A stretch of 45,405 bases of DNA. It comes from Micrococcales bacterium. Its GTDB lineage: Bacteria; Actinomycetota; Actinomycetes; Actinomycetales; WQXJ01. Where the stretch lies: contig WQXJ01000016.1 in assembly GCA_009784895.1 (NCBI GenBank), forward strand, positions 1 through 45,405, given 5' to 3'. Position numbers and translations under genes: made by a program. Shown one piece after another: positions 1 through 45,405 of the stretch. The notes below the pieces were generated by a model. That model searched no databases. It was given only the letters and a program-made list of their open reading frames with translations, and was not told the origin of the DNA. Numbering within the stretch: position 1 is the first letter of the stretch; each line of letters opens with the position of its first letter.

Positions 1-1
1 C

Positions 2-123
2 TCCCGCCGTGAAAAGGACTCACCGGCGCAACACCGTGGTGGTCCCATAACTGGCAAAACAGGTGGTCCCATGCTCGTGGCAAAACAACCCCTCAACCGG
101 TCCCATGCACGTGGCAAATGACA
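2..123. repeat. Left copy of a perfect 122-bp terminal inverted repeat, probably an insertion-sequence end
   Basis: Positions 2-123 are the exact reverse complement of 45284-45405; identity stops abruptly at 123/45284. The inner boundary is TGTCATTTGCC when read from inside the window outwards. Within the repeat, a GGTCCCAT...GGCAAA(A/T) sub-motif occurs three times, starting near 45, 65 and 99. Multiple related sub-repeats in a terminal region ending in TG/CA are characteristic of IS21-family ends, but no transposase is present, so the family is an inference. The most likely reading is that the window stops inside two inverted copies of one multicopy element. Confidence 0.7.
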
Positions 124-135
124 GCGCCACGGTTC

Positions 136-388
136 GGCCGAATCGACTTGAACGGCTGAGTTATTGGACCAGATCGAGGTGAACGATTCGATGATCGGGC
201 CAGAGCGTTTCCCCAGGTGGGCGGAAATCGGCGTCATCGAAGCGGTCATGTCGATTGGCCGGTGTCATCGAAGCGATCATGTCGATTGGCCGGTGTCATC
301 AAAACGATCATGTCGATTGGCCGGCGCCATCGAAGTGGTCAAGTCGATTCGGTGGTGTCATCAAAATGTTCAGTTCGATTGTTGTCCC
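136..388. repeat. 31-bp tandem repeat array, family 1 (left copy)
   Basis: Five consecutive 31-bp units start at 234, 265, 296, 327 and 358 (type TCATCGAAGCGATCATGTCG...). They are preceded by a 42-bp core at about 192-233 containing CCCAGGTGGGCGG and by two diverged 31-bp units of a second type from about 136. The same order (second-type units, core, first-type units) recurs in inverted orientation at 44888-45070. Short open frames across it are products of the repeat and not believable genes. Confidence 0.8.
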
Positions 389-394
389 GCAGCT

Positions 395-780
395 ACCAAG
401 CACCAAAAACAGGGCGACTGGCCGTGACTTAGCGCGAAAACACGGTCGACAGTCGCGACTTAGCACCAAGACCGGGTCAACAGTCGCGACTTGGCATGAA
501 AACAGGGCGACTGGCCGCGACTTGGCATGAAAACAGGGCGACTGGCCGTGACTTAGCACCAAGACAGGGTCAACAGTCGCGACTTAGCGCGAAAACACGG
601 TCGACAGTCGCGACTTAGCATAAAGACAGGGTTATCATCTAGACCGCGGCTGTGACCAGCCTAAATGCTCCACCTCCAGAGCTCAGTCCTGTTTTGGGTC
701 AAGGTCGTGGCGGCTTGACCTGTTTCGGTGCTAGGTCACGGCGGACCAGCCTCTTTCGGCGCTAGGTCGTGAGTCGTTCG
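395..780. mobile_element. MITE-like element: two opposed 31-bp repeat arrays, family 2
   Basis: Seven 31-bp units start at 426, 457, 488, 519, 550, 581 and 612 (GACTTAGCACCAAGAC type), with a degenerate eighth from 395. After about 45 bp, three units in the opposite orientation start at 688, 719 and 750, again exactly 31 bp apart (CCTGTTTCGGTGCTAGGTCAC type). Opposed multi-repeat ends with almost nothing between them resemble the two ends of an IS21-like element with its genes deleted. No coding sequence is credible. A CRISPR is excluded because no variable spacers separate the units. Confidence 0.6.
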
Positions 781-805
781 CCTGGCCCCGCCCCTTCTGG
801 TTCGA

Positions 806-1396
806 GTGTGCGAAGATGCGGGCGTGTCGTTAGCTCTGCCCCCAACTACTGAGCGGCTCATCCTGCGACGGATGACCGTGGCCGACCTACCGGACCTCAA
901 GGCCATCATGCAAGATGCCGCCACCATGGTCGCCTACGAAGGACCGTTCGATGACACAGAAGTCCAGCAGTGGCTTGACAAGGCCATTGAGCAATACAAG
1001 GCCCATGGCCACTGGCTCTGGGCAGTAGTCGAGCGCCGGAGCAGCCAAACGATTGGACAATGCGGCATCACCTGGCAGCAAGTCAACGACCAACTTGTAT
1101 TGGAGGTTGGCTACCTCTTCAACCGGGCGTTTTGGCACCAAGGCTTCGCCACTGAGGCGGCCCGAGCCTGCCTCGATTGGGCCTTTGGCCAGCTGGGTGC
1201 CGAAGAAGTATTCGCCATTGTCCGCGACACCAACGTCGCCTCAATGAACGTGGCCATCCGGCTGGGTATGACCATCCGAACCCGCTTTGTCAAGCACTTC
1301 CGCGGCATCGACATGCCGCACTTTGCCTTCGCCATCACTAGGCAAAACGCCAGCCAGTGGTGTGGCCGCGGGCTCGGTGCTGACTTGAAGCACTAG
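806..1396 (+). CDS. GNAT family N-acetyltransferase (RimJ/RimL type)
   Basis: Predicted to move an acetyl group from acetyl-CoA to an amine; the substrate is unknown. The 196-residue protein opens with the typical TTERLILRRM strand of the Acetyltransf_3 group. The middle has VLEVGYLFNRAFWHQGFATEA, whose HQGFATEA part is the acetyl-CoA pyrophosphate loop (usually GxGxA). It ends with the NVASMNVAIRLGM helix that closes the fold. The GTG at 806 is used here; a second in-frame GTG at 824 is equally possible because neither has a clear ribosome binding site. It stands alone between repeat elements and tRNA-Ser. A decayed partial copy lies beyond the tRNA at 1536-1655. Confidence 0.85.
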   Translation: MCEDAGVSLALPPTTERLILRRMTVADLPDLKAIMQDAATMVAYEGPFDDTEVQQWLDKAIEQYKAHGHWLWAVVERRSSQTIGQCGITWQQVNDQLVLEVGYLFNRAFWHQGFATEAARACLDWAFGQLGAEEVFAIVRDTNVASMNVAIRLGMTIRTRFVKHFRGIDMPHFAFAITRQNASQWCGRGLGADLKH

Positions 1397-1445
1397 GCGG
1401 CCAGCCAAAACTTCATAGTCCTCAGGGGGCGGTCACGGCCGCATT

Positions 1446-1529
1446 GGAGGTATCGCCAAGTTGCCTATGGCGCACGCTTGGAAAGCGTGTTGGGTACAAG
1501 CACTCGGGGGTTCGGATCCCCTACCTCCG
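1446..1529 (+). tRNA. tRNA-Ser (GGA anticodon)
   Basis: Acceptor stem GGAGGTA (1446-1452) pairs with TACCTCC (1522-1528), followed by discriminator G. The D arm has CGCC/GGCG, the anticodon arm CACGC-TTGGAAA-GCGTG places GGA in the loop, a long variable arm follows as in class II tRNAs, and the T arm is GGGGG-TTCGGAT-CCCCT. The CCA tail is not encoded. A tRNA-Ser just upstream of the SRP RNA and dnaX is common in actinobacteria. Confidence 0.93.
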
Positions 1530-1535
1530 CCGTTC

Positions 1536-1655
1536 CCGGCCCCGCCCCGCCTGGCCCGAAGTGTGCGAATTGGACAGGGCGGCATTACCTGGCAGCAGGT
1601 CAGCGATCAGCCAGTGCTAGAGGTTGGCTGCCTTTTCAACCGGGCGTTTTGGCTC
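1536..1655 (+). pseudogene. Decayed partial copy of the upstream GNAT gene
   Basis: The segment from about 1566 to 1655 encodes IGQGGITWQQVSDQPVLEVG and then CLFNRAFW. This matches the functional gene's IGQCGITWQQVNDQLVLEVG and YLFNRAFW (about 1050-1134). Just before it, about 1536-1570 resembles the leader and first codons of the intact gene (782-815), including the GTGTGCGAA start region. The copy therefore looks like a duplicate that lost about 240 bp internally and everything after the acetyl-CoA loop. It cannot make a folded enzyme. Confidence 0.75.
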
Positions 1656-1659
1656 AGCC

Positions 1660-2055
1660 CTAGAGGTCGTCAGGAGGTTCGTCTTCCAGCACTTCGTGGG
1701 CGGCCTGCTGGGCCTTGGCGATAGCCACCAGCACACCGACCAAAATGACAATAATGCCCATCATCACCACAGTGCCCCAGATGACGTTTGGCCGGTCCGG
1801 GCTGCCCCTAAAAGACCAAGCCAACCCCATGATGATGGCCTCGACGCACATCATTACGCCAACGAATTGAGCCGCCCGGGCAGCGGCCCTATTGCCTGCT
1901 TCAAAGGCCGCCTTGCTCTTCATAGTTCGCGCCGTGCGAATGCCAGCGAAGTAGTTGATGGGCAAGGTGCCGGCTGCGGCTTTGCCGCCCAACCAGTAGA
2001 CAACGACGCCGGCAATCAGGAGCACGGTCATGGGCAGCAAGATCACGGCATTCAC
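1660..2055 (-). CDS. SdpI-like integral membrane protein
   Basis: A small membrane protein of about 131 residues with three predicted transmembrane segments: one near the N-terminus (VILLPMTVLLIAGVVVYWLG), one around FVGVMMCVEAIIMGLAW, and one at VIWGTVVMMGIIVILVGVLV. Between the first two lies INYFAGIRTARTMKSKAAFEAGNR, which contains the GIRT...T pattern of the SdpI family. SdpI of Bacillus gives immunity to a toxic peptide, but most actinobacterial members have no known role. GTG at 2055 is chosen; an in-frame TTG at 2082 would add nine codons lying inside the neighbouring repeat, so that extension is doubtful. No toxin partner is visible nearby. Confidence 0.7.
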   Translation of the reverse strand: MNAVILLPMTVLLIAGVVVYWLGGKAAAGTLPINYFAGIRTARTMKSKAAFEAGNRAAARAAQFVGVMMCVEAIIMGLAWSFRGSPDRPNVIWGTVVMMGIIVILVGVLVAIAKAQQAAHEVLEDEPPDDL

Positions 2056-2555
2056 CCTAGGGTGCCGGCCAATTGCCCGCAATCAGGGTCATCGGAGGTC
2101 ATGCAAAGGCTCTGTCTCGCGGTGAGATAGCTGGTCAAGGCTTGATTTGTAGGAAGGGTCGAACTGGCCGGCAGAGGGGCAGGCCAATAGCTCGCAATCA
2201 GGGTCGTCAATGGTTATGCAAAAGCTCATTCTCGCGGCAAAGGGGCAGGCCAGAGGATCGCAGCGGTCGGCGCAGGCCAATAGCTCGCAATGTGATCTAA
2301 GTCGGATTATGCCGAAGCTCGGTCTCGCGGTGAGATAGCTGGTCAAGGCCTGATTTGTGGGAAGGGTCGACCTGGCCGGCAGAGGGGCGGCCGGGGCGCG
2401 GCAAAGGGACAGGCCAGAGGATCGCAGCGGCCGGCGCAGGCCAATAGCTCGCAATCAGGGTCATCGACGGTTATGCAAAAGCTCGATCTCGCGGCAAAGG
2501 GGCAGGCCAGAGGATCGCAGCGGTCGGCGCAGACCTTGCGGCTGCCGGGCCCGAC
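2056..2555. repeat. Interspersed repeat cluster between the SdpI-like gene and the SRP RNA
   Basis: Several related blocks alternate. CAGGCCAATAGCTCGCAATC...TTATGCAAAAGCTC (66 bp, near 2187 and 2437) is each time followed by CAGGCCAGAGGATCGCAGCG (27 bp), giving a 93-bp unit. Another block, GGTGAGATAGCTGGTCAAGG...GGCCGGCAGAGGGG, occurs near 2120-2180 and 2330-2388. A further diverged start of the first block lies at 2068-2110. Reading frames across the cluster are repetitive and opposite-strand duplicates, so I call no gene. Origin is unknown; it may be another set of degenerate mobile-element ends. Confidence 0.7.
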
Positions 2556-2611
2556 CGCTGCGCCCAAACCGGCGGGCAGGCACAGGCCAGGGCCAGTCGG
2601 TTAGGCTTGTT

Positions 2612-2702
2612 CCGGCCCCCCACGTGGCGGCACCCACCCGAATCCCCCAGGACCGGAAGGTAGCAAGGGTAGGGCGGCTCTGTCGGGTACGTGGGGGGTC
2701 CT
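2612..2702 (+). ncRNA. ffs: Signal recognition particle RNA (small 4.5S type)
   Basis: The conserved SRP domain IV is visible as AGGACCGGAAGGTAGCAAGGGT (about 2649-2670), which carries the GGAA tetraloop and the asymmetric loop that bind the Ffh protein. The ends pair: GGCCCCCCACGT (2614-2625) with ACGTGGGGGG (2689-2698). The RNA joins Ffh to target nascent membrane and secreted proteins to the translocon. Its position just upstream of dnaX is typical for actinobacteria. The exact ends are estimated from the terminal stem. Confidence 0.9.
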
Positions 2703-2838
2703 TGCGTCCGATGCCGTCCCTGGGCCAGGCGCGTTTGGCCAGCGGGCCTGTGCCACAGCCAGGAATACAGCACCAGCCCACGAGGTCCCGAACCGCGGGC
2801 TGGAGTTGATCGATGTGACCAATGTCGGTCCGGGCGCC

Positions 2839-2850
2839 TAGGCTCATAGG
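2839..2850 (+). promoter_or_regulatory. Probable -10 box for leaderless dnaX mRNA
   Basis: TAGGCT at 2839-2844 lies six bases before the GTG start of dnaX, and no ribosome binding site fits. This spacing would put the transcription start at or next to the start codon. The same TAGGCT box precedes pcnA and the NUDIX gene. Confidence 0.5.
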
Positions 2851-5091
2851 GTGAGTCAAGCCCTTTACCGCCGCTACCGGCCGGAGACCTTCAGTGAGGT
2901 TATTGGGCAGGAACACGTCACCGAACCACTCAGCCAGGCCCTACGCTCCGGCCGGGTGTCGCATGCTTATCTGTTTTCAGGACCGCGTGGCTGCGGTAAA
3001 ACCACCTCGGCCAGGATTCTGGCGCGCTGCCTCAACTGCGCCCAGGGCCCTGCGGCTGAGCCCTGCGGCCAGTGCGACTCGTGCGGTGAATTGAGCCGGG
3101 CGGGGTCGGGTTCGCTGGACGTGGTCGAGATTGACGCCGCCTCCCACGGTGGCGTTGATGACACCCGTGAGCTGCGTGAACGGGCGGTTTTCGCGCCGGC
3201 CAGAGACCGTTTCAAGATTTTCATCCTGGACGAGGCCCATATGGTCTCCCAGCAGGGTCTCAATGCGCCGCTGAAGATCGTTGAGGAGCCGCCACCGCAC
3301 GTCAAGTTTGTTTTCGCCACCACTGAGCCAGAAAAGGTCCTGCCCACGATTCGCTCTCGCTCGCACCATTACCCCTTCCGGTTGGTGCCGCCGGGCCTGA
3401 TGACGGATTACATGTCGACGATTTGCGCCTCGGAGTCGATCACGGCCGAGGCTGGGGTCTTGCCACTAGTGGTTAAGGCTGGCGGCGGTTCGGTCCGGGA
3501 CACCGAATCAGTCCTGGACCAACTGATGGCCGGGTCGGCCGAAGGGCATATCACCTACTCCGGGGCTGCGGCCTTACTCGGTTACACGCCTGCGGCCATG
3601 CTTGACCAAATGGTCGCCGCCCTAGGCTCTGGTGACGGCGCAGCCATGTTTGATGTGGTTGAGCAGGTCATTGAGTCGGGTCAAGAGCCTCGCCGCTTCG
3701 CCGAGGATCTGCTGGAGCGTTTGCGCGATCTGCTAATAATGGCAGCTAGTGGCGACCAGGCCCAGGCGGCTCTGCGCGCCTTGCCGCCAGATCAATTGGT
3801 CCCGTTGCGAGCCCAGGCCAGCGCCATTGGGCTGGCCGGGTTGTCAGCCGCAGCCGATTCGGTCAGCCAAGGCCTGGCCGCCATGATGGGCGCCACTTCG
3901 CCGCGCCTACAACTTGAACTGCTGGCGGCCAGGACCTTGATGGCGATTGGACGTCCAGTGCCGGCGCCAATGCCGAGTTCCGCTGTTGAGTTGCCGGGCC
4001 CGGCGGCTCAGGCCCGGCCCATGCGACCGGCCGGGCAGGGTCAAACCGCCGCTCCGCCCGCAGCGCCGTCCGCGCCGTTAGCGCCGGAACCGAGCCAGGG
4101 CCCAGCCAAGACCGCGGCCCGCCGGGCCCAGGCGGAGCGCGAACCAAACCAGATGCCAACCCAACCTCCTCCCACCAAAACCCCTTCCGCCTCTGCCGGC
4201 CCCGGCCCGGCGGGCCGGCAGCGCCCAAACTTCGTGGACTGGGTTGAACCCCAGGACCCAGCGACCGGTTCCGGTTCGGTTGGGCCATCGAGTCCCCTTT
4301 CAGGTGACCACGGGGCCGGCCACCCACCCCGGGCCGATGCCGGGCCGCTGGCCCCGACTGCTCCTCACCGGCCTGCACCGTCAGTTGCTCCCGGCGGCAG
4401 CAGCCTGACCGTCAGCCAGGTCAACCAGTCCTGGGACAAGCTTGCCGCCACGCTCAAGGCAATCAACATTTCGGCCGCAGCCCTGCTGGTCCAGGACGCT
4501 TTTGTGGCCCAGGCGCAGGGCGATACGGTCGAATTGGGCTTCAGTAACCCGGGGCTGGCCAAGCTCTTCACCGATCGCTTCACTGGCCCCGCCACTGAGG
4601 CTTTCAGCCAGGTTCTGGGCCGGCCACTGACGGTCATTGCGGCTGGACAAGACCGGCCGGCCGCACCCAAGGCCGCCCAACCAACCACTGTGCCCCCGGT
4701 CCTGGGGGCCGCAGCAGCGCCACAGGCCGCCGGACCTACCCTGATGCCCCAGATCCCGGAGCTCGGTCCACCGGCCGTGAGGCAGCCAAGCCCGGAGCCA
4801 ACCGGGCCTGCCCACCTCAAAGCCGAGCCGCCGCCTGATCCGTCAGGGCCGGCATCGGCCGCCGCAGCTAAGCCAACACTGGCCAACGTTGCCGCACCAG
4901 CCCGGCCAGGTGAGCCCATGGTCCTGGCCGTGCCCGAGCCAACGGCTGCACCTAGCGAAGCCGAGCCGGTAGAACTGATCGACGATTCGGGCGACCCTGG
5001 ACTGCGCGGTCTGACCGGCGTGCCGCTGATCCAGCGAATGTTTGACGCCGACATCATTGACGAAATCGCGCCGCCTGACGACGGCAAATAG
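2851..5091 (+). CDS. dnaX: DNA polymerase III subunits gamma and tau
   Basis: The ATPase of the clamp loader, which opens the DnaN ring onto primed DNA and holds the replicase together. The N-terminal AAA+ domain has Walker A GPRGCGKT (44-51), zinc-binding cysteines C63, C72, C75 and C78, and Walker B ILDEAH (125-130). A long proline- and alanine-rich linker covers about 370-520. A conserved tau-type segment follows near 525-600 (VNQSWDKLAATLKAINISAA), then another low-complexity tail; 746 residues is within the actinobacterial range. The motif after Walker B reads NAPLKIVEEPP where homologues have NALLK, a leucine-to-proline change worth checking. GTG start; the message is probably leaderless. 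SRP RNA lies upstream and recR downstream. Confidence 0.96.
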   Translation: MSQALYRRYRPETFSEVIGQEHVTEPLSQALRSGRVSHAYLFSGPRGCGKTTSARILARCLNCAQGPAAEPCGQCDSCGELSRAGSGSLDVVEIDAASHGGVDDTRELRERAVFAPARDRFKIFILDEAHMVSQQGLNAPLKIVEEPPPHVKFVFATTEPEKVLPTIRSRSHHYPFRLVPPGLMTDYMSTICASESITAEAGVLPLVVKAGGGSVRDTESVLDQLMAGSAEGHITYSGAAALLGYTPAAMLDQMVAALGSGDGAAMFDVVEQVIESGQEPRRFAEDLLERLRDLLIMAASGDQAQAALRALPPDQLVPLRAQASAIGLAGLSAAADSVSQGLAAMMGATSPRLQLELLAARTLMAIGRPVPAPMPSSAVELPGPAAQARPMRPAGQGQTAAPPAAPSAPLAPEPSQGPAKTAARRAQAEREPNQMPTQPPPTKTPSASAGPGPAGRQRPNFVDWVEPQDPATGSGSVGPSSPLSGDHGAGHPPRADAGPLAPTAPHRPAPSVAPGGSSLTVSQVNQSWDKLAATLKAINISAAALLVQDAFVAQAQGDTVELGFSNPGLAKLFTDRFTGPATEAFSQVLGRPLTVIAAGQDRPAAPKAAQPTTVPPVLGAAAAPQAAGPTLMPQIPELGPPAVRQPSPEPTGPAHLKAEPPPDPSGPASAAAAKPTLANVAAPARPGEPMVLAVPEPTAAPSEAEPVELIDDSGDPGLRGLTGVPLIQRMFDADIIDEIAPPDDGK

Positions 5092-5155
5092 CAGCCGAAA
5101 GCCCCGGTGAACTCGGCCACCGCTGTGTCGGCACCGTCGTGTCGGCCCTGCCGGG

Positions 5156-5167
5156 TAGGGTTGGCGC
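5156..5167 (+). promoter_or_regulatory. Probable -10 box for leaderless recR mRNA
   Basis: TAGGGT at 5156-5161 is followed by six bases and the GTG start of recR, matching the dnaX arrangement. No Shine-Dalgarno sequence is seen. Confidence 0.4.
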
Positions 5168-5761
5168 GTGTTTTCCGGTGCCCTGCAAGATTTGGTCGAT
5201 GAGCTGGCTGCGTTGCCCGGAATTGGCCCCAAGGGTGCCAGTCGCATTTCCTTTCATTTGCTGTCCGCGCCCACAGCGGAGGTTGAACGGCTAATCACCG
5301 CCTTGACCCTGGTTAAGGAGAAGGTTCGCTTCTGCACCAGGTGTTTCAACGTGGCTGAGGACCAGTTCTGTGTGGTCTGCCAAGACCCGCGGCGGGACCA
5401 GTCGCAGATCTGCGTGGTCGAAGAGCCAAAAGACGTCATTGCCGTGGAACGGACCGGCGAGTTTGGCGGTTTGTATCACGTGCTGGGAGGGGTGATTGAT
5501 CCGATTGGCGGCATTGGCCCGGACGAACTGCATATCCGCGAACTGATGTCACGTTTGGGGGATTCGAATGTCAAAGAGGTCATAATCGCAACTGACCCAA
5601 ACATCGAAGGTGAGGCTACTGCCAGCTATTTGGCCCGGGCGCTGAAGGCCCTTGATATCCCGGTCAGCCGCCTCGCCAGCGGCCTGCCGGTGGGTGGCGA
5701 TCTGGAGTATGCCGACGAGGTCACATTGTCCCGCGCCTTTGAGGCCCGTCGTTCGCTCTAG
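5168..5761 (+). CDS. recR: Recombination mediator protein RecR
   Basis: Works with RecF and RecO to load RecA on gapped DNA. The 197-residue length is standard. In order: a helix-hairpin-helix ([17 protein letters not shown], 16-32), a C4 zinc finger (C56, C59, C68, C71) and a Toprim domain starting at [15 protein letters not shown] with the [13 protein letters not shown] motif. The C-terminal signature [19 protein letters not shown] is intact. The GTG start follows a TAGGGT box by six bases. Usually ebfC (ybaB) lies between dnaX and recR, but here only 76 bp separate them, so it is absent from this place. Confidence 0.96.
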
Positions 5762-5882
5762 TGGGCCCTGGAACAACCCAGCCTTTCCCTTATGGGAGAA
5801 TCACCGAACGTGTCCTGGCGCCCAGGCGCCTACCCGCAGCGACAAGTCAAGACCGCGAAACCGAGCTAGGAGGGGCCCAACT

Positions 5883-8227
<2,345 letters not shown>

Positions 8228-8240
8228 GTGGGACATCGAA

Positions 8241-9374
8241 GTGGTCAAAACCCTTATTGTCACCAATGACTTCCCGCCGCGCCAGGGCGGTATTGAGAAC
8301 TTCGTTTTCGAGATCGCCAGCCGCTTTGACCCGGCTGACCTTGTGGTTTACACCTCCAGTAAGCCTAACGCGGCAGCCTACGATGCCGCATTGGCGTTCG
8401 AAGTGGTGCGGTCTAAGTCCAGGACTCTTTTGCCCGGGCGGACCACGGTAGGACGAGTTTGTGACTTGGTTCGCCAACACCAAATCGAGGCCATCTGGTA
8501 TGGCTCGTCGGTGCCACTTGGTTTGATGGCCAAGACCGTTAGGCGCCGCAGCGGCGTTAAGCGCCAGGTGGCCACTTCCCATTCACACGAGGTCTGGTGG
8601 GCCAAACTACCTGGTACCCGCCAGGCGATGCATTACCTGGGCGAAAACGTTGACAACTTGACCTACATCACCCAGTACACCAAGGACGCCATCAGCCAAG
8701 CCCTTAGCCCGCAGGCGATCGACCGGATGGTCCGCCTGTCCCCGGCTGTATCGCCACAAACGTTCAACCCCGAGGTTGACCCACAACCGGTCTTTGAACG
8801 CTATGACCTGGCCGGGCGGCCAATTATTCTGTGCGTTGGCCGCGTGGTTTGGCGCAAGGGCCAGGACACGCTGATCAAAGCCATGCCCCGGATTCTCCAG
8901 CGCCAGCCTGAGGCAGTATTACTGATTGTCGGGACCGGACCGCAAAGCGACCACCTCAAGCGCCTGGCCTACCGTCTGGGTCTAATCGACTCGGTCATCA
9001 TCACCGGCGGCGTACCTTTCGAACAGTTGCCCAGTTACTTCGCCGCGGCCAATGTCTTTGCCGGCCCCTCACGCAGCCGCTTAGGTGGTCTGGAGGTTGA
9101 AGGTTTTGGCCTGGTCTACTTAGAAGCCCAAGCCAGTGGGGTGCCAGCGGTTGTGGGCAACTCTGGCGGCACACCCGAGGCTGTCCTCGACGGCCAAACC
9201 GGATGGCTGGTCAACGGCAAAGACCCAGGCGAGGTTGCCGCCAGCATCATCCAGCTGCTAGATGACCCGGACGAAGCCCAAGCCATGGGCCAGGCCGGGC
9301 ACCGCTGGGCCCAGGCGCAGTGGGATTGGGGTCAACGTTACGACACCCTGGTGACACTGCTGGAAACGCAATAG
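8241..9374 (+). CDS. pimB: GT4 glycosyltransferase, PimB-like phosphatidylinositol mannoside mannosyltransferase
   Basis: A GT-B fold enzyme of 377 residues in the family that adds a GDP-mannose-derived mannose to phosphatidylinositol monomannoside at the inner membrane face. The N-terminus VTNDFPPRQGGIENF (7-21) is the typical PimB acceptor-side motif. The donor side has GRVVWRKGQD (200-209, with Arg201 and Lys206 expected to hold the diphosphate) and the E-x7-E pair in EGFGLVYLE (287-295). It starts with GTG 13 bp after asd and is probably cotranscribed. The family assignment is firm; the exact acceptor is inferred from similarity to PimB and from ino1 in the same window. A related maltose or glucose transferase cannot be excluded. 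Confidence 0.8.
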   Translation: MVKTLIVTNDFPPRQGGIENFVFEIASRFDPADLVVYTSSKPNAAAYDAALAFEVVRSKSRTLLPGRTTVGRVCDLVRQHQIEAIWYGSSVPLGLMAKTVRRRSGVKRQVATSHSHEVWWAKLPGTRQAMHYLGENVDNLTYITQYTKDAISQALSPQAIDRMVRLSPAVSPQTFNPEVDPQPVFERYDLAGRPIILCVGRVVWRKGQDTLIKAMPRILQRQPEAVLLIVGTGPQSDHLKRLAYRLGLIDSVIITGGVPFEQLPSYFAAANVFAGPSRSRLGGLEVEGFGLVYLEAQASGVPAVVGNSGGTPEAVLDGQTGWLVNGKDPGEVAASIIQLLDDPDEAQAMGQAGHRWAQAQWDWGQRYDTLVTLLETQ

Positions 9375-9382
9375 CGATCGAC

Positions 9383-9413
9383 TTGACCGCCACCTGACTT
9401 GGCGGGGTAAGGT
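9383..9413 (+). promoter_or_regulatory. Possible promoter of the amino-acid ABC transporter operon
   Basis: TTGACC (9383-9388) and TAAGGT (9408-9413) are separated by 19 bp, slightly long. Transcription would begin near 9420. A GTGGCC-AACG-GGCCAC hairpin (9421-9436) would then form the very 5' end of the message before the ATG at 9456. Whether the hairpin has a role is unknown. Confidence 0.35.
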
Positions 9414-9455
9414 CTTGCGCGTGGCCAACGGGCCACGAAAACGAAAGGGCCCCCA

Positions 9456-10307
9456 ATGAAGTCGTTGTTCAAGACCCTGGCCACCCTGAGCCTAGCTGCT
9501 GCCCTACCCCTGACCCTGGCTGCCTGCGGCAGTGATTCCGGCGGCGAAGGCACCGATGAAGCCACCGCTGATACCTCGCCTTTGCGCGTAGGCATGGAAG
9601 CTGGTTATGCCCCGTTCAACTGGACCCAGAAAGACGATTCCAACAACGCCGCGCCGATTGACGGCGGTGGCTGGGCCGGCGGCTACGACGTGGCCATTGC
9701 CCAGGCCGTGGCCCACTACATGGGTCGCGAGATCGTGGTAGTCAAAATGGACTGGGACGGTTTGATTCCGGCTTTGACTACCGGGCAGATCGACATGATT
9801 GTGGCCGGAATGTCGCCCACTGACGAGCGGCGCGAAGCCATCGACTTCTCCGATCCCTACTACACCTCTGATGCGGTCATAGTGGTACGCGGCGATTCTG
9901 AATACGCCCAAGCCACCTCGCTGGAGGACTTCGCCGGAGCCAAGATCACGGCCCAACTAGGCACCATCCACTACCCCCTGGTCGAACAGATTCCCGGGGT
10001 GGACCAGCAGACGGCGATGGATTCCTTCCCCACTATGGTGATCGCGGTCAAGAGCGGCAAAATCGACGGCTATATCTCTGAACGTCCCGGGGCGCTTTCG
10101 GCCGTGGCGGCTAACCCAGAATTGAGTTTTGTGGCCTTTGAACAAGGCCAGGGCTTTGATGTTGACCAAAACGAGATCGCCATCTCGGTGGGTGTCAAAC
10201 AAGGCTCTGAACTGACCGAACAGATCAACCAGGCGCTGGCCAGCATCAGCCTGGATCAGCGGGCCCAGATGATGGATCAGGCGATTGCGAACCAGCCAGA
10301 GGGATGA
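9456..10307 (+). CDS. Amino-acid ABC transporter substrate-binding lipoprotein
   Basis: Captures the transported solute outside the membrane and delivers it to the permease. The signal peptide ends in the lipobox LAAC with the lipid-bearing cysteine at C24, followed by a Gly/Ser/Asp/Glu-rich tether. The mature part is a bacterial extracellular solute-binding family 3 protein: LRVGMEAGYAPFNW opens lobe 1, DWDGLIPALTTGQIDMIVAGMSPTDERREAIDFSDPYY is the family signature, and the KITAQLGTIHY strand begins lobe 2. The family binds polar amino acids; the particular one cannot be read from sequence. First gene of a three-gene operon with permease and ATPase. Confidence 0.92.
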   Translation: MKSLFKTLATLSLAAALPLTLAACGSDSGGEGTDEATADTSPLRVGMEAGYAPFNWTQKDDSNNAAPIDGGGWAGGYDVAIAQAVAHYMGREIVVVKMDWDGLIPALTTGQIDMIVAGMSPTDERREAIDFSDPYYTSDAVIVVRGDSEYAQATSLEDFAGAKITAQLGTIHYPLVEQIPGVDQQTAMDSFPTMVIAVKSGKIDGYISERPGALSAVAANPELSFVAFEQGQGFDVDQNEIAISVGVKQGSELTEQINQALASISLDQRAQMMDQAIANQPEG

Positions 10308-10340
10308 TTTCTTGCGGGGCGCTAATCAGGAACGGTTAGC

Positions 10341-11150
10341 GTGACAATCCTGGCGGCCGGCGGTAGCCGAGGGTTTTTTGCCCAGGTCTGGTACCAACTG
10401 GTTGAATACGGCGGCTGGTTCCTCAAAGGCGCCGGCTACACCATGATGATCGCCATTATCGGCACCATTGTGGGCACGGGCATTGGGTTGATGATTGGCA
10501 CCGTCAGGACCCTGCCGACCGGACCACATGACGGTACGCGCTTTAGGCGGGTGGTGCTGCGGGTGATCAATGCCCTGCTGGCGGTCTATATCGAGGTTTT
10601 CAGGGGCACACCTATGTTGGTCCAAGCCCTGGTGGTGTTCTTTGGCCTCAAAGCGGTTATCGACCTTGACTTGGCCCCGCTACCGACCGGTTTGCTGGTG
10701 GTGTCAATCAACACTGGTGCCTATATGAGCGAGATTGTGCGCGGTGGCATCCAAGCAATTGACGGGGGCCAAATGGAAGCCGGGCGGGCCGTCGGCATGA
10801 AGCATTGGTCAATCATGCGCGGTGTCATCTTGCCCCAAACCATCCGCAACATCATGCCGGCCACAGGCAACGAGTTCGTGATCAACATTAAAGACACTTC
10901 GGTGCTGTTCTTGATTGGCGTGACCGAGCTGTTCACCCAGGGTAAGGCCGTACTTGGGATCACTTACCGGTCCTTCGAGGTCTATCTCACCATCGCCGCC
11001 ATTTACCTGGTCCTGACCTACACCACCACTCGAGTTCTGCGTGTGCTTGAACGGCGACTGGAAGGCCCGGAAAACTTCACCTTGGCGACTTCCCAGACCA
11101 TGCCGGAATCAATCCTGCTGCGCCGCCACGGTGACGGAGGTGCCCGGTGA
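10341..11150 (+). CDS. Amino-acid ABC transporter permease (HisM/GlnP type)
   Basis: Forms the membrane channel. The 269-residue protein has hydrophobic segments at [22 protein letters not shown], at [15 protein letters not shown], around [20 protein letters not shown], and near [16 protein letters not shown]. The EAA loop that docks on the ATPase reads [21 protein letters not shown]. It begins with GTG 33 bp after the binding protein, and its stop overlaps the ATPase start by four bases. Only one permease gene is present, so it should work as a homodimer. Confidence 0.92.
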
Positions 11151-11899
11151 GTACGAACGAACCGACCGTGGTGGTCGAGACTAAGCAACTAACCAAGGAC
11201 TTTGGCGAAAACGAGATCCTCAAGGGCATCGACTTTTCGATCACCAAAGGCGAGGTGGTTTCCGTCATTGGTTCCTCTGGTAGTGGCAAATCGACCTTCC
11301 TGCGCTGTGTCAACCTACTTGATTGGCCCACTGGCGGTGAGGTGCTCTACCACGGCCAAAACGTGCTTGCCCCGGGTTATGACGTTAATCATTACCGGGC
11401 CAAACTGGGCATGGTCTTTCAGCAGTTCAACCTGTTTGCCAACTTGTCGGTTCTATCCAATTGCGTCATTGGGCAGATGCGAGCGGCCGGCCGGAGGCGG
11501 GCCGAGGCGGTCGACATTGCCAAAGATTTCCTAGACAAGGTCGGCATGGCACCTTACGTCAATGCCAAACCGCATCAACTCTCTGGCGGTCAGAAGCAAC
11601 GGGTCGCCATCGCCCGGGCACTGTCAATGCAGCCCGAAGCCCTGCTGTTCGATGAACCAACCAGTGCCCTTGACCCCGAAATGGTTGGCGAGGTGCTCAA
11701 AGTCATCGGCTCGCTGGCCCACACCGGTCTAACCCTGATCATTGTGACTCACGAAATGGCTTTCGCCCGTGATGTCTCTGACCGCGTGGCCTTCATGGAC
11801 GGCGGTGTCATTGCCGAACAAGGTCCGCCCAATCAGGTTTTCACCAATCCCAAGCTGCCGCGAACCAAGGAATTCTTGGCCCGTTTTCTTGGCGGCTAA
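11147..11899 (+). CDS. Amino-acid ABC transporter ATP-binding protein
   Basis: Supplies energy for the upstream permease. All ABC motifs are intact: Walker [10 protein letters not shown] (42-50), Q-loop FQQFN (91-95), signature LSGGQKQR (145-152), Walker [14 protein letters not shown] (165-177) and the H-loop in IVTHEM. The 250-residue length is normal for the GlnQ/HisP class. GTG start overlapping the permease stop. The gene ends inside a hairpin shared with the convergent TetR gene. Confidence 0.95.
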
Positions 11900-11910
11900 C
11901 CTTAGCGCCA
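11890..11910. terminator. Possible bidirectional hairpin between convergent genes
   Basis: TGGC-G-GCTAA-CC-TTAGC-GCCA forms a nine-pair stem with one bulged G, spanning the ABC ATPase stop codon. It sits in the 19-bp gap between two convergent genes, so it could end transcription from both sides. Neither side has a clear run of T, so an intrinsic terminator is not certain. Confidence 0.4.
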
Positions 11911-11918
11911 GGGCGGCG

Positions 11919-12563
11919 TCAGTCTGCCTCGTCTAGCAGCTGGCGAGCCAGGTCCCGCAAAGGCTCGACATGTTCCGGATTGGCCATGCCAATAATGTAA
12001 ATGTCCAGCATGGGCCCGATTTGCCTAGGCGATACCACCGCCGGGCCAACCAGGCCGGATAGCAGCGTGACACCGCTAAACCAGGCCACCACCAGCACAG
12101 TGACGGCCGAGGCATCAAGATCGGCCCGCATCTGACCGGCCTCGATTCCCTCTGTGACGTAGTCGGTGAAAGACTCGATCCAAAGGTAGTAGCGCCAGGC
12201 CAGCTCCTCGTTGGCAGCACCCTTTTCCAAAGACAGGCGCATACCGGCCCGGGCGATGACGTCATTCGATAACAATCCCAAAAGGGCCACGGCCGCCCGG
12301 ATCAAGGCTTCCCCGGCTCTGGCCTCGCCCACGGCTTGTTCAACCGTTTGGTACATCAAGCTGTTTTGCTCTTCAATGACCTCGTCAATCACTTCTTCGA
12401 GAGTTGAGAAGTGATCAAGAATCGACCCCAAGGCCAGCCCGGAAGCCTCAGCCACCAACGCCAAAGTCACCCGCGATGCGCCAACCTGCTCAATCACCTG
12501 TGCCGCCGCAACCACAACCTGCATTCGTTCGGCTTCGCGTTGGTCCAAACCCGGCTGCGACAT
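11919..12563 (-). CDS. TetR/AcrR family transcriptional regulator
   Basis: A 214-residue repressor-type protein. Residues about 12-58 form the TetR DNA-binding domain (MQVVVAAAQVIEQVGASRVT, then LVAEASGLALGSILDHFSTLEEVI), where the usual YYHF is replaced by ILDHF. The C-terminal two thirds are the all-helical ligand-binding region, with no recognisable ligand class. The ATG at 12563 has a GGAGAG site upstream. It converges on the amino-acid transporter and diverges from the padR-ino1 pair; a short inverted repeat at 12581-12599 may be its own operator. Target genes are unknown. Confidence 0.88.
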   Translation of the reverse strand: MSQPGLDQREAERMQVVVAAAQVIEQVGASRVTLALVAEASGLALGSILDHFSTLEEVIDEVIEEQNSLMYQTVEQAVGEARAGEALIRAAVALLGLLSNDVIARAGMRLSLEKGAANEELAWRYYLWIESFTDYVTEGIEAGQMRADLDASAVTVLVVAWFSGVTLLSGLVGPAVVSPRQIGPMLDIYIIGMANPEHVEPLRDLARQLLDEAD

Positions 12564-12580
12564 CTGACACTCTCTCCAGC

Positions 12581-12599
12581 GTTGTTATTTCCCAACAAC
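12581..12599. promoter_or_regulatory. Inverted repeat upstream of the TetR gene, possible operator
   Basis: GTTGTT-ATTTCCC-AACAAC is a perfect 6-bp inverted repeat with a 7-bp spacer, 18 bp before the TetR start codon. TetR proteins usually bind such palindromes in their own promoters. The assignment rests on position only. Confidence 0.4.
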
Positions 12600-12670
12600 A
12601 GTGCCACGCGCCCCTCAGCCGCACAAGACCTGGGGCAACTTGCGTGATGTAACGAGATGACCTAATGTTG

Positions 12671-12693
12671 CGATGTATCGAATCGATACATCG
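12671..12693. promoter_or_regulatory. 11-bp perfect palindrome upstream of padR, probable PadR operator
   Basis: CGATGTATCGA is followed by one central base-pair boundary and its exact reverse complement, ending at 12693; only the centre is asymmetric. It contains ATGT...ACAT half-sites, the pattern bound by PadR-family repressors. It lies 46 bp before the PadR start and next to a TTGACT (12696-12701) that may be a -35 element, so binding would control both padR and the coupled ino1. Confidence 0.6.
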
Positions 12694-12738
12694 AGATTGA
12701 CTTGCCGTAGCCATAGCTGATCAAAGGAGCAAAAGTCC

Positions 12739-13362
12739 GTGCGCAATCGGTCCAGAGTGCTTGAACTCGCCGTTCTGGGCTTGCTCCACGCCGCGCCGAT
12801 GCACGGATACGAACTGCGCAAGCGCCTAAACGAAATGCTTGGCCTGCTGCGGCCCTTCTCATACGGCTCGCTCTACCCCTGCTTGAGGGAACTGGCGGAC
12901 AAAGGTGCGATTACGGCATCGGGCGACCTGGACCAAGCCCCAACCGCCTCAAGGCGGGGACGGATCGTCTACCAACTGACCACGGCTGGGGCCGAACTTC
13001 TGGAGCATTTGCTGGGTGAAGCCGGACCGGCTAGCTGGGAAGACGAGAACTTCGACGTTCGTTTCGCCTTATTCGCCCAGACCGATGTCGACACTCGGGT
13101 CAGAATCCTTGAGGGCCGGCGCATCCGCATGGCGGAGAGACTCGATTCCCTCTTCACCGCCATCAACCGCGGCCAACCGGCCGATGCCTACACCGCCGAA
13201 CTGCAACGCCACTCGCTCGACCAACTTGAGCGTGAGGTTCGTTGGCTGGAAGGCTTGATCGATGCCGAACGCGCTGGTAGGCGGGTCGGCAGGTCTCTCA
13301 CTCCGGTCCACGCCCCGATCAGAGGGGCCCACCTATCACAATCTATTAAGGAGACAACATGA
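12739..13362 (+). CDS. PadR family transcriptional regulator
   Basis: A 207-residue regulator with the PadR winged helix at the N-terminus: [23 protein letters not shown], then [18 protein letters not shown] with the LYPxL recognition-helix signature. A C-terminal helical region (about 115-180) matches the dimerisation domain of the longer PadR subgroup. GTG start with AAAGGAGC upstream. The last codons overlap the ino1 ATG, so regulator and enzyme are translated from one message. The palindrome at 12671-12693 makes autoregulation, and hence control of inositol synthesis, the simplest model. Confidence 0.92.
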
Positions 13363-14438
13363 GCCCGATCCGCGTCGCCATTGCCGGCGTTGGGAACTGC
13401 GCCGCCTCGCTGGTGCAGGGCGTTCATTTCTATCGAGACGCCAAGCCAAATAGCTCGGTGCCGGGATTGATGCACGTCCAATTTGGGCCCTACCACATTA
13501 GCGACATCAACTTCGTCACCGCCTTCGACGTTGATGCGGCCAAAGTTGGCCTGGACTTAGCTGATGCCATTGTTGCCTCAGAGAACAACACCATCGAGAT
13601 TTGTCAGGTGCCAGCCACAGGCATAACGGTCCAGCGCGGGCCCTCCCTGGATGGATTGGGCAAGTACTACAGCGAAACCATCACTGAGTCGAGCGCCGAA
13701 CCGGTTGATGTGGTGGCGGAACTGCGGGACAAAAAAGTCGACGTGTTGGTCTCCTACTTGCCGGTAGGTTCTGAAAAAGCCGACAAGTTCTACGCCCAGT
13801 GCGCCATTGATGCCGGGGTCGCTTTTGTCAACGCCCTGCCGGTGTTTATTGCCTCGGATCCTGCCTGGTCGAAGAAATTCCAGGACGCCGGTGTGCCGAT
13901 AGTGGGTGACGACATCAAATCTCAGGTTGGCGCCACTATCACCCATCGCGTCCTGGCCAGGCTGTTCGAAGACCGGGGCGTCATCATGGACCGGACCTAT
14001 CAGCTGAACGTGGGCGGCAATATGGACTTCAAGAACATGTTGGAGCGAGAGCGCCTTGAGTCAAAGAAGATCTCCAAGACCCGGGCCGTGACATCGAATA
14101 TTGACCACACTTTGGCTGAGCGCGACATCCACATAGGGCCATCGGACTATGTCGCCTGGCTCGATGATCGCAAATGGGCCTTTGTCCGTCTGGAAGGTCG
14201 GGCCTTCGGTGAAGTGCCGTTGAACCTGGAGTACAAGCTTGAGGTTTGGGATTCGCCCAACTCGGCCGGGATCATCATTGACGCCGTGCGCGCCGCCATG
14301 ATCGCCAAGGATCGCGGCATTGGCGGCGCCATTACCTCGCCATCGACCTACTTTTTCAAGTCCCCACCAGTTCAGCACGAAGATCGTCAAGGCCGGGCCA
14401 TGGTCGAGTCGTTCATCAAAGGCGAACTGGAACGCTAG
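13359..14438 (+). CDS. ino1: Inositol-3-phosphate synthase
   Basis: Converts glucose 6-phosphate to 1L-myo-inositol 1-phosphate with NAD, the source of phosphatidylinositol and mycothiol in actinobacteria. The 359-residue protein is the short actinobacterial/archaeal type. The NAD loop is [14 protein letters not shown] (8-21). The conserved core includes [20 protein letters not shown], the [20 protein letters not shown] region and [20 protein letters not shown] with its catalytic lysines. ATG at 13359 preceded by AAGGAGAC and overlapping padR. Fits with the PimB-like enzyme that uses the downstream lipid. Confidence 0.95.
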
Positions 14439-14542
14439 GCGGCAGCGCCACTCAGCTGGGGTGGTGGTGGGTCGAGGGCTCCCGGCTGTCTCGCTCTGAG
14501 GACGCTTTAGCCTGATCTGGGTTGCGGCCTCCCGGTCCGATC

Positions 14543-14555
14543 TAGCCTCGTTCAC
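14543..14555 (+). promoter_or_regulatory. Probable -10 box for leaderless HsdR-like mRNA
   Basis: TAGCCT at 14543-14548 is seven bases before the ATG, as in the other leaderless candidates. It suggests the altered HsdR-like gene still has its own promoter. Confidence 0.4.
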
Positions 14556-15857
14556 ATGGCTGGGGCTACAAAGACCAAACCCGCGCTCGCAACCGGGCCT
14601 GAAGCAAATCCGACCACGGCTGGACCCGGCGCCCGGAACGGCTCGCGGCGCGGCGCCATCGAACAGGCTTTGTCCCAGGCCGGTTGGGACGGGTCCAGAG
14701 TCACACGCAACTACGAGCTGACCGCAGCGCCGGCCCGCCAAGGTCCCGGGCGGGGCCACCACGGCGCGCAACATCACGTTGTCGCCTACGTACTTCAAGC
14801 CGTGCCGGGTACACCGACGGCCATAGTGGCTTCAGTTGGTGCCAACCACAACCCGGAGACAGCTCTGCGCCGAGCCATTCGCCAAGGCCAAAGGCTTGAT
14901 GTGCCGCTGGTCTACGTCACCAATGGCAAAGACATCGTTGAGCATTCGACTCGCACAAACCGGCACCGGGCCGTTGCCGCTTTCGCAACGCCAAAACGGG
15001 CCTGGGCTACCTACCTGAAAGACCGCCAACTGGACCGGTCACAAGGCGACTGGCTGGCTCAGCCCTTTGACCCCGAACTCTTCAACGGTCCTGATGACCA
15101 GCTGCGCTACTACCAGATTGTCGCCATCAACCGGGTCATGGCGGCAATCGCCAAAGACCATGCCCGCGCTCTGCTGGTGATGGATCCTGGGGCCGGACGC
15201 ACCACAGTGGCCCTCCAAGTCGCCGCCAAGGCCCGGGCGGCTCGGGCGGCCGCAGGCAGCTTGGAACCCCTGCGTGTGCTTTACCTGGTCGACCGGGCCA
15301 TAGCCGTGGCCTCGGACTTATCTGACCAGTTTGCCCCAGCCTTTGGGCCGGTCGACCTGAGCTGGCCAGCCGGGCCGGCCAATCCGGTCTTATTCGCCAC
15401 CGCGCGGGAGCTAGCCAGCTTTGACGAATCTCCAAGTCGCTATCCAAGTAGCCATTTCGACCTGGTGGTGGTCGACGAAGCCAGGACTTCCTCCTTCGAC
15501 CGGCCTGGCCTGGGCCGGCTGTTGCAGTACTTCAACCGAGCCTTTCATTTGGGCATGACCTGCGCCTCCCGCGCCGAGGCGGCTGAGACCTACGCCTACT
15601 ACGGCAATCCCTTGTACCTCTACACCGCCGCACAGGCCAAACAGGACGACTTCTCCCAATGGCCAGTTCTTGACCAGCACTCGGCTAAACCGAACGCTCC
15701 TGCCACCATTGCTTCAACGCCGCGACGGCGGCCGCTTCACCCAGGGGGCCCTGGTTCATTCGCAGCTCCAGCAGAAACCTATAGGCCTGGCCCACCACCG
15801 GGCCCGGCTCGAGCCCCAGCAGTGCCATTATCTGCTCGCCATCCAAGTCGGGTCTAA
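14556..15857 (+). CDS. Truncated HsdR-like protein with altered nuclease and helicase motifs
   Basis: Residues about 33-155 resemble the N-terminal nuclease region of type I restriction R subunits, and about 183-372 their first helicase (RecA-like) domain, including VPLVYVTNGKDIVEH and the LYLYTAAQAKQDDFSQW stretch at the domain end. Every catalytic motif I can find is changed. The nuclease ADYVL is VAYVL (Asp to Ala77) and the E-x-K pair is AIVASVG (Glu to Ala92, Lys to Val94). Walker A is PGAGRTT (Lys to Arg215) and DEAH is DEAR (307-310). The second helicase domain and C-terminal region are missing: homology stops near nt 15672, almost exactly at the pcnA stop. The last roughly 58 residues are antisense to pcnA and unlikely to be native. 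No hsdM or hsdS is nearby. Either a pseudogene with an intact frame or a repurposed binding protein. Confidence 0.7.
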   Translation: MAGATKTKPALATGPEANPTTAGPGARNGSRRGAIEQALSQAGWDGSRVTRNYELTAAPARQGPGRGHHGAQHHVVAYVLQAVPGTPTAIVASVGANHNPETALRRAIRQGQRLDVPLVYVTNGKDIVEHSTRTNRHRAVAAFATPKRAWATYLKDRQLDRSQGDWLAQPFDPELFNGPDDQLRYYQIVAINRVMAAIAKDHARALLVMDPGAGRTTVALQVAAKARAARAAAGSLEPLRVLYLVDRAIAVASDLSDQFAPAFGPVDLSWPAGPANPVLFATARELASFDESPSRYPSSHFDLVVVDEARTSSFDRPGLGRLLQYFNRAFHLGMTCASRAEAAETYAYYGNPLYLYTAAQAKQDDFSQWPVLDQHSAKPNAPATIASTPRRRPLHPGGPGSFAAPAETYRPGPPPGPARAPAVPLSARHPSRV

Positions 15858-17163
15858 TCGCGGCCAACTCTTCTTTCTGCTTCAGCTCTTCGATCCGAGC
15901 CTCAAGGTCGTCGTAGGCAAAAGCCAGGACCTCGGCCCGGCGGCGGTTCTGCGAGGTGCAATCCGCCCGCGTCAGCCGGTGCAAGCGTTCGAGCAGATCG
16001 CCGGCATCAACGACATAGCGACGCACGGCCGAATCGGTCCATCCGGCTTGGCCATAACCGTGAAACCGGAGGTGCAACTCGATCAACCGAGCCACCGCCT
16101 TGACCGTGGCGCTATCAAAGCGCAAGGCTTTCAGTCGTTTGGCCGCAAGTTTTGCCCCTACCACTTCGTGGTGATGGAAACTGACGGCCCCGCCGGCCTC
16201 AAAACGTCGAGTCGCCGGTTTGCCAATGTCATGGAGCAGCGCCGCCAGGCGTAGGACCAGGTCTGGCCCTGGTACCGGACCGTCAGGCCCAGTCTCCATT
16301 TCGATCGCCTGCTCCAGCACCCTGAGCGAATGCTCGTAAACATCCTTATGCCGGTGCAACGGGTCGACCTGAAGCTTCAAGGCCGGCAGTTCAGGTAGGA
16401 CTGAATCAGCCAGTCCGGTAAACACCAGTAACTCAAGTCCGTGCCGCGGCGTTTCGGTCAAAAGCAGCTTGACCAGCTCGCCTTGAATTCGCTCCGGCGA
16501 CACGATCGCCAGCCTTTCGGCCATAGACGTCATGGCGCCAATGACGTCTTGGCAGACCTCAAAGCCTAGTTGGCTGGTAAAGCGGGCCGCCCGCAGCATC
16601 CGCAAGGGGTCGTCATCGAACGATTGGGCCGCACTTACCGGCGTGCACAGCCGCCGCGCCGCCAGGTCAGCCAGGCCATCGAACGGGTCAACAAAGCTGA
16701 TCGAGCCGGCCTGTCCTAGGGCCACGGCCATGGCGTTGACGGTGAAATCACGCCGCGACAAATCCCCGGGCAGGTCTTTGCCAAAGTCAACCGCCGGTTT
16801 GCGGCTATGGCTTTGGTAATTGTCTGAGCGGTAGGTAGTGACCTCGACCACCTCGGCGCCACGCCGGGCCCCGACCGTGCCGTATTCTTTGCCAATCTCC
16901 CAATGCGTATTGGCCCAAGTGCCCAGCACCGCCACTGACTGATCAGGGTTAGCCGAAGTCGCAAAATCCAGATCTGCTATGTCCCGGCCCAACATCAGAT
17001 CCCGCACCGGGCCACCGACCAAGGCCAATTCGTGGCCCGCTGCCGCAAAGGCCTGACCCAGCGAAAGCGCGGCCGCCGGCAGTCGCTCCAGCGCCCGCTC
17101 GATCAATTCGCCACGGGCGGCGGACTGGTTATTGGCCAAAGGGCCTTTGCCATCATTTCCCAC
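15685..17163 (-). CDS. pcnA: CCA tRNA nucleotidyltransferase with HD domain
   Basis: Adds or repairs the 3' CCA of tRNAs, which matters here because neither tRNA in the window encodes CCA. The 492-residue protein has the nucleotidyltransferase motif LVGGPVRDLMLGRDIADLDFAT with the catalytic DLDF. RRDFTVNAMAV and the RMLRAARFTSQLGF neck follow. The C-terminal HD phosphohydrolase domain shows HKDVYEHSLRVLE and LLHDIGKPATR. I place the start at GTG 17163 because a TAGGCT box lies eight bases upstream; an in-frame GTG at 17223 would add 20 non-conserved residues. It diverges from the NUDIX gene and converges with the HsdR-like frame, overlapping it by 173 bp. Confidence 0.93.
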   Translation of the reverse strand: MGNDGKGPLANNQSAARGELIERALERLPAAALSLGQAFAAAGHELALVGGPVRDLMLGRDIADLDFATSANPDQSVAVLGTWANTHWEIGKEYGTVGARRGAEVVEVTTYRSDNYQSHSRKPAVDFGKDLPGDLSRRDFTVNAMAVALGQAGSISFVDPFDGLADLAARRLCTPVSAAQSFDDDPLRMLRAARFTSQLGFEVCQDVIGAMTSMAERLAIVSPERIQGELVKLLLTETPRHGLELLVFTGLADSVLPELPALKLQVDPLHRHKDVYEHSLRVLEQAIEMETGPDGPVPGPDLVLRLAALLHDIGKPATRRFEAGGAVSFHHHEVVGAKLAAKRLKALRFDSATVKAVARLIELHLRFHGYGQAGWTDSAVRRYVVDAGDLLERLHRLTRADCTSQNRRRAEVLAFAYDDLEARIEELKQKEELAAIRPDLDGEQIMALLGLEPGPVVGQAYRFLLELRMNQGPLGEAAAVAALKQWWQERSV

Positions 17164-17171
17164 GATGCTCC

Positions 17172-17177
17172 AGCCTA
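17172..17177 (-). promoter_or_regulatory. Probable -10 box for leaderless pcnA mRNA
   Basis: On the minus strand TAGGCT is followed by eight bases and GTG at 17163. It decides the start codon chosen for pcnA and mirrors the box in front of the divergent NUDIX gene. Confidence 0.5.
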
Positions 17178-17303
17178 ACGGCGCTAATCGCGACGGGCGC
17201 GGCACCAAAGACGCATCACCCACTTTGACCGGGTCGGCGCCAGGCGCCGGCTCGTGCCGACACCGTAACTATGCCCAGTTGTTGGGGATATTCTCCAGTG
17301 CCC

Positions 17304-17316
17304 TAGGCTGGCGTAC
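17304..17316 (+). promoter_or_regulatory. Probable -10 box for leaderless NUDIX-gene mRNA
   Basis: TAGGCT at 17304-17309 precedes the ATG by seven bases; TTGGGG at 17282-17287 could serve as a weak -35 element with a 16-bp spacer. No ribosome binding site is present. Confidence 0.5.
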
Positions 17317-17802
17317 ATGGCTTCCTTAGGTCTGGGTCAGGCGCGCGCCTGCGCCGACCTACCGGTGACCAAAGAGGTTTCGGCTGGTGGCTTGGTAGTC
17401 GATGCGATTGACGGCATCGCCCAGGCCGCTGTCATCGCCCGGCGCAATCGGGGCGGCCGGCTCGAATGGTGCCTACCGAAGGGGCATCTGGAGTCAGGTG
17501 AAACCCCAGCTCAGGCCGCCGTACGGGAGGTTCACGAAGAGACAGGTATTCGTGGCACCGTGGTGCGGCATTTGGGCACAATCGACTATTGGTTTCAAGG
17601 TGAGACTGCCCGCATTCACAAAATTGTCCATCACTACCTGCTTTGCGCCATAGATGGCAGCTTGACCAGCGAAAACGATCCAGATGAAGAGGCCGAGGTG
17701 GTCGCCTGGGTGCCGCTGGACCACCTCAAGACCCGCCTGGCTTATCCCAATGAACGCCGGCTGGTCCAAGTTGCCCGGTCTGTGTTGAACGGTGAAGCGT
17801 GA
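17317..17802 (+). CDS. NUDIX hydrolase (MutT4-like)
   Basis: Hydrolyses a nucleoside diphosphate linked to another group; the substrate is unknown. The complete Nudix box G-x5-E-x7-REVHEETGI spans residues 56-78 (GHLESGE...). The following DYWFQGETARIHKIVHHYLL region is typical of the Rv3908 (MutT4) group, which occupies this same place next to pcnA in mycobacteria. 161 residues. Its stop overlaps the start of the DUF6049 gene by four bases, so it heads an operon leading to murJ. Confidence 0.9.
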   Translation: MASLGLGQARACADLPVTKEVSAGGLVVDAIDGIAQAAVIARRNRGGRLEWCLPKGHLESGETPAQAAVREVHEETGIRGTVVRHLGTIDYWFQGETARIHKIVHHYLLCAIDGSLTSENDPDEEAEVVAWVPLDHLKTRLAYPNERRLVQVARSVLNGEA

Positions 17803-19844
17803 GCGCTAGGCGACCTCTACTGGCCAGCAGCTTGGCTGTGTTGCTTGGCCTAGTCTTGGCGCTACCGGCTGGGGCGGCCCCAAGGCCGATGCCGGCCCTG
17901 GCCTCGACCGGTCAGCCGGCCGGTTATGGCGCTTTGCCGGGCGCGGCGCCCGGGGCCGAGGCCGAGGTTGTAATCGAGGCTGCCACCACCGCCATTACCA
18001 GTACCGAACAGATGATCGAAGTCAGTGGCCAGGTCATCAGCCACTCGGAACAAGACTTGCGTGGAGATATCTCGTTCAGAGTGGCCAATGACGCTTTCGT
18101 AGATCGCCAGTCACTTGAGGATTGGCGCGGGCTGGATTTAGCCGGCCTGGACGAAGCCTCATGGGAGGCCGTGGCGGAAAGCCGCCAGTTGCTAACCGCG
18201 GGCGGCCAGCTCGAATTCAGCCTGGCAGTCAAAGCCAACGCCTTGAACCTGGGCAACTTGGACGATGAGCCGGGCTGGGGGCCACGCGGTTTCGCCATCA
18301 GTTTCTCCACCAATCAGGGTTTGGTCGCCGCCGCCCCTGGCTATTTGACCTTTGCCCCACCCGAAGAGGTCGCCGCCAGAGCCAGGCTGACCGTGACCGC
18401 CGGTCTGGTTATTGCCCCCAATGAGGCCTGGCCAGAAACCGTCACCCGGCTAACCGGCCTGATGCGGGCCACCAACAGCCCAGATATCACTTGGCTGCTC
18501 GACCCGGCGGTGCTGGACCAGGAAGCCACCCAAAGCCCCAATGGGGCCAGGCCTTTGGCCACATCCGTCAGCCAGGCTCTTGAAGACGGTAAAACCATTT
18601 ACGCCTTGCCCTATGGCGACCCGTCTCTAGCCCGGCTGGCCCAGATCCAAGACCAGGCTTTCCCCCTGGTCGACCAGGCCCTTGTCTTCGGTGAGGCCCG
18701 CCTGATCGAGCTGTTGGGCGAACCAACGGCGGCCTTGATCCGCACCGGGGTTGATTGGGTCGAAGGCAGCGTCGACGCCAACACCTTGGCCCTAGCTAGC
18801 CGCACCGGCGCCCGCGCCCTGGTTTTGGCAGCTGAGGGGCATTCGCCGGCCAACGACCAGATTGGTCAAATGGTTGAAATGGCCTCCGGTGGCGCCAGGG
18901 TCCCGGCTTTGGTGGCCGACGCCTCCTTGACTAGCGCTGTCGTGTCGCCGCAGGAGGCTTCGCTGATAACGGGCTACGCCTCGGCCACTTTGGCGCTTGA
19001 AGCCGCCCAGCAGCAGCTAACCGACCGGCCTGGCCGCAGTGCCATCACCCTGCCGCGCGATGCCGAGGCCAGCGCCGGTTTGGCCCAGCGTCTAGCCGGG
19101 CTGATGAACTCACCTTGGGTGGCGGCCTCATCCTTGGACCAAACCATCGAAACCAAGCCGGCCAGCCGTCTGGATGTGGCCGGTTCGGCTGGGCCAGATT
19201 CCGGGCCCAGCGATGGCCAGTTACGCCAGGTTGCCCTGACTGTCCAACGAGCCGAGGCTTTTTCCACTATTACCGGCGATCCGGTGGCCTTTTACCAAGA
19301 AGTTCTGCCAGACCTGCTGATGGCTTTGTCTGGCGCCTGCCACAGCCGCCCGGCTTGCGATGCCGCTGCCGTCAAGGCCACGGGCGCTGCCAACACCAGG
19401 ATGGATCAGGTTTCCGTGGTCACCGGCGGAGACATCAACCTGATCAGCAACAATGGCAAGGTGCCGGTTATCATCGCCAACCGCTCGATTGATGATGTGG
19501 CCGGGTTACGCGTCAGTCTTGAGCCAAAAACCACGGCCGTGCGGGCCGGTCAGGCCCAAAGTGTCGACATTAAGGCTGGCGAATCGGCCACTGTCCGCAT
19601 TGAGGTCCAGGCTGTCGCCAACGGCATGGTGCCGGTCATGGTGGACCTGTCTAATCAGGCCGGCGACTCGGTTATGGTGCCAGCCGAGTTCAACATGCGG
19701 GTTAGAGCCGGTTGGGAAGACGTCTTCACCGCTATTGGCGGTGCGCTAGTGCTCGGAGTGCTGATCGTTGGCCTGATCCAGGCGGTGCGACAGCGGGGCC
19801 GGCGCCGCCAAGGGGACCTAGAGCGGGTTAAGGCCACAACGTGA
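17799..19844 (+). CDS. DUF6049 family membrane-anchored protein (Rv3909-like)
   Basis: A 681-residue exported protein of unknown function, conserved before murJ in actinobacteria. A signal peptide occupies about residues 6-27 (LLASSLAVLLGLVLALPAGA). A large extracytoplasmic region follows, ending in beta-sandwich-like repeats (VPVIIANRSIDDVAGLRVSL onwards). A single transmembrane helix near 648-667 (AIGGALVLGVLIVGLIQAV) then precedes a short basic cytoplasmic tail. GTG start overlaps the NUDIX stop, and the stop overlaps murJ. The coupling to murJ suggests a role in envelope assembly; no catalytic motif is recognised. Confidence 0.85.
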   Translation: MSARRPLLASSLAVLLGLVLALPAGAAPRPMPALASTGQPAGYGALPGAAPGAEAEVVIEAATTAITSTEQMIEVSGQVISHSEQDLRGDISFRVANDAFVDRQSLEDWRGLDLAGLDEASWEAVAESRQLLTAGGQLEFSLAVKANALNLGNLDDEPGWGPRGFAISFSTNQGLVAAAPGYLTFAPPEEVAARARLTVTAGLVIAPNEAWPETVTRLTGLMRATNSPDITWLLDPAVLDQEATQSPNGARPLATSVSQALEDGKTIYALPYGDPSLARLAQIQDQAFPLVDQALVFGEARLIELLGEPTAALIRTGVDWVEGSVDANTLALASRTGARALVLAAEGHSPANDQIGQMVEMASGGARVPALVADASLTSAVVSPQEASLITGYASATLALEAAQQQLTDRPGRSAITLPRDAEASAGLAQRLAGLMNSPWVAASSLDQTIETKPASRLDVAGSAGPDSGPSDGQLRQVALTVQRAEAFSTITGDPVAFYQEVLPDLLMALSGACHSRPACDAAAVKATGAANTRMDQVSVVTGGDINLISNNGKVPVIIANRSIDDVAGLRVSLEPKTTAVRAGQAQSVDIKAGESATVRIEVQAVANGMVPVMVDLSNQAGDSVMVPAEFNMRVRAGWEDVFTAIGGALVLGVLIVGLIQAVRQRGRRRQGDLERVKATT

Positions 19845-21934
19845 CGCGCCGGGACCCTAACTATTTCGACTACCAGATCAGGCCTTTCGGTTCATGGGAA
19901 GGACCGGTCGGTTCAGATTCGCCGACCGAACTAATCGCACCGGTCAAGCTGCCTGAGTTCGAACGGGTTCCTTGGCGCCAACGATTAGCTGAGAACCTAG
20001 CCGAAGCCCAATTGGCTGGGGCGGTCGAGCCTGCAGCGGTAGCTGACCTCGAACCACCCGCCCCTGAGCCGTTGCCTACCGCTGGCCCCGCCAGTGATGC
20101 CGACATCCCCCTGGCCCCGCTAGTTCAACAGGCGCCGCCAACCCCGCCGGTTCCACAGGCGCCGCCAGCCCAGCCTCCACCACCGGCTCTGCCAGCTCCG
20201 TCAGTTCCACAGGCGCCGCCAACTCCGCCTCCACCACCGGCTCTGCCAGCTCCGCCAGTTGGCCAGGTGCCAACTGACCAGCCCGTCAATCAGCATCCGA
20301 GTGGTGAAAGACCCAAGTCGATCCTGGGTTCAACAATGGCCATGGCCTCTGGCACCCTCACCAGCCGCCTGCTCGGCTTGGTCCGAATGGCCGTCATGGT
20401 CGGGGTCTTTGGCAGCGGCTTGACGGCGGCGGCCAACGCCTTTGACGTGGCCAATGGTGTGCCCAATTTCATTTACGCCATTTTGGCTGGCGGCGTGCTC
20501 AACGCCGTCCTAGTGCCACAAATTGTCCGCGCCTTCGCCGATGGCCGGGGCAACGAATATGTCTACCGGCTGCTAACCCTGGGCACTGTCATATTGGCGG
20601 TGCTAACCATCGCGCTGACCCTGGGCGCGGCCTGGCTGGTACTAGCTTTTACTTCCGGCTGGCCAGCCGACCAGCTCGCCCTGGCCACCACCTTTGCCTA
20701 CTGGTGTGTGCCGCAGGTGTTTTTCTACGGCCTATACACGCTTTGGGGCCAAGTGCTCAACGCCCGTGGTTCCTTTGCCGCCGTGATGTGGGCACCGGTG
20801 CTGAACAATGTCATTTCGATTATCGGTTTCGGCACCTTCGCCATTGTTTTCAAACAGAAAACTGACGTCACCGGCTGGAGTGGCGGACAGGTCTTCTTGG
20901 TTGCCGGCACCGCCACCGCCGGCATCGCCTTGCAGGCGCTGGTGCTGCTAATCCCAATGGCACGGCTGGGATTATGGCCGCGGTTGCGCTTCGGTTTCAG
21001 GGGTTACGGTCTGTCCCGAGCCGCCACCATAGCCGGCTGGACCACCCTGGCCACACTGGTGGACCAAACCGCCATGTTAGTGGCGGTGCGGTTTTCCTCG
21101 GCCGCCCAGCATGCCGCCCCTAATGGACAGTTGGTCGCCTCCAACTGGGCTTTGACCTATGGCCTTTCGACCTACATCATTCCCCATTCACTGATCACGG
21201 TTTCGCTGACAACAGCCATATTCACGCGCATGTCCCAGGCCGCCGTGGCCGGAGACATGGCGGCCGTACGGCGCGATCTGTCTTATGGCATTCGCACCAC
21301 ATCAGTCTTCAGTTGCTTCTTCACGGCCGTCTTGGTCACTCTGGCTCTGCCGATCACCCGGCTGTTGTTGTTCACCTCGAGCCCCGACGGTATTGCCCCG
21401 GCGGCGGCCGTGTTGGTGCCACTGGCCCTTGGTTTGGTCCCATTGGGTATCACTTTGTTGGTACGCCGGGTCTTTTTCGCCCTGGACGACGGACGGACGG
21501 TTTTTTGGCTCCAGGTCCCCATGTCACTGGTCTGGATTGGCTTCGCCTTTCTGTCGATCAAGTTACTGCCACCGTCGTGGTGGGTAATCGGGGTGGGTTT
21601 GGGCCAAACCTTGTCATTCCTAGCTGGGGCCGTTCTGCGTTTGAATTCCCTTCACGACCGCCTGGGCGGAGTCGACGGACGCCGCTTGGCTTGGATGCAC
21701 CTGCGCACCGGTGCGGCCGCTGTCGTCACCGGGCTGTTTGGCTATCTGCTTGGCCGTTGGCTACCGTTCGCCTCGCCGATCGCCTCGCGCGGCGCCGCGC
21801 TGGGCAACGTCGTCGTGGTCGGCTTGGCCATGACGGTGGTGTACCTACTTTGCCTTCGCCTGATGCGGGTGAGGGAATTGAGTGACTTCCTAGCTCCGGC
21901 CTTGTCCAAACTGCGACACCGTAGTGCGGGCTGA
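19841..21934 (+). CDS. murJ: Lipid II flippase MurJ
   Basis: Moves lipid-linked peptidoglycan precursor across the membrane. The MurJ/MviN core starts near residue 160 (SILGSTMAMASGTLTSRLLGLVRM) and includes the early NAFDVANGVPNFIYAILAGGVLNAVLVPQ motif, with about 14 membrane segments to the end. Before it lies a cytoplasmic, proline-rich N-terminal extension of about 155 residues with a 54-bp DNA tandem repeat. In mycobacteria MurJ carries a fused C-terminal pseudokinase region; here the protein ends after the membrane core and the pseudokinase is a separate downstream gene. GTG start overlapping the DUF6049 stop. Confidence 0.94.
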   Translation: MTRRDPNYFDYQIRPFGSWEGPVGSDSPTELIAPVKLPEFERVPWRQRLAENLAEAQLAGAVEPAAVADLEPPAPEPLPTAGPASDADIPLAPLVQQAPPTPPVPQAPPAQPPPPALPAPSVPQAPPTPPPPPALPAPPVGQVPTDQPVNQHPSGERPKSILGSTMAMASGTLTSRLLGLVRMAVMVGVFGSGLTAAANAFDVANGVPNFIYAILAGGVLNAVLVPQIVRAFADGRGNEYVYRLLTLGTVILAVLTIALTLGAAWLVLAFTSGWPADQLALATTFAYWCVPQVFFYGLYTLWGQVLNARGSFAAVMWAPVLNNVISIIGFGTFAIVFKQKTDVTGWSGGQVFLVAGTATAGIALQALVLLIPMARLGLWPRLRFGFRGYGLSRAATIAGWTTLATLVDQTAMLVAVRFSSAAQHAAPNGQLVASNWALTYGLSTYIIPHSLITVSLTTAIFTRMSQAAVAGDMAAVRRDLSYGIRTTSVFSCFFTAVLVTLALPITRLLLFTSSPDGIAPAAAVLVPLALGLVPLGITLLVRRVFFALDDGRTVFWLQVPMSLVWIGFAFLSIKLLPPSWWVIGVGLGQTLSFLAGAVLRLNSLHDRLGGVDGRRLAWMHLRTGAAAVVTGLFGYLLGRWLPFASPIASRGAALGNVVVVGLAMTVVYLLCLRLMRVRELSDFLAPALSKLRHRSAG
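20153..20260 (+). repeat. 54-bp tandem repeat inside murJ
   Basis: Two 54-bp copies start at 20153 and 20207 and differ at a few positions; a shorter related 27-bp unit precedes them. They encode PQAPP...PPPPALPAPSV-type proline-rich segments of the cytoplasmic extension. Such repeats readily change copy number. Confidence 0.85.
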
Positions 21935-21961
21935 CAAAGCCAGAGAGGTGACCACTAGGAT
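21932..21961 (+). promoter_or_regulatory. Possible promoter of the pseudokinase gene
   Basis: TGACAA near 21932 and TAGGAT at 21956-21961 are about 18 bp apart, giving a start near 21968 and a leader of about 40 bases before the ATG at 22008, which has GAGAGGA upstream. Weak match. Confidence 0.25.
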
Positions 21962-22007
21962 GGGCGCGACCACCTGGCAGCCGCCCTACTGAGAGGACCT
22001 CTTACAC

Positions 22008-23909
22008 ATGGACTCTGAAGCGTCGAGGCCCTCCTTGGCCGTGGGCGATCAGTTGATGGGACGCTACCGATTGACTGGCCAGCTGGTTGTCTCACTTCCC
22101 AGTTGCGCCCGCTACCGGGCAACAGACCGGATATTGAACCGAGAGGTCGACGTCTACCTAATCTGGGGTGACAGGGTTCAAGAGGCAGTTGACGCCGCCA
22201 GACGAGCCGCCTTGGTTGACGATCCGCGTTTGGCCCGCGTCATAGATGCCGGTTCATATTCCGGCACCTGGTTCATTTTGACTTCCCCGGCCGATGGCGT
22301 CTCCCTGGCCGATCTAGGCCCCGTTCCGGCAGCCCAGGCCCGCGCCATCGCCGGCGAGGCCGCCACTGCCCTGCAAGTTGCGGCCGAGCGCGACGTCCAC
22401 CACCTGGCCCTGCGGCCTGAGAACATCGCCCTAGGTGATGGCAAATCTCTGACCATATTGGGCTTGGCTTGGGAAGCTGCCTTGCGCGGGATAGAGCTTG
22501 ACAAGACGGCCACCGCCCTGCTGGCTGATGCCCGTGGCCTGGTGGCCGTGCTCTACAGTGCTTTGACGGCCCGCTGGCCGGGTGACGTACCCAGCCAAGA
22601 GCCCGGACCGCCAGTTTGGGACGGCCAGCCGGTCGCCCCGATCGAGCTGGTCAGCGGTGTGCCCGGTGACCTCAACACACTTTGTTCGGTCACCTTGGCC
22701 GGCCGCGGGCTGGGGCCCAGCCAGCCAGCCGAGGTCGTCTCTGACCTGGGAGTTTGGCCCACACTCGAGGTGCCGATGCCACTCGGCCTGGGACCTTCTA
22801 CGACCCTTGGAGCGCTATCGGAGTTCGAACCTTTAGCCCAAACCGAGGACTTGCCCAGTGCCACTACCGACCTTGATGTCACCGAACCAGACCAGGTAGA
22901 TCCCGCTGGGCCGGTGGCCCCAGCCGAGCCAGCGCCCGAGGCACTAGTTGAGGCTGCAACTGAGACTGAGGCCCAGGCCGAGCCAGCTGCCCCGCCCCAG
23001 GCCGACCAGGCCCCAGACCCAGACGACCAGACCCCTGACGAGCCGCCAATCCAAGCCCTGCCCCTACCAGCCGAAACTGTGGCCGCTTCGTCACTGTTGG
23101 CCGAGGCGACCGAGACGCTGGCCCCGCCAGTGGTTGAGGCGAGCGGGGAAAACCAGCTTGACCAGGGCCTCAGCCCGGCCGAGCCAGCCAGGCGGCTCAA
23201 TGACGTGATTGAGGATCTAGACAGGCTGGCTGGCCCGCCTGGAGACGAGGCGGACCGGTTCGCCAGCCCGGACGAGGATGCTGGCAACGATCCTGACCTG
23301 GACCACGAACTGGCCCAAATCGAATCCCTTCTGGCCGAGGCCCGTGCCCTAGCCGAATCGACGCTGGGTGATTGGGTGCCAGGCCCGGGCGAAGAGGCCA
23401 GTTCCACGGTCGCTGCCCCTGCCACCTTGTTCCAAGACGAACCAAGCCAATTTGATGACAGCGGGCTTGAGCCGGCGGCCGAGTTCGACCAAGCCAGCGC
23501 CGAAGATACGGCGCTTGGCCAAGAAGCGGCAGGCCGCGGGGCCAGCGACGAACCAACCGACTTGCTATCACCGATTTCAGCCGAAGAGACAGTGGTGGAT
23601 CTAGGTGCTATTGACGACCAAACCCAGGCCCAGAGCCTGCCCGGGGCACCGGACAGTGACGAGGTGGCCGGACTAGAAGGGGAATATTCAGGCGACCAGG
23701 ACAGTTTCGAGGAGGTGTTGGAGTCCCCGCCTGCACGGGTGACACGGAGCCGCATCAATCTCAGGGGGATAATGATTCTGGTCCTGATTCTGGTTGTGGC
23801 CCTGGTCATTGGCCTAGTCGTTTTGGGACAGGCCGGGGTGCTCCAGTTCGGAATTGGACCACTCGAAGCGGCGCCGGCCTCAAGCGCTTTTGGCGCCATT
23901 CTGACATAG
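22008..23909 (+). CDS. MurJ-associated serine/threonine pseudokinase with C-terminal transmembrane helix
   Basis: Residues about 12-195 have a protein-kinase fold pattern (MGRYRLTGQL... and VHHLALRPENIALGD), but the catalytic residues are gone. The VAIK lysine is Tyr50 (VDVYLIW), the HRD aspartate is Ala134 (HLALRPEN), and DFG reads ILG (150-152). The glycine loop is also lost. A long acidic, Ala/Pro/Glu-rich linker (about 250-575) leads to one transmembrane helix near 588-608 and a roughly 25-residue tail. In mycobacteria the corresponding pseudokinase region belongs to MviN/MurJ itself and recruits the FHA protein FhaA to regulate wall synthesis. Here it is separate, has lost most of any extracellular domain, and no FHA gene is in the window. 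A role in controlling MurJ is inference from position. Confidence 0.8.
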   Translation: MDSEASRPSLAVGDQLMGRYRLTGQLVVSLPSCARYRATDRILNREVDVYLIWGDRVQEAVDAARRAALVDDPRLARVIDAGSYSGTWFILTSPADGVSLADLGPVPAAQARAIAGEAATALQVAAERDVHHLALRPENIALGDGKSLTILGLAWEAALRGIELDKTATALLADARGLVAVLYSALTARWPGDVPSQEPGPPVWDGQPVAPIELVSGVPGDLNTLCSVTLAGRGLGPSQPAEVVSDLGVWPTLEVPMPLGLGPSTTLGALSEFEPLAQTEDLPSATTDLDVTEPDQVDPAGPVAPAEPAPEALVEAATETEAQAEPAAPPQADQAPDPDDQTPDEPPIQALPLPAETVAASSLLAEATETLAPPVVEASGENQLDQGLSPAEPARRLNDVIEDLDRLAGPPGDEADRFASPDEDAGNDPDLDHELAQIESLLAEARALAESTLGDWVPGPGEEASSTVAAPATLFQDEPSQFDDSGLEPAAEFDQASAEDTALGQEAAGRGASDEPTDLLSPISAEETVVDLGAIDDQTQAQSLPGAPDSDEVAGLEGEYSGDQDSFEEVLESPPARVTRSRINLRGIMILVLILVVALVIGLVVLGQAGVLQFGIGPLEAAPASSAFGAILT

Positions 23910-23920
23910 GAGTTAGAGGC

Positions 23921-24883
23921 ATGAAACAGCTGGCTATTATCGGATCAGGCCCCGCCGGGTACACGGGGGCGATTTACGCCGCCCGGGCCGGCTTTGAGCC
24001 GGTGGTTGTGGCCGGATCGGTGACGGCCGGAGGTGCGCTGATGACCACCACCGAAGTAGAGAACTTCCCTGGCTTCCCCGAAGGCGTCCAAGGCCCTGAT
24101 CTGATGGACAAACTGGCGACTCAAGCCATGCGTTTTGGCGCTGAGATTGTCTACGACGATGTCGTTGAGGTCGAGTTGACTAGCCCGGTCAAGCAGATCA
24201 CCACCGGTGAAGGCAAAGTCTTTCAAGCCCAGGCCGTGATTCTGGCCACCGGCTCGGCCTATCTTGAGCTGGGTCTGGAAGCCGAAAAGCGACTTATGGG
24301 CAAAGGTGTCAGCTACTGCGCCACCTGCGATGGATTCTTTTTCCGCGACAAACAGATCGTGGTAGTGGGCGGTGGCGACAGCGCCATGGAGGAGGCCCTA
24401 TTCCTGACCAAATTCGCCACCAAAGTGTCAGTAGTACACCGGCGCGGCGAGCTCAGGGCCAGCCGGATAATGGCCGAGCGAGCCATGAACCACCCGGCCA
24501 TCGATTTCGAATGGCATTCTGTGGTGACCGATGTGACTGGCCAAGACGTGGTCGACGGCGTGCAGTTACAAGATGTGCGCACCGGCCAAATCCGACACCT
24601 GCCAACCGATGGTCTGTTCGTGGCTATTGGCCACACGCCCAGGTCGGATCTGTTCAAAGACCAAGTCGACCTTGACCCCAAGGGTTATGTCGTGGTCAGC
24701 GGCAGTGCCGCCCCAGGAGAATCCAGCCAAGTCACAGCCACCTCAGCGCCGGGTGTCTTTGCCTGTGGTGATCTGGTTGACCACACCTATCGGCAAGCCA
24801 TTACGGCGGCCGCTTCGGGCGCCCAGGCCGCCCTGGACGTACAAGGCTATCTAACCGAACTTGAGGCCGGTTCCGGCAACTAG
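23921..24883 (+). CDS. trxB: Thioredoxin-disulfide reductase
   Basis: Passes electrons from NADPH through FAD to thioredoxin. The 320-residue protein has the FAD loop GSGPAG (8-13), redox-active CATC (133-136), the NADPH loop VVVGGGDSAMEEA and the C-terminal FAD motif VFACGDLVDHTYRQAITAAASG. The ATG follows TAGGAGTTAGAGGC, a good ribosome site, 11 bp after the pseudokinase. trxB and trxA downstream of murJ is standard in actinobacteria; the sigM/anti-sigma genes found between them in mycobacteria are absent. Confidence 0.97.
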   Translation: MKQLAIIGSGPAGYTGAIYAARAGFEPVVVAGSVTAGGALMTTTEVENFPGFPEGVQGPDLMDKLATQAMRFGAEIVYDDVVEVELTSPVKQITTGEGKVFQAQAVILATGSAYLELGLEAEKRLMGKGVSYCATCDGFFFRDKQIVVVGGGDSAMEEALFLTKFATKVSVVHRRGELRASRIMAERAMNHPAIDFEWHSVVTDVTGQDVVDGVQLQDVRTGQIRHLPTDGLFVAIGHTPRSDLFKDQVDLDPKGYVVVSGSAAPGESSQVTATSAPGVFACGDLVDHTYRQAITAAASGAQAALDVQGYLTELEAGSGN

Positions 24884-24962
24884 AGAAGGTCGCAGTGCCG
24901 GGCCGGTCCCGGTATGCGAGGATAATTGTGCCTAAAGACAAACAGCGAGGAAGAACCATCAA

Positions 24963-25289
24963 ATGAGCGCATTAGCAGACGTCAACGACCAGACCTTTGA
25001 GGCCGAGGTAATCCAGGCAAGCTTGCCGGTACTGGTCGATTTTTGGGCGCCCTGGTGCGGCCCATGCCGCCAACTCATGCCAATCGTGGAGCAGCTGGCC
25101 ACCGAGCACGGCGACAAAATCAAGTTCGTCAAGATCAACATTGACGAAAACCCGCAAACGGCCCGCCAGCAGAACGTGGTCTCGGTGCCAACCCTGAACG
25201 TTTTCAAGGACGGCCAATTGGTCAAGGCAATCGTCGGAGCCAGGCCCAAGCCAATGCTGGTGGCCGAGCTATCTGAGTATCTGACCTGA
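24963..25289 (+). CDS. trxA: Thioredoxin
   Basis: A 108-residue disulfide reductase, the partner of the upstream reductase. The active site is WCGPC (31-35) in the usual VDFWAPWCGPCRQLMP context. The cis-proline (SVPTL) and the C-terminal GARPK region are conserved. ATG at 24963; AGGAAG lies about 10 bases before it. A GATAAT-like -10 box near 24920 suggests it may also have its own promoter apart from trxB. Confidence 0.96.
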   Translation: MSALADVNDQTFEAEVIQASLPVLVDFWAPWCGPCRQLMPIVEQLATEHGDKIKFVKINIDENPQTARQQNVVSVPTLNVFKDGQLVKAIVGARPKPMLVAELSEYLT

Positions 25290-25340
25290 TTTGGGTTGGT
25301 TGAACACTCAAGTGGTTCCGGGCGCGGCGGTCAGGCCAAA

Positions 25341-26633
25341 ATGACCCACCGTGGCACTCGTCTAGATCCCTGGTTCGAGGCCTACGCCGAACGCACCCAC
25401 TGGCTCAAGGTCTCCGAGACCAGGGCCCTTTTTGCCGTGGCCAACCGGCCTGAGGTGGTTTCACTGGCCGGTGGCATGCCGTTCTTGGACGCCCTGCCTA
25501 TGGATATGATCGCCAAGGTCACCCACGACCTAATCGCCACTGAAGGCGCCGTGGCGCTGCAATATGGCAGCGGCCAGGGACATCCCAGACTGCGCGAGCT
25601 CATCACCATGGTCATGGCCGAGGAAAAGGCCTTCACCCACGCTGACGATGTCGTTGTCACAACCGGCTCACAACACGCCTTAGACCTGGTCACACGGGTT
25701 TTCATCGACCCTGGCGATGTCGTTTTGGCCGAGGCGCCGAGCTATGTCGGGGCGTTGTCAGTTTTCCATTCCTACCAAGCTGCGGTTATCCATGTGGCAA
25801 TGGACGATTCAGGCTTGATCCCCGAAGCCCTGGACCAGGCCGTCATCCAAGCCCAGGCCGGTGGCCGGCCGGTCAAGTTCGTTTACACCGTACCGAGTTT
25901 TCACAACCCGGCCGGTGTCACTCAGCCACTTGACCGGCGCATCGAGGTGCTGGAGGTCTGCCAACGCCACGGCCTACTTCTAGTTGAAGACAACCCTTAC
26001 GGGCTGCTTAGTTTCGACGGCACTATCACTCCGGCCATCCGGTCTATGGACGAAGAAGGCGTGCTCTACCTGGGTTCGTTTTCCAAAACCCTGGGCCCGG
26101 GTTACCGCACTGGATGGGTGGCCGCCCCTCATGCCGTGCGCGAGAAGCTGGTCCTGGCCAGTGAGGCGTCAGTTCTGTGTCCGTCCCATGCTTCCCAGCT
26201 GTCAATTGCGGCTTATTTAGAGAACTGTGATTGGCGCGGCCAAATCGAGGCCTACCGCCAGGCCTACCGGGTGCGCTGCCAGGCCATGATGGCGGCCCTG
26301 AGAGAACATCTGCCGTCCTGCCACTGGACAAAACCGACGGGCGGCTTCTACACCTGGGTGACCACGCCATCGGGCATAAACACAAAGGCGATGCTGCCAC
26401 GGGCTACCAGCGCGCTGGTGGCCTACGTTTCCGGTACGGCCTTTTACGCCGACGGCCAGGGGCACAACCAAATGCGCTTGTCCTTCTGCTACCCCACGCC
26501 TGAGCGGATCAACGAAGGTGTGCGGCGCCTGGGCGGAGTCTTGGACCAAGAACTTCAGCTGGTGCAGATGTTTGGCTCTGAGAGGGTTGAACACGGCGAC
26601 AACGTCAACTTCCCCGCGCCCGATACAGCGTGA
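25341..26633 (+). CDS. PLP-dependent aminotransferase (class I/II fold, LysN/MocR-like)
   Basis: A pyridoxal-phosphate enzyme of 430 residues from the ATG at 25341. A TTG at 25296 would add 15 residues that do not resemble homologues. It shows the family N-terminus VVSLAGGMP, the ring-stacking region TTGSQHALDLVTRVF, the NPAGV motif in PSFHNPAGVTQP, DNPYGLLSF, and the Schiff-base lysine in YLGSFSKTLGPGYRTGW. The closest named relatives are 2-aminoadipate or multi-substrate aminotransferases; the true substrate cannot be told. It lies between trxA and ddl, so amino-acid supply to the cell wall is possible but unproven. Confidence 0.88.
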   Translation: MTHRGTRLDPWFEAYAERTHWLKVSETRALFAVANRPEVVSLAGGMPFLDALPMDMIAKVTHDLIATEGAVALQYGSGQGHPRLRELITMVMAEEKAFTHADDVVVTTGSQHALDLVTRVFIDPGDVVLAEAPSYVGALSVFHSYQAAVIHVAMDDSGLIPEALDQAVIQAQAGGRPVKFVYTVPSFHNPAGVTQPLDRRIEVLEVCQRHGLLLVEDNPYGLLSFDGTITPAIRSMDEEGVLYLGSFSKTLGPGYRTGWVAAPHAVREKLVLASEASVLCPSHASQLSIAAYLENCDWRGQIEAYRQAYRVRCQAMMAALREHLPSCHWTKPTGGFYTWVTTPSGINTKAMLPRATSALVAYVSGTAFYADGQGHNQMRLSFCYPTPERINEGVRRLGGVLDQELQLVQMFGSERVEHGDNVNFPAPDTA

Positions 26634-26706
26634 CGTGATGGCAGCGTCCCAGTACAGCCACGCGCTTGAGCCACTGGTGCCAGGCGCCTCATTGGAAGGA
26701 TAGAAG

Positions 26707-27657
26707 ATGTCGTCAAGAACGGTAATGGTGCTGGCAGGTGGGCTTTCGCACGAGCGCGAGGTGTCGTTGCGGTCCGGGCGACGGACAGCCGCAGCGCTGC
26801 GACAGGCTGGCTATGACGTCATCGAAACCGACCTTGAGGCTGGCCTCATCACAACCCTGTCTGTCGACCAAGTCGACCTGGTATGGCCTTTGCTGCACGG
26901 CGCCAGCGGCGAAGACGGTTCGGTCGGTGATGTGCTCGAATTGCTTAACGTGCCCTACCTGGGAGCCGACCCACGGGCCTCACGTATCGCCTGGAACAAA
27001 GCCATCGCCAAAACAACTTTGCGCCGTCAAGGCATCAAAACGCCTGACTTCGTCACCTTGCCGCAGTCTTTGTTCCGCGAGCTGGGCGCCGGCGCACTGT
27101 TGAAACTGCTGGAGGCCTCTTTTGGATTGCCAGTCATGGTCAAACCGCTGATGGGTGGTTCGGCCCTGGGAATCACCCGGGTCGATTCACCCAGCCAGTT
27201 GCCTAATGCCATGATGGACTGCTTCTCCTATTGCGACTACGCCATGTTCGAACGGGTCGTTGACGGGGTTGAACTAGCCGTGTCGGTGGTTGACCGGGGT
27301 AATGGCCCTGAAGCCTTGCCGGCGGTGGAGATTGAGACTGACGGTCCCTATGACTACGACGCCCGCTACAACCCTGGCCGGACCGAGTTCTTCGCGCCGG
27401 CCCGGATCAGCTCCGCAGCCGCCCTTAGGGCCGGGGAAATTGCCGTCAAATGCCACACTGGCCTGGGCTTACGGCATTTGTCACGGACCGACATGTTTCT
27501 GGGCCATGACGGTGAGGTCTACTTCCTTGAGGTCAACGTTTCTCCAGGCATGCAGGAAACCTCGCTGCTGCCCCAAGGCGCCCTGGCGGCCGGACAGACA
27601 CTGCCCAAGCTGTACTCCGCCATGGTTGAGGCCGCCTTGGCGTCACCGGCCCAATAG
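26707..27657 (+). CDS. ddl: D-alanine--D-alanine ligase (ATP-grasp)
   Basis: Joins two D-alanines for peptidoglycan precursors. The 316-residue protein starts VMVLAGGLSHEREVSLRSG, the Ddl N-terminal signature with the catalytic SxExEVSLxSG pattern. The ATP-grasp part has PVMVKPLMGGSALGITRV (phosphate loop), and the C-terminal signature is FLEVNVSPGMQETSLLPQ. It is a little shorter than typical Ddl (about 350), like the compact DdlB type. The ATG has a GGAAGGAT site upstream. Neighbouring MurJ supports a wall-synthesis cluster. A second ddl elsewhere in the genome is possible. Confidence 0.9.
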   Translation: MSSRTVMVLAGGLSHEREVSLRSGRRTAAALRQAGYDVIETDLEAGLITTLSVDQVDLVWPLLHGASGEDGSVGDVLELLNVPYLGADPRASRIAWNKAIAKTTLRRQGIKTPDFVTLPQSLFRELGAGALLKLLEASFGLPVMVKPLMGGSALGITRVDSPSQLPNAMMDCFSYCDYAMFERVVDGVELAVSVVDRGNGPEALPAVEIETDGPYDYDARYNPGRTEFFAPARISSAAALRAGEIAVKCHTGLGLRHLSRTDMFLGHDGEVYFLEVNVSPGMQETSLLPQGALAAGQTLPKLYSAMVEAALASPAQ

Positions 27658-27700
27658 GAATCGCCATCGACGTTTTAAAGGGCTAGTTGGAGTCCTTGGG

Positions 27701-28051
27701 CTACTTTTCAGGGGCGGCCAGACAGAACTGGTTGCCGTCTGGGTCCTCGAGTACCACCCAGTCGAGTGGTCCCATTTGGTGGGCGGCCACAAACTTGGCG
27801 CCAAGTGACTTCAGCCGCTCGACTTGGGCATCCCGGTTGGGGGCCGACATGTCCAGGTGAAGCCGGTTTTTTCCCGGCGTCGGGTCAGTCACCTTCTGGA
27901 AACCCAATGACAGCCCTTCGCCGGCGGCGACCATCACAAAGAAGCCATCGCCGTCGTAAACGATTTGTGTTTCAAGGGCTTCGGCCCACCAAGCAGCCAG
28001 GGCCCGGGCGTCAGTCGTATCGAACGTGACCATTCCAATGTTGATTGCCAT
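27701..28051 (-). CDS. VOC family protein (glyoxalase/bleomycin-resistance fold)
   Basis: A 116-residue single-domain protein with the paired beta-alpha-beta-beta-beta pattern: MVTFDTTDARALAAWWAEAL opens the first half, RLHLDMSAPNRDAQVERLKSLGA the second, and it ends VVLEDPDGNQFCLA, the usual metal-site strand. Members bind or alter diverse small molecules; no substrate can be assigned. It converges with ddl and lies downstream of parB on the same strand, 48 bp away. ATG at 28051. Confidence 0.85.
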   Translation of the reverse strand: MAINIGMVTFDTTDARALAAWWAEALETQIVYDGDGFFVMVAAGEGLSLGFQKVTDPTPGKNRLHLDMSAPNRDAQVERLKSLGAKFVAAHQMGPLDWVVLEDPDGNQFCLAAPEK

Positions 28052-28089
28052 AACCCGAGCCTACGGCAGTTGGGGCGACCGCAGCCGGC

Positions 28090-28111
28090 GGGAATTGTTC
28101 ACCAGCCCCCT
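28090..28111 (+). repeat. TTGTTCACCAGCCCC motif, copy 1 (parB 3' end)
   Basis: A 22-bp stretch beginning GGGAATTGTTCACC is identical to 35718-35739 in the dnaA-dnaN region. This copy spans the parB stop codon. Confidence 0.6.
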
Positions 28112-29109
28112 GGTCTGAGCCTTGGTTGATCTGGCGCGATCAAGCCCAGGATCCGGTCGAGGTCCTGAACCGAGGCGAATTCAATGGTTATGCGACCTTT
28201 GGCCTTGCCCAAAGTGATTTTGACATTCGTATCTAGGTGGTCAATCAGCTTGTCCTGCAACTCATCTAGCGCCTCGGTGCGTGAACCCGCCCGCGAGCTG
28301 GCCCGGCTTTTTGCTTTGGGCGGTGGGATGTCACCGACGGCCACCATCTGCTCGGTTGAACGCACTGAGAGACCTTCCGCCACAATTTTCTGAGCTAGGC
28401 GCTCCATGGCGGCGGCGTCTTCAAGTCCGAGCAATGCCCGTCCATGCCCGGCTGAAAGCACTCCGGCCGCCAGGCGGCGCTGCACCAGGCTTGGCAGCTT
28501 CAGCAGTCGCAAAGTGTTGGTGATTTGTGGCCGCGAGCGCGCCAGGCGTCCGGCTAGCTCTTCCTGGGTGCAGCCAAAATCGTCCATCAGCTGCTGATAG
28601 GCGGCGGCTTCCTCCAGCGGATTGAGTTCCGCCCGGTGCAGGTTCTCCAGCAAAGCGTCTCTGAGCATGTCGCCGTCATCGGTTTGGCGGACGATGGCGG
28701 GGATCTCGGCCAGGCCCAGCCGCTGGGCCGCCCGCCAGCGACGCTCCCCCACGACCAGTTCGTAGCGGTCCTTGGCCAAAGGCCGGACCACAATAGGCTG
28801 GAGTAGTCCAACCGCCTTGATCGAGGCTGCTAGCTCGTCTAGCTCGTCGGAGTCAAAGACCTGCCGTGGCTGGTGCCGGTTTGGTTTGATTTTGGCCACC
28901 GCCACGGTGGCAAAGTAGGCACCGGGCACCTCGACTAGGTCTGCTTGACCGGTTGAGGTGAGGCCGGGCTTTGAACCGGTGCCACCGAAGAAGACATCTG
29001 CCGGTCTATCGACGCGTTCGGCCGGGCCACCAGGCCGCGAAGTTGAAGCCGGTTCTTGCGGGATTAACGCGCCTAGGCCTTTGCCCAAGCCGCGCCGCCG
29101 GTTAGCCAT
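28099..29109 (-). CDS. parB: Chromosome partitioning protein ParB
   Basis: Binds parS, spreads as a CTP-dependent clamp and links the origin region to ParA and SMC. The 336-residue protein has a basic N-terminus (NRRRGLGKGLGALIP) expected to touch ParA. The ParB/Srx domain carries the CTP-pocket box GERRWRAAQR (121-130) and the ENLHRAELNPLEEA motif. The helix-turn-helix follows (TQEELAGRLARSRPQITNTLRLL), then a C-terminal dimer domain. The box normally read NPxQPR is NRHQPR here (77-82). ATG at 29109 overlaps the parA stop by eight bases. Confidence 0.96.
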   Translation of the reverse strand: MANRRRGLGKGLGALIPQEPASTSRPGGPAERVDRPADVFFGGTGSKPGLTSTGQADLVEVPGAYFATVAVAKIKPNRHQPRQVFDSDELDELAASIKAVGLLQPIVVRPLAKDRYELVVGERRWRAAQRLGLAEIPAIVRQTDDGDMLRDALLENLHRAELNPLEEAAAYQQLMDDFGCTQEELAGRLARSRPQITNTLRLLKLPSLVQRRLAAGVLSAGHGRALLGLEDAAAMERLAQKIVAEGLSVRSTEQMVAVGDIPPPKAKSRASSRAGSRTEALDELQDKLIDHLDTNVKITLGKAKGRITIEFASVQDLDRILGLIAPDQPRLRPGGW

Positions 29110-30091
29110 GACTTGCTCCTTCGAAGGGCTGGTGAACAGTTCTCTTGGTCAACTCTTTGGCCGCCTCCAAGTAGGCCAAAGCGCCGCTTGAAGATGGATC
29201 GTAGGTCAAAACCGTCTGCCCGTAACCAGGTGCCTCGCTGACCCTAACCGACCGCGGAATGGGCGGGTCGAGCACCTGGGCCGGGAAATGCTGGCGCACT
29301 TCGTTGACCACGTCATGCGCCAATTTGGTCCGCTGGTCGAACATCGTCAGCAGGATGGTCGAAAGCTGGAGTTCGGGGTTGAGCGAGTCCCGGATCAAGT
29401 TGACCGTCTGGATCAATTGGCTCAGCCCCTCCAAGGCGTAGTACTCACACTGAATTGGGATCAAGACCTCGCGGCCGGCGACAAAGGCGTTGAGGGTCAG
29501 CAGGCCCAAACTTGGCGGGCAGTCAATCAGAATGTAGTCCAGTTGTCTTTCGCCCCTGAGATGCCAGTCCACTCTGAGCTGCTCGAGCGCACGGTCGAGT
29601 AGGTGCTCGCGGCCAGCCATGGCGACTAGTTCAATTTCGGCTCCCGAAAGGTCAATTGTGGCCGGCACACACCAGAGTCCGTCTACCTCAGGACATGCCG
29701 CCATGACTTCAATCATGGCCCTGCCATCCAGCAAGACGTCATAGACAGTGGCGCTGTCCGGGCGCAGCTCAATGCCTAAGGCAGTTGAGGCATTGCCCTG
29801 AGGGTCGCAGTCCACCACCAAAACGCGGCAGCCGCCAATGGCCAGGGCCGCAGCCAAGTTGACCGCCGTTGTGGTCTTGCCGACACCGCCTTTTTGGTTG
29901 GCCACGGTCACGATCCGGGTACGAGCCGGCCTATCAAAGGCCACGCCTTGCAGTTTGGCCCGCCGGCGAGCGTCGCGGGCGACCTCGTCGCCAACCGGCG
30001 TGTCAGAGACCCACGTTTCACGTGAAACATTGGCGTGCCGGCCACCGGCTCTGGCCCCGCCTGATGGCGCCATCTGGTCGCTCGGCATCAC
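29102..30091 (-). CDS. parA: Chromosome partitioning ATPase ParA (Soj)
   Basis: A Walker-type ATPase that binds nucleoid DNA and pulls ParB-parS complexes apart. The deviant Walker A KGGVGKTT lies at 67-74 within VTVANQKGGVGKTTTAVNLA. The switch region is DYILIDCPPSLGLLTLNA. Compared with the minimal Soj form it has about 55 extra N-terminal residues, a common actinobacterial feature. A parS site lies inside this extension (codons 22-26, VSRET). GTG at 30091 or the adjacent ATG at 30088 overlaps the rsmG stop; GGAAGG upstream fits either. Confidence 0.96.
   Translation of the reverse strand: MMPSDQMAPSGGARAGGRHANVSRETWVSDTPVGDEVARDARRRAKLQGVAFDRPARTRIVTVANQKGGVGKTTTAVNLAAALAIGGCRVLVVDCDPQGNASTALGIELRPDSATVYDVLLDGRAMIEVMAACPEVDGLWCVPATIDLSGAEIELVAMAGREHLLDRALEQLRVDWHLRGERQLDYILIDCPPSLGLLTLNAFVAGREVLIPIQCEYYALEGLSQLIQTVNLIRDSLNPELQLSTILLTMFDQRTKLAHDVVNEVRQHFPAQVLDPPIPRSVRVSEAPGYGQTVLTYDPSSSGALAYLEAAKELTKRTVHQPFEGASHG
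29125..29141 (-). repeat. TTGTTCACCAGCCCC motif, copy 2 (parA 3' end)
   Basis: On the minus strand the sequence reads AACTGTTCACCAGCCCT, one or two changes from copies 1 and 3. It lies in the last codons of parA, just before parB. Confidence 0.45.
30014..30029. promoter_or_regulatory. parS centromere site
   Basis: GTTTCACGTGAAAC (30015-30028) is the perfect palindromic core of the bacterial parS consensus TGTTTCACGTGAAACA; the flanks are C and A, giving 15 of 16 matches. It lies within parA and about 5.4 kb from the oriC interval, where ParB is expected to load. Confidence 0.93.
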
Positions 30092-30795
30092 GTCGCCTTC
30101 CTTTCCCCGCCACCAGTATGGGCCACAGCACCAACCTTGCCGGGGCCCAGTTGCCCCCGCACCACGAACGTTTTGTCGTTGGCCAGCGGCGTGGCCTCAA
30201 TCACTGCTAGTCCCTCGTAACCCAGGTGGTGCATCGCCTCTTGACAACGATTGAGTTCTTGACCAGCACTGCGGCCTTTCAGGGCCAAATACAGTCCACC
30301 GGGTTTGAGTAACTCGGCCGCCCAGGCGGCCATCTCATCTAGGGCGCCAACGGCCCGCGAAACCACCGCCTCGACCTGTCGATGGCCGGCCAGTTCCTGC
30401 GCTCGACTCCATGTCAAAGTGACATTGGACAGACCGAGTCGAGTCCTAACCTCCTCAAGCCAAGTTATGCGCCGTTTCATTGAGTCAACCAGCTCGAAGC
30501 AGAGGTCCGGCCGAGCCAAGGCCAACACCACTCCAGGTAGGCCGGCCCCCGACCCAATGTCCATAACGGTGCCCCCGGCCGGTAGGTGGGGCACCAGGCT
30601 GGCGCAATTGGCCAAATGCCTGGACCACAACCGCCCAGTTTCACGCGGTCCTATCAGTCCCCGTTTCGGTCCTTGGCTGGCCAGCATGGCCGCGAAAACG
30701 GCCATCTGATCGTAGGCCGGTCCAAACAGCCTGCGCACGGCCTGGTGGTCCAGCTTGGCGTCATCATCCGGGCCGGTAGCGACCGGCCTCATCAA
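30088..30795 (-). CDS. rsmG: 16S rRNA (guanine-527-N7)-methyltransferase
   Basis: Methylates G527 in the 530 loop of 16S rRNA; loss gives low-level streptomycin resistance in relatives. The 235-residue protein has the SAM-binding motif VMDIGSGAGLPGVVLAL (77-93), the acidic motif FELVDSMKRRITWLEE and the VSRAVGALDEMAAW segment of the RsmG (GidB) family. The ATG overlaps the jag stop by four bases, within the conserved jag-rsmG-parA-parB order. Confidence 0.95.
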   Translation of the reverse strand: MMRPVATGPDDDAKLDHQAVRRLFGPAYDQMAVFAAMLASQGPKRGLIGPRETGRLWSRHLANCASLVPHLPAGGTVMDIGSGAGLPGVVLALARPDLCFELVDSMKRRITWLEEVRTRLGLSNVTLTWSRAQELAGHRQVEAVVSRAVGALDEMAAWAAELLKPGGLYLALKGRSAGQELNRCQEAMHHLGYEGLAVIEATPLANDKTFVVRGQLGPGKVGAVAHTGGGERKAT

Positions 30796-31388
30796 GCCGG
30801 CCTGACAACCACGAACCGTTCGGGGTCAACGCCGCTCGATTCAGAAACCAGCCCAGCCTCGGCCACACGGTCATGGACCACTTTGCGTTCAAAAGCGTTC
30901 ATTGGTTCTAGCGACAGGTGGACGCCTTTGGTCTTGACCTCGGTGATGATCTGGTCAGCCACTTGCTGCAATTGCTCACGCCGCCCAGCTCGGTACCCAG
31001 CCACGTCCAGCATCAGCCGCGACCGGTCGCCAGTTCTGTTTTGGATGGCGATCCGAGTCAATTCCTGCAGGGCATCAAGCACCTCTCCGTCCCGGCCGAC
31101 CAGTTTCTTCAACTCACCGCCAGAGGACTCCTCACTGACAACCGCCACCACGGCTCGGCCGTGATCGACATCAATGTCGATATCGCCGTCCATATCAACA
31201 ATGTCGAGGAACTCCTCCAAATAGTCGGCCGCAACCTCGCCTTCGTTTTCAAGGCGAGAAGACCTTGACTTGGACGTCTCATCGGCGTCTTGGCTCTGGT
31301 CTAAGGCCACTTCGGCCAGCTCGGTGGCCTCGTCTGTCTCAACTTGGTTCTCAGCTGGTTGGCTGAGGGCATCGTTGTCTTGACTCAC
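30792..31388 (-). CDS. jag: Jag/KhpB family single-stranded nucleic-acid binding protein
   Basis: An RNA-binding protein that works with KhpA in some bacteria to tune cell division and elongation. The roughly 198-residue protein has a long acidic N-terminus, then a KH domain (SGGELKKLVGRDGEVLDALQ, with GRDG as the GxxG loop) and an R3H domain (AFERKVVHDRVAE, the R-x3-H signature). I start at GTG 31388 because GGAG lies seven bases upstream; a TTG at 31403 is in frame but has no site. The membrane-linked Jag_N domain of some relatives is not seen. Confidence 0.92.
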   Translation of the reverse strand: MSQDNDALSQPAENQVETDEATELAEVALDQSQDADETSKSRSSRLENEGEVAADYLEEFLDIVDMDGDIDIDVDHGRAVVAVVSEESSGGELKKLVGRDGEVLDALQELTRIAIQNRTGDRSRLMLDVAGYRAGRREQLQQVADQIITEVKTKGVHLSLEPMNAFERKVVHDRVAEAGLVSESSGVDPERFVVVRPA

Positions 31389-31403
31389 TACCTGGCTCCT
31401 CAA

Positions 31404-32621
31404 TCATTTGCGCTGCTTGCGCGAGGTCTTCTTTGGTTGTTGACGCTGCCCACTTTGTGGTTTGGCTTGGTTGGGGCCAGCCTGGCTGCCCTTTTGGCTG
31501 CCGCTAGCTTGGTTCGACTGGCTATCTTGGCCGCCGGCATTGGCTCGTTTGGCGGTGTCCTTTTTGCCTGCTGACGGGCCGTCAACGGCCGATGCCGGCT
31601 CAGGCTCTGGCTTTGGACCGCCGGGTTTTGGCCCGGTGCCTTTGCGATCCGCTCGGCTGGTCCGCTTCGGCTGGACACGTTGGCCCGAAGGTGGCTCAAT
31701 GATGGCCGGCGGCGGCTCATCCTCCACCTGATCTGGTTCGCCCCGCTTGGCGCGTCTCTTGGCTTTGCGTGCTTCTAAGCGTTTTTCCGCCTCTGTGCCT
31801 GGAGTTGGCATACGGCGAATGACAAAGAATTGTTGGCCCATCGACCACAGGTTGGTGGTCAGCCAGTAAATCAGCACGCCAATAGGGAAGTTCACGCCAG
31901 TGACAAAGAAGATCAAGGGCATGCCGTAGAGCATGATCTTCTGGGTCCGGTACATCGGGTTGTCGGCCGCCATGGCCGGGACGTTCTTCATGGTCAGCTG
32001 ACGCTGCGTGGTGAAAGTCGTCACTGACATGGCCACTATCAACACCATGGTGACTATGCGCACGGTGACTGCCGGTGCGCCGGCCCAGGTCTCGGGGTTC
32101 ATGAAAGTAGCCGAGAGTGGCGCGCCAAAAAGCTTTGACTCCATGACTTGGCCGGCCACTTTGGCGTCGATTGGGCCAATCGAAGTAATCGAGCCGCCCT
32201 TGTAGATTCCCTTCTGCAGCAGTGGCATTGAGTAAAGCACTCGGAACAGCGCAAAGAAGAAAGGGGACTGGGCCAAGATGGGCAGGCAGGAGCTCAGCGG
32301 GTTGGCGCCGTGCTTCTTGTACAACGCCATCAGCTCTTCTTGCTGGCGTCGTTTCGACACCGGGTCGGTTTTGCCCTTATAGCGCTTTTGTAGCCGCTGA
32401 ACCTCCGGCTGAATCAACTGCATGGCGCGTGAAGATCGGATCTGCTTGACGAACAACGGGATCATGATCATGCGCATCACTACCACCAACATGACAATTG
32501 CCAGGATCCAAGCGACCGAGCTCTTGGCCCCAAACACCAAGGCAAAGGCCTTGTGAGAGCCGTACATGATCCAGGCCACCAACCACATGATGGGGCTTAG
32601 AATCGAATCAAACCAACCCAT
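31404..32621 (-). CDS. yidC: Membrane protein insertase YidC
   Basis: Inserts proteins into the membrane alone or with Sec. The 405-residue protein has the Gram-positive/actinobacterial plan. A first helix ([20 protein letters not shown]) is followed by the coiled region [35 protein letters not shown]. The conserved [20 protein letters not shown] helix and three further helices come next. The C-terminal tail (about 290-405) is long, basic and Lys/Arg/Gln/Pro-rich, fit for ribosome contact. ATG at 32621 has AGGAAGG upstream; ten codons further upstream lack conservation. It overlaps yidD by 14 bases. Confidence 0.95.
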
Positions 32622-33051
32622 TGTACACCTTCCTGGTAGCCTCTTGTACAACAGGCTCTGGCCCCGTTGACATAGCCAGCACCAAGCGCTGACCTGAGCG
32701 AACGCCGGGATTAGCAGCTGGTATGGCAGCCTGAGTTGGGCTCGGCGTTAACTGGCCGGCTGCTGACTGGCCGGCTACGGTCGACAAGCTGGCGCTGCTT
32801 GGGGCCGGCCAGCGCTCCGGTACATGATCAACCCCGCCTGGGCTCCAAGGGTTGCAGCGCAACAGCCGCCAGGCTGTTAGCGCCAACCCTTTGACCAGTC
32901 CCAGCCGCCTGAGTGCGGTGATCGAGTACTGCGAACAACACGGATAGTAGCGGCAGCTTGGCGCGAACATCGGTGAGATCAGTCGCTGGTACAGGCGCAC
33001 CAGTCCAGCCAGGGCCAGTGCCGGCCCTCTGATCAACCGTTGGTAACTCAC
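32608..33051 (-). CDS. yidD: Membrane protein insertion efficiency factor YidD
   Basis: A small membrane-associated helper of YidC. The core is intact: [31 protein letters not shown] and [22 protein letters not shown], with the family cysteines. The family is normally 70-110 residues; this one has 147 because of a Ser/Ala/Pro/Gln-rich C-terminal extension of about 60 residues. GTG at 33051 follows the rnpA stop by one base, preceded by AGGTGAC. Confidence 0.92.
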
Positions 33052-33052
33052 G

Positions 33053-33394
33053 TCACCTACTTGCCTTTTCAATGGCCCGCCCAAGGCAGTTGGACACAGA
33101 GCTTCGCAGGGTCGAATACTCAGCTGTCGCCGCTGGTGGCAGGGCTCTGACCACGACGCCCGTGCCGTTAGGGATTTGTACCAGTTGACTAGCCAGGATG
33201 GCGCGTAGTCGCCTGGTCACGCGGTGACGAATAACCGAATTGCCGACCGCCTTGGAGACAGCCAAGCCAAGTAACCGTTGGTTGTCCTGGCGCCGTGAGG
33301 CGTAGGCCACAACTAGGCCTGAGCCTGCCCTGCCACCGCCTTGCGTAGCCACGAAATCGGCCGGGCGCCGCATCCGGTTGGCCCTGGAGAGCAC
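33053..33394 (-). CDS. rnpA: Ribonuclease P protein component
   Basis: Assists the RNase P RNA in trimming tRNA 5' ends. The 113-residue protein shows [13 protein letters not shown] at the start and the RNR-type motif as [19 protein letters not shown], the basic helix that binds RNA. GTG start five bases after the rpmH stop; the conserved rpmH-rnpA-yidD-yidC operon. Confidence 0.95.
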
Positions 33395-33399
33395 GTCAG

Positions 33400-33537
33400 C
33401 TAGGCCGAAAGTTGGCTGCGGCCCTTGCGCCGCCTGGCCGCCAAGATGCTTCGCCCGGCCCGCGTGCGCATACGCAGCCGGAAGCCGTGGGTTCTGGCCC
33501 GGCGGCGATTATTGGGTTGAAAGGTTCTCTTGCTCAC
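33400..33537 (-). CDS. rpmH: 50S ribosomal protein L34
   Basis: A 45-residue basic ribosomal protein: [19 protein letters not shown], then [19 protein letters not shown], the full L34 signature. GTG at 33537. It is the first gene of the minus-strand operon that diverges from dnaA. Confidence 0.97.
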
Positions 33538-34036
33538 GGTCCTACTCCACCACTTTGTCCCCCAGGCCCATTTGGACCCCGCGCTTGCCCGCGACATCTG
33601 CCAAGGCAGCGTCGCGTCGCGCCCCTGGGCACGAAGATTCGTCATTAGTGCATAGCCGGGCACAAAGGTACGGTCTGAAGCCGCATTTGGTCAAACCACA
33701 ACCTCTTACTGGCTTGGCCACCGACCGAAGTTACGCCTGGCCTGAGGCGCTTAGGCGCCAGGGCCCGGCCCGTTGTCTAGTTGACTGCCTAAGCCCGGCT
33801 CGACCGCGTCTTGCCAGCCCAACCCCAGCCAACACTTTCGAGGCTCTGGCGGCCGTTCACGACCAGCTTCATTCGATCCGTTGACCAGCCGTTACACGCC
33901 TGGTGCGGAGCGGAATCGGGGCTTGGGCCAGCAGTCACTTGGTTCTCTTTGCCAGGTCTGGGGCAGACACCGAGGCGATTGGGCCATTAGCATTCGTACA
34001 CGGCCTGCGCGCCAAAGCCGAACCTAAGGACCAACC
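33538..34036. other. rpmH-dnaA divergent intergenic region
   Basis: About 500 bp with no credible gene. It should hold the divergent promoters for the rpmH operon and dnaA. I see no good DnaA box (TTATCCACA type) here. GCGCTTAGGCGCC (about 33749-33761) is a small hairpin, and GTTCACGACCAGC near 33855 is a degenerate match to the TTGTTCACCAGCCCC motif. AAGGA at 34026-34030 is the likely ribosome site of dnaA. Confidence 0.6.
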
Positions 34037-35422
34037 GTGGATGAACCTCGCGAGATTAGCCAAATTTGGAAGCAAGCCCGGCAAATCTGGGATGACGAGG
34101 GCAGCCTGTCTGGCCAGCGCCTCGGCTTCCTTTCCCTGATCAAACCGGTTGCCCTGGTCCAAGACACGGCACTATTGGCGGTTGGCTCCCAGTACGCCAA
34201 GGACTACCTCGAGGCCAACTTGGCCGGTCTGATCGAAACAACACTTAGCCGCATTACCTCAAAACCGATGAACATCGCCATTTCGATCGACCCCACGGTG
34301 GACACCGAGCTGGCCCCAGCTGAGCCAGCCGAAACCCCAGCCAGCCAGGTCGAGCCGAACGACCCAGCAGACCGCAACCGGCCCCATCCCAGCCAGCTGC
34401 GTGGCCGTTACACCTTTGACACCTTTGTCATTGGCCCCTCAAACCGCTTTGCCCACGCCGCCGCCGTGGCCGTAGCTGAAGCTCCAGCCAAGGCTTATAA
34501 CCCGCTGTTTATCTATGGTGGCTCCGGACTGGGTAAAACCCACCTGCTGCACGCCATCGGCAACTACGCCCAGGTCCTCGAAACCGCTCACAAGGTTCGC
34601 TACGCCACCTCGGAGGAGTTCACCAACGATTTCATCAACTTTGTCCGCGACGGCAAGATGGAAGACTTCCAGCGCCGGTACCGCAACAACGACATTCTGT
34701 TGATTGACGACATCCAGTTTCTCAAAGGCAAAGGTCAAACCATGGAAGAGTTCTTCCACACCTTCAACGCCTTGCATAACTCTGGCAGTCAGGTCGTCAT
34801 CACCTCTGACCTAGCCCCGAAACAACTTGACGGTTTTGAGGACCGGATGCGCTCGCGCTTCGAGTGGGGCTTGTTGACGGACGTTCAGCCGCCGGATCTT
34901 GAGACTCGAATTGCTATCCTGCGCAAAAAAGCCGACAGCGAAGGCATCACGGCCAGTTTTGATGTCCTTGAGTACATCGCCCAACGAATCACCACCAACA
35001 TCCGCGAACTCGAAGGTTCGCTCATCCGCGTAACTGCCTTTGCCTCGCTCAATCATCAGTCAGTTGACCTGTCGCTGGCTGAAATCGTCCTACGCGACCT
35101 CATCACCGACCACCCGGCCCAAATCACCACGGCCTCCATCATTGCCCACACTGCCAAGTACTATGACTACTCCATTGACGAGCTTTGTGGTCCGTCTCGT
35201 TCACGCAATCTGGTCAACGCCCGCCAAATTGCCATGTACCTATGCCGCGAGCTGACCGACCTATCGCTGCCAGCTATTGGCCGCGAATTTGGCGGGCGGG
35301 ACCACACCACGGTGATGCACGCCCAAAAACGGGTCAAGGAATCAATGGCCGAGAAACGTTCAGTCTTCATCCGCGTGACCGAACTGACCAACCGCATAAA
35401 GCAACAGGCGGCCGATTCCTAA
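34037..35422 (+). CDS. dnaA: Chromosomal replication initiator protein DnaA
   Basis: Binds DnaA boxes at oriC and melts DNA to load the helicase. The 461-residue protein has domain I (about 5-85, ISQIWKQARQIWDD...), a short Pro/Glu/Ala-rich domain II (about 86-120), an AAA+ domain with Walker A GGSGLGKT (161-168) and Walker B ILLIDDIQF. Domain IV carries the DNA-binding signature GRDHTTVMHA (420-429). GTG at 34037 follows AAGGA by six bases. Domain II is much shorter than in Streptomyces. Confidence 0.98.
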   Translation: MDEPREISQIWKQARQIWDDEGSLSGQRLGFLSLIKPVALVQDTALLAVGSQYAKDYLEANLAGLIETTLSRITSKPMNIAISIDPTVDTELAPAEPAETPASQVEPNDPADRNRPHPSQLRGRYTFDTFVIGPSNRFAHAAAVAVAEAPAKAYNPLFIYGGSGLGKTHLLHAIGNYAQVLETAHKVRYATSEEFTNDFINFVRDGKMEDFQRRYRNNDILLIDDIQFLKGKGQTMEEFFHTFNALHNSGSQVVITSDLAPKQLDGFEDRMRSRFEWGLLTDVQPPDLETRIAILRKKADSEGITASFDVLEYIAQRITTNIRELEGSLIRVTAFASLNHQSVDLSLAEIVLRDLITDHPAQITTASIIAHTAKYYDYSIDELCGPSRSRNLVNARQIAMYLCRELTDLSLPAIGREFGGRDHTTVMHAQKRVKESMAEKRSVFIRVTELTNRIKQQAADS

Positions 35423-35913
35423 ACCGGTGGTATTTATTAACAGCTGTGTACAAACCTGTGGATGGCGGTGGATATCGCCATCGCCGATGTGTACAGCCCA
35501 GTTGTTTTCTGTGGACAGGGCACCCATGTTGCGGTTTTCTCCCCAGCCCAGCCTCGCCGCCCACAGCCTGCCCACAGCCGCTTGCACAGCCCCGAGCGCC
35601 CTTTGACCTGTGGCAATAGCTGTTTTCCACACTACCCACAGGCCCTACGACGCTTAACGTAGTATCTCTTAATGACAGCTTGTGGATCACCCGCATTGAG
35701 CAACCTGGCTCTACCTAGGGAATTGTTCACCAGCCCCCTAGCCCGGTCTGAAGCCCGGTAGAAGGTGCGCTGCGATAACTGATCGGCCCCCAAACGCTTT
35801 GGCCCGGCGGCCGGTTGGCTAGGTCCGCTCGGCGGTCGTGGCCAGATCGACCAGGCGATAGGGTCGTTGCCCCGCTAAGGTTGGTGGACAGTAATTTACG
35901 AAGGAGACGTGGC
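35423..35913. other. oriC: Origin of replication (oriC) between dnaA and dnaN
   Basis: About 490 bp without a gene. DnaA-box-like nonamers: TGTGTACAA (35445-35453), TGTGGATGG (35457-35465), TGTGTACAG (35488-35496), TGTGGACAG (35510-35518), TTTTCCACA (35623-35631), CTACCCACA (35632-35640) and TGTGGATCA (35681-35689). Several match the TTATCCACA or TTGTCCACA consensus at 8 of 9 positions. AT-rich patches at 35429-35443 (TATTTATTAAC) and 35651-35675 (CTTAACGTAGTATCTCTTAA) are candidate unwinding elements. The dnaA-dnaN interval is the usual actinobacterial oriC. The right end also carries the dnaN promoter and AAGGAG site. Confidence 0.88.
35718..35739 (+). repeat. TTGTTCACCAGCCCC motif, copy 3 (oriC/dnaN upstream)
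   Basis: Identical over 22 bp to copy 1 at the parB end, and both are followed a few bases later by GGTCTGA. It lies in the non-coding part of the dnaA-dnaN region, about 175 bp before dnaN. Confidence 0.6.
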
Positions 35914-37050
35914 ATGAAGCTTGTGCTTGACCGCGACACATTGGCTGAGGCTGCCTCATGGGTGGCCCGGGCGCTGCCCCAGCGTCCGCCCAGCCCGGTG
36001 CTGTCTGGTGTCCGGATAAAGGCAGAGACAAAAGATGCCGGACACGTCACCTTGACCACCTTCGACTATGAGGTCTCGGCCAAGTTCGACGTTCCGGCGC
36101 AGGTTGATGAAGCAGGTGAGGTACTGGTCTCGGGCAAGTTGCTCAACGAGATCGCCAAGTCCCTTCCGGCCAAGCCGGTGACCTTGTCAGTCGAGGGTCC
36201 CAAGGTTCACGTCAATTGTGGAGCCTCAGCCTTCACCCTGTTGACCATGCCGATCGACGACTATCCGGCCTTGCCACCACTGCCCACGACAGTTGGCGCG
36301 GTCCAGGCGGATGTCTTTACTGAGGCCGTTGGCCAGGTGGCGGTGGCCGCCACCCGGGATGAGACCTTGCCGCTGCTGACTGGTGTGCGCATGGAGATCG
36401 AGGGCGAGAACCTGGTGCTGATGGCGACCGACCGCTACCGCTTGGCCATCAGAGAGCTGACCTGGAAGCCGGCCCAAAGCGACGTCAGTCGAGTGGCTCT
36501 AGTTAGAGCAAAGACGCTACTGGAAGTGGCCAAAGCCTTTGGTCACACCGAGGAGGTTTCAGTCTCGCTGACGGCGCCGGGCATTGCCGACATTATTGGT
36601 TTTGCCGCTGGCGGCAAGGAAACCACTTCCCTGCTAATTGACGGTGATTACCCACCGGTGCGCAAGCTTCTGCCTGAATCCCCACCGATTACGGCCGTGG
36701 TGGATGTCCAGCAGCTAATTGAGGCTGTCCGCCGCATGAGCCTGGTGGCCGAGCGAAACACGCCGGTGCGGATCATTTTCACCGAAGGGCAGGCCGCTTT
36801 GAACGCCGGTACTGGGGATGACGCCCAGGCCTCAGAGGTGGTCGAGGCTCAATTGAACGGCGATGAGGTGACTGTGGCTTTCAACCCGCATTACCTACTT
36901 GACGGGTTGGGTGTGATTGGAGCCAAGTACGTCCGGATCTCGATGACCAATTCGACCAAGGCAGTTCTTTTCGAAGCCCAAGACGATCTGGATGGTGAAG
37001 CCCGGGCGGACTACAAGTATCTGCTGGTACCGATTCGTTTCACTGTCTAG
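35914..37050 (+). CDS. dnaN: DNA polymerase III beta sliding clamp
   Basis: The ring that keeps polymerase on DNA. The 378-residue protein has three similar domains; recognisable parts are MKLVLDRDTLAEAASWVARA at the start, EVLVSGKLLNEIAKSLP, FTEAVGQVAVAATRDETLPLLTGV at the second domain and RMSLVAERNTPVRIIF at the third. It ends with YLLVPIRFTV, close to the family's usual C-terminal P-x-R/M-R pattern in the binding cleft. ATG at 35914 preceded by GAAGGAGACG, which decides the start. Confidence 0.97.
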   Translation: MKLVLDRDTLAEAASWVARALPQRPPSPVLSGVRIKAETKDAGHVTLTTFDYEVSAKFDVPAQVDEAGEVLVSGKLLNEIAKSLPAKPVTLSVEGPKVHVNCGASAFTLLTMPIDDYPALPPLPTTVGAVQADVFTEAVGQVAVAATRDETLPLLTGVRMEIEGENLVLMATDRYRLAIRELTWKPAQSDVSRVALVRAKTLLEVAKAFGHTEEVSVSLTAPGIADIIGFAAGGKETTSLLIDGDYPPVRKLLPESPPITAVVDVQQLIEAVRRMSLVAERNTPVRIIFTEGQAALNAGTGDDAQASEVVEAQLNGDEVTVAFNPHYLLDGLGVIGAKYVRISMTNSTKAVLFEAQDDLDGEARADYKYLLVPIRFTV

Positions 37051-37053
37051 CTT

Positions 37054-37069
37054 ATTGTTCACCAACCCC
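37054..37069 (+). repeat. TTGTTCACCAGCCCC motif, copy 4 (dnaN-recF gap)
   Basis: ATTGTTCACCAACCCC, one change from the core, lies four bases after the dnaN stop. The CCCC then pairs with GGGG at 37077-37080 across an A-rich loop. Confidence 0.45.
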
Positions 37070-37089
37070 GAAAAAAGGGGCCCTGAACA

Positions 37090-38217
37090 GTGCATCTGAC
37101 TGATCTGGCGCTAAGCGATTTTCGATCCCACCATAAACTGGTGCTGCGGCTAAGTGACGGTGCGACCAGCTTTGTTGGCCCCAATGGCGCTGGAAAAACC
37201 AACATCATTGAGGCCGTTGGTTATCTGGCCACACTTGGGTCACACCGGGTTGCCTCAGATGCTCCCTTGGTCCGTCACAAGGCCGAGCGGGCCATTATCA
37301 AGGCCAAAGTGGTCCGGTTAGACCGGTCGGTCCAAATTGACCTCGAAATCAAATCAAGCGGTGGTAGGCGGGCCTGGCTGGGCCGGGCCCCGGTCAGGCG
37401 ACTATCTGACGTGCTTGGGTTGGTTCAGGCGATTGTCTTTGCACCGGAGGATTTGGTTCTGGTCAAAGGCGGGCCCGAGGCGCGGAGGAGTTTTCTGGAC
37501 CAAGTCCTAGTTCAACGCCGGCCAGGGCTGGCGGGCACAATCCAAGACTTTGACAAGACCATGCGTCAACGCGGCGCACTACTGAAATCGTTAGCCCAAC
37601 TGACCGCAGCAGCCAGGCCAAACGCTCTTGATGCGCTTGAGGTCTGGAATGACAAGGCTGCCAATCTTGGTGGGATCATCATGGTTCAACGAGCTGCAGT
37701 GGCCAGTGAACTGAACCAGATTCTGGCGCGGACCTACCCGGCCTTCGCGCCGGCCGGCGACCAAGCCGAGGCCACCTACCAGCCATCGATACCAATGACA
37801 GGCCTGGTCGAAGCGGACCAAGTGGCAGCCGGTCTAAAGGCCGCCATGACCACCCTCCAAGCCAAAGAGATCGCCCGGGGTGTCAACCTGGTGGGACCAC
37901 AGCGCGACGAATTGGCCCTGGCCATCAATGGCCATCCGGCCCGCGGTTATGCCTCACACGGCGAGTCATGGTCAATGGCTCTGGCCCTGCGGCTCAGTGC
38001 CTTCGAGCTGCTGAAGAACCTAGGCCACGGTGACCCAATCTTGATCCTGGACGACGTTTTTGCCGAACTAGATAGCACTCGCCGCGCCCGCCTGGCTAAC
38101 ATCGCCAGTTCAGTCGAGCAAGTCCTGGTGACCACGGCGGTGTCCGGCGACATCCCGCCTGAGCTTGGTGGCGAGCGGATCGAAGTAGCTGCGGCCAAAG
38201 TGGGACAAGATGAATGA
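37090..38217 (+). CDS. recF: DNA replication and repair protein RecF
   Basis: An SMC-like ATPase acting with RecO and RecR (gene at 5168) in gap repair. The 375-residue protein has HLTDLALSDFRSH at the start, Walker A GPNGAGKT (30-37), and near the C-terminus the signature GVNLVGPQRDEL plus Walker B ILILDDVFAELD. GTG start 39 bp after dnaN. Its stop overlaps the DUF721 start by eight bases. Confidence 0.96.
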   Translation: MHLTDLALSDFRSHHKLVLRLSDGATSFVGPNGAGKTNIIEAVGYLATLGSHRVASDAPLVRHKAERAIIKAKVVRLDRSVQIDLEIKSSGGRRAWLGRAPVRRLSDVLGLVQAIVFAPEDLVLVKGGPEARRSFLDQVLVQRRPGLAGTIQDFDKTMRQRGALLKSLAQLTAAARPNALDALEVWNDKAANLGGIIMVQRAAVASELNQILARTYPAFAPAGDQAEATYQPSIPMTGLVEADQVAAGLKAAMTTLQAKEIARGVNLVGPQRDELALAINGHPARGYASHGESWSMALALRLSAFELLKNLGHGDPILILDDVFAELDSTRRARLANIASSVEQVLVTTAVSGDIPPELGGERIEVAAAKVGQDE

Positions 38218-38710
38218 CAGACCCGAACCAACCGGCAAGGCTGCCAGCCCAGATGACCAGCCTCCTGGCCAGGCCAACGGCCGGCCGGCCGAGCTAGCCG
38301 CTTTAGACCGAATCAGGGCCCGAGGGGCCAAACGGCGCCAAGCAAAACCCAGGGCGGCCGAATGGTCCTCGGCTCGCGACCCACAGCCGCTGGCAGATGC
38401 CGTCGATGAGCTAATCGAAGTCCAAGGCTGGGGCGGTGAAGTCTCGGTGGCGGAACTGGTGGTGCGCTGGGCCCAAATTGTTGGCCCGGCCAACGCCGAA
38501 CACTGCCAGGTAACCGGCTTCGACAATGGTTTGCTGACAATTGAAGCCGACTCCTCAGCTTGGGCCACCCAAATCGGTTGGCTGGTCGAAACCATCCAAA
38601 GCCGGATTGACCAGGAAATAGGCCAGAACCTAGTGACTGGAATCAGAGTCCGGGGCCCGGCCGGCCCACCTAGAGCCAAGGGCCGCTGGCGGGTCAAGCC
38701 GCCGCCCTAG
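38210..38710 (+). CDS. DUF721 family protein (Rv0004-like, DciA-related)
   Basis: A 166-residue protein in the place of Rv0004, between recF and gyrB. The C-terminal 100 residues have the DUF721 pattern: ELVVRWAQIVGPANAEHCQV, then LLTIEADSSAWATQIGWLVE and an I-x-I-R-GP ending. DUF721 includes the DciA proteins that help load the DnaB helicase, so a replication role is likely though not shown for this protein. The N-terminal part is Pro/Ala/Arg-rich and disordered. ATG overlaps the recF stop. Confidence 0.88.
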   Translation: MNDRPEPTGKAASPDDQPPGQANGRPAELAALDRIRARGAKRRQAKPRAAEWSSARDPQPLADAVDELIEVQGWGGEVSVAELVVRWAQIVGPANAEHCQVTGFDNGLLTIEADSSAWATQIGWLVETIQSRIDQEIGQNLVTGIRVRGPAGPPRAKGRWRVKPPP

Positions 38711-38797
38711 CCACGACCAGCCGAACGATGGCTAGCGCGAAGCGCTGACCAGAGCCAACGCCCACTTCGAAGCCACCAGGGCCTGGGCCTGGCGGTG

Positions 38798-38827
38798 TTG
38801 TTAGCCGGTTTGCCGGGCGAGTAGAAT
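38798..38827 (+). promoter_or_regulatory. Probable gyrB-gyrA promoter
   Basis: TTGTTA (38798-38803) and TAGAAT (38822-38827) are 18 bp apart. A second -10-like box, TAGGAT, is at 38856-38861. The leader then contains GGGGCCCC followed by five T (38873-38885), which could form a weak pause or attenuator before the gyrB start. Confidence 0.5.
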
Positions 38828-38829
38828 AG

Positions 38830-40932
<2,103 letters not shown>

Positions 40933-40959
40933 TATGACCGATCGCAGAGAGGTTCGCCT

Positions 40960-43554
40960 GTGAGCCAGGCCCAGACCCCTAACCCACCGCCAGCCACAGG
41001 CCGGATTGAACCGGTTGACTTACAAGCCGAAATGAGGCGTAGCTATCTGGACTACGCCATGTCGGTGATTGTTGGGCGGGCCCTGCCAGATATTCGTGAT
41101 GGCCTCAAACCGGTCCACCGACGGGTCATCTACGCCATGTATGACGGCGGCTACCGTCCCGACCGAGGTTATTCCAAATGCACCCGGGTAGTTGGCGAGG
41201 TCATGGGCCAGTACCACCCGCACGGGGATTCGGCCATCTACGACACCTTGGTTCGTTTGGCTCAGCCCTGGTCACTGCGTAACCCTCTGGTTGACGGACA
41301 GGGCAATTTTGGCTCACCGGGCGACGATGCCCCGGCCGCACCTAGGTACACCGAATGCCGCATGGCACCACTGGCCCTGGAAATGGTTCGTGACATAGAG
41401 CGCGACACAGTTGACTTCGAAGACAACTACGACGGGCGGACCAAAGAACCGGTGGTGATGCCGGCCCGCTTCCCCAATCTGCTGGTTAATGGTTCGGCCG
41501 GGATTGCCGTGGGTATGGCTACCAACGTCCCACCTCATAATTTGCGGGAAGTTGCAGCCGGCATTCAGTGGCATTTGGCCAACCCCCAGGCCAGCTACGA
41601 GGACCTGCGCGAGGCTCTGATCGAACGCATTCCGGGACCTGATTTCCCCACCGGTGCGCTGATCCTGGGCACCAAAGGGATCAAGGATGCCTACCGCACC
41701 GGTCGCGGTTCGATCGTGATGCGGGCTGTGGTTGAAGTTGAGGAAATCGACGGCCGTAACGCCTTAGTGGTGACCGAATTGCCGTACCAGGTCAACCCTG
41801 ATCGCCTGGCCAGTCGGGTTGGCGAATTGGTCAAAGACGGCCGGATCCAGGGCATCGCTGATTTGCGGGACGAAACCTCAGGGCGAACCGGCCAACGGCT
41901 GGTCATGCTGCTCAAACGCGACGCCGTGCCGAAGGTTGTGCTGAACAACCTCTACAAGCAGACCCAATTGCAGGAAACCTTTGGCGCCAACATGCTGGCC
42001 CTGGTCGACGGGGTGCCACGGGCCAGGACGATCGATTCGTTTATTCGCCACTGGACCAGCCACCAGCTTGAAGTAGTAGTGCGCCGGACCCAGTTCCTGC
42101 TGCGGGAAGCCGAAGCCAGGGCCCATATCCTGCGCGGCTATCTCAAAGCCCTTGACCGTCTTGACGATGTAATTGCGCTGATAAGGGCCTCTGCCACAGT
42201 TGATGTGGCGCGTCAGGGGTTGATCGAACTACTCGAGATTGACGAAATCCAGGCCAACGCGATTCTGGAAATGCAGCTAAGGCGCCTGGCCGCGCTGGAA
42301 CGCCAGAAGATCCTGGACGAACACGCCGCCATCGAAGCTCGGATAGCCGACTACAACGAAATTCTGGCTAGCCAGGACCGCCAGCGGCAGATCGTCGGTT
42401 CGGAGCTGGCCAATGTAGTCGAAAAGTTTGGTGATGACCGGCGCACCCGGATTTTGCCATTTGAAGGTGAGGTTACCGACGAGGACTTGATCCCCGAAGA
42501 AGATGTCGTGGTAACCATCACTCGGGGTGGCTACGCCAAACGCACCCGGGTTGACCAATACCGGTCTCAACGGCGCGGCGGCAAAGGCGTCAAAGGTGCG
42601 CAATTGCGTGAAGACGACATTGTCGAGCATTTCTTTGTCACCACCACCCACCAGTGGCTGTTGTTTTTCACAAACTTTGGCCGGGTCTACCGGACTAAGG
42701 GCTACGAACTACCAGAGGGTTCACGCGACGCCAAGGGCCAGCATGTCGCCAATATGCTGGCCTTCCAACCTAATGAGCGTATCGCCCAAGTCCTGGCGCT
42801 GCGGGACTACGAACAGGCCGACTACCTGGTCTTGGCCACTAAACGCGGCTTGGTCAAGAAAACCAGGCTGCAAGACTACGACTCACCGAGATCCGGCGGA
42901 ATCATCGCTATCAACTTGCGCGAGGACAAGACTGGCGTCAGCGACGAGGTCGTCGCCGCCCGGCTAATTGACGCCAGTGATGATTTGATCCTGGTTTCGC
43001 GTAAAGGCCAGTCGGTTAGATTCACGGCCTGGGATGAGTCGCTGCGCCCAATGGGCCGCGCCACCTCCGGTGTCACCGGCATGAAGTTCCGTGGCAGTGA
43101 CGAGTTGCTGGCCATGGACGTGGTGACAGAAGGATCGGATGTGTTCGTGGTGACGGAAGGCGGTTACGCCAAACGCACCCCGGTTGACCAGTACCGGTTG
43201 CAGGGCCGCGGTGGCCTTGGCGTCAAGGTGGCCAAATTGGCGGCCGAGCGCGGCGACCTGGTCGGGGCCTTGATCACCGGGGTCGGCGATGAGGTCATGG
43301 TGATCATGGAAGCCGGAAAAGTGGTTCGCTCCAGGGTCGACGAGGTACCAGCCAAAGGTCGCGACACCATGGGTGTGGTCTTCGCCAAACCTGACCCGGG
43401 CGATCGCATCATTGGCTTGGCTCGTAACGCCGAAGGCACCACTAGCGACGATGACGAGGGCGAGGATGGTGGCCAAGACAGCGTCGTTGAGGCTGTTCAG
43501 TCAGGTACCGTTGGGGGAATGATCTCCCAGAGCGACAACGGAGGTGTCGGATGA
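40960..43554 (+). CDS. gyrA: DNA gyrase subunit A
   Basis: The cleavage and DNA-wrapping half of gyrase. The 864-residue protein has the catalytic tyrosine Y130 in [10 protein letters not shown]. The quinolone-determining segment is [10 protein letters not shown] (86-95), with Ser91 and Asp95 at the usual drug-contact positions, which predicts no resistance mutation there. The GyrA box QRRGGKG (about 529-535) and the six-bladed C-terminal domain repeats follow, then an acidic tail (DDDEGEDGG). GTG at 40960 with AGAGAGG upstream. Its stop overlaps the DUF3566 gene start. Confidence 0.97.
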
Positions 43555-44438
43555 GTCCGGAAGAGGTCAAGGACCAACCGGCCAAGCCGGCGGGTCGCAG
43601 GGCTGCCGCCCGGCCGCTCGCGCCAGGACCCGCCACCATGAGAGTGGCCGCCGCGGACCGCCGTTCCCGGGCCGGTTCCGGTGCCGGACATGCCATGGAC
43701 CCGCCGCCAATCATTCGCCCGGCCGCCAAACCGCAACGCGCCACAGGTGAGGTCAGAGCGGTTGGTGCCCTGCCGGCATCGGACGCGGGCACACCTGGCC
43801 AACCACCGGCCCCGGGCCTGGGCGGCCAAATTGACGCTTCGGCGCCACAACCCCGGCGATTCCGCACTCCAAAGACCGCCACCGGGCCGGACCAGGCCGC
43901 AGCTGCCAAATCAACTGCGGCCGGCGCCGCCGCGCCTGGCGAAGTACCAGCCAGCCCGGCCCCCCCACCAATCCCCTTGCTATCCGGCTCGTCGTTGGTA
44001 CCGGGCGATGAGGCCGGCACAACTGGCAAGGCCGCCAAGAAGGGCAAAAAAGGGCCCAAGGCCATTCGCAAAATCAAGCTGTCGCTGAGCTATGTCTCGC
44101 CTTTGTCAGTGGCAAAAATGTCATTCTTGATCTCATTGGCGGCCGGGATCGCCTGGGTGGTCATGATCTGGGTGTTGTGGACAGCGTTAGACCAAAAACA
44201 CGTCTTCGCCGAGATCGATTCGATGATCCAAGACCTGGCCGGCGAACCCAAGGCCAGGGAACTGAATCTGATGCAGTACGTTGGCCGGGGCCGGATCATG
44301 TCCGGAGCCATGATGGTTGGGGCCATCAATGTGGTTATTGGCACCATATTGGCCACGCTCGGCGCGGTCATTTACAACGTCTTGTCCGCCCTAGTTGGCG
44401 GCATCCACATGACCCTTCGCGAAGAGCAGCGCGGGTGA
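43551..44438 (+). CDS. DUF3566 domain membrane protein (Rv0007-like)
   Basis: A 295-residue protein of unknown function, always found after gyrA in actinobacteria. Residues 1-175 are Pro/Ala/Gly-rich and probably disordered in the cytoplasm. The C-terminal domain has two membrane segments ([20 protein letters not shown], and [24 protein letters not shown]) with a roughly 45-residue loop between, matching DUF3566. The ATG overlaps the gyrA stop (ATGA), so it is cotranscribed with gyrase. A link to division or envelope has been proposed for relatives; nothing here proves it. Confidence 0.88.
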
Positions 44439-44471
44439 GCCGGCGGCCATTGGCACACCGGCGGTCCGGCG

Positions 44472-44500
44472 TTGCTTGGACGCCTGCCTTGGGGTAATGT
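44472..44500 (+). promoter_or_regulatory. Probable tRNA-Ile promoter, overlapping a hairpin
   Basis: TTGCTT (44472-44477) and TAATGT (44495-44500) have a 17-bp spacer, and the predicted start near 44507 is about 22 bases before the tRNA. GACGCCTGC (44479-44487) and GCAGGCGTC (44504-44512) form a nine-pair inverted repeat over the same DNA, which may terminate the gyrase operon or be an operator. Confidence 0.5.
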
Positions 44501-44528
44501 CACGCAGGCGTCTTGAACATGGCGCCAA

Positions 44529-44602
44529 GGGCCTATAGCTCAGGCGGTTAGAGCGCTTCCCTGATAAGGAAGAGGTCGGAGGTTCAAGTCCTCCTAGGCC
44601 CA
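44529..44602 (+). tRNA. tRNA-Ile (GAT anticodon)
   Basis: Acceptor GGGCCTA (44529-44535) pairs with TAGGCCC (44595-44601), discriminator A. The D arm is AGCTCAGGCGGTTAGAGC, the anticodon stem CTTCC-CTGATAA-GGAAG with GAT, and the T arm GGAGG-TTCAAGT-CCTCC. CCA is not encoded. tRNA-Ile after gyrA is the standard arrangement; the tRNA-Ala that often follows is not seen before the window ends. Confidence 0.96.
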
Positions 44603-44746
44603 CCCGACGCGAGTGAGGCCAACGACCGCCCGCCAGGTGGGTTGGTTGGGCCGAGCGAGCTAGGGTTGACGAGGGAGATTCCCAAGGATCACCGGAGTGG
44701 CCGCTCGGCTACCCGGACCAGAACCCGGCCCGGAGGAGGCAGTTCA

Positions 44747-44866
44747 ATGAAGAAGGTTCTGATCATTCTGGCCGTCCTGGCCGTGGGCGTGTTGGCCTAC
44801 CGAAAGTACGCCAAGGATCAAGCTGAGCTTGACCTTTGGGCCGAGGTCACCGACCCAGTGGCATAG
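44747..44866 (+). CDS. DLW-39 family small protein
   Basis: Exactly 39 residues: MKKVLIILAVLAVGVLAYRK forms one transmembrane or signal-anchor helix, and the tail contains AELDLWAEV with the eponymous DLW. The family is defined by this motif and length and sits near gyrA and tRNA-Ile in actinobacteria. GGAGGAGG six bases before the ATG at 44747 fixes the start; upstream in-frame codons are not part of the gene. Function unknown. Confidence 0.93.
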   Translation: MKKVLIILAVLAVGVLAYRKYAKDQAELDLWAEVTDPVA

Positions 44867-44887
44867 TTCTCAACCGCCGCCGGCACC

Positions 44888-45070
44888 GTCGACATGAACG
44901 TCTCGATGACGCCGGCCAATCGACCTGAACACCTCGATGACGCCGATTTCCGCCCACCTGGGCAAACGCTCAGATTCGATGATTGAACCGTTCATGTCGA
45001 TCTGGTCTAGTCATTCAACCGGACAGGTCGATCCGGACTTGTCATTCAACCGTTCAACTCGATCCGGTCA
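44888..45070. repeat. 31-bp tandem repeat array, family 1 (right copy, inverted)
   Basis: The reverse complement repeats the organisation of 136-388. One full first-type unit (44904-44934) and a partial one are followed by the core with CGCCCACCTGGGC (44951-44963), then three second-type units of 31 bp (about 44978-45066: CATTCAACCGGACAGGTCGA type). The core and adjoining first-type unit are closely similar to the left copy, the rest is diverged. No gene. Confidence 0.75.
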
Positions 45071-45283
45071 AACCTGAGTCTCCGGTTTTGCGGCCTCTTG
45101 CCGTGGACTACGGCCGGCCGTGACCCGACCACCATCATTCCTGGGCGCCAGGCAGACCAGAAGCCCGCCGATCCGAAAACCGTGTAGACAAGACTAGGGA
45201 TTCCTTCCACCTGGCCGCCCATCTTTCAGGTTGGTTTGAGGGGTTTCAGGCTGGTGGCCTCGGTGTATACCGGGTTTCGGGAA
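45071..45283. other. Unassigned spacer before the right terminal repeat
   Basis: About 210 bp with no believable gene or RNA. It has no counterpart at the left edge, where only about a dozen bases separate the terminal repeat from the 31-bp array. TTTCAGGTTGGTTTGAGGGG and GTTTCAGGCTGGTGGCC (45224-45260) are weak internal repeats. Confidence 0.5.
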
Positions 45284-45405
45284 TGTCATTTGCCACGTGC
45301 ATGGGACCGGTTGAGGGGTTGTTTTGCCACGAGCATGGGACCACCTGTTTTGCCAGTTATGGGACCACCACGGTGTTGCGCCGGTGAGTCCTTTTCACGG
45401 CGGGA
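45284..45405. repeat. Right copy of the perfect 122-bp terminal inverted repeat
   Basis: Exact reverse complement of 2-123. From its inner edge it reads TGTCATTTGCCACGTGCATG, then two further ...TTTTGCCA...ATGGGACC sub-repeats, as in multi-repeat insertion-sequence ends. The element continues beyond the window. Confidence 0.7.

What the first reader, a model, noticed from the sequence alone, without database searches (positions are those of the whole stretch)
14556..15857. HsdR-like protein with every recognisable catalytic motif replaced but an open frame and its own promoter box
The N-terminal nuclease signature has lost the Asp and the Glu-x-Lys, Walker A has Arg for Lys, and DEAH is DEAR. 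Yet about 370 codons of homologous sequence are free of stops and frameshifts, and a TAGCCT box sits seven bases before the ATG. Random decay rarely removes catalytic residues from two domains while keeping the frame. A selected pseudoenzyme (DNA-binding, regulatory or decoy role, with no HsdM/HsdS nearby) is therefore a real alternative to a young pseudogene.
Basis: partly seen in the sequence, partly recalled or inferred. Interest (0 to 1): 0.72.

Follow-up and report, generated by a model that had tools for sequence, protein, structure and literature searches.

The report
Conserved dead-enzyme relative of HsdR
This gene encodes a catalytically dead descendant of a DNA-cutting restriction enzyme subunit, and nine related termite-gut actinobacteria keep it with the same active-site replacements, so it looks like a protein with a new job rather than a broken gene.

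Summary
Residues ~27-366 of the 433-codon frame at 14556-15857 are homologous to the N-terminal half of EcoAI-family HsdR, and every nuclease and ATPase motif is altered. The "young pseudogene" alternative fails: eight other species of the same family carry orthologues, seven demonstrably beside ino1, forming one clade (100/99). All nine share the nuclease losses (D to A/S, E-x-K to A-x-V, QxxxY to RxxxQ); none keeps the Walker A lysine or the second motor domain. New residues (HHG, H98, R106, Q110) are invariant at the former active site, and the dead nuclease domain is basic (+8 to +13; canonical -9 to +6). A TA-box about 7 nt before the start codon recurs in ten of ten upstream regions. Codon models reject neutrality in genus g3 (omega ~0.08) and on the window's branch (2 delta lnL ~67-85). 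Best reading: a selected pseudoenzyme, probably nucleic-acid-binding without cutting (inferred). Caveats: the window's copy lacks the C-terminal helical domain of seven orthologues; its last ~60 codons read antisense through cca; no sister strain exists, so recent death of this copy is not excluded. No paper found describes such a family.

The parts
14556..15857 (+). pseudo-HsdR gene (called X here), 433 codons, ATG start
14543..14548 (+). TAGCCT -10-like box, 7 nt before the ATG: leaderless-type promoter; a TA-box at this place recurs in ten of ten related upstream regions (one reads TAAGTT)
   Evidence: TAnnnT about 12 bp upstream marks leaderless genes in Actinobacteria, PMC3160421
14634..15035 (+). 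residues 27-160: dead PD-(D/E)xK nuclease domain, net charge +10
14757..14765 (+). H68-H69-G70, invariant in all nine orthologues, not in canonical HsdR
14784..14786 (+). Ala77 in place of the catalytic Asp
14829..14837 (+). A92-S93-V94 in place of Glu-x-Lys; A92 and V94 invariant in the clade
14871..14885 (+). R106...Q110 in place of QxxxY; invariant in the clade
15036..15653 (+). residues 161-366: dead RecA1-like motor domain
15186..15206 (+). degenerate Walker A, P-G-A-G-R-T-T (Lys lost)
15474..15485 (+). D-E-A-R in place of D-E-C/A-H (genus g3 orthologues read NLxH)
15672..15854 (+). last ~60 codons: no homology, mostly antisense to the 3' end of cca, predicted disordered; stands where orthologues have a linker and C-terminal helical domain
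13359..14438 (+). ino1, inositol-3-phosphate synthase; neighbour conserved with X
12739..13362 (+). padR-family regulator; neighbour conserved with ino1 and X
15685..17223 (-). cca, CCA tRNA nucleotidyltransferase, convergent with X and overlapping its tail

Best explanation
X is a domesticated, catalytically dead fragment of a type I restriction R subunit (EcoAI/IB-like HsdR), kept by selection in one family of termite-gut Actinobacteria. Shown: it descends from HsdR; the nuclease residues are replaced in all nine species; the motor has lost its catalytic lysine in all nine and has no second RecA domain; the TA-box at the start codon recurs; the gene stays with padR-ino1; the family evolves under purifying selection. 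Inferred: with the acidic metal-binding residues gone and Arg/His added, the old nuclease site has become a basic, non-cutting nucleic-acid-binding (or metal-binding) site; the dead RecA1 domain serves as a static scaffold; in most orthologues a C-terminal two-helix hairpin adds oligomerisation or a partner contact. X would then work as a structural or regulatory DNA-binding protein, expressed from its own leaderless promoter, and not as part of restriction. Confidence that it is a selected pseudoenzyme family is about 0.85; that the window's own copy still works, about 0.7; that it binds DNA as its job, about 0.4.
For: Orthologues in 8 other species of the family, 7 of them demonstrably beside padR-ino1. 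One clade with 100/99 support, apart from all canonical HsdRs. Shared losses plus 11 informative X-specific invariants that include the former E, K, Q and Y positions. Pseudo-nuclease net charge +8 to +13 in all nine, against -9 to +6 in 15 canonical HsdRs. TA-box at the start codon in ten of ten upstream regions. Codon model: omega 0.08 in g3 (omega = 1 is worse by 2 delta lnL about 1035) and omega = 1 rejected on the window's branch (85, 67). No stop codon in 372 codons: a random substitution makes a stop 2.35% of the time, and only 0.2% of simulations with 379 substitutions stay open. Coding GC pattern kept in the homologous part and absent from the tail. Models keep both folds: Z 30.2 to HsdR 3h1t over 304 residues, next hit 16.1, Foldseek E 1e-20. 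In EcoR124I HsdR, D151A and K167A abolish cleavage, and the authors note that less charge near the DNA can raise DNA affinity (PMC2602864).
Against: No expression or binding data. Synonymous sites between the window and g3 are saturated and base composition differs, so the omega of the window's branch is rough. A model-free retention test was not significant (34 of 43 against 34 of 51 ancestral residues kept, p 0.25). The window's copy lacks the C-terminal domain, and g3 species G007 lacks the whole gene, so X is dispensable. Copies in G011 and G012 may be frameshifted or truncated.
Confidence: 0.7

Rival explanations
1. Ordinary pseudogene of a type I restriction system, decaying neutrally.
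For: All catalytic motifs are lost; the tail is an antisense read-through; the C-terminal half of HsdR is gone; no HsdM or HsdS beside it.
Against: The same losses are fixed in nine species of two genera with saturated synonymous sites, with new invariant residues, purifying selection, a recurring start-codon TA-box and no stops.
Confidence: 0.05
2. The family is a working pseudoenzyme, but the window's copy died recently: a deletion removed its C-terminal domain and fused the frame to antisense cca sequence.
For: Seven orthologues have the C-terminal helical domain (in G011 in another frame); no convincing copy is elsewhere in the window's genome (best E 0.39). Zero stops only bounds neutral drift to about 126 substitutions (0.11 per site). 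Loss of the whole gene is seen in G007.
Against: G012 also lacks the C-terminal domain; the homologous part keeps its coding signature, TA-box and all X-specific invariants; the window's protein branch (0.77) is not longer than the path to its g3 orthologues.
Confidence: 0.2
3. X is a restriction decoy or dominant-negative partner: a dead R subunit that competes with a live HsdR for the methylase or soaks up phage anti-restriction proteins.
For: Nuclease-dead EcoR124I HsdR is trans-dominant over the wild type in vivo (PMC2602864). The window's genome has an intact type I locus.
Against: That locus has an HsdR of another subfamily. X lacks the second RecA domain and the HsdR C-terminal region. 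Of nine searched genomes with X, only the window's, G005 and G008 have strong HsdM matches; G010 (92% complete) has none.
Confidence: 0.1
4. Assembly artefact of metagenome-assembled genomes.
For: The genomes holding X are assemblies in many contigs.
Against: Independent assemblies, some on contigs of 42-81 kb, give the same gene at the same place.
Confidence: 0.02

Closest known systems
EcoAI/FtnUII-type HsdR (NF046051; solved fragment 3h1t)
   Same: Same fold and order of nuclease and RecA1 domains; Z 30.2; roughly 25-36% identity
   Different: Nuclease and ATPase residues gone, no RecA2 domain, no adjacent HsdM partner, basic nuclease domain, new invariant HHG/H98/R106/Q110
Solo HsdR-like helicase of sister genus g2 (L050, 3677-471)
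   Same: Same wider family, similar start-codon TA-box, near ino1, nuclease residues replaced (D to P, ExK to DLA)
   Different: ATPase motifs intact (ATGSGKT, DECH), second RecA domain present, one open frame with an MFS transporter; falls on the canonical side of the tree
Known pseudonucleases and pseudohelicases, e.g. fungal Dis3-family pseudonucleases (PMC8097288) and Utp25 (PMC9539457)
   Same: Enzyme fold kept after loss of catalysis, with nucleic-acid or assembly roles (read from abstracts only)
   Different: Unrelated proteins and organisms; X lost both a nuclease and a motor in one chain

Membership tests
Type I restriction R subunit (HsdR, EcoAI family) | sequence homology over the N-terminal half | tested here: met
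Type I restriction R subunit (HsdR, EcoAI family) | NCBIfam equivalog cut-off (550 bits) | tested here: not met
   187.9 bits
Type I restriction R subunit (HsdR, EcoAI family) | PD...ExK nuclease residues | tested here: not met
   A77, A92, V94; same in eight orthologues except Ser for Asp in G011
Type I restriction R subunit (HsdR, EcoAI family) | Walker A lysine and DExH | tested here: not met
   GAGRT and DEAR
Type I restriction R subunit (HsdR, EcoAI family) | second RecA domain and C-terminal methylase-contact region | tested here: not met
   homology ends at residue 366; canonical relatives have frames of 795-861 codons
Type I restriction R subunit (HsdR, EcoAI family) | adjacent hsdM/hsdS | tested here: not met
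   no HsdM on the window's contig; HsdS was not searched separately
Pseudogene | stops or frameshifts in the homologous part | tested here: not met
   none in 372 codons
Pseudogene | neutral evolution (omega near 1) | tested here: not met
   rejected for g3 and, with saturation caveats, for the window's branch
Pseudogene | intact functional orthologues in close relatives | tested here: not met
   all orthologues found lack the motifs
Pseudoenzyme | conserved, expressed protein with a non-catalytic function | not testable with these tools
   conservation shown; expression and function not
Leaderless gene | TAnnnT box about 12 bp before the start codon | tested here: met
Leaderless gene | transcript starting at the ATG | not testable with these tools
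   needs 5'-end mapping

The most novel reading that the evidence does not exclude
A previously undescribed protein family in which a restriction endonuclease subunit was turned into a non-cutting, ATP-independent DNA- or RNA-binding protein by rebuilding its nuclease site with basic and histidine residues, now serving a cellular role outside defence.
Probability: 0.45. Interest if true: 0.75.

Novelty: new variant of a known kind. Interest (0 to 1): 0.6.

Why it matters
Orphan methylases kept without their restriction partners are well documented (review PMC12707154). A dead restriction subunit kept as a lineage-wide protein was not found in the papers searched. If X binds DNA without cutting, it shows how a defence enzyme can be turned into a housekeeping or regulatory protein. 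The g2 relative, nuclease-dead with its motor intact, shows that a partly disabled state can also persist.

Tried and rejected
Genus-level search: the window's genome is the only one of its genus held, so no within-genus dN/dS. Pattern scan of 84,980 species genomes with P0001 alone found nothing; with the alignment it found family members plus HsdRs elsewhere, those with whole frames having intact motifs. Samples of 149 order and 198 class genomes found X only in the family (the new class hits have frames of 824-837 codons, their motifs were not read). No relative in viral contigs. The C-terminal domain matches no Pfam family. I considered citing EcoR124I K220R as a Walker A mutant and dropped it: K220 is not the Walker lysine, and ATPase is normal in that mutant (PMC4454674). 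Retention test for the window's branch was not significant. Biopython's YN00 failed, so an own codon model was used. Paper searches for dead or orphan HsdR found no described family.

Full report
What is there. The ORF at 14556-15857 (+) is real. Residues 34-366 match the N-terminal half of EcoAI-type HsdR (NF046051 E 3e-55; PDB 3h1t E 8e-36; ResIII E 5e-15). The remaining ~60 codons (15672-15854) have no homology, lie mostly antisense to the 3' end of cca, and lack the codon-position GC pattern of genes (0.75/0.75/0.46; homologous part 0.69/0.51/0.71; padR 0.68/0.47/0.70).

Relatives. The window's genome is the only one held of its genus. Of 18 genomes in the family, ten have a match. Nine of them, counting the window's, hold a true orthologue; the tenth (G002) holds a distant relative, and G008 has a second, truncated copy with normal motifs. 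G006 has a partial further copy at a contig end, also beside ino1. Record titles of several of these contigs read 'Bifidobacteriaceae bacterium' metagenome assemblies; that the source is termite gut rests on my knowledge of those isolate codes. padR-ino1-X is the order in the window, G004, G008, G009, G010, G011 and G013. G012 has X on the opposite strand between cca and ino1. In G005, X and ino1 lie on different contigs. cca is next to X in the window, G004, G009 and G012, and on other contigs in G008, G010 and G013, so X stays with ino1 rather than with cca. In G008, G010, G011 and G013 X is followed on the same strand by a MauE/DoxX-like gene, and in G008 and G010 then by a DsbA-like one.

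Shared loss. In all nine X proteins E-x-K is A-x-V, Q-x-x-x-Y is R-x-x-x-Q, and Walker A has lost its lysine (R, T or A in its place; the loop is partly deleted in G009); the Asp is Ala (Ser in G011). DExH is NLxH in genus g3 and DEAR in the window. Residues invariant in X and rare in nine canonical relatives include R27, R31, H68, H69, A92, V94, H98, P100, R106, Q110 and R148. Residues 27-160 carry a net charge of +8 to +13 in X and -9 to +6 in 15 canonical HsdRs. The tree places the nine X proteins on one side of a branch with 100/99 support; G002 joins the canonical side. Canonical relatives elsewhere have open frames of 795-861 codons with intact motifs.

Selection. NG86 dN/dS between g3 pairs is 0.20-0.48. 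Fixing the window's branch at 1 costs 85 or 67 with tighter branch bounds. Caveats: branch lengths reach their bounds (saturation), most fits stopped at the iteration cap, and composition is treated as constant. A random substitution makes a stop 2.35% of the time; an open frame bounds neutral drift to about 126 substitutions (0.11 per site), and only 0.2% of simulations with 379 substitutions stay open. A model-free test of retained residues on the window's branch was not significant (p 0.25). So selection is firm for the clade and probable for the window's copy.

Promoter. A TA-box lies about 7 nt before the start codon in all ten upstream regions including G002: TAG-type in nine, TAAGTT in G013. 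TAG[AC][TC]T stands upstream of 2 of 1138 ATGs in the window. TAnnnT about 12 bp upstream marks leaderless genes in Actinobacteria (PMC3160421).

Structure. AlphaFold models of the window's protein (pLDDT above 90 over most of both domains, tail low) and of the G008 orthologue keep the HsdR folds. The best match of the window's model is 3h1t, Z 30.2 over 304 residues, next 16.1. The G008 model adds two long C-terminal helices (452-485, 491-534) with no Pfam match. This domain is missing in the window's copy and in G012, and no convincing copy is elsewhere in those genomes.

Mechanism. Catalysis is argued against by sequence: in EcoR124I HsdR, D151A and K167A give no cleavage (PMC2602864), and here D, E and K are all replaced, the Walker lysine is gone and the second RecA domain is absent. 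The added positive charge and histidines at the old active site suggest nucleic-acid or metal binding; the same paper notes that removing acidic residues near DNA can raise affinity. This step is inference. A partnership with the restriction system is unlikely: the window's genome has an EcoR124-type R-M locus on another contig, and G010, with X, has no HsdM match.

Origin. G002 of sister genus g2 has a solo HsdR-like gene 3.4 kb downstream of ino1 with the nuclease dead and the motor intact. This suggests that nuclease loss can come first, but on the tree it sits with the canonical HsdRs, so its place in the history is not resolved.

Verdict.

Noticed in passing
L050 3677-471 (-), genome G002: Solo HsdR-like protein with dead nuclease and intact ATPase motifs whose frame runs without a stop into an MFS transporter (1068 codons): possible fusion.
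   Followed up: partly
L103 2723-9659 (-), genome G000 contig C10: Intact type I R-M locus of EcoR124 type (HsdR 1081 aa, HsdS 397 aa, HsdM 529 aa) in the window's own genome.
   Followed up: partly
L051 9610-8504 (-), genome G008: Second HsdR of the EcoAI type with intact motifs, but its frame ends after 368 codons: probably a true young pseudogene, a useful contrast to X.
   Followed up: partly
L052 8477-6897 (-), genome G007; L053 6625-5231 (-), genome G017: In species without X the place between ino1 and cca holds other genes: a repeat-rich lipoprotein-like ORF in G007 and an MFS transporter in G017.
   Followed up: partly
L042 8662-5979 (-), L046 5637-7086 (+): MauE/DoxX-like and DsbA-like genes follow X on the same strand in genus g3, giving X a redox neighbourhood (ino1 upstream, DsbA downstream).
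   Followed up: partly
L048 1863-3065 (+), genome G012: X is inverted relative to ino1 and its 3' end runs into a GC-rich low-complexity linker with a possible frameshift.
   Followed up: partly
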